From: Streptosporangiaceae bacterium
GTDB taxonomy: Bacteria > Actinomycetota > Actinomycetes > Streptosporangiales > Streptosporangiaceae
DNA: 35,129 bases
Reading direction: 5' to 3'
Assembly: GCA_019246795.1 (NCBI GenBank)
Contig: JAFAPY010000244.1
Location: 1-35,129, forward strand
The notes under the pieces were generated by a model. It was not told the origin of the DNA, searched no databases, and was given only the letters and a program-made list of their open reading frames with translations. The position numbers were made by a program, and so were the translations under genes. The first letter of the stretch is position 1. Each line of letters opens with the position of its first letter. Positions 1-35,129 of this stretch are shown here, piece after piece.

Positions 1-592
1 CGCAGCGGCCCAGGCGGCGGCTATCCTCGCGGCCCTGGACCCGCTGGTCCGCGCCCGCTACCCCGACGCCGCGGCCCGGCTCGCGGACCTGCAGCGGCTC
101 GCCGACACGGCCGCGGCCTGGCCGTCGCTGGAGGAGGCGATCGCCGAGCTGACTTTGGACCCGCCGGCGTCAGGGTCGGACCTGGCCGGGCCGCCCCGCC
201 TCGATGAGGACTTCCTGGTCATCTCCACCATCCACGCCGCCAAGGGCCTGGAATGGCCGGTCGTGCACCTGCCCCACCTGGTCGACGGCGCGCTGCCCAG
301 CGACATGGCCCTCGGCGATCCCGGCGGCCTGGCCGAAGAGCACCGCCTGTTCTACGTCGCCGTCACCCGGGCCCGGGACCGCCTGTACCTGTACATGCCG
401 CTGCGGCTGCACCATCACCGCTACGGCCGTGACGACCGGCACAGCTTGTGCCAGCTCACCCGCTTCCTTCCTGTCGAGGCCCTCGCCGTGTGCGACGAGG
501 CGCGTTCGGCTGCGGCACCCGTCGCGCTGCCCGCGGCCGGCCCGCTCACCGTCCGGGTCGACGCCGCCCTCGGCGCCTTGTGGGACGGCTGA
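1..592 (+). CDS. UvrD/PcrA-type superfamily 1 DNA helicase, C-terminal part (5' truncated)
   Basis: The frame is open from base 2, so the gene begins before the window. The visible 196 residues hold the C-terminal motifs of an SF1A helicase: a motif V-like stretch (TIHAAKGLEWPVVHLPHL) and motif VI (EEHRLFYVAVTRARDRLYLY), whose arginines contact ATP. In known members this region belongs to RecA-like domain 2 of an ATP-driven 3'-5' DNA translocase used in repair or recombination. The tail after motif VI is short (about 70 residues) and ends without a recognisable nuclease domain. The upstream domain, including Walker A, lies outside the window, so UvrD, PcrA and AdnA/B-like members cannot be separated. 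A 22-bp tandem repeat follows the stop. Confidence 0.9.
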   Translation, partial: AAAQAAAILAALDPLVRARYPDAAARLADLQRLADTAAAWPSLEEAIAELTLDPPASGSDLAGPPRLDEDFLVISTIHAAKGLEWPVVHLPHLVDGALPSDMALGDPGGLAEEHRLFYVAVTRARDRLYLYMPLRLHHHRYGRDDRHSLCQLTRFLPVEALAVCDEARSAAAPVALPAAGPLTVRVDAALGALWDG

Positions 593-599
593 AACGGAC

Positions 600-671
600 C
601 GCCTCGCGCCGCCTCCCCGTCCGTCTCGGGCGGCCTCCCCGTCCGCCTCGCGCCGCCTCCCCGTCCGCCTA
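600..671. repeat. Imperfect 22-bp tandem repeat, about three copies
   Basis: The core GCCTCCCCGTCCG recurs at 611, 633 and 655, an exact 22-base period, in the gap between the helicase stop and the next start. The middle unit differs in the flanking bases. Its short length and C-rich composition fit replication slippage. Confidence 0.75.
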
Positions 672-681
672 GGCTGAGGAT

Positions 682-1542
682 ATGAGCTGGGGGTCGGCGT
701 TGACCGCGGACGAGTTCGCCGCCGTCCGCAGCGCGGGGTTCGAGCCGGTCGGCCAGGTATTCGGCGCGGCCGTCTACGCTGCGGGGGCCGCGAGCGGCTA
801 CGGCTGCCCCGGTCCGGCGGGACCGGCCGCCGACGGCACGGCGACCAAGGTGTCAGGGCGGGGCGGTCCCGGGTCGTTCGGCCCGCTGGTGCAGGCCATG
901 TACCAGGCGCGGCGCACGGCCATCGACCGGATGACCGCCGAGTGCGCCGGCTTCGGCGGGCACGGGGTGGTGGGCGTCCGGCTGTCCCGGGGAGCGTTTC
1001 CCCTCGGCGGCCTGGAGTTCACGGCCATCGGCACCGCGGTCCGCGCGCCGGGCAGCGGGCACGGGCGGCCGCCTTTCACCTGTGACCTGTCCGGGCAGGA
1101 CTTCGCCAAGCTGATCGTGGCCGGCTGGGTGCCCGCGGGGCTGGTTCTCGGCATCTCGATCGGGTCGCGCCACGATGACCAGTACACCGTGCGCCAGGCT
1201 CGCTGGGGATCAGGCAATGCCGAGGTCGCCGCCTGGACGGACCTGATCATCGAGTCCCGGCGCGACGCCAGGAACCAGCTGGGAAACGACGTCAGGCGGC
1301 TCGGCGCCCAGGGCGTGGTGATCGCGGCGATGGCGATGCAGGTGCGCCAGCGGGACTGCCCGGCGCAGGTGGGCCGCCGCGATCACGTCGTCGAGGCGAC
1401 CCTCGTCGGCACCGCCATCGCCAGGTTCGCTCCTGGCGAGCAATCCCGCCGTGCCTGGCCGCATCGGGCCGATCCCGCCGGCCTTGCGGGGCAGGCCCTG
1501 GCGGTGATGTCGCTCGGCCCGCCGCGGAGCCGGGCCGACTGA
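682..1542 (+). CDS. Tandem YbjQ/heavy-metal-binding-like protein
   Basis: 286 residues. Two copies of a YbjQ (DUF74)-like unit can be read. The first, about residues 70-120, has a helix with MTAECAGFGGHGVVGVRL followed by LEFTAIGTAVR. The second, about 190-255, has RRDARNQLGNDVRRLGAQGVV followed by EATLVGTAIARF. YbjQ proteins form small alpha/beta pentamers of unclear function, sometimes called heavy-metal-binding by homology. The N-terminus (MSWGSALTADEFAAVRSAGFEPVGQVFG) also resembles the start of such a unit. No signal peptide or membrane segment is seen. It follows the helicase by 89 bp and is convergent with the secreted-protein gene. The fold is recognised but not the function. Confidence 0.75.
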   Translation: MSWGSALTADEFAAVRSAGFEPVGQVFGAAVYAAGAASGYGCPGPAGPAADGTATKVSGRGGPGSFGPLVQAMYQARRTAIDRMTAECAGFGGHGVVGVRLSRGAFPLGGLEFTAIGTAVRAPGSGHGRPPFTCDLSGQDFAKLIVAGWVPAGLVLGISIGSRHDDQYTVRQARWGSGNAEVAAWTDLIIESRRDARNQLGNDVRRLGAQGVVIAAMAMQVRQRDCPAQVGRRDHVVEATLVGTAIARFAPGEQSRRAWPHRADPAGLAGQALAVMSLGPPRSRAD

Positions 1543-1543
1543 G

Positions 1544-1565
1544 CGGTGACCCGGCTAGGTCACCG
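1544..1565. terminator. Hairpin between convergent genes
   Basis: Perfect 8-bp stem CGGTGACC (1544-1551) with GGTCACCG (1558-1565) and a 6-base loop. It fills the 29-bp gap between the convergent stops at 1542 and 1572. There is no long T tract, as is usual for GC-rich actinobacterial terminators. Confidence 0.6.
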
Positions 1566-1571
1566 GGCTGG

Positions 1572-3557
1572 CTAACACGACGCGTTGGCGTCGTAGGCGG
1601 CATAGGCCTGGTCAAAGTCGCCGTATCCGTTGATGACACCGTCCCCGCCCGACCATTGCCACATCAGGTCGCAGGCAGCCGGGGCGCCGCCGAACCAGTA
1701 CGGGCTCGCAGCTGAGCCGGTGAACCCTGACGGGAAGTCAAGTTCGGACTGCTCGTTGGTGAACGTCCATTCGGCCGTGTTGCCGACCGGTTCACCGCCG
1801 AAAATGCCCGCCCATGCGCCGTACCAGGGGCCGCCCGCGGAATAAACCCCCGCCAGGTAGGGAGAGTGCGCGTCGATATAGCTGGTGAATCCGAGGTAGG
1901 TGGCGTAGTCCACCGAGGGGTCGATGTACTCGGCCTCGGCGGTGCCGCCGCACGGGCCGTTCCAGACGGTGTTCCACCCGTTCCCGTCCGGTGCCGTGCC
2001 GTTGTTCTCGATATCAATGAAGACGTAGCGGAAGTTGAAGTAAAGGCCGGAGGCAGCGGAAAGAAATGCCGCCGCTTGCTCCTCGCCCCATGCCGTCGCC
2101 TCCGACGCCGTCCCGTTGTAGTGCGGATCGCGGCCGGGGCCGGCCGCGAACCAGTATCCCGCTGCGCCGAGGCCGGTGTGGTAGTCGACGAGGTTATCGT
2201 TCGCCATGTTGTAGTTCGACTGGTCCCAGGCCAGCCCGCTGGTCGTGCAGCCTTGCCAGTTCGCGAAGGAACCCACCATTCCCATGTACTCCCCGTAGGT
2301 GCCCTCGGTGCCATTGGCGCAGTCGCCGGCCGGCTCGGTATAGGGACCGGTGCCGCACGCGGTCGGTGCGGCGCTGTCCGTCCCGTAATAGAAGCCGGTG
2401 TCGCTGCCTTGAGCGGTGACAGCCGGATCCGCCCGGATCGCGTCGAGTGCGCCGCGTGCGATCCCCATGGCCGAGTCGGCGGGATCGCCGGGGAGATAGG
2501 AAAGGATCCGCGGCGAGCCGCAGATGCTCACCGGCACGGCGGTGCGGGCCGTCCGCCCGGCACCGCCCGCCGCAGACGGATAGACCGTCAGCGAGGCCAG
2601 CCGCCGGCATGCCCGGGTCCGGGTGCCCGCCGCCAGCAGCGCGATGGATACCGCCTGGTCATGCCGCAGGGTGAGCGCGGTGTCCTGCGCCGTCCCGCGC
2701 TCGTAGGTGGTGAGCAGTGCCCGTTCCGCCTGCAGCGCTGCCGGGTCAGGAAAGACCTTGGCGACCTGGCCCGCTCCGCCTGCCTCACCAACCCACACGG
2801 TGGGCCAGCTGCCCCGGAGCACACAGGGGCTTCCCGCGTTGCTGATCCGCAGCCCGACCGCGGTGCCGCCAGCGCCCGATGCGGCGGAGGTGATCTGCGC
2901 GCGCAGCGCCGCCGCCGTGCACACGGGCGGCTCCGCGGCAGTGGTGGCCGGGAACGGGGTCGGGGCCGCCGAAACCCTCAGCCCCCGGACCTCACTGGTC
3001 AGGGTCTGCTCGGCGTAGAACGGGGACAGCAACAGCCGGCCGCCCACGCACGGCACGAACGGCCCGGCCGGCTCGGTGACGCTCACCGCGGAAGCGGCCC
3101 CGGGAAGGGTCAGCGCCAGCGTCCACCTGGTGACGCATCCGGGCGCGGCGGCCGGGGACATCGCCGTCACGACCGCGCTTTGGCCGGGCCGCAGGACGAC
3201 CTGCTCGTCCGGTACGACCGCGAGATTGCTGAAGCTGGCATCGCCGATGCTGGTGGGGACCGTCTTCCCGGAAGCAGTGCGTACCTGCACGTGCGGCCAG
3301 CCGCGCAGCGAGCATGCGGCGCGGGAGTTATCGCGGAACACCAGGTTCCATGCTTGTTTGCCCATTTCCTCGGCTGGGTCCCCGGGGATAGCCGCCGGAA
3401 CGCTGATTTGCAGGTCGCTGGCCCGGCACCCGGCCATATCCGAAGTCGGCGAAGCAGACGGCAATGCCGAAGCCGTGCCGGCGGTAAGGATTACGGCGGC
3501 CGCCGCGGCAGTGATCGCCGACAAAACTGTGCGCGGCGGGAACGTCCTCCGGCTCAT
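1572..3557 (-). CDS. Secreted DUF4232-type protein with C-terminal glycoside-hydrolase-like domain
   Basis: 661 residues from the ATG at 3557, chosen because GGAGG lies about 11 bases upstream and because it opens directly with a signal peptide: MSRRTF, a hydrophobic core, then a likely cut after TASA near residue 31. Two DUF4232-like beta domains follow (about 44-190 and 215-345), each with paired cysteines and an xACSLRGWP or SPCVLRGSWP motif. The last 290 residues look like a DUF1906/GH25-type TIM-barrel, with acidic D515 and E517 in VFIDIENNG and a WQWSGGDG motif near the end. Such proteins act outside the cell, probably on wall or extracellular glycans. Substrate and activity are inferred only. 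Confidence 0.75.
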   Translation of the reverse strand: MSRRTFPPRTVLSAITAAAAAVILTAGTASALPSASPTSDMAGCRASDLQISVPAAIPGDPAEEMGKQAWNLVFRDNSRAACSLRGWPHVQVRTASGKTVPTSIGDASFSNLAVVPDEQVVLRPGQSAVVTAMSPAAAPGCVTRWTLALTLPGAASAVSVTEPAGPFVPCVGGRLLLSPFYAEQTLTSEVRGLRVSAAPTPFPATTAAEPPVCTAAALRAQITSAASGAGGTAVGLRISNAGSPCVLRGSWPTVWVGEAGGAGQVAKVFPDPAALQAERALLTTYERGTAQDTALTLRHDQAVSIALLAAGTRTRACRRLASLTVYPSAAGGAGRTARTAVPVSICGSPRILSYLPGDPADSAMGIARGALDAIRADPAVTAQGSDTGFYYGTDSAAPTACGTGPYTEPAGDCANGTEGTYGEYMGMVGSFANWQGCTTSGLAWDQSNYNMANDNLVDYHTGLGAAGYWFAAGPGRDPHYNGTASEATAWGEEQAAAFLSAASGLYFNFRYVFIDIENNGTAPDGNGWNTVWNGPCGGTAEAEYIDPSVDYATYLGFTSYIDAHSPYLAGVYSAGGPWYGAWAGIFGGEPVGNTAEWTFTNEQSELDFPSGFTGSAASPYWFGGAPAACDLMWQWSGGDGVINGYGDFDQAYAAYDANASC

Positions 3558-4260
3558 GTTTGGGAATACCTCCGGCCGACTCGTCAGGATCACAGGCGGG
3601 CAGCGCGGGCGGTTGCCCGGATTGGCCCCGGGCTGTCCGGCTTCGGCTGCGGGAAACAGCCGCGGTTGTGACGACTATCCCCCAGCGCCGGACGTTAGAC
3701 ATTCCGCGGTATGACCATGAAATGCTCTAACGCCGACGATGGCTTCCGTTTTACCGTGCCGATTCCTCTCCGGCCGGGCGACACGCCGAAAGAACCGTGC
3801 CAGCGGCCGGAACCAGCTGAGGCTGGAGCGGGGGCCCGGATGGTCCAGTTCCGGGGTCAGCGCCTTCATCGAGCGTGCCGGCGTCCCCGCCCGATCAGCG
3901 CGTAGGATTTGTGCTTCGCGAAGGAAAAGGCGCCGAATATGGCCGCTTTTTCTACGTGAGGCACTAATCTTACGTGATCTTGCAGGGCTATATCGCTGTT
4001 TTGTCCGAATTGCTCCTTCTGTGCCGGGAGCACAGCGGCGGACGAGGGCGGTCCTCGTTTTCAGGCGTGGGCGGGCAGCATCCGCGCCGAGCGGGGCCTT
4101 CTCGCGCGCCCGGGCGGCACCGTGGGCGATACGCGGCGCCCTGGGCGATACGGAGGGCCTCGGGTCAGCGCTCCGCTGGCAGCCGGTACGTGTCGCGGCC
4201 GCGCGCCCGGGAAAACCTACATTGATATCGTCGGTTCAGCAGGAAGACGCCGGGCGGCTG
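3558..4260. other. About 700-bp intergenic region upstream of the trypco2 cassette
   Basis: No convincing gene. Reading frames here are rich in Arg/Ala/Pro and lack good start sites. The part from 3900 to 4010 is clearly less GC-rich than its surroundings and holds two TACGTGA repeats (3953, 3971; 18-bp spacing). Further on, TGGGCGATACG occurs at 4123 and 4142 (19-bp spacing). These probably form the promoter zone of the divergent secreted-protein gene and of the cassette. Confidence 0.55.
4123..4152. promoter_or_regulatory. Paired 11-bp direct repeat upstream of the trypco2 operon
   Basis: TGGGCGATACG occurs exactly twice, at 4123-4133 and 4142-4152, nineteen bases apart and about 110 bp before the first cassette start. 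Spacing close to two helical turns is compatible with a protein-binding direct repeat. No binding protein is known from the sequence. Confidence 0.35.
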
Positions 4261-4620
4261 ATGGGTGACGAGGACGACATTGGCCTGGCCGAGCTCTTGG
4301 AAGAGCTCCGCCGGGAGCTTCACGCTGCGGAGACGGAGCTCGCGGCGGAGGGGCTGCCGCCGCAGCTCGGCGTGGGCAGGGCGGAGGTCGAGATTCAGTT
4401 CGCGGTCGAGAGGGCCAGAGAAGGCGGCGGGGGAATCAAGTTCCACGTCATCTCTCTGGGCGGGAAGGCGTCCAGGAGCTCCACGGGCACGCACCGGCTG
4501 CTGCTGAGCCTGACTCCGCTGCAGCCCGGCGACACCAGGCCGGGCGTGGCTGGCGGTGGCGAGGGTTACCAGGCGCGGCCGCCGCGCCCGAGGCGAAGAG
4601 ACCGGCATGAAAAGAAGTGA
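4261..4620 (+). CDS. Trypsin-co-occurring domain 2 (trypco2) protein
   Basis: 119 residues from the ATG at 4261. An open frame extends further upstream, but its composition there is not coding-like. The N-terminal helix (IGLAELLEELRRELHAAETELA) is followed by beta strands AEVEIQFAVERA, GGIKFHVISLGG and THRLLLSLTP, the usual trypco2 order at usual length. In published comparative genomics, trypco domains accompany trypsin-like, caspase-like and NTPase components of actinobacterial conflict systems and probably serve as adaptor or recognition modules. The gene overlaps the next start by 14 bp, so the cassette is probably translated as a unit. Domain assignment is from pattern recognition and the role is inference. 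Confidence 0.75.
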   Translation: MGDEDDIGLAELLEELRRELHAAETELAAEGLPPQLGVGRAEVEIQFAVERAREGGGGIKFHVISLGGKASRSSTGTHRLLLSLTPLQPGDTRPGVAGGGEGYQARPPRPRRRDRHEKK

Positions 4621-4870
4621 CACGACGCGTCTGGTCGGGGCGATCACCGCGTGGGCGCAGGCCCACCCGACCCCCGACGTTGCCGTGCTGGCGTTCGGCA
4701 ATGGCCTGGAGCTGACCCCCCGGCAGATCGCATCGCACATGCAGAAGCGGGACGAGGTCGGGCAGCGGCTCTTCCGGATCTTCGAGTCCGCAAGCGACCG
4801 CATAGGTATCGAAGAGGTGGTCGACGACCTGCTCGCCGAAGCCGAGCGATTAAAATGTACATATGAGTAA
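4607..4870 (+). CDS. Small helical protein of the trypco2-peptidase cassette
   Basis: 87 residues. The ATG at 4607 overlaps the trypco2 gene by 14 bp and follows GAAGAG. The stop at 4868-4870 overlaps the peptidase start by 8 bp. The sequence predicts mostly helices (VGAITAWAQAH, TPRQIASHMQKR, EVGQRLFRIFESASDR, EEVVDDLLAEAERL) with one short hydrophobic stretch, DVAVLAFG. No membrane segment, signal peptide or catalytic motif is visible. Size and helical character resemble the small effector-associated adaptor domains that link sensors to peptidases in conflict systems, but I cannot match it to a named family. Its wedged position argues that it binds one of its neighbours. Confidence 0.65.
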   Translation: MKRSDTTRLVGAITAWAQAHPTPDVAVLAFGNGLELTPRQIASHMQKRDEVGQRLFRIFESASDRIGIEEVVDDLLAEAERLKCTYE

Positions 4871-5486
4871 GCTGGTGTTCGTCGCACCGGCGGACAGCCC
4901 GGACGCGGTCACGCTCGGGACCTGGGGCGAGACGGTCAGGCGGCGGGCACAGGCCTGCGGCCATACGGTGGTGTCGGTGAGGGGCCCGGCCGTCACCCCT
5001 GCCGCCGTCCAGGAGGCGCTCGCCAGCAACGATGCCTGTTTGTATTTCGGTCACGGGACATGGAGCACGCTCCAGCAGGCCAGCGGCCTGCCGCTTCTCG
5101 ACCTCGCCACGGCCTCCGCCGCTTCCGGGCGCTCGATCGTGGCGATCGCCTGCCAGGCAGCGCATACCCTCGGGCCGGGCATCGTGACGGCGCACTCGGC
5201 CACGTTCTTTCTCGGCTTCGACGATGACCTCATCTGGGTCAACGGCCTCCCCGACGTTACCGTGTTCGAGGCGGCAGTCGCCGACGGCCTGGAGCCCCTC
5301 CTCGACGGGCTGACAGCGGAAGACGCGCGGCAAGGGCTCAAGGATGGATTCGAGCGGGCCTTCCAGCACTTCAAGTACGGCGTTCCCAAGAGCCATCCGA
5401 ACCGGGTCCTCGGGTACGTGCTCGCGGACTGGGACAGGAGCCATGTCGCGCTGTGTCTCGGGTCGTCGCCGGACCCACGGCTTTGA
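4863..5486 (+). CDS. Minimal caspase/CHAT-like cysteine peptidase candidate
   Basis: 207 residues with GTG-free, clear ATG start overlapping the previous stop. The layout matches a clan CD (caspase-haemoglobinase fold) core: N-terminal strand KLVFVAPA, strand plus histidine ACLYFGHGTW (H64, then G65), strand plus cysteine SIVAIACQAAHTLG (C97), then strands and helices to the end. In CHAT, caspase and gingipain families, the His-Gly after one strand and the Cys after the next form the catalytic dyad. No repeats, TPRs or other domain are fused, unlike most CHAT proteins, and there is no secretion signal, so it should act in the cytoplasm. Peptidase activity is inferred from motif order. Coupling to a trypco2 gene strengthens it. 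Confidence 0.65.
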   Translation: MSKLVFVAPADSPDAVTLGTWGETVRRRAQACGHTVVSVRGPAVTPAAVQEALASNDACLYFGHGTWSTLQQASGLPLLDLATASAASGRSIVAIACQAAHTLGPGIVTAHSATFFLGFDDDLIWVNGLPDVTVFEAAVADGLEPLLDGLTAEDARQGLKDGFERAFQHFKYGVPKSHPNRVLGYVLADWDRSHVALCLGSSPDPRL

Positions 5487-5620
5487 CGGGCCGGGACCCG
5501 GACCGGGACTACGCCGCTGACCTCGCCGAGGCCCGGCGCAAGACCGGCCTGGACGAGGCCGTGGAACGGGCTACCGCCGAGCGCCTGCCGGTGATCGCCC
5601 TGCCGGCCGGCGGCCGTTAG
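5483..5620 (+). CDS. Possible 45-residue ORF at the end of the cassette
   Basis: A TTG at 5483 overlaps the peptidase TGA (TTGA), as in coupled actinobacterial genes, and opens a 45-residue frame ending at TAG 5618-5620. The product (start LTGRDPDRDYAADLAEARRKTG, end LPVIALPAGGR) has a charged amphipathic helix and coding-like GC at third positions. No family is recognised. It could be a fourth small partner, such as a regulator of the peptidase, or the decayed end of a longer gene. Confidence 0.35.
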   Translation: MTGRDPDRDYAADLAEARRKTGLDEAVERATAERLPVIALPAGGR

Positions 5621-5723
5621 GCAGGCCCGGTTCCCGGGCACGGTCGCGGATGCGTGCCCGGCCGGCAGGCAAGCCGCTACCCTGGTCGGCGCGGAGCACC
5701 CGCGGCCGGAGCGGAGGAAGACC

Positions 5724-6536
5724 GTGGCAAGCCCTCTCGATCAGGTGGCGTTGTGGCCGGCCGCCGCCGCGGCCGGCGTCGTATCGGCGGCAGGCACGGC
5801 GGCGTCGGCCGGGCCGGTGGACCGGCCGTTCGCCTGGGCGTCGGTGACCAAGCTGCTCACCGCGCTGGCCGCGCTCGATTGCGTGCAGCGCGGCCTGCTC
5901 GGTCTGGATGAGCCGGCCGGGCCGCCGGGAGCGACGATCCGGCACCTGCTGTCGCACGCATCGGGGCTCGGGCTCGACGGCGACCGGATCCTCAGCAAGC
6001 CCGGCCGCCGGCGAATCTACTCCAGCCGCGGCATCGAGATCGTCGCGGACATCATGTCCGGCCGGGCCGGCCAGCCGTTCGCGGAGCTGCTGGCCGGCCG
6101 GGTCTGCGTGCCGCTCGGCATGACGGGCACACGGCTGGAAGGCTCCCCGGCCTGGGGCGCGACCGGCCCGCTGCGCGACCTGATGGCGCTGGCGGCCGAG
6201 CTGCTCAGCCCTTCGCTGGTCGGCGCAGAGCTGATGACGCAGGCCACCCGGACCGCCTTTCCCGGGCTGGCCGGCGTGCTGCCCGGCTTCGGCCGCCAGC
6301 CGCACAACGACTGGGGCCTGGGCTTGGAGATCAGGGACGCCAAGACGCCGCACTGGACCGGATCGCGGAACTCGCCCGCGACGTTCGGACATTTCGGCCG
6401 CTCGGGCAGCTTCGTGTGGGTGGACCCGCAAGCCGGGATCGGCTGCGCCACGCTCGCCGACCGCGAGTTCGGCGACTGGGCGAAAAAGGCGTGGCCGCGG
6501 CTGTCCGACGACGTGCTCGCGTGGCACGCCGCATGA
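5724..6536 (+). CDS. Beta-lactamase-fold serine hydrolase (class C/esterase-like)
   Basis: 270 residues from a GTG at 5724, preceded by GGAGGAAG at good spacing. The three signatures of the serine beta-lactamase/DD-peptidase fold are present in order: SVTK with nucleophile S40 and K43, YSS at 99-101 in the Tyr motif position, and HFG at 223-225 in the K/H-x-G position. HLLSHASGL is the usual family block. At 270 residues it is shorter than most family members (about 350-400), and there is no signal peptide, so it is probably a cytoplasmic esterase or amidase rather than a resistance enzyme. It lies 100 bp after the peptidase cassette and may be unrelated to it. Confidence 0.85.
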   Translation: MASPLDQVALWPAAAAAGVVSAAGTAASAGPVDRPFAWASVTKLLTALAALDCVQRGLLGLDEPAGPPGATIRHLLSHASGLGLDGDRILSKPGRRRIYSSRGIEIVADIMSGRAGQPFAELLAGRVCVPLGMTGTRLEGSPAWGATGPLRDLMALAAELLSPSLVGAELMTQATRTAFPGLAGVLPGFGRQPHNDWGLGLEIRDAKTPHWTGSRNSPATFGHFGRSGSFVWVDPQAGIGCATLADREFGDWAKKAWPRLSDDVLAWHAA

Positions 6537-6657
6537 CCTGAACAAGCAGACGCAGAACGGCGGCCGGTGCCCGGTCCCGGGACTGCCGCACGACCGGGGC
6601 CTGTTGCGGCCCAAGCATCCGAGTGTGGGTTCGCCTGTATGCGGGAATGCTGCGAGC

Positions 6658-6894
6658 GTGTCGGTTCCCTTGTTCGAGCACCATCCGCAGCGCTGCCCGT
6701 TCGGTCACGAACTCGCGCCCGGCAGGGTACTGGTCGGGTGGACGCCCTGCCTGTGCGCCCCGGCGCGGGAGGCCGAGACCCAGGGCCGCGGGCTGGGACA
6801 TCTGTGGGTGCGCTGCGAGGCGTGCCGGGAGGAAGGATGGGAGGCCACCTTTTACGAGCCGGCGCATGACGTGACACAGCGGCACGCCCAATAG
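6658..6894 (+). CDS. Small Cys/His-rich hypothetical protein
   Basis: 78 residues if begun at GTG 6658. A TTG at 6604 in the same frame would add 18 residues, but they look non-conserved. The protein contains likely metal ligands: C13 and H17 (RCPFGH), C31 and C33 (PCLC), H48 (GLGHL), and C53/C56 (RCEAC), ending in a TFYEPAHD motif. I recall the pattern (FEHHPxRCPxGHxLAPG...) from uncharacterised actinobacterial proteins. It is probably a zinc-ribbon-like fold. No function can be assigned. Confidence 0.65.
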   Translation: MSVPLFEHHPQRCPFGHELAPGRVLVGWTPCLCAPAREAETQGRGLGHLWVRCEACREEGWEATFYEPAHDVTQRHAQ

Positions 6895-6960
6895 CGGATG
6901 GCCCGCCAGGAATCAGCTTCCGCAACCGCCGTTCGATATGTACGGAAAGACCGGAGACTG

Positions 6961-7075
6961 CACTGAGCGGCCGCGCGGCGGCTTGCCCGACGCGCGCGCT
7001 CCGGTAAGCACTGAGCGGCCGCGCGGCGGCTTGCCCGACGCGCGCGCTCCGGTAAGCACTGAGCGGCCGCGCGGC
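6961..7075. repeat. 48-bp perfect tandem repeat, 2.4 copies
   Basis: Two identical 48-bp units (6961-7008 and 7009-7056) are followed by the first 19 bases of a third (7057-7075). Each begins CACTGAGCGGCCGCGCGG, contains a GCGGCCGC palindrome, and ends CTCCGGTAAG. The array ends 16 bp before the next start codon. The lack of any divergence suggests a recent duplication or active maintenance. With no unique spacers it is not a CRISPR. Confidence 0.95.
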
Positions 7076-7091
7076 CCAAGCCTGGAGAGAG

Positions 7092-7547
7092 ATGCCCAAG
7101 CGGGTTCGTCCCTACGGCTCCGCCGATGACACCGAGGCTGCGGCGCTCGCCCGGACCCGGCCGCGAGGTGAGCTGCTGAGCGAGACCGCCAGCATGATGA
7201 CGGCGCGCGAGATCGCCGAGGCCGTCTGCGCGCTGGACGAGCTGGCATCCGACGGCGCGGACCACGCAGGCCTCGACGACGTCCGTGACGTGATCGCGGG
7301 CCTGGAACGGATGAGCGAGAAGCTGCCGCGCCTGTGCGAGCAGCTCGCCCGGATCCTGGTGGTGCAGCGTGAGGACGGGCAGGTCACACGGGGCTCCGGC
7401 CAGGACCCCGATTCCTGCGTCGTGGAGGCGGTAGAGGCGCTCGCGGCAGCGGGCCAGGCCTCGGACATGATGACCACCGCGCTGGCCCAGGCCGCCGCCG
7501 CATCAGCGAAGCTCAGATCGCCGCGCAGCGGCATGGCTGACTCCTAG
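7092..7547 (+). CDS. Helical hypothetical protein
   Basis: 151 residues, ATG at 7092 directly after GGAGAGAG. The sequence is almost wholly helical: TASMMTAREIAEAVCALDELA, LDDVRDVIAGLERMSEKLPRLCEQLARILV and VEAVEALAAAGQASDMMTTALAQAAAA. It is acidic, has no transmembrane segment and contains a central VTRGSGQDPDS linker. This is compatible with a small coiled or bundle protein. I do not recognise a named family. It sits between the 48-bp repeat array and the frameshifted peptidoglycan-binding gene and reads in the same direction as both. Confidence 0.7.
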   Translation: MPKRVRPYGSADDTEAAALARTRPRGELLSETASMMTAREIAEAVCALDELASDGADHAGLDDVRDVIAGLERMSEKLPRLCEQLARILVVQREDGQVTRGSGQDPDSCVVEAVEALAAAGQASDMMTTALAQAAAASAKLRSPRSGMADS

Positions 7548-7577
7548 GGAGGCGGGACTAGGGAGTTTCACTAGGGA
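7544..7577. repeat. Three CTAGGGA direct repeats
   Basis: CTAGGGA occurs at 7544, 7558 and 7571 (spacings 14 and 13), starting at the stop of the preceding gene and lying 75-108 bp before the next start. It may be a small operator-like array. Chance is not excluded. Confidence 0.4.
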
Positions 7578-7651
7578 TTTCGTTCTCGGCTCAGACGACG
7601 GTGGATCCATCCACACGGAGCAACTGGGTTGAGATAAAGGAGAAACCCGCG

Positions 7652-8134
7652 ATGAGCACCCGGTATGACATCCCGCACCAGCAGGACCCTGATCAGCAGG
7701 CTCCCCGCCAGCGGGCGGCGGGCCGTCCCGGTTCCGCGTCTGGAGCGTGGTCATCGGCGCGGCGATGGCGGTAGCCCTCGTTGCGCTGGCCGTGGCCCTG
7801 TGGCAGTCGCATTCCAGCCAGGCCCCGGCCACCAACGGCACGCCGACCTCGTCGTCTGCCCCGGCCCAGCCGACCGGTCACGCCACTACCCCGGTCCACC
7901 CGGCCGGTACCCCCACCTCCTCGGTCAAGCCGTCGGCCGCGGTGGCGAAGCTGCAGCAGGAGCTGGGTCAGCTGAGCTACTACCAGGGTCCGGCCAATGG
8001 CATCATGGGGCCGCAGACGATCCAGGCGATCAAGTACCTGCAGCGGGACGCGCACCTGCCGCAGACGGGACAGATGAACGCCGCCACCCAGGCCGCCCTG
8101 GCCAACTTCCTGGCCCACGGCAACAACCAGATGA
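7652..8134 (+). pseudogene. Membrane-anchored peptidoglycan-binding domain protein, apparently frameshifted
   Basis: A strong AAAGGAG precedes the ATG at 7652, which opens MSTRYDIPHQQDPDQQAPRQ but stops early. The -1 frame then carries RFRVWSVVIGAAMAVALVALAVAL (cytoplasmic arginines and a membrane helix from about 7732), a Thr/Ser/Pro linker, and a PG_binding_1 domain (AAVAKLQQELGQLSYYQGPANG, MGPQTIQAIKYLQRDAHLP, ATQAALANFLAHG). One extra C in the run at 7726-7728 would join the two. The domain frame has no stop before 8454, whereas the ATG frame has TGA at 8132-8134, exactly where the domain ends. The gene may be intact with two assembly indels or truly broken. The product would be an extracytoplasmic wall-binding protein. 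Confidence 0.65.
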
Positions 8135-8163
8135 GTCCCTTATCGGGCGCAAGCGCTCGGGGC

Positions 8164-8205
8164 AACGGCCGAAGGCCGGGACCGCGTTTCCCGGCCTTCG
8201 CCGTT
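8164..8205. terminator. Strong hairpin terminator between convergent genes
   Basis: Perfect 11-bp stem GAAGGCCGGGA (8171-8181) and TCCCGGCCTTC (8189-8199) around a 7-base loop, extended by AACGGC/GCCGTT across one bulged C to 17 pairs. It lies just after the peptidoglycan-binding domain ends and before the convergent VOC-GNAT gene. This indicates that coding ends near 8134 rather than 8454. Confidence 0.8.
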
Positions 8206-8330
8206 TCATGCCGGTACACGGTTGTGCTGTCGCGCAAGCCGGTCCGGCGGGCGTTGGCGCCGGCGTCGCTTTCCCGAGGCAGGAAGCGCCGAACGCGTTC
8301 GGAGATAACAGGCGATCCTGCTGACGCGAC

Positions 8331-9287
8331 TCAGCCCTGCCGCGCGGGAGCTGCGACGAATTCCATCAGCAGGCTGTCGTGCCAGCCGTTGCCGTCAGCG
8401 TCGCGCTCAGCGCAGCGCATCACGCCGACCTCGGTGAAGCCTGCCTTCCGGTAGGCGCGGATCGCCGCGGCGTTCCCGGTGGCCGGATCGATCGTGATCC
8501 GGTGGTGGCCGCGATCGTCGATCAGGTGGCGCATGACCAGGCGCACCGCCTCGGTCCCGATCCCGCGCCCGTGCACGGCGGGGTCCAGGAACAGGTCGAT
8601 ACCGGCGTGGCGGTACTTCGGCTCGGGCTCCTCCCAGAACTGGATCAAGCCGACGATCTTCCCGCCGACTTCGATGGTCAGCCGGGCGGACTCCGGCTCA
8701 TCCCAGGGAAAGCCCGCGCCTGGCGCATCCCACCAGCGCATCACCTCGGGTGTGCGGTGAATGCGCAGCAGTTCCGCCTCATCCCCTGGCTGCAGAGGAC
8801 GCAGGACGACAGCCATCTCAGGTGATGCCAGCCGCATGAGCAACGGCGCAGCGGTGGGCGATTCGCGGGGCGGCCAGGTGCGGCGGGACCCGTCGACCGG
8901 GCTCATCAAGCCGACGTCGTTGCCGTCGGGGTCGGCCACGATCGCGTAGCGGGCACCCCAGTGCGCGTCGAAGGGCGGCTGCTTGCCCTGGTAGCCGGCC
9001 GAGGTGAGCTCCTGGTACCGCTGGTCGACCGCGTCGCGGGTCGGCAGCGCGAAGCCGACGACCACCCGGGCGCTGGCCGGATCAGCGCGCCAGCCCGCGT
9101 GCCAGATCCGGGCTGACTCCGCCGTGTCCAGCTCCAGGCTGAAACCGCCTGGCATCCGCAGCTGAACGTGCGGACCGCTGGCATCCTCCGGCAGGACGAC
9201 TCCCAGCCGCCGGTAGAACTCCAGGCTGGCGGGCAGATCGCCCACGATGAGGTTGAGCATGTGCAGGTCGGGTCGATCACCACTCAC
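8331..9287 (-). CDS. Fusion of a VOC (glyoxalase/bleomycin-resistance) domain and a GNAT acetyltransferase
   Basis: 318 residues if begun at GTG 9287 (VSGDRPDLHML). Longer starts would run into the divergent gene. Residues about 8-130 form a VOC domain (LNLIVGDLPASLEFYRRLGV, FSLELDT, IVADPDGNDVGLMSP). Residues about 155-310 form a GNAT domain like AAC(6')-type acetyltransferases, with the acetyl-CoA loop HGRGIGTEAVRLV, a DLFLDPAVHGRG strand and AIRAYRKAGFTEVG near the end. Each domain is complete. VOC-GNAT fusions could combine binding and acetylation of a small cationic drug or metabolite. The substrate is unknown. No Shine-Dalgarno motif is seen, so translation may be leaderless. Confidence 0.85.
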   Translation of the reverse strand: MSGDRPDLHMLNLIVGDLPASLEFYRRLGVVLPEDASGPHVQLRMPGGFSLELDTAESARIWHAGWRADPASARVVVGFALPTRDAVDQRYQELTSAGYQGKQPPFDAHWGARYAIVADPDGNDVGLMSPVDGSRRTWPPRESPTAAPLLMRLASPEMAVVLRPLQPGDEAELLRIHRTPEVMRWWDAPGAGFPWDEPESARLTIEVGGKIVGLIQFWEEPEPKYRHAGIDLFLDPAVHGRGIGTEAVRLVMRHLIDDRGHHRITIDPATGNAAAIRAYRKAGFTEVGVMRCAERDADGNGWHDSLLMEFVAAPARQG

Positions 9288-9352
9288 ACGCGTAGTGTGC
9301 CAGAGGCGGCGGCACAACCATGGGTTCGGCATCGGTGCGGCATGATGGGCGG

Positions 9353-9883
9353 GTGCCACTGTTCGCCTTCGAAGGCCGCGAGCCGGATGTCAGCCCCGGG
9401 GCGTGGATCGCGCCCACCGCCACCCTGGTCGGACAGGTGTACGTGGAAGCGGAGGCCTCCGTCTGGTACGGGGCGGTGCTGCGGGGCGACTTCGGCGCGA
9501 TCCGGGTGCGGCGGGGAGCCAACGTCCAGGACGGGTCGGTGCTGCACGGGGGCAGCGACCCGGTGACCGAGGTCCGCGAGGGGGCGACCGTCGGGCACCT
9601 GTGCGTGGTGCACGGCGCGGTGATCGGCGCGGAGGCGCTGGTCGGAAACGGCGCCACGGTCCTGGACGGCGCGATGGTCGGCAGCAGCGCCCTGGTGGCC
9701 GCCGGCGCCACGGTGCCGCCCGGGATGGTCATCCCGGCGGGCATGCTGGCCGCCGGGGTCCCGGCGCGAGTCATCGGGGAACTCGGCGCCGGGGCCAGGC
9801 GCTGGGTGGAGGACAACCCGGACATCTACCGTGACCTGGCACGGCGGCACGCGGCCGGCATCCGGGCCGTCACGCCGCGTTGA
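9353..9883 (+). CDS. Gamma-carbonic anhydrase-like hexapeptide-repeat protein
   Basis: 176 residues from GTG 9353. An in-frame ATG at 9320 would add 11 residues not typical of the family. The left-handed beta-helix repeats (GAWIAPTATLVGQVYVEAEASVWYGAVLRGD onward) and all three zinc histidines of gamma-class carbonic anhydrases are present: H65 in VQDGSVLHG, H82 in VGH and H87 in VVHG. The closest families are YrdA/PaaY/CaiE-like proteins, trimeric enzymes hydrating CO2 or hydrolysing thioesters. The C-terminal helix (ARRWVEDNPDIYRDLARRHAAG) is usual. It is divergent from the VOC-GNAT gene and its 3' end overlaps the DUF2071 gene tail-to-tail by 14 bp. Confidence 0.87.
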   Translation: MPLFAFEGREPDVSPGAWIAPTATLVGQVYVEAEASVWYGAVLRGDFGAIRVRRGANVQDGSVLHGGSDPVTEVREGATVGHLCVVHGAVIGAEALVGNGATVLDGAMVGSSALVAAGATVPPGMVIPAGMLAAGVPARVIGELGAGARRWVEDNPDIYRDLARRHAAGIRAVTPR

Positions 9884-10643
9884 TCCCCGGTCGCCGGGCG
9901 GCGGCCTGACAGCGCACCGGGCGCGCGGGGCCGAACGCCACGCGCTCCACCCCGTCGGAATAGTGGATGAGCGGGGCGCCGGCGGGCGCCGGCAGGCCGG
10001 CGGCTGTGGTCAGCGACTCCATCAGCGCGGCGGCGGTCGCTGTGCGCAGCGGCCACGGCTCATGGCGGACGGGGATCTCCAGCAGGCACCCCGCGTGCCA
10101 GGTGTAGGCGCGCCAGCGGTGGGTCAGCCACAGGTGCAGGCCGACGGCGCCGACGGGCGGCCCGGGCCTGATCTCCAGCCGGTAGACAGCCGGAACGCGC
10201 CCGGCCCGCGTCCCGGTGTAGCGGATACCGTCGCCGGCCTCGATGTCCAGCTCAGCCAGGAAATACGGCGCGCCGAGCAGCAGCCGGGCTCCGGCGGTGA
10301 TCCACGCGCTCGCGGCGTCCAGGGAGAAGAACCACAGGCCCTGGCGGCCGCCCGGCCCCCGGACATAGGTACGCAGGTTGGTTTCCGGGAAGTCGGACAG
10401 CCCCGGCACGGCCGGTGTCCCGGGCAGGCGCACACCGTGCATCCGCAGCGGCGTCAGCGTCAGCCACGCCGAGCCGTCGTACTCCTCGACGGTCAGCCCC
10501 GCTGGCAGCCTCCGCTGGAGCAGCGCCGTGTCGCAGCGCCAGTGCACGAACGTCACGGTGCGCCAGGCCTGCCGCAGCACCGGCACGCGGATGTCGCTGT
10601 CCGGCTGCACCGCGGGCACGCCGCCGGGCTGCGCGTTCGTCAT
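9870..10643 (-). CDS. DUF2071 (YqjF-like) protein
   Basis: 257 residues. Family hallmarks are readable: the RQAWRTVTFVHWRCDTALLQRRLPAGL opening, DGSAWLTLTPLRMHGVRLPG, FPETNLRTYVRGPGG, GLWFFSLDAASAWITAGARLLLGAPYF, and the C-terminal HHxYSxGVxxVAFGPARPV-like block. DUF2071 proteins share an acetoacetate-decarboxylase-like fold and are uncharacterised. YqjF is one member. It is divergent from the PhnB-like gene at 10788, with 144 bp between starts. No signal peptide is seen. Function unknown. Confidence 0.85.
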   Translation of the reverse strand: MTNAQPGGVPAVQPDSDIRVPVLRQAWRTVTFVHWRCDTALLQRRLPAGLTVEEYDGSAWLTLTPLRMHGVRLPGTPAVPGLSDFPETNLRTYVRGPGGRQGLWFFSLDAASAWITAGARLLLGAPYFLAELDIEAGDGIRYTGTRAGRVPAVYRLEIRPGPPVGAVGLHLWLTHRWRAYTWHAGCLLEIPVRHEPWPLRTATAAALMESLTTAAGLPAPAGAPLIHYSDGVERVAFGPARPVRCQAAARRPGINAA

Positions 10644-10787
10644 CCCATCCGGCTGCCCGGCGCCGGGCCGGGCAAACGGCGGGTGGTAGCGTCAGCGTGG
10701 GGCATGCTCGCGGCCCCGGGGTTCTGGGGATCTTGGGGTCCGTCCGATCGCACCAGGCCCGGTCGCACCGGGCGGGAGGAGAAGGCT

Positions 10788-11204
10788 ATGGCGTCTCGGC
10801 TGAATCCGTACCTCAACTTCAACGGCAACGCCCGGCAGGCGCTGGAGTACTACGCCAGCGTGTTCGGCGGCAACCTCAACCTGAGCACGTACGCCGACTT
10901 CGGCGACCAGGACTCGCCGAACGCGGACAAGATCATGCACGGCCAGCTCGAGACCGACGCCGGCTACACGATCATGGCCGCCGACACGCCCCCCGGGATG
11001 GGATACAACGGGATGCACGGCTTCGGGGTGAGCATCAGCGGCGACGACGCCGACGCCCTGCGCCGCTACTTTGACAGCCTGTCGGACGGCGGCGCCGTCA
11101 CGATGCCGCTGCAAAAGCAGGCCTGGGGCGACGAGTTCGGCATGGTCACCGACAAGTTCGGCGTCCCGTGGCTGCTCAACATCGGTCAGCCGCAGGCGGC
11201 TTAG
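10788..11204 (+). CDS. PhnB-like VOC family protein
   Basis: 138 residues with a strong GGGAGGAGAAGG before the ATG. The opening LNPYLNFNGNARQALEYYASVFGG, then YADFGDQDSPNADKIMHGQLE, GYTIMAADTP, FGVSISGDDADALRRYFDSLSDGG and the closing WGDEFGMVTDKFGVPWLLNI are the standard PhnB / 3-demethylubiquinone methyltransferase-like VOC pattern. These are small dimeric proteins, often annotated as glyoxalase-like, with substrates mostly unknown. The gene stands alone between a divergent DUF2071 gene and a convergent DUF202 pair. Confidence 0.87.
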   Translation: MASRLNPYLNFNGNARQALEYYASVFGGNLNLSTYADFGDQDSPNADKIMHGQLETDAGYTIMAADTPPGMGYNGMHGFGVSISGDDADALRRYFDSLSDGGAVTMPLQKQAWGDEFGMVTDKFGVPWLLNIGQPQAA

Positions 11205-11244
11205 CCATCCGCGCAGCCGCCCGGGGCCTGCCGGCGCTGCGGAA

Positions 11245-11274
11245 GCCGCTGCACGAGGCTAGCCGTGCAGCGGC
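11245..11274. terminator. Hairpin between convergent VOC and DUF202 genes
   Basis: Perfect 11-bp stem GCCGCTGCACG (11245-11255) and CGTGCAGCGGC (11264-11274) with an 8-base loop. It spans the stop codon of the minus-strand DUF202 gene at 11259, so its last codons form one arm. It could terminate both convergent genes. Confidence 0.7.
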
Positions 11275-11591
11275 AGCAGCTGCCTCAGGCTGACCGGCCC
11301 CGGCCTGAACAGCGCGACGACGAAGGCCAGCGCCGCCACCAGCGTGACGATCACCGCCACCAGCAGCAGCTGCCTGGGCCGCGGCCCGGGCCGCGCCGGC
11401 AGGCTCGCCAGGCGGCCCAGCGCCCAGATCACCGGGGTGACGGCCAGCGCGAGCAGGCCGGCGACCGGATCCCTCCTGAGCATCGCCGCGCCGACGGCCG
11501 CGAAAGCGATAGCGGTCCGCGCCCACGCCAGCCTGGTCCGTTCTCGTGCCAGGCCGGGATCGGGGGCATCTTCGAGGTCGTCCGGCACCAT
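11259..11591 (-). CDS. DUF202 membrane protein (downstream member of a pair)
   Basis: 110 residues from the ATG at 11591, two bases after the stop of the upstream DUF202 gene. The signature GLARERTRLAWARTAIAFAAVGAAMLRR is the DUF202 motif (an N-terminal LAxERTxLAWxRT helix). Two more membrane helices follow, AGLLALAVTPVIWALGRL and LLLVAVIVTLVAALAFVVALF, ending in a short PLHG tail. DUF202 (YidH-like) proteins are three-helix inner-membrane proteins of unknown function that often occur as neighbouring pairs, as here. Confidence 0.85.
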   Translation of the reverse strand: MVPDDLEDAPDPGLARERTRLAWARTAIAFAAVGAAMLRRDPVAGLLALAVTPVIWALGRLASLPARPGPRPRQLLLVAVIVTLVAALAFVVALFRPGPVSLRQLLPLHG

Positions 11592-11593
11592 TG

Positions 11594-11982
11594 TCACCGG
11601 ATCGCCGAGATCAGCAAGACGATGGCGGCCAACACGGCGATGCCCGTGATGGTGGCGGCCAGGACCCACGGCAGCACCGACCGCGGCAGCGGCCCGCTGC
11701 GGCGGATGGCCGCCTGGGTCCGCCGCCATTCCAGGAACGCGACCACGGGTATGGCCGCGCCGAGCACGATCAGCGGGACGCCGAGGAGGTGGCGGCCCCA
11801 CGGGACGCCGGGAAACGGCGGCAGCAGCTGGACGATGCCCAGTCCGGCGATCACCAGGGCGAGCGCGGTCCGGTTCCACGCCAGGAACGTGCGCTCGTTC
11901 GCGAGCGTGAACCGGGCGTCCGGCTCGGCGCCGGCCTCCGATAGCTCGTGCTGGCCACCGCGGCTGCTCGTCGGTCCTCCAT
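11594..11982 (-). pseudogene. DUF202 membrane protein, upstream member; start in a different frame
   Basis: The frame ending at 11594 carries a full DUF202 core: ARFTLANERTFLAWNRTALALVIAG, then LLGVPLIVLGAAIPVVAFLEW and VLPWVLAATITGIAVLAAIVLLI. The conserved first helix has no ATG, GTG or TTG upstream in frame before a TGA near 11992. An ATG at 11982 opens MEDRRAAAVA in the next frame. Adding one G in the run near 11959 would join it as MEDRRAAAGGQHELSEAGAEPDARF, a normal DUF202 N-terminus. Either the assembly lost a base or the gene is broken. The only in-frame start otherwise is the GTG at 11854, inside helix 1. Confidence 0.7.
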
Positions 11983-12037
11983 GGCAGTCTCACCGCCTAC
12001 CTCACCCATGGTGACACGCGCCGCCTGGCAGCAGGAG

Positions 12038-12523
12038 CTACCCGCTGAAGAAGGCCGCTGCCCGGCGGGCCATCTCCTCGGGCGGGACATCCTCGATGTG
12101 CTGGCTCATCATCCATTGCTGGCCGGACGGATCGCGGAGCCTGCCGCCGCGTTCTCCGTAGAACTGGTCCTCCAGCGGGAAGATCACCTCGGCCCCGGCG
12201 CGGACCGCGCGCTGCCACGCCGCGTCGACATCCTCCCAGTACAGCGACATGACACAGGTGACCATCCCGCCGAGCCGCCCGGGCGAGGCGAGCGGGCCGT
12301 CGGCATTGTCCTCGGTGATCATCACCACCGAGTCCCCGATGCGGATCTCGGCGTGGATCAGTTCCCCGTTCGGGCCGGTGAACCGCTCACCAAGCTCCTC
12401 GGCCCCGAACGCCCTGCCGTAAAAGGCGATCGCGGCTGCGCCGTCCCGCACCACCAGGCGCGGCGTGACGGTACGCAGGCGGTCAGGGACAGGGTTCACC
12501 CCGCGGGTCTGCGATGCGTTCAT
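12038..12523 (-). CDS. VOC/PhnB-like small protein
   Basis: 161 residues from the ATG at 12523. The VOC pattern is clear: VTPRLVVRDGAAAIAFYGRAFGAEEL, GELIHAEIRIGDSVVMITED, SLYWEDVDAAWQRAVRAGAEVIFPLEDQFYGER and RLRDPSGQQWMMSQH. The C-terminal VPPEEMARRAAAFFSG is the typical tail of the PhnB-like subgroup often described as glyoxalase-like. It is a single domain with no signal peptide. It is divergent from the SnoaL-like gene (152 bp between starts) and lies upstream of the DUF202 pair on the same strand with a 55-bp gap, so it may be co-transcribed with it. Confidence 0.85.
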   Translation of the reverse strand: MNASQTRGVNPVPDRLRTVTPRLVVRDGAAAIAFYGRAFGAEELGERFTGPNGELIHAEIRIGDSVVMITEDNADGPLASPGRLGGMVTCVMSLYWEDVDAAWQRAVRAGAEVIFPLEDQFYGERGGRLRDPSGQQWMMSQHIEDVPPEEMARRAAAFFSG

Positions 12524-12675
12524 GGACTCCAGTCTGCCCGGAGCCGTCCGGGCAGGCTGGAGCAGATGTGCTTGTCGGCGTGCCGGCGGCTTGCCCCGGC
12601 CCGGCTGCCGGGCTGAGCTTCGAGGGCATCACCGGCTACGAGGGGCACTGCTCGCTGGGGAGTAGCTTGCCTGGT

Positions 12676-13053
12676 ATGACCAACGCGCATGACGTGGTCG
12701 CGGCCTACTGGGCCGCGGCCGAGGCCCGGGACTGGGACGCGTTCGGCGCGCTGCTCGCCGACGACGTGCTCTACCGCGGCCCGCAGACCAGGGAGCAGGT
12801 CCGCGGCCGCGACGCCTACATCCGGTTCAACGTGGACGGCTTCGCCTACGACTGGCACCTCGCGGTGCAGCGGATCGTCGGCGAGGGCCAGCACGCAGCC
12901 AGCTGGATCGAGTTCACCGGACACGAAGGCACCCAGCCCGGCCTGTGCTTCTTCGAGCTCGGAGACGACGGCACGATCGCCCGGATCACCGACTTCTGGC
13001 CCGAGCCATACCAGCTTCCAGCCAGCCGGGCCCATCTGGTCGAACGCTACTGA
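12676..13053 (+). CDS. SnoaL/NTF2-like small protein
   Basis: 125 residues from the ATG at 12676. The NTF2-like cone fold is indicated by the N-terminal helix VVAAYWAAAEARDWDAFGALLADDVLYRGP, the RGRDAYIRFNVDGF block, and beta strands HLAVQRIVGEGQHAASWIEF, GLCFFELGDDGTIARITDFWPEPYQLP. SnoaL-like proteins of this size are often isomerases, hydrolases or simple ligand binders, and many are steroid- or polyketide-related. No specific catalytic residues can be identified here. It stands alone, divergent from the VOC gene. Confidence 0.85.
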   Translation: MTNAHDVVAAYWAAAEARDWDAFGALLADDVLYRGPQTREQVRGRDAYIRFNVDGFAYDWHLAVQRIVGEGQHAASWIEFTGHEGTQPGLCFFELGDDGTIARITDFWPEPYQLPASRAHLVERY

Positions 13054-13370
13054 GTTCCCGACAGGCCTCTCCGCCGCCGCATGGACGCGGAGCCGCAGGA
13101 GGTGAGCCGACCTCTATCGGCGTGTCGCTGGAGATGAAGCAGTATTTTCGCTAGTATTTTTGATACAAGATCGATCGTCAGGACGGGCGGTGGTGCATGG
13201 CCAAGGACCCGGCCCCGGACCCGCGGCGCGGCGAGGACCCCGCGCCGGGGGGCTTGGCGCCGGGCGGGGGGACGCCGGACTGGCTGGAGCCGCGAGCTGC
13301 ATGTCGTGAACACGCACCACCGCCCGTTCGGATGAAAGGCTCTTTTCCGAACGAGCGGTGGCGCAGGCGG
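13054..13370. other. Intergenic region between SnoaL-like and MMPL genes
   Basis: No gene is supported. The stretch at 13138-13175 is locally AT-rich. Near 13205-13275 there are G-rich runs. The end contains a hairpin (13325-13353) placed just after the MMPL stop. Confidence 0.6.
13325..13353. terminator. Hairpin after the MMPL gene
   Basis: Perfect 8-bp stem CGTTCGGA (13325-13332) and TCCGAACG (13346-13353) with a 13-base loop. It lies 18 bp beyond the minus-strand stop at 13371 and downstream of the convergent SnoaL-like gene, so it may serve both. Confidence 0.5.
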
Positions 13371-15524
13371 TTACCTGACTGCGGCGAGGACCGGTGCGGG
13401 CGCGGGCTCGGCGGGGATCCCGCGTGCGGGCGCCGGGACGCGCAGCAGGCGGGCCAGCGGTGCGGGCAGCCACCAGTTCGCCCGGCCGAACAGGGCGACC
13501 AGCGCCGGGACCAGCAGGCAGCGGATGATCACCGCGTCGATGAGGATGCCGGCGCCCAGCCCGGTGGCCAGGATCTTCAGGTCGGTCATCGGGCCGGTGG
13601 ACATGGACAGGAAGCTGAGCATCAGGATCGCCGCGGCGCTGGTGACCAGGCGGCCGGTGCGGCCCAGGCCCTCGATGACCGCGTGGCGGGCGTCGCCGGT
13701 GGCGTCGTAGGCCTCGCGGATGCGGGTCAGGATGAACACCTCGTAGTCCATGGACAGGCCGAACAGGAACGCGAAGACCATCAGCGGCACCCACATGGTG
13801 ATCGCGCCGGTGGCGGGGATGCCCCACAGGGCGTGCGAGCCGTGGCCGTCCTGCCACACCCAGGTCAGCACGCCGTACGCGGCGGCCAGCGAGATCAGGT
13901 TGAACACGACCGCCTTGGCGGCGAGCAGGACCGAGCGGAAGGCGCGGACCAGGAGCAGGAAAGTGGCGACGCCGATGAGGGCGAGCATAAGCGGGAAGTC
14001 GCCGTAGACCGCGCGGTCGAAGTCGATCAGCGAGGCGCCGTCGCCGCCGACGCCGATCACGTGCGGGCTGTACGCCAGCGCGTGCTCCAGGTCGGCGATC
14101 GTGGTCTGGCCGGCCGGGACGCTGCTTTCGGCGTCCGGGATGACGGTGACGATCGCGGTGCCCGCGTGCCGGTAATCGGCGGTGGCCGGGGCCACCGCGG
14201 CGTACACGCCGGGGACGCGGGCGGCCTGGGCGGCGACCGCGTGCGGCGCGGAGGAGGTGAGGACCTCGGCGGGGGTGATGACCCCGGAGGGGACACCGCC
14301 GTCGGTCAGCGTTGCCAGCGCCTGGTGGGCGGGGCCGGTGGTGGCCTGCGCGGAGCTGCCCGGCTCCCCGAGGTGCAGGGACAGTGCGGGCAGCATCAGC
14401 GCGGCCAGGATGCCGAGCCCGGCCATCGCGGCCAGCCAGCGGTGCCGGTACACGCCGCGGGCCCAGGCGGAGAACACGGCGCTGGCGCGGCGCTCGGTGC
14501 GCAGCCGCGGCCAGTCCACCCGCGGGCCGACCGAAGCCAGGATCACCGGCAGCAGGGTGATCGCGACGGCCACCGACACCAGCGGAACCAGCACGCCGCC
14601 GTAGCCGACGCTGCGCAGCATGGGCACGGGCAGCACGATCATCGACAGCAGCCCGATGGCGACGGTCAGCCCGGAGAACACCACGGCGCGGCCCGCGTGG
14701 CTCATCGCCGTCATGACGGCGGCGGTGTTGTCACGGCCCGCGGCCCGCTCCTCGCGCCAGCGGCTGACCACCAGCAGCGAGTAGTCGATGGCCACGCCGA
14801 GGCCGATCAGCGCGATCAGGAACTCGACGATCTGGCTGACGCCGGTGACCTCGGTCAGGCCGCCGACGATCAGGAACGTGGCGAGCACCGAGACGCCGCC
14901 GATGATCAGGGGAAGGAACGCCAGGAAGCTGGCGAAGACGAAGGCCAGGATGACGAACGCGCCGACCGACCCGATCATCGCCTCGGTCATGATGCCGGTG
15001 CCCTTGGCCGGCTTGGCGCCGTTGGCCAGCAATTGCAGGCCGGTGACGCCGACGTGCCAGCCCTGCGGGGAGGCGGCGGTGACGGCGCTCGTGATGGCCG
15101 GGGCGAGGCTGGGGCCGCCGAAGCTGGTGTCAGCCGGGGTGAAGACCAGGGCGAAGGTGGAGCGGCCGTCGCGGGTGACGAACGCCGGGTCGTGCGTGGT
15201 CGCGTAGTCGGCGATCCGGGCGTCCGGGATCCGGGCGGCGATAGCGGCGAACGCGCGGCCGGTCTCCGCCGCGGCGGCCGGGCCGGTGACCCGCTGCCCG
15301 TTCGGCACCGTGATCACCGGGACGTACGGGGTCTGGTCGCCGCCGTTGCCGTAGCTGCGGGCGATCTGGTTGTCGACGCGGAACGCCTGGCCCGGCATGG
15401 CGAAGGTGTTCGTCATCCGGTGCGTGGTGCCGCCGATCGTCAGCACGCCTGCAGCGGCGACGACGACCCAGAACAGGGCCACGAGCGCCTTGTGGCGGAG
15501 CACGAAGCTGGTGAGCGCGTTCAT
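13371..15524 (-). CDS. MMPL/RND-family membrane exporter
   Basis: 717 residues from the ATG at 15524, preceded by AGGAGG. The architecture is that of an actinobacterial MMPL transporter: TM1 (LVALFWVVVAAAGVLTI), a first extracellular domain (about 45-185), five membrane helices, a cytoplasmic link with TM7 (LAAMAGLGILAALMLP), a second extracellular domain, and a final five-helix bundle. The proton-relay Asp-Tyr pairs are present in both halves, GVAIDYSLLV and GLSMDYEVFI. Family members export lipids, glycolipids or drugs using the proton gradient. The gene is divergent from a histidine kinase/regulator pair, with a perfect palindrome between, which suggests control by that system. The cargo cannot be predicted. 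Confidence 0.92.
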   Translation of the reverse strand: MNALTSFVLRHKALVALFWVVVAAAGVLTIGGTTHRMTNTFAMPGQAFRVDNQIARSYGNGGDQTPYVPVITVPNGQRVTGPAAAAETGRAFAAIAARIPDARIADYATTHDPAFVTRDGRSTFALVFTPADTSFGGPSLAPAITSAVTAASPQGWHVGVTGLQLLANGAKPAKGTGIMTEAMIGSVGAFVILAFVFASFLAFLPLIIGGVSVLATFLIVGGLTEVTGVSQIVEFLIALIGLGVAIDYSLLVVSRWREERAAGRDNTAAVMTAMSHAGRAVVFSGLTVAIGLLSMIVLPVPMLRSVGYGGVLVPLVSVAVAITLLPVILASVGPRVDWPRLRTERRASAVFSAWARGVYRHRWLAAMAGLGILAALMLPALSLHLGEPGSSAQATTGPAHQALATLTDGGVPSGVITPAEVLTSSAPHAVAAQAARVPGVYAAVAPATADYRHAGTAIVTVIPDAESSVPAGQTTIADLEHALAYSPHVIGVGGDGASLIDFDRAVYGDFPLMLALIGVATFLLLVRAFRSVLLAAKAVVFNLISLAAAYGVLTWVWQDGHGSHALWGIPATGAITMWVPLMVFAFLFGLSMDYEVFILTRIREAYDATGDARHAVIEGLGRTGRLVTSAAAILMLSFLSMSTGPMTDLKILATGLGAGILIDAVIIRCLLVPALVALFGRANWWLPAPLARLLRVPAPARGIPAEPAPAPVLAAVR

Positions 15525-15650
15525 GGTTTCCTCCTCTGCCGGGGCCTTTCCGCCGGCTGAATGCAAGCGTGCCGGCCGGCGCCCTGCTCGTGCGTCCGGC
15601 AGGAGTTGGCATCTGCCGGTACCGCCAGGGGATTCGATGGCGCCCCCGGC

Positions 15651-15666
15651 TACTCCCCCGGGAGTA
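15651..15666. promoter_or_regulatory. Perfect palindrome in the MMPL / two-component divergent promoter
   Basis: TACTCCC (15651-15657), CC, GGGAGTA (15660-15666): perfect 7-bp arms around two bases. It lies 127 bp before the MMPL start and 59 bp before the kinase start. Dyads of this size suit the dimeric HTH of NarL/FixJ regulators, one of which is encoded at 16939. The assignment as its operator is inference. Confidence 0.5.
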
Positions 15667-15724
15667 CGCGGACGGTCAACCGGGGAAGGCTGACTGCGGC
15701 GGCGGGCGGGCCTACGCTTGCGGC

Positions 15725-16942
15725 ATGGATGGTGTCGCGGCGGCCTGGCGCGGGTGGCGCGGCTGGCCGAGGCGGGATCTGGTCCTGGTCCTGCTGGTGA
15801 CCGTCCTGCTGCTGCTCGGCAGCTACGGCGAGGCGCATCCCCACCAGCTTGCGGACCAGGTCCAGTTCGGCCACCGCCCGGTGCCGCAGCCCGGCGCCGC
15901 GTATGTTCTCGTCGCGATCGCGGGCCTGGCGCTGGCTTGGCGGCGCCGCTGGCCGGTCGCGGTGCTCGCGATCTCGGCTGCCGCGGCGATCGGCTACACG
16001 CTGCTCGGCAACGTGAACGGCTCGGTACTGGTCGCCCCGGTCATCGCGCTGTACGCGCTGGCCACCCAGCTGAGCGCGCGACGGGCCGTGCTGGCCGGCC
16101 TGGTGACGATGGTGGTGCTGATGGCGGCCACCGCGGCGCGGAACCCGTTCGGGCACGTCACCGGCGGCGCGGTCGACATCATCCCGTTCATGGTCGCGGC
16201 CGTGGTGTTCGCCGGGATCGCGGTGGCGAACCGGCGCGCCTACGTGGCCTCGATCCGGGAGCGGGCCGAGCAGGACGCCCGGCGGCGGATCGACGAGGAG
16301 CGGCTGCGCATCGCCAGGGAACTGCACGATGTCGTCGCGCACACGATGGCCACGATCAACGTGCAGGCCGGCACCGCCGCGCACGTGCTGGCCAGCCGCC
16401 CCGAGGTCGCGGCCGAGGCATTGGCGGCCATCAAGACGGCCAGCAAGGAAGGGCTGCGCGAGCTGCGCGCGATCCTCAACGTGCTGCGCCAGGCCGACGA
16501 GGCCGACCCGACCCAGCCGGCGCCGGGCACCGCGCAGCTCGGCGCGCTCGTCGACCGGGCACGCCAGGCCGGCCTGCAGACCACGCTCGCCGTCACCGGG
16601 GAACCGGTCCCGCTGCCGGCCGCCGTGGACCTGGCCGCCTACCGCATCGTCCAGGAGTCGCTGACCAACGCCATCCGCCACGCCGGCCCGGCGTCCGCTG
16701 CGGTCTCGCTCGGCTACCTCGGCGGCGAGGTGCGTATCGAGGTGACCGACACCGGGCGGGGCGCCGCCGGTGACAACGGCGGGGCGGGAGGCAAAGGGCA
16801 CGGGCTGGCCGGGATGCGGGAGCGGGCCGCCGCGGTCGGCGGGACCGTGGAGACCGGGCCCGGTCCCGGCGGCGGATTCCGGGTCGCGGCGCGGCTTCCG
16901 GTGCACGGCCGGCTGCGTGACCCGGCCGAGGTGCGGCGGTGA
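15725..16942 (+). CDS. Sensor histidine kinase, HisKA_3 (NarL-partner) type
   Basis: 405 residues from the ATG at 15725. The N-terminal third has membrane helices (DLVLVLLVTVLLLLGSY, AAYVLVAIAGLALAW, PVAVLAISAAAAIGYTLL, SVLVAPVIALYALA, AVLAGLVTMVVLMAATAA, IIPFMVAAVVFAGIAVA) and no large extracellular sensor. A coiled linker then leads to the H-box RIARELHDVVAHTMATI with phosphoacceptor H201. The ATPase domain has the N-box ESLTNAIRHA, the G1 box VTDTGRG and the GHGLAGMRERAAAVGG block. It overlaps the downstream regulator start (GTGA), the usual pairing. It probably senses membrane state or a lipophilic compound, which would fit a link to the MMPL exporter. Confidence 0.92.
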   Translation: MDGVAAAWRGWRGWPRRDLVLVLLVTVLLLLGSYGEAHPHQLADQVQFGHRPVPQPGAAYVLVAIAGLALAWRRRWPVAVLAISAAAAIGYTLLGNVNGSVLVAPVIALYALATQLSARRAVLAGLVTMVVLMAATAARNPFGHVTGGAVDIIPFMVAAVVFAGIAVANRRAYVASIRERAEQDARRRIDEERLRIARELHDVVAHTMATINVQAGTAAHVLASRPEVAAEALAAIKTASKEGLRELRAILNVLRQADEADPTQPAPGTAQLGALVDRARQAGLQTTLAVTGEPVPLPAAVDLAAYRIVQESLTNAIRHAGPASAAVSLGYLGGEVRIEVTDTGRGAAGDNGGAGGKGHGLAGMRERAAAVGGTVETGPGPGGGFRVAARLPVHGRLRDPAEVRR

Positions 16943-17631
16943 TCCGGGTCCTGCTCGCCGACGATCAGGCGCTGATCCGCGCCGGGTTCCGCGTCCTGGT
17001 CGAGGCCGCCGACGATCTCCAAGTGGTCGGCGAGGCGGCCGACGGCGCCCAGGCGGTCGATCTGGCCCGCCGGGAGCGGGCCGATGTCGTGCTGATGGAC
17101 ATCCGGATGCCCGGGATGGACGGCCTGGAAGCCACCAAGTGCATCTCGGCTGAGGAGGACCTGGCCGGTGTCAAGGTCATCATCTTGACCACGTTCGAGA
17201 CCGACGAGTACGTCTACCAGGCGCTGCGCGAAGGTGCCAGCGGCTTCCTGGTCAAGGACACCGAGCCCGCCGACCTGCTCCAGGCGATCAGGGTGGTGGC
17301 CAAGGGCGACGTGCTGCTGTCTCCCAGCGTGACCCGGCGGCTGATCACCGACATCGCCGCCCGCCCGGAGCGGCCGGTTGCGGCCAGCAGCGAGCTGTCC
17401 CGCGCGCTGGCCGCGCTGACCGAGCGGGAGCGTGAAGTGCTCGCGCTGGTCGCCGAGGGACTGTCGAACGAGGAGATCGCGGCCCGGCTGTTCCTCAGCC
17501 CGCTGACCGCCAAGACCCATGTCAGCCGCATCATGACCAAGCTGAACGCGCGCGACCGCGCACAGCTCGTGGTGATCGCCTACGAGAGCGGGCTGGTGAC
17601 CCCGGGAGCCCGGCAGGCTGGCTCCTCCTAG
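16939..17631 (+). CDS. NarL/FixJ-type response regulator
   Basis: 230 residues, GTG start overlapping the kinase stop by 4 bp. The receiver domain has the acidic pair D8/D9 (LLADDQ), phosphoacceptor D54 (VLMDIRMPGMDG), the switch threonine in IILTTFE and the lysine in FLVKD. A linker leads to the LuxR-type HTH, LTEREREVLALVAEGLSNEEIAARLFLSPLTAKTHVSRIMTKLNARDRAQLVV, fully intact. After phosphorylation by the adjacent kinase it should dimerise on DNA. The palindrome at 15651-15666 and the divergent MMPL gene are the most likely target. Confidence 0.93.
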   Translation: MIRVLLADDQALIRAGFRVLVEAADDLQVVGEAADGAQAVDLARRERADVVLMDIRMPGMDGLEATKCISAEEDLAGVKVIILTTFETDEYVYQALREGASGFLVKDTEPADLLQAIRVVAKGDVLLSPSVTRRLITDIAARPERPVAASSELSRALAALTEREREVLALVAEGLSNEEIAARLFLSPLTAKTHVSRIMTKLNARDRAQLVVIAYESGLVTPGARQAGSS

Positions 17632-17695
17632 CGGACCCGGTGTCGCATCGTGCTCGGCGGCCTGGCGGCCCGGCGCCGGCGGTAGCGTAAGCCTT

Positions 17696-18028
17696 ATGGG
17701 TGACACCGCCACGGTTCCCTCCTCCGCGGTCGCGGCCCTCGGGCTCACCGGGGGGTTCCTTGCCGGGCGCTGGACCGGCCGCCGTGACTTGGCCGGGGCG
17801 TTGTTCGCGGCCGCCGGCGCCTGGTGCGCGCGGGACTGGTACCGGGCGTCAGGCCCGGCTGCCGCGCTCGGCCTGACCGCGCTGTACGCGGCAGCGATGG
17901 GCGGCTCGCATCCGCTGGCCAAGCGCATCGGCGCGTGGCCGTCGGTGGTCGCGGTCACGGCGATGACCGTGGCGGCCACCGAACTGGTGACGGGCGCCGC
18001 CGCCCGCGGCAGAGCAGCCGGGCACTAG
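17696..18028 (+). CDS. Small integral membrane protein
   Basis: 110 residues from the ATG at 17696. Predicted membrane helices include AVAALGLTGGFLAGRW, LAGALFAAAGAWCARDWY, AAALGLTALYAAAMGGSH and VVAVTAMTVAATELVTGA, with short charged loops (GRRDL, PLAKRIGAW) and a basic tail. This resembles small actinobacterial conserved membrane proteins of unknown function. It lies 64 bp after the response regulator on the same strand and may share its transcript, although no overlap enforces this. No catalytic or binding motif is evident. Confidence 0.7.
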   Translation: MGDTATVPSSAVAALGLTGGFLAGRWTGRRDLAGALFAAAGAWCARDWYRASGPAAALGLTALYAAAMGGSHPLAKRIGAWPSVVAVTAMTVAATELVTGAAARGRAAGH

Positions 18029-18104
18029 CGCCGCGGCACACTGGCCGAGGCAAACGGGAACTCACCGTCCGTGGGCCGCAAGGCCCTCGTTAGGATTGCC
18101 ACTC

Positions 18105-18218
18105 GTGCGGGCGGTCGCCTGGGCCAAGGAACGCGGTGCCGAGTACGCCGAGATCGCTGTAGGCGGCGGCCTGCTGCGCGCAACCGGGGTGGCTATGACG
18201 CCTTCGTTCCGGATCTGA
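18105..18218 (+). pseudogene. 37-residue coding-like fragment, possibly a gene remnant
   Basis: A GTG at 18105 opens a 37-residue frame to TGA 18216-18218 with coding-like composition: VRAVAWAKERGAEYAEIAVGGGLLRATGVAM then MTPSFRI. It resembles the beginning of a beta-rich lipid- or glycolipid-binding-type domain (W...GAEYAEI...LRATGVA), but it ends after one motif. It may be the 5' relic of such a gene, cut off by the repeat and hairpin that follow. Family assignment is weak. Confidence 0.35.
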
Positions 18219-18242
18219 GGGCATCACATCTGAGGGCGTCAC
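18213..18242. repeat. 15-bp tandem duplication
   Basis: ATCTGAGGGCATCAC (18213-18227) is immediately followed by ATCTGAGGGCGTCAC (18228-18242), one mismatch. It abuts the hairpin starting at 18243 and includes the stop of the short coding-like fragment. Confidence 0.85.
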
Positions 18243-18274
18243 GATGGCGGCCGGGCCAAGGCCCGGCCGCCATC
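18243..18274. terminator. Very strong hairpin between convergent genes
   Basis: Perfect 15-base inverted arms GATGGCGGCCGGGCC (18243-18257) and GGCCCGGCCGCCATC (18260-18274) separated by AA. It lies between the plus-strand membrane gene (stop 18028) and the minus-strand gene (stop 18316). It should act as a bidirectional transcription stop. Confidence 0.85.
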
Positions 18275-18315
18275 GACCGCCCGCGGACCGGCTGGGTTCG
18301 GTCCGCTGCCGTGGA

Positions 18316-18915
18316 TCAGTGGGCTGGTGCTGGTGCCGGGCGGGAGCGCAGCACGCGCAGCGCCTTGGCGTAGTCACCCTTCGGGGTACGGGCGACAACG
18401 ACGGTGCTGACCGCGTTCCAGATCACGGTGGCCCCGAACAGAACCTTGCCACCCGGGACGCCGGTGGCCACGGCGGCGTAGGCGGCGGCGATGGAGCAGA
18501 TGGCGGTCGAGGTCTCCCCGGCGGCGAACATCAGTGCCTTCTTCCACGGCGCGGCGGCCCGCATGGAGTCCTTGTCGGTGACCACGGACCAGAACGGCAT
18601 GGCGCTCATCAGCTGCCGGAATCCGGGCGGGTAATCCTCGGGGTGGTCGGTGCCGCGGATCCCGTAGAACCGGAACCGGATGCCCACGGCACGGCCGGCC
18701 AGGTAGTGGCCGATGGCGTGGCTGCAGTCGTAGATGACCAGGAAGCCGGCCAGCGCGACGGCGAGCCGTACCGGGCCGGGGCCGGTCATGGCGGCGGCCA
18801 GGGCCAGCAGCGCGGCGCCGGCGGCCAGGCCGGCGGCCTGGATGAGGTTGCCGGAGGCGATGGACAGTTTGGCCCATAGCGGCGGGCGGGGCTTGACAGG
18901 CTGGGTGACGGTCAT
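18316..18915 (-). CDS. Membrane protein resembling an M50 (site-2 protease) fold with HAIGH in place of HExxH
   Basis: 199 residues, about four membrane helices. The third segment reads LAGFLVIYDCSHAIGHYLAGRAVGIRFRFYGIRG. This aligns by eye with the M50 zinc motif and its surroundings (HELGHxxxARxxGI), but the catalytic Glu is Ala (H66-A67-I68-G69-H70). Later blocks (MFAAGETSTAICSI and VIWNAVSTVVVARTPKGDYAKALR) parallel the M50 central Gly segment and the N...D ligand motif. It may be a catalytically dead or divergent intramembrane protease-like protein. Overall family assignment is inference. It is preceded 42 bp upstream by a small membrane gene on the same strand. Confidence 0.6.
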   Translation of the reverse strand: MTVTQPVKPRPPLWAKLSIASGNLIQAAGLAAGAALLALAAAMTGPGPVRLAVALAGFLVIYDCSHAIGHYLAGRAVGIRFRFYGIRGTDHPEDYPPGFRQLMSAMPFWSVVTDKDSMRAAAPWKKALMFAAGETSTAICSIAAAYAAVATGVPGGKVLFGATVIWNAVSTVVVARTPKGDYAKALRVLRSRPAPAPAH

Positions 18916-18957
18916 GGTGTGCTCCGAGTCAGGTTGCAGGGTGTCTGGATCAGGTCT

Positions 18958-19227
18958 TCAGTACTGGTTGCGGGCGGGTCCCCAGCGGCGGCTGGCGAGG
19001 GCGTCGGCGCTGATGCCGCCGGCGATGAGCCCGAAGATCAGGGCGACGACGGTGCCCGGTCCGTGCAGCAGGCTGAGGTGGGCGGCCAGGTAGATGGCGG
19101 CGATGATGGCGGCGGCGCTGGCCAGGCCGGCGAAGGGGGCCAGGTGCCGGGCGCGGCGCCAGGTGTAGTCGGCGGGCAGGCCGAGGATGACGGCGACGCC
19201 GAGGGCATAGAGGAAGGTGAGAATCAT
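18958..19227 (-). CDS. Small three-helix membrane protein
   Basis: 89 residues from the ATG at 19227. Three hydrophobic segments are evident: ILTFLYALGVAVILGLPADY, LAPFAGLASAAAIIAAIYLAAHLSLL and GTVVALIFGLIAGGISADALA, with a short TWRRARH cytoplasmic loop and a basic end. No family is recognised. It lies 42 bp upstream of the HAIGH-motif membrane gene on the same strand, so the two are probably co-transcribed, and it is divergent from the MASE1 kinase. Confidence 0.7.
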   Translation of the reverse strand: MILTFLYALGVAVILGLPADYTWRRARHLAPFAGLASAAAIIAAIYLAAHLSLLHGPGTVVALIFGLIAGGISADALASRRWGPARNQY

Positions 19228-19328
19228 CTCGGGCTCCTGGGGCGGTAGTACGGTGTGGTGGTGGCTTCGGCCTGCGAAGCGGTCTGGCTGTCTTCGAGCC
19301 TGGCCGGCGAGCCCAGGATCGGAATCGG

Positions 19329-19340
19329 CGTGACGTCACG
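19329..19340. promoter_or_regulatory. 12-bp perfect palindrome upstream of the MASE1 kinase
   Basis: CGTGACGTCACG is self-complementary and lies in the 274-bp divergent gap between 19227 and 19502. It could be an operator for either direction. No matching regulator is established. Confidence 0.35.
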
Positions 19341-19501
19341 GACTGGGCCGGGCATTCGGCCAGCGGCGGCTACGTCATATGGCCGAGGTGGACGGTTAAG
19401 GCTGCTTCTTGCCGGGTAGACGCAACATCTGGGTCCCGAGCCACGCCAAGGCCCGCCATCCGGGAGCCAGCTGGGCGGCCTGGCCGGCGGTCGGCGGCGC
19501 G

Positions 19502-21211
19502 ATGAGCGAGATGCCAGCGATGAGAGCTCACGACGATCACAAGCCGGCCCGGCCTGAGGTGACAGCGCCGGGCCTGGCGCATGCGCACGCTTCTGTGGCC
19601 CGAGGGAGCATTGCTATTGCATTGTTCCTGGTGGTGGCGGCTGCGCATGCCGCCGGTACGGCGGTGGTGTACCAGTTCAACCACCTGACCTCGGCCGGGG
19701 AGGTGTTCTTCCCGGCCGCCGGGGTGACCGTGGCCGCGTTGCTGCTGGTGCCGCGACGGTGGTGGCCGGTCGTGCTGACGGCCACGTTCGCCAGCGAGCT
19801 GATCGCCGACCTGATCCTCGGCGAGGTCGCGGCCACCGCGATCGGGTCGGCGCTGGCCAACACCGCCGAGCCGGCGCTGGGAGCCGCCCTGGTGCTCCGG
19901 GTGACCGGCGGCTGCCCGCAGCTGAGCCGCCGCCAGAACCTGGCCGCCTTTGTGCTCGGCGCGGCCGCCGCTGGCCCGGCGCTGGGCGCGCTGATCGGGG
20001 CCGCGGCGACCCGGTTCACCCACCCGCATGGGCCGTTCCATATCGTGTTCGCCCGCTGGTGGACCGGTGACGCGCTCGGCGTGCTGATCGTCGGCAGCGT
20101 GATCCTGGCCTGGTTCACCCACGACGTGCGGGCCATCCGGCCCCGCTACGCGGCCTTCGAGGGCGGCCTGCTGGCCGTGATGACGTGCCTGGTCACCTGG
20201 CTGGTGTTCTGGCGCTGGCACCCGGCGCTGGCCTACCTGGCGCTGGTTCCGCTGGGCTGGGCGGCGATCCGGTTCGGCACCCGCGGCGCCACCGCGGCCG
20301 GCGCGGTGATCGCCGTGCTGGCCGAGTGGGCCACCGGCACCGGCCATGGCCTGTTCGCCGTGATCAGCCGCGACCACGATCAGGGGCTGTGGTACTTGCA
20401 GCTGTTTTTGGCCGTGGCCATGCTCGGCGGGCTGATGATGGCCGCAGCGATCGCCGAGATGAGCCGGGCCGAAGCCGCGCTGCGGGCCAGCGAGACCGCC
20501 GAACGCGACGCCCGGCTGGAGGCGCAGCAGGCGCACACCGCCGAGCGGACCCGGCTGGCCCGCGAGCTGCACGACTCGGTCTCCCAGGCGCTGTTCTCCA
20601 TGACCATGCACGCCAGCACCGCCCAGCTCGCCATGGAAAAAGCGGGCCTGGTCGCGGACTCGCCGGCGGCCCGGGCGGTCGGCAGGCTGCGGACGCTGAC
20701 CGCCGGCGCGCTGGCCGAGATGCGGGCGCTGATCTTCGAGCTGCGCCCCGGCGCGCTGGCCGAAGAAGGCCTGGTGTCCGCGCTTGGCCGCCAGGCCGCC
20801 GCGATCTCTGCCCGCGAGGATGTGCAGATCACCGTGAACGGACCCGAGCAGCGGCTGCCGGTCGACCTCACCGCCGAGGAGCACTGCTACCGGCTCGTGC
20901 TCGAAGCCTGGCACAACACCGTCAAGCACGCCGGCGCAACGGCCATCATCACCACCATCGCCAGCGACGGCGCGGCCGTCACCGTGCGGGTCACCGACGA
21001 TGGCCGCGGTTTCGACCCCGCCGCCGTCCCGCCTGGTCACCTGGGCCTGCGGACCATGCGGGAACGAGCCGCAGCCATCGGCGCCACCTTGGACGTGACC
21101 AGCGCACCCGGGCAGGGCGCCACCATCGTGCTGCGGGTGCCCGCAGCCCAGGCCGTCCCCGAACCCGCCGCACCTTCCGCGACCGGACCGGGAGGAGGTT
21201 TCCCCGCGTGA
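19502..21211 (+). CDS. MASE1-domain sensor histidine kinase, HisKA_3 type
   Basis: 569 residues from the ATG at 19502. In-frame ATGs at 19511 and 19520 are alternatives, and none has a strong ribosome site. The N-terminal half is an eight-helix MASE1-like membrane sensor (VVYQFNHLTSAGEVFFPAAGVTVAALLLVP, WWTGDALGVLIVGSVILAW, PLGWAAIRFGTRGATAAGAVIAVLAEW). A coiled linker follows, then the H-box RLARELHDSVSQALFSM with H357, the N-box EAWHNTVKHAGA, the G1 box VTDDGRGFDP and GLRTMRERAAAIGATL. MASE1 domains are ligand-unknown membrane sensors. It overlaps the next regulator start (GTGA), forming a complete two-component system. Confidence 0.92.
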   Translation: MSEMPAMRAHDDHKPARPEVTAPGLAHAHASVARGSIAIALFLVVAAAHAAGTAVVYQFNHLTSAGEVFFPAAGVTVAALLLVPRRWWPVVLTATFASELIADLILGEVAATAIGSALANTAEPALGAALVLRVTGGCPQLSRRQNLAAFVLGAAAAGPALGALIGAAATRFTHPHGPFHIVFARWWTGDALGVLIVGSVILAWFTHDVRAIRPRYAAFEGGLLAVMTCLVTWLVFWRWHPALAYLALVPLGWAAIRFGTRGATAAGAVIAVLAEWATGTGHGLFAVISRDHDQGLWYLQLFLAVAMLGGLMMAAAIAEMSRAEAALRASETAERDARLEAQQAHTAERTRLARELHDSVSQALFSMTMHASTAQLAMEKAGLVADSPAARAVGRLRTLTAGALAEMRALIFELRPGALAEEGLVSALGRQAAAISAREDVQITVNGPEQRLPVDLTAEEHCYRLVLEAWHNTVKHAGATAIITTIASDGAAVTVRVTDDGRGFDPAAVPPGHLGLRTMRERAAAIGATLDVTSAPGQGATIVLRVPAAQAVPEPAAPSATGPGGGFPA

Positions 21212-21891
21212 ATGCCAATGCTTCGCCGCCCGCCGGGCTGACGGTCTTCCTGGTCGATGACCACGCGATCGTCCGCTCCGGAGTCCGCGCCTACCTGGAC
21301 ATGATCGACGACATCACCGTAACCGGCGAGGCCGGCACCGGCCAGGAAGCCCTTGACCGGATCGCCGTACTGGAACCGGCCGGCGACTTGCCCGACGTGG
21401 TGCTGATGGACCTGCTGATGCCCGGCATGGACGGGATCGAGGCCACCCGGCAGCTAAAGGCCCGGTGGCCGGCCGTCGAGGTAGTGGCGGTCACCAGCTT
21501 CCTGGAAGAAGCCAAGGTGCGGGCCGCGCTGGAAGCCGGCGCGGCGGGCTACCTGCTCAAGGACGCCCAGGCCGACCAGGTCGCCGCGGCGATCCGCGCG
21601 GCGGCCGCCGGCCAGTGCCACCTCGACCCGGCCGTCGGCAAGCTGCTGGCCGCCACGCTGCGCGCACCCCGGGCCGCCGCGGACAGCCTGACCGCCCGGG
21701 AACGCGAAGTGCTCACCCTAGTCGCTGAGGGCGCCACCAACCGGCAGATCGCCCGTCGGCTCGGCGTCACCGAACGCACCGCCCGCACCCACGTCTCCAA
21801 CATCTTGGGCAAGCTCGGCCTGACCTCACGCACCCAGGCCGCGCTGTGGGCGGTGCGGGAAGGCCTGGCCCCGGCCCGCGGCACCAGCTGA
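21208..21891 (+). CDS. NarL/FixJ-type response regulator (MASE1 system)
   Basis: 227 residues. The GTG at 21208 overlaps the kinase stop and has GGAGGAGG at suitable distance. Receiver: FLVDDHA acidic pair, D68 in VVLMDLLMPGMDG, threonine in VVAVTSF, lysine in YLLKD. LuxR-type HTH: LTAREREVLTLVAEGATNRQIARRLGVTERTARTHVSNILGKLGLTSRTQAALWAV. The domains are complete and the sequence is closest to the LiaR/VraR-like subgroup of envelope-stress regulators, but no target gene is evident in the window except possibly the divergent small membrane operon. Confidence 0.92.
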   Translation: MNANASPPAGLTVFLVDDHAIVRSGVRAYLDMIDDITVTGEAGTGQEALDRIAVLEPAGDLPDVVLMDLLMPGMDGIEATRQLKARWPAVEVVAVTSFLEEAKVRAALEAGAAGYLLKDAQADQVAAAIRAAAAGQCHLDPAVGKLLAATLRAPRAAADSLTAREREVLTLVAEGATNRQIARRLGVTERTARTHVSNILGKLGLTSRTQAALWAVREGLAPARGTS

Positions 21892-22068
21892 CCCGGCCCG
21901 TCGCGGCGCTGCCGCTCGGCCGAATGACGTAGCACACCTCGGCCCAACCGCCGGTGCCCGCCGCCGCGCCCCCGTGCGACTATCAAGCCCTGCCCGCCCG
22001 TCCCGCCGGTCGATAGGGATCAAGCCCTGGCGCGCCTTCGCCAGGCCCGGTCCTGGAGGTAGTAGCCG

Positions 22069-22446
22069 ATGAATTCGCCACGCGGGGTCCGGGTCCTCAT
22101 CGTCGACAGGGACCGGCGGGTGCGCCGAGCGCTCCGGGACCTGCTCACGGCGGAACCCGATGTTGAGATCTCCGCGGCGGTCGGCGACGTCCGCGCGGCG
22201 CTCGCCCAGGTGCACGCCCAGCGGCCTGATGTGGCACTGCTGGACGTGCTGCTCCCGGGCCCTGCCGAAGGGCTCGCCCTGGTGCTGGAATTGCGCCGGC
22301 TCGCAGTGCCGGTCGTGGTGCTGACCGCGGCGTCGTCGCTGCGCGAGCAAGCGCAAGACTACGGCGTGGCCGCCTTCCTCGAAAAAGATCACAATCTGCA
22401 CCGCATACCCGAGGCAGTGCGGGCAGCCCGCCCGCCGCCCGAGTGA
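22069..22446 (+). CDS. Single-domain receiver (CheY-like) protein
   Basis: 125 residues after GGAGG. A stand-alone receiver domain: acidic D13/D15 (IVDRDRRVRR), phosphoacceptor D59 (VALLDVLLPG), switch T86 (VVVLTAAS) and K106 (AFLEKD). No output domain. It lies 178 bp after the second two-component system on the same strand. It could take phosphate from that kinase as a sink or relay, or act by protein-protein contact. The D, T and K residues are conserved, so it should be phosphorylatable. Confidence 0.87.
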   Translation: MNSPRGVRVLIVDRDRRVRRALRDLLTAEPDVEISAAVGDVRAALAQVHAQRPDVALLDVLLPGPAEGLALVLELRRLAVPVVVLTAASSLREQAQDYGVAAFLEKDHNLHRIPEAVRAARPPPE

Positions 22447-22655
22447 CGGAAGGCTCTGCCGACGTCGGCTCGTGGAGCACGCAGGATCAGGCCCAGCTCC
22501 GGATCGTCAGTAGCCATGGTCAGCATCGCCACGGCGTCCGTGCCGGCGGGTGCCGCCGCTGGTGTCTAGGCCGGTGGTCACGTACCGTCACTCAACTGTC
22601 CGCGGCGATCGATCCTGCCGGTCGGCCGACAGGCTGGCCCGAGACCGATGCGAGG

Positions 22656-22916
22656 TCACCAGCCGCGGCGGGCGGCCTCAGCGCGGACGGCATCGACCGT
22701 GACCGGGCCGCGCAGCACGTACCGGAAGTGCTGAAAGGACAGGGCAGTCGCCCACGTGAGCACCGTCGCGGCGTACAGGCGGCTACCGCGAGCACCAGCC
22801 AGAATGAGCGAGCCGAGGACAACGGCGCCGGCAGCGAATCCGGTCACGTGTGCGGTGAAGTCGTAGCGGCGCTGAATGCCGGTGGCTAGGTCGATGACGT
22901 CCTGATCGATATGCAT
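22656..22916 (-). CDS. Small two-helix membrane protein
   Basis: 86 residues from the ATG at 22916, with GGAGAC upstream. Layout: short helical N-terminus (MHIDQDVIDLATGIQRRYDF), two membrane segments (HVTGFAAGAVVLGSLILAGA and LYAATVLTWATALSFQHFRYVL) and an amphipathic C-terminus (VTVDAVRAEAARRGW). No family can be named with confidence. It is convergent with the single-domain receiver and lies next to the transposase remnant. Confidence 0.65.
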   Translation of the reverse strand: MHIDQDVIDLATGIQRRYDFTAHVTGFAAGAVVLGSLILAGARGSRLYAATVLTWATALSFQHFRYVLRGPVTVDAVRAEAARRGW

Positions 22917-23034
22917 GGCGGCGTCTCCTTACTGACCGATCAAAAGGAAGAACGAGGCCAGCGGGAGCGGCGGCCGGTGGCGGACCTCCCGGAGGCGTCG
23001 GCTTCGCCGCCAACTCACCTAGCCAGCCGCCTGT

Positions 23035-23204
23035 CTGATCATACGCTGCAGGTGATCACCAGCCGGTGATCATTCCACCGGTGCCTCTGCCCGGGGATGC
23101 CGCGGCAGCAGCGGCTCCAGCCGCGCCCATTCGGCATCACTGAGGTCATGGCGACTCCGCCGTTTCTCATCCGCGAAGCAATCAAAGCGGAAACGGCCCA
23201 CCAA
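23035..23204 (-). mobile_element. Decayed IS5-family transposase remnant (DUF4096 N-terminal segment)
   Basis: In the minus-strand frame 23204-23070 (from TTG 23204) one reads LVGRFRFDCFADEKRRSR then HDLSDAEWARLEPLLPRHPR, ending after EAPVE at TGA 23070-23072. HDLSDAEWARLEPLLP is the N-terminal motif of DUF4096-type IS5-family transposases. The next family block, WNDHRLVI, continues in a shifted frame at about 23068-23036, so at least one frameshift has occurred. The DDE catalytic domain is absent. No terminal inverted repeats were found. This is a relic of an earlier insertion. Confidence 0.7.
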
Positions 23205-23246
23205 GATCTACGGGACACGCCCCAGCGCCGCGGCCCCGGCGGCGAG

Positions 23247-23462
23247 TCAGCGCCGGTCGAATCCGGCGCACTCGGTCACGGGCAGCCGCGGGTAGCGGGG
23301 CAGGCGGATATCCCAGGCGGCACGCGTACAGCGCAGGTATGCCGTGCCCCGGCTGGTCTCGTTGAGTTTCGCGTGGCGGCAGGCCAGGCACAGCCCGGGT
23401 TCGGCCCCGAGTTTCAGCCAGGCAGGGTCGGACGACCGGTCCGGCGGCGGTCCCTCAGGCAT
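23247..23462 (-). CDS. Small four-cysteine protein of the alkylation-repair operon
   Basis: 71 residues. Its ATG at 23462 overlaps the stop of the upstream oxygenase gene by 8 bp. Four cysteines, C25-x2-C28 (LCLACRHAKL), C45 (LRCTRAAW) and C65 (TECAGF), could form a zinc site. RHAKLNETSRGTAYLRCTRAAWDIRLPRYPRLPV is strongly conserved-looking. I have seen this pattern in uncharacterised actinobacterial proteins. Tight coupling to the PF09859 oxygenase suggests a partner in repair of alkylated DNA, but no direct evidence of activity exists. Confidence 0.75.
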   Translation of the reverse strand: MPEGPPPDRSSDPAWLKLGAEPGLCLACRHAKLNETSRGTAYLRCTRAAWDIRLPRYPRLPVTECAGFDRR

Positions 23463-24180
23463 CGTGGAAGACCAGGCCGAGGGCGTGACGGCGGCCGGAC
23501 CGCACGATGCTGACGCCGTGGCGGACCGGGCTTGCGGACCAGCCGCGAGCCGTCCGCACCGGGCGGTCGCGGGTGGTGAAGATCAGGCCGTGGCCCTGAT
23601 CCAGCGCGGTGGCGGTGCCGCGGGACTGCGCGCGCGGCCGCTGCTCGACGAGCAGGAACTCGCCGCCGGTGTAATCGGTGCCGTACCGGTCCAGGCCGAT
23701 CACGACCTGCAGCGGGAAGACCAGGTCGCCGAACAGGTCCCGGTGCAGGGCATTCCAGTCCCCCGCCCCGTAGCGGAGCAGGATCTGCGCGCTCTTGGAC
23801 TGCCCGCCCCGGTGGCACATCTGCAGCCATTCGCCGAGGGTGTCCGGCCACGGGGCCGGCCGGCCGAGGCGCCCGGCCCAGTCGCGGGCGATCTGCAGCA
23901 GATGCGGGTAGAACGCCTCGCGCAGCGCGCGGACGGGTTCGGGCAAGTCGTGGGTGAAGTACCGGTACCGGCCCGAGCCGAAACGGTGCCGGGCCATGTC
24001 GATGCTCGCGCGGAACCGCTCCGGCTGGTCGTCCAGGGCGGCCAGATCGTGGCACTCGGCCGGGGTGAGCAGCCGCGGAGTACGGGCGCAGCCCACGGCG
24101 TCCAGCTCGGCGGCCAGCGCCCGCCAGTCGGCGCGGGTCAGGGTCTCGGCGGCCTGGGCCGCCGGGGAAACGGTGATCAT
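23455..24180 (-). CDS. PF09859-type 2OG-Fe(II) oxygenase (oxidative demethylation of damaged DNA)
   Basis: 241 residues from the ATG at 24180, with GAAGG upstream. The family core is complete: LLTPAECHDLAALDDQPERFRASIDMARHRFGSGRYRYF, then the iron ligands H146 and D148 (LHRDLFG), the distal H221 (VRHGVS) and the 2-oxoglutarate arginine (GRRHALGLVFHDA). This matches the family annotated as oxygenases acting on alkylation-damaged DNA. The reaction would use 2-oxoglutarate, oxygen and Fe(II) to remove methyl groups. It follows ogt by 17 bp and overlaps the small four-cysteine gene, a likely single transcript for alkylation repair. Confidence 0.88.
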   Translation of the reverse strand: MITVSPAAQAAETLTRADWRALAAELDAVGCARTPRLLTPAECHDLAALDDQPERFRASIDMARHRFGSGRYRYFTHDLPEPVRALREAFYPHLLQIARDWAGRLGRPAPWPDTLGEWLQMCHRGGQSKSAQILLRYGAGDWNALHRDLFGDLVFPLQVVIGLDRYGTDYTGGEFLLVEQRPRAQSRGTATALDQGHGLIFTTRDRPVRTARGWSASPVRHGVSIVRSGRRHALGLVFHDA

Positions 24181-24197
24181 GGCTGTACCTTCGTCGT

Positions 24198-24695
24198 TCA
24201 GCCGGGCAGCAGGGCGCCCTCGTGCGCGAGCAGCTGCTGCTTGCGCAGCACTCCGGCGGCGTAGCCGCGCATGGTCCCGTCCGCGCCGACGACGCGGTGG
24301 CACGGGCGGACGATCAGCAGCGGGTTCGCGCCGACCGCGGCGGCGACGGCCTGGATGCGGTCCGGCGGCTCGCCGAGCTGCGCGGCAAGCCGGCCGTAGC
24401 TGGTGGTCGTGCCGTACGGGATGGTATCCAGGGCCTGCCAGACCCGGCGCTGGAACGCAGTGCCGTCGGGGGCAAGCTCCAGGTCGAAGACGGTCAGCTC
24501 GCCGGCGAAGTAGGCGGCGAGCTGACGGATCGCCTCGGCGAACGCTGCCGGGTCGTGATTCCAGCCGGGCTGAGGCGTCGGCGCGCCCGGCTGGCCGGGC
24601 ATCGACACCGACCGCAGCCCAAGGCCGCCGCCCGCCTGCTCGCCCGCCAGCAGCAGTTCGCCGACGGGGCTGTCCATCGTCGCGTAGACGGTCAT
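24198..24695 (-). CDS. ogt: Methylated-DNA-protein cysteine methyltransferase
   Basis: 165 residues from the ATG at 24695, with AAGGAAG upstream. N-terminal ribonuclease-H-like domain (MTVYATMDSPVGELLLAGEQ) and C-terminal helix-turn-helix domain with the active site PCHRV (C132), preceded by FQRRVWQALDTIPYGTTTSYGRLAAQLG and followed by GADGTMRGYAAGVLRKQQLLAHEG. It removes methyl groups from O6-methylguanine to its own cysteine, once per molecule. There is no Ada N-terminal domain, so it is Ogt-type. It is the first gene of the repair operon and follows a long palindrome that could control it. Confidence 0.95.
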   Translation of the reverse strand: MTVYATMDSPVGELLLAGEQAGGGLGLRSVSMPGQPGAPTPQPGWNHDPAAFAEAIRQLAAYFAGELTVFDLELAPDGTAFQRRVWQALDTIPYGTTTSYGRLAAQLGEPPDRIQAVAAAVGANPLLIVRPCHRVVGADGTMRGYAAGVLRKQQLLAHEGALLPG

Positions 24696-24711
24696 GTTTT
24701 CGCTTCCTTGA

Positions 24712-24747
24712 CTAGACAGGTATTTTCCTTGATACCGGCCAGTCTAG
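24712..24747. promoter_or_regulatory. Long imperfect palindrome upstream of ogt
   Basis: On the plus strand CTAGACAGGTAT (24712-24723) is followed by TTTCCTTG and ATACCGGCCAGTCTAG (24732-24747). Arms match as CTAGAC + GGTAT, with unequal inner spacers. It begins 17 bp before the ogt start codon on the opposite strand, i.e. in its promoter or leader. It may be an operator for the repair operon. Confidence 0.55.
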
Positions 24748-24813
24748 GAAGCGCCGGTGCCATCAGCTGGCGGGTTTCGGACATGCCGTTCCCGGCACGC
24801 CGGCACCAGGGGA

Positions 24814-25023
24814 TCAGTCGGCGGTCGCCAGGATTACCTCCGATGCCTTGATGACCGCGATGACCTCCGTGCCCTCGGCGAGGCCGAGCTCGCGGACCGC
24901 CTCGACGGTGATCGAGGCCACCAGCCGGGTGCCGTTGGCGTCGAGTTCCACGTTGGCGATGGCCTCCCCGGCGTTGATGCTGGTGACACGGGCCGGGATC
25001 TGGTTGCGCGCGCTCAGCCGCAT
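24814..25023 (-). CDS. Molbindin (single Mop/TOBE domain)
   Basis: 69 residues from the ATG at 25023, with GGAGGAG before it. The whole protein is one Mop domain: MRLSARNQIPARVTSINAGEAIANVELDANGTRLVASITVEAVRELGLAEGTEVIAVIKASEVILATAD is the standard pattern, with the conserved SARNQIPARV opening and VxVIKASEVILA closing. Such stand-alone domains assemble into hexamers that store or buffer molybdate or tungstate in the cytoplasm. No molybdate transporter or molybdoenzyme is adjacent, so it acts alone here. Confidence 0.92.
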   Translation of the reverse strand: MRLSARNQIPARVTSINAGEAIANVELDANGTRLVASITVEAVRELGLAEGTEVIAVIKASEVILATAD

Positions 25024-25188
25024 TCCTGGTCTCCTCCTTGGTTGGGGTGCCTCCGGCCGCGACTCGCGGCCACCGCGTCAAAGTACCCGCTGCGCGTCGG
25101 TGAACTCAGCGTCTTGGCTGCTGCGCCAAGCCCGGCGGTGATCGCGCATGTCGGAAGATGTTCGTGGGCACCGTTAAGGAGCGAGCAC

Positions 25189-25584
25189 ATGACCGCGATG
25201 TTCGAGCAGGTCGTCCACGTCAGGTGGCGTGACACCGACGCGCTGGGCCATGTCAATCACGCCGTCTTCCTGACGTACCTCGAGGAGGGCAGGGACGCGT
25301 TCTACGCTGCGGCCCTCGGCAGCGAGCCCGACTACGTGGTCGCCCGGCTCGAAGTGGACCTTCGCGCGGAGGTTCGCTACCCAGACCAGCGGGTGACGGT
25401 GCGGATCCAGGTGGAGCGTTTGGGTACGACGAGCCTGACGACTCGGGAGATGATCCTCACCTCGTCGGGCGACCTGGCGGCGGAGGCACGCGTGATCACC
25501 GTCCGCTGGGACCGGCGCCGTCGGCAGCCGATCCCGTTTAGCCCGGACGAGCGGACGCGGCTGTCTGCGGCCATGAGCGGGTAA
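25189..25584 (+). CDS. Hotdog-fold acyl-CoA thioesterase (4-HBT type)
   Basis: 131 residues from the ATG at 25189 after AAGGAG. The YbgC/4-hydroxybenzoyl-CoA thioesterase signature is at the start: VRWRDTDALGHVNHAVFLTYLEEGRDAF, with D17 as the likely active acid and H21/N23 nearby. Strands VVARLEVDLRAEVRYPDQRVTVRIQVERLGTTSLTTREMI follow the long helix. The C-terminus (PFSPDERTRLSAAMSG) is typical. It would hydrolyse a short- or medium-chain acyl-CoA. The physiological substrate is unknown. It stands alone between divergent and downstream genes. Confidence 0.9.
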   Translation: MTAMFEQVVHVRWRDTDALGHVNHAVFLTYLEEGRDAFYAAALGSEPDYVVARLEVDLRAEVRYPDQRVTVRIQVERLGTTSLTTREMILTSSGDLAAEARVITVRWDRRRRQPIPFSPDERTRLSAAMSG

Positions 25585-25634
25585 CGGCGAGCACGCACCA
25601 CCGGCCGTCCGGGCAAATCCCGGAAAGCTTTCCT

Positions 25635-25694
25635 ATGATCGCTAGCGTGGGCTGGGACCTGAGCTGGCAGCGGCGGCGTGTTCCGGCTGGGTGA
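25635..25694 (+). CDS. Possible 19-residue leader ORF
   Basis: ATG at 25635 opens MIASVGWDLSWQRRRVPAG with TGA at 25692-25694, three bases before the GTG start of the next membrane protein. The near-adjacent stop would permit translational coupling. No attenuator-type codon run is present, and chance is quite possible. Confidence 0.25.
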   Translation: MIASVGWDLSWQRRRVPAG

Positions 25695-25697
25695 CAC

Positions 25698-26960
25698 GTG
25701 ACCGGGTGGCTGGGCAGGCGGGTGTTCCCGCTGCTTGCCACGGTCGGCCTGATCGCCGCCGGGATGGCCGGCACGATCTGGGGGCCGCGCTTTTACGGGA
25801 AGACGGCGTGGGCGGTGCCGGATGACCTGTGGGCGACGATGGTGGCGGCGCAGCGGCTGCTGCACCTGGACCTCGGCGGCCTGTACACCCCGCCGACAAA
25901 CCTGATCAGCCTGCCAGGCACGGCACTGATCCTGGTCCCGGTCGCCGCGGTCCTGCCAGCGGCCGGGCTGGCACTGCACCATGCCGGCTCGCAAGGTCCG
26001 CATCCCGGGGTGTGGCTGCTCGCCGGGCCCTGCGAGACCGCGCTGTCGGCCACGGCGCTCTTCGCCGCCGACGCGATCGCCGAGCGCCTCGGCGCGACCC
26101 GCGCTCAGCGTTTCCTGCTCGCCGCCGCGGGCGCCACCGCGCTGTGGAGCGTCTGCGTGCGCTGGGGCCACCCGGAAGACGCGGTGGCGGTGGCCTTGCT
26201 GCTGGTCGCCGTCCGCTGGCTGGCGGATGGACGGGCCGGCGGCGCGGCATGGCTCGGCGGGGCGGCTGTCGCGGTGCAGCCGCTGGCGCTGCTCGCAGTC
26301 CCGGTGCTGGCCGCGGCCGTTCCGCCGCGGCGGCTGGCCGGCTTCCTGGCCAGGGCCGCCGCGCCCAGCGTGGTGCTGGTCGCCGCGGCGGCCGCGGCGA
26401 ACTGGGCCGCGACGATCAAGGCGGTGACCAGCCAGCCGAACGCGCCGAAGGTCGACCACCCCACGCCGTGGGTCTACCTGGCCCCGCACCTGGCCGACGG
26501 ATCGGTCGCCGCCGCGCCCGCCAGGGCGCTGGCCATCGCGGTGGCGTGCGGCTGCGGTGCCGTTGTCCGGCGCCGGTTGCGGGGCGCTGACCTGGGTGCC
26601 GGGCACGTGCTGCAGGAACTGCTGTGGTGGACGGCGGTGGCGCTGGCGCTGCGCTCGGTGTTCGAGCCGGTGATGGTCGCCTACTACCTGTGGCCGCCAC
26701 TGGCCGTGGTGCTGGCCGCCGCGTCGGCGTCCTGGGAGCGGCTTGTCCCGGTCAGCGCTACCGCCATCGTGCTGACGTTCTTCTCGCAGGTCTTGTGGCG
26801 GAACCCGTGGGCCTGGTGGACGCCGATGGTGACGCTGCTCGCCCTCACCGTGTTCCTGGCACGCCCGCGGCCGCCGCGGCCGGCGGCAGCGCCCGCGATG
26901 CCGGAGCCTGGCGAGCGCCTCAGGGCGGGGCCTGGAGCGGCCGGGCGCCGAAGCGGGTGA
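25698..26960 (+). CDS. Polytopic membrane protein, GT-C glycosyltransferase-like
   Basis: 420 residues from GTG 25698. About ten membrane helices are visible, starting with RVFPLLATVGLIAAGMAGTIWG. An acidic pair in the first extracellular loop (VPDDLWATMVAAQRLLHLDLGGLYT, D42/D43) and the following TNLISLPGTALILVPVAAV are the layout of GT-C (GT87-like) polyprenyl-phosphate sugar transferases. The end is proline- and arginine-rich. Proteins of this pattern are usually annotated as hypothetical. The assignment rests on topology and the acidic loop only. Its 3' end overlaps the convergent psuK gene by 41 bp. Confidence 0.6.
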   Translation: MTGWLGRRVFPLLATVGLIAAGMAGTIWGPRFYGKTAWAVPDDLWATMVAAQRLLHLDLGGLYTPPTNLISLPGTALILVPVAAVLPAAGLALHHAGSQGPHPGVWLLAGPCETALSATALFAADAIAERLGATRAQRFLLAAAGATALWSVCVRWGHPEDAVAVALLLVAVRWLADGRAGGAAWLGGAAVAVQPLALLAVPVLAAAVPPRRLAGFLARAAAPSVVLVAAAAAANWAATIKAVTSQPNAPKVDHPTPWVYLAPHLADGSVAAAPARALAIAVACGCGAVVRRRLRGADLGAGHVLQELLWWTAVALALRSVFEPVMVAYYLWPPLAVVLAAASASWERLVPVSATAIVLTFFSQVLWRNPWAWWTPMVTLLALTVFLARPRPPRPAAAPAMPEPGERLRAGPGAAGRRSG

Positions 26961-27894
26961 TCACGACGGCGGCGGTCCGCACCGCGAACCGCCCGGCGCC
27001 GCCCAGGTCCGCGGGATCCGCCAGCCACCTGCTCATGAACGCGCCGCAGAACGCGTCGCCGGCGCCGGTGCTGTCCAGCACGGCGGCCGGGCTGGCCGCG
27101 ATGCGCACCGGTGCCTCGCCGGGGACGGCCACCAGGCAGCCCTGGGCGCCGAGCTTCAGCACGACGGCGCCGTAAACAGCGGTGAGGCGGGCCGCCATCG
27201 CGGCCGGGTCGTCCTCGCCGGTCAGCACGGCGGCCTCGTCGCGGTTGGGGAAGCACACGGCGGCGCCGCGGGTCCAGCGCAGGAACTGCTCGGGCGGCAT
27301 CGCGGTGAGGAAGGCGGCCGAGCCCGGATCGATGGTGACGGCCATGCCCCGGTCCCTGGCGTCGGCGAGCAGCGACAGCGCCACCTGCACCAGCGGCTCG
27401 CAGAACAGGTACCCGGTCAGGTGCAGCACGGCCGCGTCGTCGAGCAGGGCGGCCGGGATGTCGCACCGTCGCAGCCGCAGGTTCGCCGCCCGATCGGTGA
27501 TCATCGTCCGTTCCCCGTCCGGCTCGACGACGATCACGATCGAGCCCGTGCCGGCATCGGGATCGGCGGCAAGGTGCGCGCGCACGCCGGCGCTCGCCAG
27601 CTCCCGGCGGTGGTATTCCGCGTCGCGGGCGCCGACCCGCCCGGCGAAGCTGACCTGCCCGCCGAGGCAGGCCGTCCACGCGGCCTGGTTGGCCGCCGAC
27701 CCGCCCGGGCAGGCGCGGATCTGCGCCGGGGTGTCGCTGCCCTCGGTGACGGCGGCCAGCGGCCTGACCAGGATGTCGTTGATCACGTCGCCGCAGACCA
27801 GGACGCCGCGGCCCCGCGGGGGGGCCTGGGCCCGCCGCCGCAGGCGGCACAGCCGACAGGGTCGTCCCCCCGGGGCAGCACTGGTCTTCCTCAC
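26920..27894 (-). CDS. psuK: PfkB-family sugar kinase, probable pseudouridine kinase
   Basis: 324 residues from GTG 27894, which overlaps the psuG stop (GTGA). PfkB hallmarks: VLVCGDVINDILVRPL, GGSAANQAAWTACLGGQVSFAGRVG, a sugar-proximal DAGTGSIVIVVEPDGERTM, CFPNRDEAAVLTG, and the ATP/anion-hole motif DSTGAGDAFCGAF with the catalytic Asp. The first 25 residues before VLVCGD are not family-like, so the start may be later. Linked to psuG it most probably phosphorylates pseudouridine to pseudouridine 5'-phosphate, the first step of pseudouridine salvage. A ribokinase role is a less likely alternative. Confidence 0.85.
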   Translation of the reverse strand: MRKTSAAPGGRPCRLCRLRRRAQAPPRGRGVLVCGDVINDILVRPLAAVTEGSDTPAQIRACPGGSAANQAAWTACLGGQVSFAGRVGARDAEYHRRELASAGVRAHLAADPDAGTGSIVIVVEPDGERTMITDRAANLRLRRCDIPAALLDDAAVLHLTGYLFCEPLVQVALSLLADARDRGMAVTIDPGSAAFLTAMPPEQFLRWTRGAAVCFPNRDEAAVLTGEDDPAAMAARLTAVYGAVVLKLGAQGCLVAVPGEAPVRIAASPAAVLDSTGAGDAFCGAFMSRWLADPADLGGAGRFAVRTAAVVITRFGARPLQAPP

Positions 27895-28805
27895 CGGGAA
27901 CCGCCGGTTCGTTCGGCAAAAGCTTGTGCGATCTTCCCGGCAACTGCGATGTTGCCGAGCACGATCTCCAGGTTGACCCCGACGCTGATCCCGCCGGTCG
28001 CCTCACGGATGCGGTCAAGCAGGAACGGGCTGACCCCCTTGCCGCGGATGCCGCGCTGCTCGGCGGCGGCGAGCGCTGCGGCGAGCGCTGCGGGGTCGAG
28101 CTGGGCGGCGGGCGGCACCGGGTTGGCCACCAGCAGGGCCGACTGCTCACCGAGTGCCCGCCTGGCCACCATGATGTCGGCGACCTCCTCCGGCGTGTCG
28201 GCACGCCAGTCCAGCTCGCAGCCGGAGTCGGCGAGCCAGAACGCGGGGAACCTCGAGGTGCGGTACCCGACGACCGCCACGCTCAGCGTCTCCAGCCGCT
28301 CCAGCGTGGCCGGGATGTCCAGGATGGACTTCACCCCGGCCGAGACGACGGTGACCGGCGTGCGGGACAGCACGGTCAGGTCCGCCGATTCGTCGAAGGT
28401 CTGCGCCGCGCCGCGGTGCACGCCGCCGAGCCCGCCGGTGGCGAACACGGCGATGCCTGCCCGTGCGGCCAGCGCCGAGGCGGCGGCCACCGTGGTGCCG
28501 CCGGTCGCCTTGCGGGCCATCGCGATGCCGATGTCCCGGCTGCTGACCTTGACCACGGACTCGTCGGCCGCGATCCGTTCCAGCTCGTCCGGCGTCAGGC
28601 CGATCTTCGGCACGCCGTCGATGAGCGCGATCGTCGCCGGGGTCACCCCCCGGGCGCGCAGCGCCGCGGCGAACCGGCGCGCGGCGGCGGCGTTTCCCGG
28701 GCGCGGCAGGCCATGCGAGATGATCGCCGACTCCAGCGCCACCACCGGGCCTCCGGCCGCGAGCGCGGCGCTGACCTCCGGGGATACCTGCAGCGGTGAC
28801 CGCAT
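27891..28805 (-). CDS. psuG: Pseudouridine-5'-phosphate glycosidase
   Basis: 304 residues from the ATG at 28805, which shares a base with the upstream stop (ATGA). Family motifs: VVALESAIISHGLPRPGNAA with E25, SSRDIGIAMARKATGGTTVAAA, VFATGGLGGVHRGAAQTFDESADL, VVSAGVKSILDIPATLE with K160 (the equivalent of the Schiff-base lysine), and GISVGVNLEIVLGNIAVAGKIA. The enzyme splits pseudouridine 5'-phosphate into uracil and ribose 5-phosphate. It overlaps psuK downstream, making a clear two-gene degradation unit, preceded by a 2-hydroxyacid dehydrogenase. Confidence 0.95.
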   Translation of the reverse strand: MRSPLQVSPEVSAALAAGGPVVALESAIISHGLPRPGNAAAARRFAAALRARGVTPATIALIDGVPKIGLTPDELERIAADESVVKVSSRDIGIAMARKATGGTTVAAASALAARAGIAVFATGGLGGVHRGAAQTFDESADLTVLSRTPVTVVSAGVKSILDIPATLERLETLSVAVVGYRTSRFPAFWLADSGCELDWRADTPEEVADIMVARRALGEQSALLVANPVPPAAQLDPAALAAALAAAEQRGIRGKGVSPFLLDRIREATGGISVGVNLEIVLGNIAVAGKIAQAFAERTGGSR

Positions 28806-29725
28806 CAGTATCCCTGCGTGCCGACCACGTTGCGCAGCGGCCTGCCGGTGGCGTACCGGCTGAGCTGGTCGGAGACGGTGGCCATGACGCGGGGCAAGCC
28901 GGTGGTCATCGCCCCGGCCACGTGCGGCGTCAGCAGCAGCCCGGGCGCGGTCCACAGCGGGTGACCGGCCGGGAGAGGTTCGGGGTCGGTGACATCGAGC
29001 GCGGCGCGCAGCCGCCCGGACTGCAGCTGTTCGAGCAGCGCGCCGATGTCCACCACCGAGCCGCGGGCCGCGTTGACCAGCAGGGCGCCGTCGTGCATCT
29101 GGCTGAGGAACCGCGCGTCCACCAGCCCGGTGGTGGCCGGGGTGACGGGGACCAGCAGGATGACGATGTCGGCTGCAGGCAGGAGGTTCGGCAGGTCCGC
29201 CATCGTCGCCACGCCGGGACGGGCGCGGCGGGCGATGCGTGCCACCGTCACACCGAACGGGGCCAGCAGGCGCTCGACCGCCTCTCCGATGGAGCCGTAG
29301 CCCACCATCAGCACGGTGCGGCCGGCCAGCGGCTCGCCCCTGGCCGGATCCCAGGTCCCTGCCTGCTGCGCGGCCATGAACCGGGGCAGTTGCCGCAGCT
29401 GAGCCAGGATCACGGCGATGATCCACTCGGCCACCGCGGGATCGTGCGCCCCCCGCGCGTTGGCCAACGTCACCCCGGGCGGCACGAACGCGACCACGTG
29501 CTCGGCGCCGGCCGACATCAGCTGGATCAGCCGCAGTCGCGGCAGCTTCGCCAGCACCGGCATCCGGGAGGCCGGCACCCCGAACGGCAGCACGACCACC
29601 TCGACGTCCGCGGCCGAGTCCGGCAGCCGCTCACCGCCGTCCCAGACGTCGGCGACCATCGTGTCCGGCAGGCCGCCCATCGCCTCGGCCATGCCCGCGT
29701 CCGGCAGCCACACCCGTATCGCCAC
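28805..29725 (-). CDS. D-isomer-specific 2-hydroxyacid dehydrogenase
   Basis: 306 residues. NAD-binding GYGSIGEAVERLLAPFG (GxGxxG), then catalytic Arg in NAARGSVVD, Glu in DPEPLP and His in TPHVAG, the standard triad of D-2-hydroxyacid dehydrogenases. The N-terminal catalytic part (IRVWLPDAGMAEAMGGLPDTMVADVWDGGE) is of usual length. It would reduce a 2-keto acid with NAD(P)H. It overlaps psuG and so is co-translated with the pseudouridine genes, an unusual partner. A role in handling a product of ribose or uracil breakdown is speculation. Confidence 0.9.
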   Translation of the reverse strand: MAIRVWLPDAGMAEAMGGLPDTMVADVWDGGERLPDSAADVEVVVLPFGVPASRMPVLAKLPRLRLIQLMSAGAEHVVAFVPPGVTLANARGAHDPAVAEWIIAVILAQLRQLPRFMAAQQAGTWDPARGEPLAGRTVLMVGYGSIGEAVERLLAPFGVTVARIARRARPGVATMADLPNLLPAADIVILLVPVTPATTGLVDARFLSQMHDGALLVNAARGSVVDIGALLEQLQSGRLRAALDVTDPEPLPAGHPLWTAPGLLLTPHVAGAMTTGLPRVMATVSDQLSRYATGRPLRNVVGTQGY

Positions 29726-29785
29726 AGCGGCCAGGCTACCGGCGCCTGCCCGGCGTGGCCGCCTGCAGGTGGCCCGGGCCTGCGG

Positions 29786-30319
29786 TCAGCGTGCCGCCCC
29801 GGACCGCTCCAGATCCCGCTGCCACGATTCCGGGACGTGATCCCCCCGGCCCGGCCCCGCCGTGCCGGTCCTGCGCCCCGAGCTCACGGTCACGACCGGG
29901 CACCGGGCAGCCCGCAGGCAGACCCTGATCACCGGGCCCGCGCCGCGGTAGGGGTCCGGGCTGTCGGAGTTGCGGCCGAGCACCAGCATGTCCGCGCCGG
30001 CCGCCTGATCGAGCAGCACGCGTGCGGCGAGCCCCTCGGTGATCTCGGTGCGGATCGCGACGCCGCGGTACAGCCTGGCCGCATCGCGGACCGCGCGGCG
30101 CAGCGCCTGGCGGGCACCGCCCCAGCTGCCGCCGGTCTGCCGCGGCGGCGGCACCGCGTAGCTTGCCGCCTGATGGCACGCGGACTCCAGGGCGAGCACG
30201 GCGTGGACCTCGGCGGCGCGCAGGCTGGCTTCCCTGCACGCCCATTCAAGCGCGGCCACGGACTCCGCGGAGCCGTCGACGCCGACGACGATGCGCCGGA
30301 CAGCGGAATCTCCGGTCAT
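29786..30319 (-). CDS. Universal stress protein (UspA family)
   Basis: 177 residues from the ATG at 30319. Single Usp domain: RRIVVGVDGSAESVAALEWACREASLRAAEVHAVLALE, VAIRTEITEGLAARVLLDQAAGADMLVLGRNSDSP, and CPVVTVSSG at the end of the fold, with a 30-residue basic tail. The ATP-binding G-x2-G-x9-G(S/T) motif is altered (GRNSDSPDPYRGAGPVIR), so nucleotide binding is uncertain. It lies 60 bp upstream of the dehydrogenase on the same strand and may be the first gene of that operon. Confidence 0.9.
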   Translation of the reverse strand: MTGDSAVRRIVVGVDGSAESVAALEWACREASLRAAEVHAVLALESACHQAASYAVPPPRQTGGSWGGARQALRRAVRDAARLYRGVAIRTEITEGLAARVLLDQAAGADMLVLGRNSDSPDPYRGAGPVIRVCLRAARCPVVTVSSGRRTGTAGPGRGDHVPESWQRDLERSGAAR

Positions 30320-30613
30320 GACGAATCCCTACCTGTTCGCCACCTCTGACACACCCGGTCCGTCCCGCCCCGCCACAGCCGTACCGTCAGAAGTTTCCCC
30401 ATTCGTGACTTAACAGTTCTCGATCGTAGACCGCGCACGGGCCCGCTGACGAGGTCCGGGAGCTGGCTTTTTCCGGTCTGTCGGCGGCGGCCGTATTCTG
30501 CCCGAGATCCCCCGGTTATCGTATCGTTATCAGGTGCGTTGTGGGCCAGACACGCCTGGCGAGCGTATTGTCCCGCATGTCGCTTTTAGTCGTCGGACGA
30601 CCGCTCTGCGAGG
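30320..30613. promoter_or_regulatory. Divergent promoter region between usp and the LolA-like/ABC operon
   Basis: No gene is supported in these 294 bp. GTTATC occurs at 30515 and 30526, eleven bases apart, in a locally AT-richer segment about 90 bp before the LolA-like gene. This could be a regulator-binding repeat. No reliable -35/-10 pair could be fixed by eye. Confidence 0.4.
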
Positions 30614-31735
30614 ATGCCGGTGAAAGGCCAGGTGGCGTACAGGTGGGCAGCGGTAGCCGCCGGCGTCGGGCTGCTGTGCGCGATGCCGGTGATCGCCAGC
30701 GCGCTGCCCGCGAGCGTGCCCGCCCTGACGGCCGGCCAGCTCCGCGGCCGCATCCTGGCCTCGGCGCGCCTGTCCTACGCGGGGTATGCGGAAAGCGATG
30801 CCGCGTTCGGGCTGCCGTCGCTGCCTGGCCTGCGCGACGTGACGTCGCTGCTCGATGGCGTGACCAAGATGCGGGTGTGGCAGGCGGCACCGGACCGCTG
30901 GCGGGTCGACGTGCTGTCCGACACCGGGGAACGCGACACCTACCAGCTCGGCCGCCGGTCCTACATCTGGGATTCCGGCGCGCAGCTGCTCACCGAGATA
31001 CGCGGCAGGCAGACGCTGCGGCTGCCGCGTGCCGCGGACCTGGCGCCGCCGACGCTGGCGCAGCGCCTGCTATCCGAGACCGGGCGGCAGGCCCGGTACA
31101 GCGTGGCACCCGCGCTGCGGGTGGCCGGGCAGGCCGCCGCCGGGCTGCGGGTCACTCCCTCCGATCCGGCATCCACCATCGGGCACATCGATATCTGGGC
31201 GGACCCGGGCAGCGGGCTGCCGCTGATGGTGCAGATCTTCGCCCGCGGCTCGCCGAGCCCGGCGCTGCGGAGCCAGTTCTTCCAGGTCAGCTCCTGGCAG
31301 CCGGATAAGGCTGTGCTCACGCCGCAGCGCGGCCCCGGGACCGGGTTCACGGTGACCAGCGCCGGCAACCTGTCCGGGGCGCTGAAGAACCTGGCGGGAA
31401 TGGCCCTGCCCGGCCAGCTGGCAGGACGTGACCAGCTCCCGGCATCGCAGGAATACGAGCCGATCGGCGTCTACGGCGGCGGGCTGGCGACGTTCGTCGT
31501 GCTGGGGCTGCGCGGCGTCGACGGCCAGCGCCTGATCACCGACGCGCTGGCGGCCGGGGGCACCGCGCTGGACCTGCCGGGCGGCGGCAGCGGGGCGCTG
31601 ATCAGCGCGCCGCTGCTCAACGCGGTCATCGCCCAGCCACCCGATCCCGACACCGTCGTCCTGCTCGCCGGCACGGTCGCCATGCCCGTGCTCGAGCAGG
31701 CGGCGGCCGCCTTGTTCACCGAGGTGGGCCTGTAG
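30614..31735 (+). CDS. Secreted LolA/RseB-like protein
   Basis: 373 residues from the ATG at 30614 (GTG 30620 is possible). It starts with a signal peptide or anchor (AYRWAAVAAGVGLLCAMPVIASALPASV, likely cut after ASA). The next 190 residues read like a LolA/RseB-type open beta-barrel: RGRILASARLSYAGYAESDAAFGLP, KMRVWQAAPDRWRVDVLSDTGERDTYQLGRRSYIWDSGAQLLTEI, and later PLMVQIFARGSPSPALRSQFFQVSSW. The final third (YGGGLATFVVLGL...LISAPLLNAVI) resembles the threshold domain of anti-sigma or lipoprotein carriers. Role: binding a lipid or lipoprotein outside the membrane, inferred. It lies 2 bases before the ABC ATPase start. Confidence 0.75.
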   Translation: MPVKGQVAYRWAAVAAGVGLLCAMPVIASALPASVPALTAGQLRGRILASARLSYAGYAESDAAFGLPSLPGLRDVTSLLDGVTKMRVWQAAPDRWRVDVLSDTGERDTYQLGRRSYIWDSGAQLLTEIRGRQTLRLPRAADLAPPTLAQRLLSETGRQARYSVAPALRVAGQAAAGLRVTPSDPASTIGHIDIWADPGSGLPLMVQIFARGSPSPALRSQFFQVSSWQPDKAVLTPQRGPGTGFTVTSAGNLSGALKNLAGMALPGQLAGRDQLPASQEYEPIGVYGGGLATFVVLGLRGVDGQRLITDALAAGGTALDLPGGGSGALISAPLLNAVIAQPPDPDTVVLLAGTVAMPVLEQAAAALFTEVGL

Positions 31736-31737
31736 CC

Positions 31738-32655
31738 GTGATCACCACCAGGGCCCTGAGCAAGCGCTACGGAGCGATAGCGGCGGTGCGCTCGGTCGAC
31801 CTCGACGTCCGCGAGGGCGACAGGTACGGGCTGCTCGGCCCCAACGGCTCGGGCAAGACCACGCTGGTCCGGATGCTGCTCGGCCTGGTCTACGCGACCA
31901 GCGGCGAGATCGAGGTGATGGGCAGGCGGATGCCCCGGCACGCGCGCGAGGTGCTGCCGCAGGTCGGCGCGCTGATCGAGGAGCCGGCCGCGTACCCGCA
32001 CCTGTCGGCCCGGGCCAACCTCGCGCTGTTCGACGCGGCGGGCCCGCGCCGGTCCGCCGGCCGTCGAGGCCGGTCCCGCCGGATCGACGACGCGCTGGAG
32101 CAGGTCGGACTGGCCGGGGTGGGCCGCAGGCCGGTGAAGACGTACTCGCTGGGCATGCGGCAGCGCCTCGGCCTGGCCGCCGCGCTGATCCGCCGGCCCA
32201 GGCTGCTGATTCTCGACGAGCCCGGCAACGGCCTGGACCCGCGCGGGATCAGGGATCTGCGCGAGCTCATCATCGGCCTGAACTCCTCCGGGGTGACGGT
32301 GTTCTTGTCCTCTCACCTGCTCGGCGAGGTCGAGCAGCTGTGCACCACGGTGGGAGTGCTGGATGCCGGACGCCTGGTGCTGCAGGACGAGCTGGCGGCG
32401 CTGCGCGCGCCGACCGGCCAGATCCTGCTGGACACCCCCGACGCCGACCAGGTCTGCGCGATGCTCAACGGGCAGGTGGAACAGCGCGACGGGCAGCGGC
32501 TGCTGATCAGGCACGCGGACCCGGCCGGGCTCAACGCCCGGCTGGTCGGCGCAGGGCTGCGGGTGCACGCGATCGGCCCGCACCGGCGCACCCTGGAGGA
32601 GGTCGTGCTCGCGGTCACTGGCACCGGCTCGGACCACATCGGGGGCCGGTCATGA
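31738..32655 (+). CDS. ABC transporter ATP-binding protein
   Basis: 305 residues from GTG 31738. Walker A GPNGSGKTT (34-42), Q-loop region VGALIEEPAAYPHLSARANL, signature YSLGMRQRLGLAAALI, Walker B LLILDEPGNGLDP and a switch histidine in VFLSSHLLGEVEQL are all intact. The C-terminal 90 residues form the extra domain common in DrrA/BcrA-type exporters. It would power the permease encoded next, with which it shares an ATGA overlap. Export of a lipid, antibiotic or peptide is usual for this subfamily. Confidence 0.92.
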   Translation: MITTRALSKRYGAIAAVRSVDLDVREGDRYGLLGPNGSGKTTLVRMLLGLVYATSGEIEVMGRRMPRHAREVLPQVGALIEEPAAYPHLSARANLALFDAAGPRRSAGRRGRSRRIDDALEQVGLAGVGRRPVKTYSLGMRQRLGLAAALIRRPRLLILDEPGNGLDPRGIRDLRELIIGLNSSGVTVFLSSHLLGEVEQLCTTVGVLDAGRLVLQDELAALRAPTGQILLDTPDADQVCAMLNGQVEQRDGQRLLIRHADPAGLNARLVGAGLRVHAIGPHRRTLEEVVLAVTGTGSDHIGGRS

Positions 32656-33527
32656 TCGGGGTGGAGCTCGTCAAGCTGGTGCGCCGCCCGCGCACCTGGA
32701 TCAGCCTCACGCTGACCTGCGCCCTGCCGTTCGTGGTGGCGGTGTTCATCGCCGTCACCCACCTGGCCCCGCCGCCCGGGCAGGGCAGCGCGTTCCTGTA
32801 CGCCGTGCTGGCCAACGGCGCGCTGTACCCAGCGGCCGCGCTGGCGCTGGTCCTGCCGGTCTTCCTGCCGGTCACCACCGCGGTCGTGGCCGGGGACGCC
32901 ATCGCGGGCGAGGCGGCCACGGGCACGCTGCGGTACCTGCTGGCCCGCCCGGTGGGGCGGACCAGGCTGCTTCTCGCCAAGCTGATCTCGGTGACCACCT
33001 ACGTCGTGCTCGTGGTCGTCGCGGTGACGGTCACCGCGTACGCGACCGGCGTCCTGCTGCTCGGCCCGTCCCACGCCGCGGCGGTCGGGCAGTCACCGGC
33101 CGACGCCGGCCTTGCCCCGACCGCCGGGGTCGCACCGGGCGGCGCGGTCACCTCGCTGTCCGGCACGCCGCTGAGCCTGCTGCAGCTGGCCGAGCGGACC
33201 GCGGGCGCCATCGCCTTCATCGCCGTGTCCATGCTCGGCGTGGCGGCGATCGCGCTGTTCCTGTCCACGGTCACCAGTTCGGCCCTCGGCGCGACCCTCG
33301 GCGCGCTGGCGGCACTGGTCGCCAGCGAGATCCTGGTGACCCTGAACGCCGCGGCCGTCATCCAGCCGTACCTGCCCACACGGTACTGGCTGGCCTGGAT
33401 CGACTTCTTCCGCGATCCCATCTTCTGGCGGAACATCGACCGGGGGCTCGGCATCCAGGCGGTCTACGTGGTCGTGTTGCTCGGCGCCGCCTGGGCCAAC
33501 TTCTCCACCAAGGACATCACCGCCTGA
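32652..33527 (+). CDS. ABC transporter permease (ABC-2 type)
   Basis: 291 residues. The ATG at 32652 overlaps the ATPase stop. Six membrane segments are visible: SLTLTCALPFVVAVFIAVTHL, YPAAALALVLPVFLPVTTAVV, VTTYVVLVVVAVTVTAYATGVLLL, AGAIAFIAVSMLGVAAIALFL, ALGATLGALAALVASEILV and GIQAVYVVVLLGAAWANF. The coupling-helix segment GDAIAGEAATGTLRYLLARPVGRTRLLLAK is the standard ABC-2 block. A long extracellular loop (about 140-180) separates TM3 and TM4. With the ATPase and the LolA-like protein it forms a three-gene exporter operon. Its end overlaps the convergent hydrolase gene by 11 bp. Confidence 0.92.
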   Translation: MIGVELVKLVRRPRTWISLTLTCALPFVVAVFIAVTHLAPPPGQGSAFLYAVLANGALYPAAALALVLPVFLPVTTAVVAGDAIAGEAATGTLRYLLARPVGRTRLLLAKLISVTTYVVLVVVAVTVTAYATGVLLLGPSHAAAVGQSPADAGLAPTAGVAPGGAVTSLSGTPLSLLQLAERTAGAIAFIAVSMLGVAAIALFLSTVTSSALGATLGALAALVASEILVTLNAAAVIQPYLPTRYWLAWIDFFRDPIFWRNIDRGLGIQAVYVVVLLGAAWANFSTKDITA

Positions 33528-34398
33528 CCGGTGCAGCCGCGCCGAGGGCGACCAGGGAGCGGCACTGGGAAGCGGAGGGGGCGGTGATGCTGGCACTGTG
33601 CAGGGTGCGCAGCACGATGCCGACGACCAGCGGGGCGGTGGGCAGCTGGCCGTGCCCGATGGTCACCCCCGGGCAGACCGTCTGCAGCGGCACGTTGACC
33701 GCGCCCGGCAGCCGGGCCGAATCGGGCGGCTGGACCACCTGGTCGTCGGTGGTCCACAGCGACAGCCACGGCGGGCGGGTACCGGTGGAGGTGTGCTGCA
33801 GCCGGGCCAGCATGGCGCTGCCCGGCACCAGTTCCTGGCACGCGGCCGGGCACTCGCCGGGGACGAAGGCCTGGCCGATCGCGGCGAGCTGCGCGCCGTG
33901 CAGCGGCGAGCCGAGGGTGATGATCTGGCGGGCCTTTGCCACTCCGTCGTACTCCACGTCCCACAGCCAGGCCACCACCCCCCCGGCGGAGTACCCGATC
34001 ACGGTCACCGGGGCGGAGCCGGAGCGCAGCGCCTGGCTCACGTAGCCGTTCAGCACGTTCGCCTGCACCTGCAGGTCGCCGGTGCCGTCCCCGGCAAGGT
34101 GGACCACGATCGCTGTCTGCCCGGCCGACCTGATCCGCGCCGCCAGCACGTCCAGCGCGGCCGTGCTGCCGCCGTAGCCGGGGACGAGCAGCACATCGCC
34201 GGGGCGGTTGCCGCCGGCGCTGGTCACCGCGGGGCTGCCGCCCAGCGAGCCGGCCCAGACGACCACGCCGGTGACCGTTCCCGCGGCCGCGAGCAGCGCG
34301 AGGACCGCGATCAGCATCCGGCGCCGCCGGCTCAGGCCGCCCCACCAACCGATCGCGCGCACCACCCCATCGTGCGTCCTGCCAGCGCCGGGCTCCAA
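33517..34398 (-). CDS. Membrane-anchored alpha/beta hydrolase (lipase/esterase-like)
   Basis: 293 residues from 34398. A basic N-terminus is followed by a membrane segment at about 28-49 (MLIAVLALLAAAGTVTGVVVWAG), putting the catalytic domain outside the cell. Then the alpha/beta hydrolase core: DVLLVPGYGGSTAALDVLAARI with an oxyanion region, nucleophile S137 in GYSAGG, D218/D219 in WTTDDQVV and H249 in IGHGQLP. Extra cysteines (C183, C187, C242, C277) could form disulfides. It resembles lipase class 2 / EstA-type enzymes. Substrate probably a lipid ester. Its 3' end overlaps the ABC permease gene. Confidence 0.87.
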   Translation of the reverse strand: MEPGAGRTHDGVVRAIGWWGGLSRRRRMLIAVLALLAAAGTVTGVVVWAGSLGGSPAVTSAGGNRPGDVLLVPGYGGSTAALDVLAARIRSAGQTAIVVHLAGDGTGDLQVQANVLNGYVSQALRSGSAPVTVIGYSAGGVVAWLWDVEYDGVAKARQIITLGSPLHGAQLAAIGQAFVPGECPAACQELVPGSAMLARLQHTSTGTRPPWLSLWTTDDQVVQPPDSARLPGAVNVPLQTVCPGVTIGHGQLPTAPLVVGIVLRTLHSASITAPSASQCRSLVALGAAAPVRR

Positions 34399-34447
34399 AC
34401 CGGCGCCAAGATGCCGGGCAGCACCGTTCGTCCGGCCGGAGAAAGAA

Positions 34448-35129
34448 TCAGCCCACCGGGGCGAGCAGCTCCAGGCGGCTGCCGGCCTGGCCCTTGTGCA
34501 CGCGGACCTGGGCGGGGATGCGCTGCCTCAGCTCGGCGACGTGGCTGACGATGCCGACCATCCTGCCGCCTTCGCGCAGCCCGTCGAGCACCGTCATCAC
34601 CTCTTCGAGGGTCTCGGAGTCCAGGCTGCCGAACCCCTCGTCGACGAACAGCGCCTCGATGGGCGTTCCCCCGGCCTCGGCGGTGACCACATCGGCCAGG
34701 CCCAGCGCCAGCGCCAGGCTGGCCAGGAACGTCTCGCCGCCGGACAGGGTGGCGGTATCACGGTCAACCCCGGTCCAGGCGTCGCAGGCCAGCAAGCCCA
34801 GCCCGGACCTGCCCCCGCCGCGGCGCGCGTCGGTGTGCACGAGCGAGTACCGGCCCGAGGTCATCTTCAGCAGCCGCTCGCTGGCCGCCGCCGCGACCTC
34901 CTCCAGGCGCGCGGCGAGCACGAAGGAGGACAGGGTCATCCGCAGCGTGTTCGCGCCGAGCCCGGCCGCCAGGTCGGCGAGCCCGCGGGCCTCGGCCGCC
35001 CGGCTGGCGAGCGGCGTCAGCCCGTCGATCCCGGCGCGCAGCTCGGGGATGAGCTCGGCGAGCTGTTCGGCCCGGCGCTGCGCGCGGTCGTGCGCGATCA
35101 CCGCGTCGTCGTGCAGCCTGCGGGCCTCG
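34448..35129 (-). CDS. sbcC: SbcC exonuclease subunit, C-terminal ATPase part (5' truncated)
   Basis: The frame runs off the window (visible residues 227). End of the coiled coil and ATPase lobe: LRMTLSSFVLAARLEEVAAAASERLLKMTSGRYSLVHTD, signature motif TLSGGETFLASLALALGLADVV, Walker B EALFVDEGFGSLD and D-loop, then a switch histidine in VGIVSHVAELRQRIP. This is the standard C-terminal lobe of the SbcC/Rad50 subunit of the SbcCD nuclease, which processes hairpins and DNA ends. SbcD would be expected near the missing 5' end. The Walker A lobe lies outside the window. Confidence 0.93.
   Translation of the reverse strand, partial: EARRLHDDAVIAHDRAQRRAEQLAELIPELRAGIDGLTPLASRAAEARGLADLAAGLGANTLRMTLSSFVLAARLEEVAAAASERLLKMTSGRYSLVHTDARRGGGRSGLGLLACDAWTGVDRDTATLSGGETFLASLALALGLADVVTAEAGGTPIEALFVDEGFGSLDSETLEEVMTVLDGLREGGRMVGIVSHVAELRQRIPAQVRVHKGQAGSRLELLAPVG

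Follow-up and report, generated by a model that had tools for sequence, protein, structure and literature searches.

The region upstream of ogt in the window, the whole 35,129-nt stretch of Streptosporangiaceae DNA analyzed here, is very probably the Ada-activated promoter of an ogt-Oxygenase-NA operon, at which Ada would act through a box at 24767-24783 on the minus strand. Sequences, conservation, spacing, genomic specificity, and protein domains form the basis of this reading. Ada probably activates the operon because the box is shared with ada, is conserved, keeps its spacing, and is specific in its exact form. The first gene, ogt (24198-24695, minus strand), encodes a 165-aa O6-methylguanine-DNA methyltransferase (PF01035, 2.4e-30; PF02870, 1.8e-8). 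The Oxygenase-NA gene (PF09859, 3e-77; 23455-24180, minus strand) lies 17 nt downstream of it. Based on this short gap, the two genes probably form one operon and would be co-transcribed. The initial annotation had described the region as the control region of an alkylation-repair operon, which very probably holds, with a conserved box preceding the ogt and PF09859 genes. It had also placed the controlling protein elsewhere, as no Ada is encoded in the window, and the presumed regulator is indeed an Ada protein on contig C267. The Ada metal-binding domain has one match in the assembly (92% complete), located on this contig. The protein carries Ada_Zn_binding, HTH_18, AlkA_N, and HhH-GPD domains (PF02805, 4.6e-29; PF12833, 4e-16; PF06029, 6.1e-38 for the open reading frame), so that the genome possesses a regulator with both an Ada zinc domain and an AraC helix-turn-helix, as in Ada-type regulons. 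A second ogt is located after the C267 ada gene.

The proposed Ada operator, TGTCCGAAACCCGCCAG (24767-24783, minus strand), is predicted to cover about -49 to -33 and adjoins the -35 region. The -10 hexamer TAGACT (24741-24746, minus strand) lies 20 nt downstream of the box. From its position, transcription is predicted to start at 24734 (minus strand, within a few bases). The ogt Shine-Dalgarno sequence reads AAGGAAG (24703-24709, minus strand), 7 nt before the ATG. Genome-wide, 24767-24783 is the sole match of TGTCCGANNNCCGCCAG without mismatches. The exact degenerate box, TGTCCGAWWYCCGCYRG, has two copies in the 4.28 Mb assembly, one before ogt and one before ada. The regulator gene and the repair operon thereby share a site, another feature of an Ada-type regulon. 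In the one other genome of the genus that was compared (74% complete), exactly two exact boxes are also present, before ogt-oxygenase and before ada. A looser definition was rejected as a genome-wide predictor, as TGTCCGANNNCCGCCAG at up to 2 mismatches gave 145 matches genome-wide against 164 control matches, with no excess.

The box is a conserved element upstream of ogt, Oxygenase-NA, and ada genes. We compared by eye the ogt upstream regions of seven actinomycete loci (L033-L039), where L033 is the same place as L002; L004-L007 were left out of the box analysis as ogt promoters. A block of approximately TGTCCGA-NNN-CCGCC(A/G)G precedes ogt in L033, in Streptomyces (L035-L038), and in Frankia (L039), with one base different in each of L036 and L039. 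A -10-like hexamer follows the block after 20 nt in L033 and L035-L039. In L034 (Streptomyces), ogt is directly behind an AlkA-like frame and the exact box is found about 1.58 kb upstream of ogt. L003 has a similar arrangement, with ogt behind an AlkA-like frame and a 1-mismatch box about 1.5 kb upstream, before an Ada gene.

Conservation before ada was assessed in 60 genomes, 49 of which gave a total of 62 Ada-domain matches. The 49 strongest matches (E below 1e-26), from this genome and its relatives, were retained as the ada set. Thirteen were left out, twelve for being weaker and one (G020) because its start falls on a contig end. Each region comprised as much as 400 nt of upstream sequence and the first domain bases, two being shorter at contig ends. 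Within 2 mismatches, the box occurs in 34 of the 49 upstream regions, compared to 0.2 of 49 in shuffles and 3 of 49 on the reverse strand; the remaining 15 have no box at this threshold. The best TGTCCGANNNCCGCCAG match per region has 0 mismatches in 2 regions, one in 22, two in 10, three in 6, four in 8, and five in 1. At up to 3 mismatches the degenerate box is found in 44 of 49 regions, 43 of which have enough flank to be stacked. A NANNNT hexamer separated from the box by 20 or 21 nt was present in 40 of these 43 promoters and in 36 of 38 exact sites before ada from the class sample described below. Ada-type regulons typically keep the distance between activator site and -10 hexamer constant, and the 20-nt gap in the window fits this pattern.

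Exact boxes were then counted in two larger samples, which overlap in several genomes (G041 and G042 are also in the 49-ada set). In 80 genomes of the family, 25 exact boxes were found in 21 genomes, while the reversed control pattern gave none. The genes that follow are ada (17), an AlkA-like gene (1), ogt-Oxygenase-NA (2), ogt (1), or none of these (4), so that 21 of 25 boxes precede ada, alkA, ogt, or Oxygenase-NA. In 196 genomes of the class, 52 exact boxes were found in 47 genomes, with 2 control matches. We checked 49 of the 52, as the other three (two from the own genome, one from G015) were already covered in the family sample. These precede ada (38), ogt (1), Oxygenase-NA (1), or other genes (9), amounting to 40 of 49 before ada, ogt, or Oxygenase-NA. 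The nine others include three boxes before DUF1203-like genes, one before a dehydrogenase-like gene, and one cut by a contig end. Among 44 genomes that encode an Ada domain, 17 have the exact box, compared to 0 of 10 that do not (Fisher p 0.015). As the Ada-less genomes come mainly from other families, this comparison is not independent of ancestry. This result lends weak support to box presence following Ada presence.

The boxes before other genes raise the possibility that other AraC-type proteins might read the same site. Exact boxes stand in some cases before DUF1203-like or dehydrogenase-like genes, and several of them keep the spacing, as would be expected if an AraC-family protein distinct from Ada were the reader of the conserved box. 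We consider such a reader improbable, as most exact boxes stand before ada itself in both samples and none occurs in the ten genomes that lack the Ada domain. In L212, L216, and L242, the exact box and a -10-like hexamer 20-21 nt further on immediately precede DUF1203-type genes, identified by Pfam in L212 and by eye in L216 and L242. These genes are possible further members of the Ada regulon or targets of a related AraC protein. Short-chain dehydrogenase genes follow the exact box in L149 (identified by Pfam) and in L243 (by eye).

We infer Ada binding, activation by methylation, and induction from these features, which suggest the following mechanism. Upon alkylation, the C267 Ada protein (Zn-HTH_18-AlkA) would be methylated on a cysteine of its zinc domain. 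Methylated Ada would then bind the asymmetric 17-bp box at 24767-24783 by the -35 region and recruit RNA polymerase to the promoter with the -10 hexamer TAGACT. The box before ada would provide positive autoregulation. With the box before both ada and ogt, the levels of Ada-AlkA, the two Ogt copies, and the oxygenase would increase jointly in response to alkylation damage.

The initial annotation had placed the operator elsewhere, in an imperfect palindrome with CTAGAC and GGTAT half-sites near the ogt start. The palindrome itself was confirmed at 24712-24747, where the sequence reads CTAGAC-A-GGTAT-N8-ATACC-GGCCA-GTCTAG. It is imperfect, as the half-sites are 1 nt apart on the left and 5 nt apart on the right, and 16 bases separate it from the ogt ATG (first base 24695). 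The rarity of CTAG, on which the original proposal drew, was also borne out: the 35-kb window contains 16 copies, where base composition predicts 87 and a Markov estimate 26. This dyad is the core of a larger imperfect palindrome and potential hairpin (24701-24753, minus strand), with arms at 24701-24713 and 24741-24753 that are 13 nt each and 92% complementary. One arm holds the -10 box and the other the ogt Shine-Dalgarno sequence. TAGACT overlaps the right half-site GTCTAG (24742-24747), so this half-site is largely the -10 box. The palindrome is secondary, one arm being the -10 region and the other carrying the ribosome-binding site.

A 74-base query returned its self-match and one 14-base match (E 3.3), and the dyad is single-copy in the assembly at up to 3 mismatches, so the palindrome was rejected as a repeated genomic element. 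Folding of minus-strand positions 24690-24756 gave -28.2 kcal/mol (z -5.7), and none of 200 shuffles was as good. In a 67-base-window scan of the 35 kb on both strands, the palindrome was the 8th distinct place listed (frame 24686-24752, z -4.6), indicating that the hairpin is strong but not singular. Stronger hairpins are found in the window at 3906-3972, 13296-13362, and 18221-18287 (z -6.7 to -7.8 against shuffles).

As the operator of a dimeric regulator, the palindrome at 24712-24747 could serve a repressor that blocks the -10 box. Its near symmetry, its overlap with the -10 box, the folding z of -5.7, and the scarcity of CTAG in the window are all in keeping with such a role. Dimeric operators are recognized by a repeated or conserved dyad, and neither was found here. 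A search of the assembly for the dyad gave no second copy at up to 3 mismatches. By eye, the palindrome is not kept upstream of ogt orthologues, being absent from the ogt promoter of the one other genome of the genus and from the compared Streptomyces and Frankia regions. In the same-genus genome, ogt is preceded by TAGCCT and six bases before the ATG, and the left half of the palindrome is missing. Since the palindrome is missing from this promoter, it is probably not an operator; we rejected it in this role, which we regard as highly improbable, and the box just upstream (24767-24783) is the likelier operator.

Another role for the palindrome would be as RNA. A co-oriented TOBE-domain gene (24814-25023, minus strand; PF03459, 1.2e-17) ends 118 nt upstream of ogt and is a possible source of read-through RNA. 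In a read-through transcript, the hairpin might hide the ogt ribosome-binding site, while RNA from the Ada promoter would start inside the hairpin and leave the site mostly open. A promoter nested in such a hairpin could block translation of read-through RNA, and a similar arrangement exists in phage T4. The mean pairing probability of AAGGAAG, computed at 0.85 in the read-through RNA and 0.26 in RNA from the predicted start, is consistent with this role. However, one G of the motif is still paired at 0.75 in the short RNA, the window has other hairpins of comparable strength, and the hairpin was found in one genome only, with the same-genus gene seemingly leaderless. We therefore view a block on read-through translation as doubtful, albeit with some chance of being real. 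It is more likely that the palindrome is a mutational by-product without function, arising from template switching or from duplication of the -10 region in inverted orientation, and we lean toward this explanation. The inverted copy of the -10 region sits in a leader that the same-genus gene lacks, and the palindrome is single-copy in the assembly. Against it, the near-complete stem takes in the ribosome-binding site. For the ogt gene of the window, a leader of about 39 nt (24696-24734) that includes a Shine-Dalgarno sequence is predicted, whereas the same-genus ogt is apparently leaderless. Judged from these sequences, the mode of translation has apparently changed within one genus.

The proposed regulation resembles the E. 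coli Ada regulon (ada-alkB, alkA, aidB) in its regulator with an Ada zinc domain and AraC-type helix-turn-helix and in its alkylation-repair targets, as far as passages of PMC10957082 and PMC10779285 describe that system. Probable autoregulation and an activator site beside the core promoter are further likenesses, according to the same passages. In E. coli, Ada is methylated on a zinc-domain cysteine (passages of PMC10957082 and PMC10779285), and its box consists of an A-box, AAT, and a B-box, GCAA (passages of PMC10957082). Unlike this box, the region 24741-24800 contains neither AAT nor GCAA on either strand, and the regulator here is fused to AlkA, with ogt separate. In Caulobacter, MMS induces an operon that combines an ogt-like gene with a 2OG-Fe oxygenase gene, the latter being the most induced of all genes, as reported in passages of PMC10957082. 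The Cada2 response described there, with such an operon under a methylation-responsive activator, is similar to the proposal made here and provides a precedent for the ogt-Oxygenase-NA pair. PF09859 also matches the Caulobacter control genome, which does not imply identity with the induced oxygenase gene. Cada2 has no zinc domain and recognizes a GCAA-CGG pair with 3 bp in between (passages of PMC10957082). In contrast, the Ada protein of the present genome retains the zinc domain, and with GCAA absent from 24741-24800, the Cada2-type pair is absent as well. The M. tuberculosis ada operon, with its AdaA-AlkA fusion and separate ogt (passages of PMC5057432 and PMC7179400), is also similar, and alkA and ogt are the only genes there changed by MNNG, according to passages of PMC5057432. 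Unlike in M. tuberculosis as described there, a second ogt lies here with Oxygenase-NA in a separate operon that is preceded by a box of its own.

No description of such a box was found in titles, abstract openings, or passages of the literature searched; an earlier description is possible, as subscription papers were mostly outside this search. By term search, PMC4437013 contained none of the actinobacterial terms looked for and PMC7432924 (M. smegmatis) no mention of a promoter or motif, and the passages of PMC10779285 treat only the E. coli ada box. The literature searched contained nothing relevant on PF09859, Oxygenase-NA, or DUF2086. A broader proposal would be that actinomycete Ada proteins have their own DNA code (GTCCGA-N3-CCGCYRG, with the -10 box 20-21 bp further on), different from that of either E. 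coli or Caulobacter, and that their regulon takes in Oxygenase-NA and perhaps DUF1203. It would add that the ogt promoter is nested in a hairpin whose ribosome-binding site is open only in Ada-started RNA, giving a double lock against uninduced expression. Taken as a whole, we consider this proposal rather unlikely. The Ada box proposed here would in itself provide a genome-readable recognition site for the actinomycete alkylation response, and regulon members could be listed by sequence.

The results also suggest that the oxygenase family PF09859 belongs to the actinomycete alkylation response. In 100 genomes of the family, PF09859 gave 33 matches in 32 genomes. Among 30 Oxygenase-NA loci, ogt-Oxygenase-NA is preceded by an exact box in 2. 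In 6 others, a box carrying 1-2 mismatches lies 89-185 nt ahead of the oxygenase match, and the remaining 22 lack any box at up to 2 mismatches in the upstream 1.5 kb or less. The window and the 30 loci together (275,618 strand-bases) contain nine box matches within 2 mismatches, all at these promoters, compared to about one predicted from the density in shuffled sequence; the window site contributes two of the nine, through the window itself and through L189. An ogt-like match lies upstream in 19 of the 22 boxless loci. In 17 of them it shows 36-50% identity to the ogt of the window, and these loci are probably under other control. For L177 and L178, with ogt 59 and 55% identical to that of the window, the only box has 3 mismatches and lies 76 nt ahead of the ogt match. 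NANNNT at 20 nt is present in 12 of 16 ogt or oxygenase promoters, which test spacing only because they were chosen for having a box. L193, and perhaps L170, represents a second kind of Oxygenase-NA locus, with a more distant ogt-like gene upstream and no box; in the L193-type locus, an apparent sigma-factor gene (by eye) stands ahead of the ogt-like gene. Weak Ada metal-binding matches occur just downstream of Oxygenase-NA at G005:C38:2461-2604, G029:C123:18910-19062, and G017:C344:3827-3982, and these perhaps represent a small zinc-domain protein.
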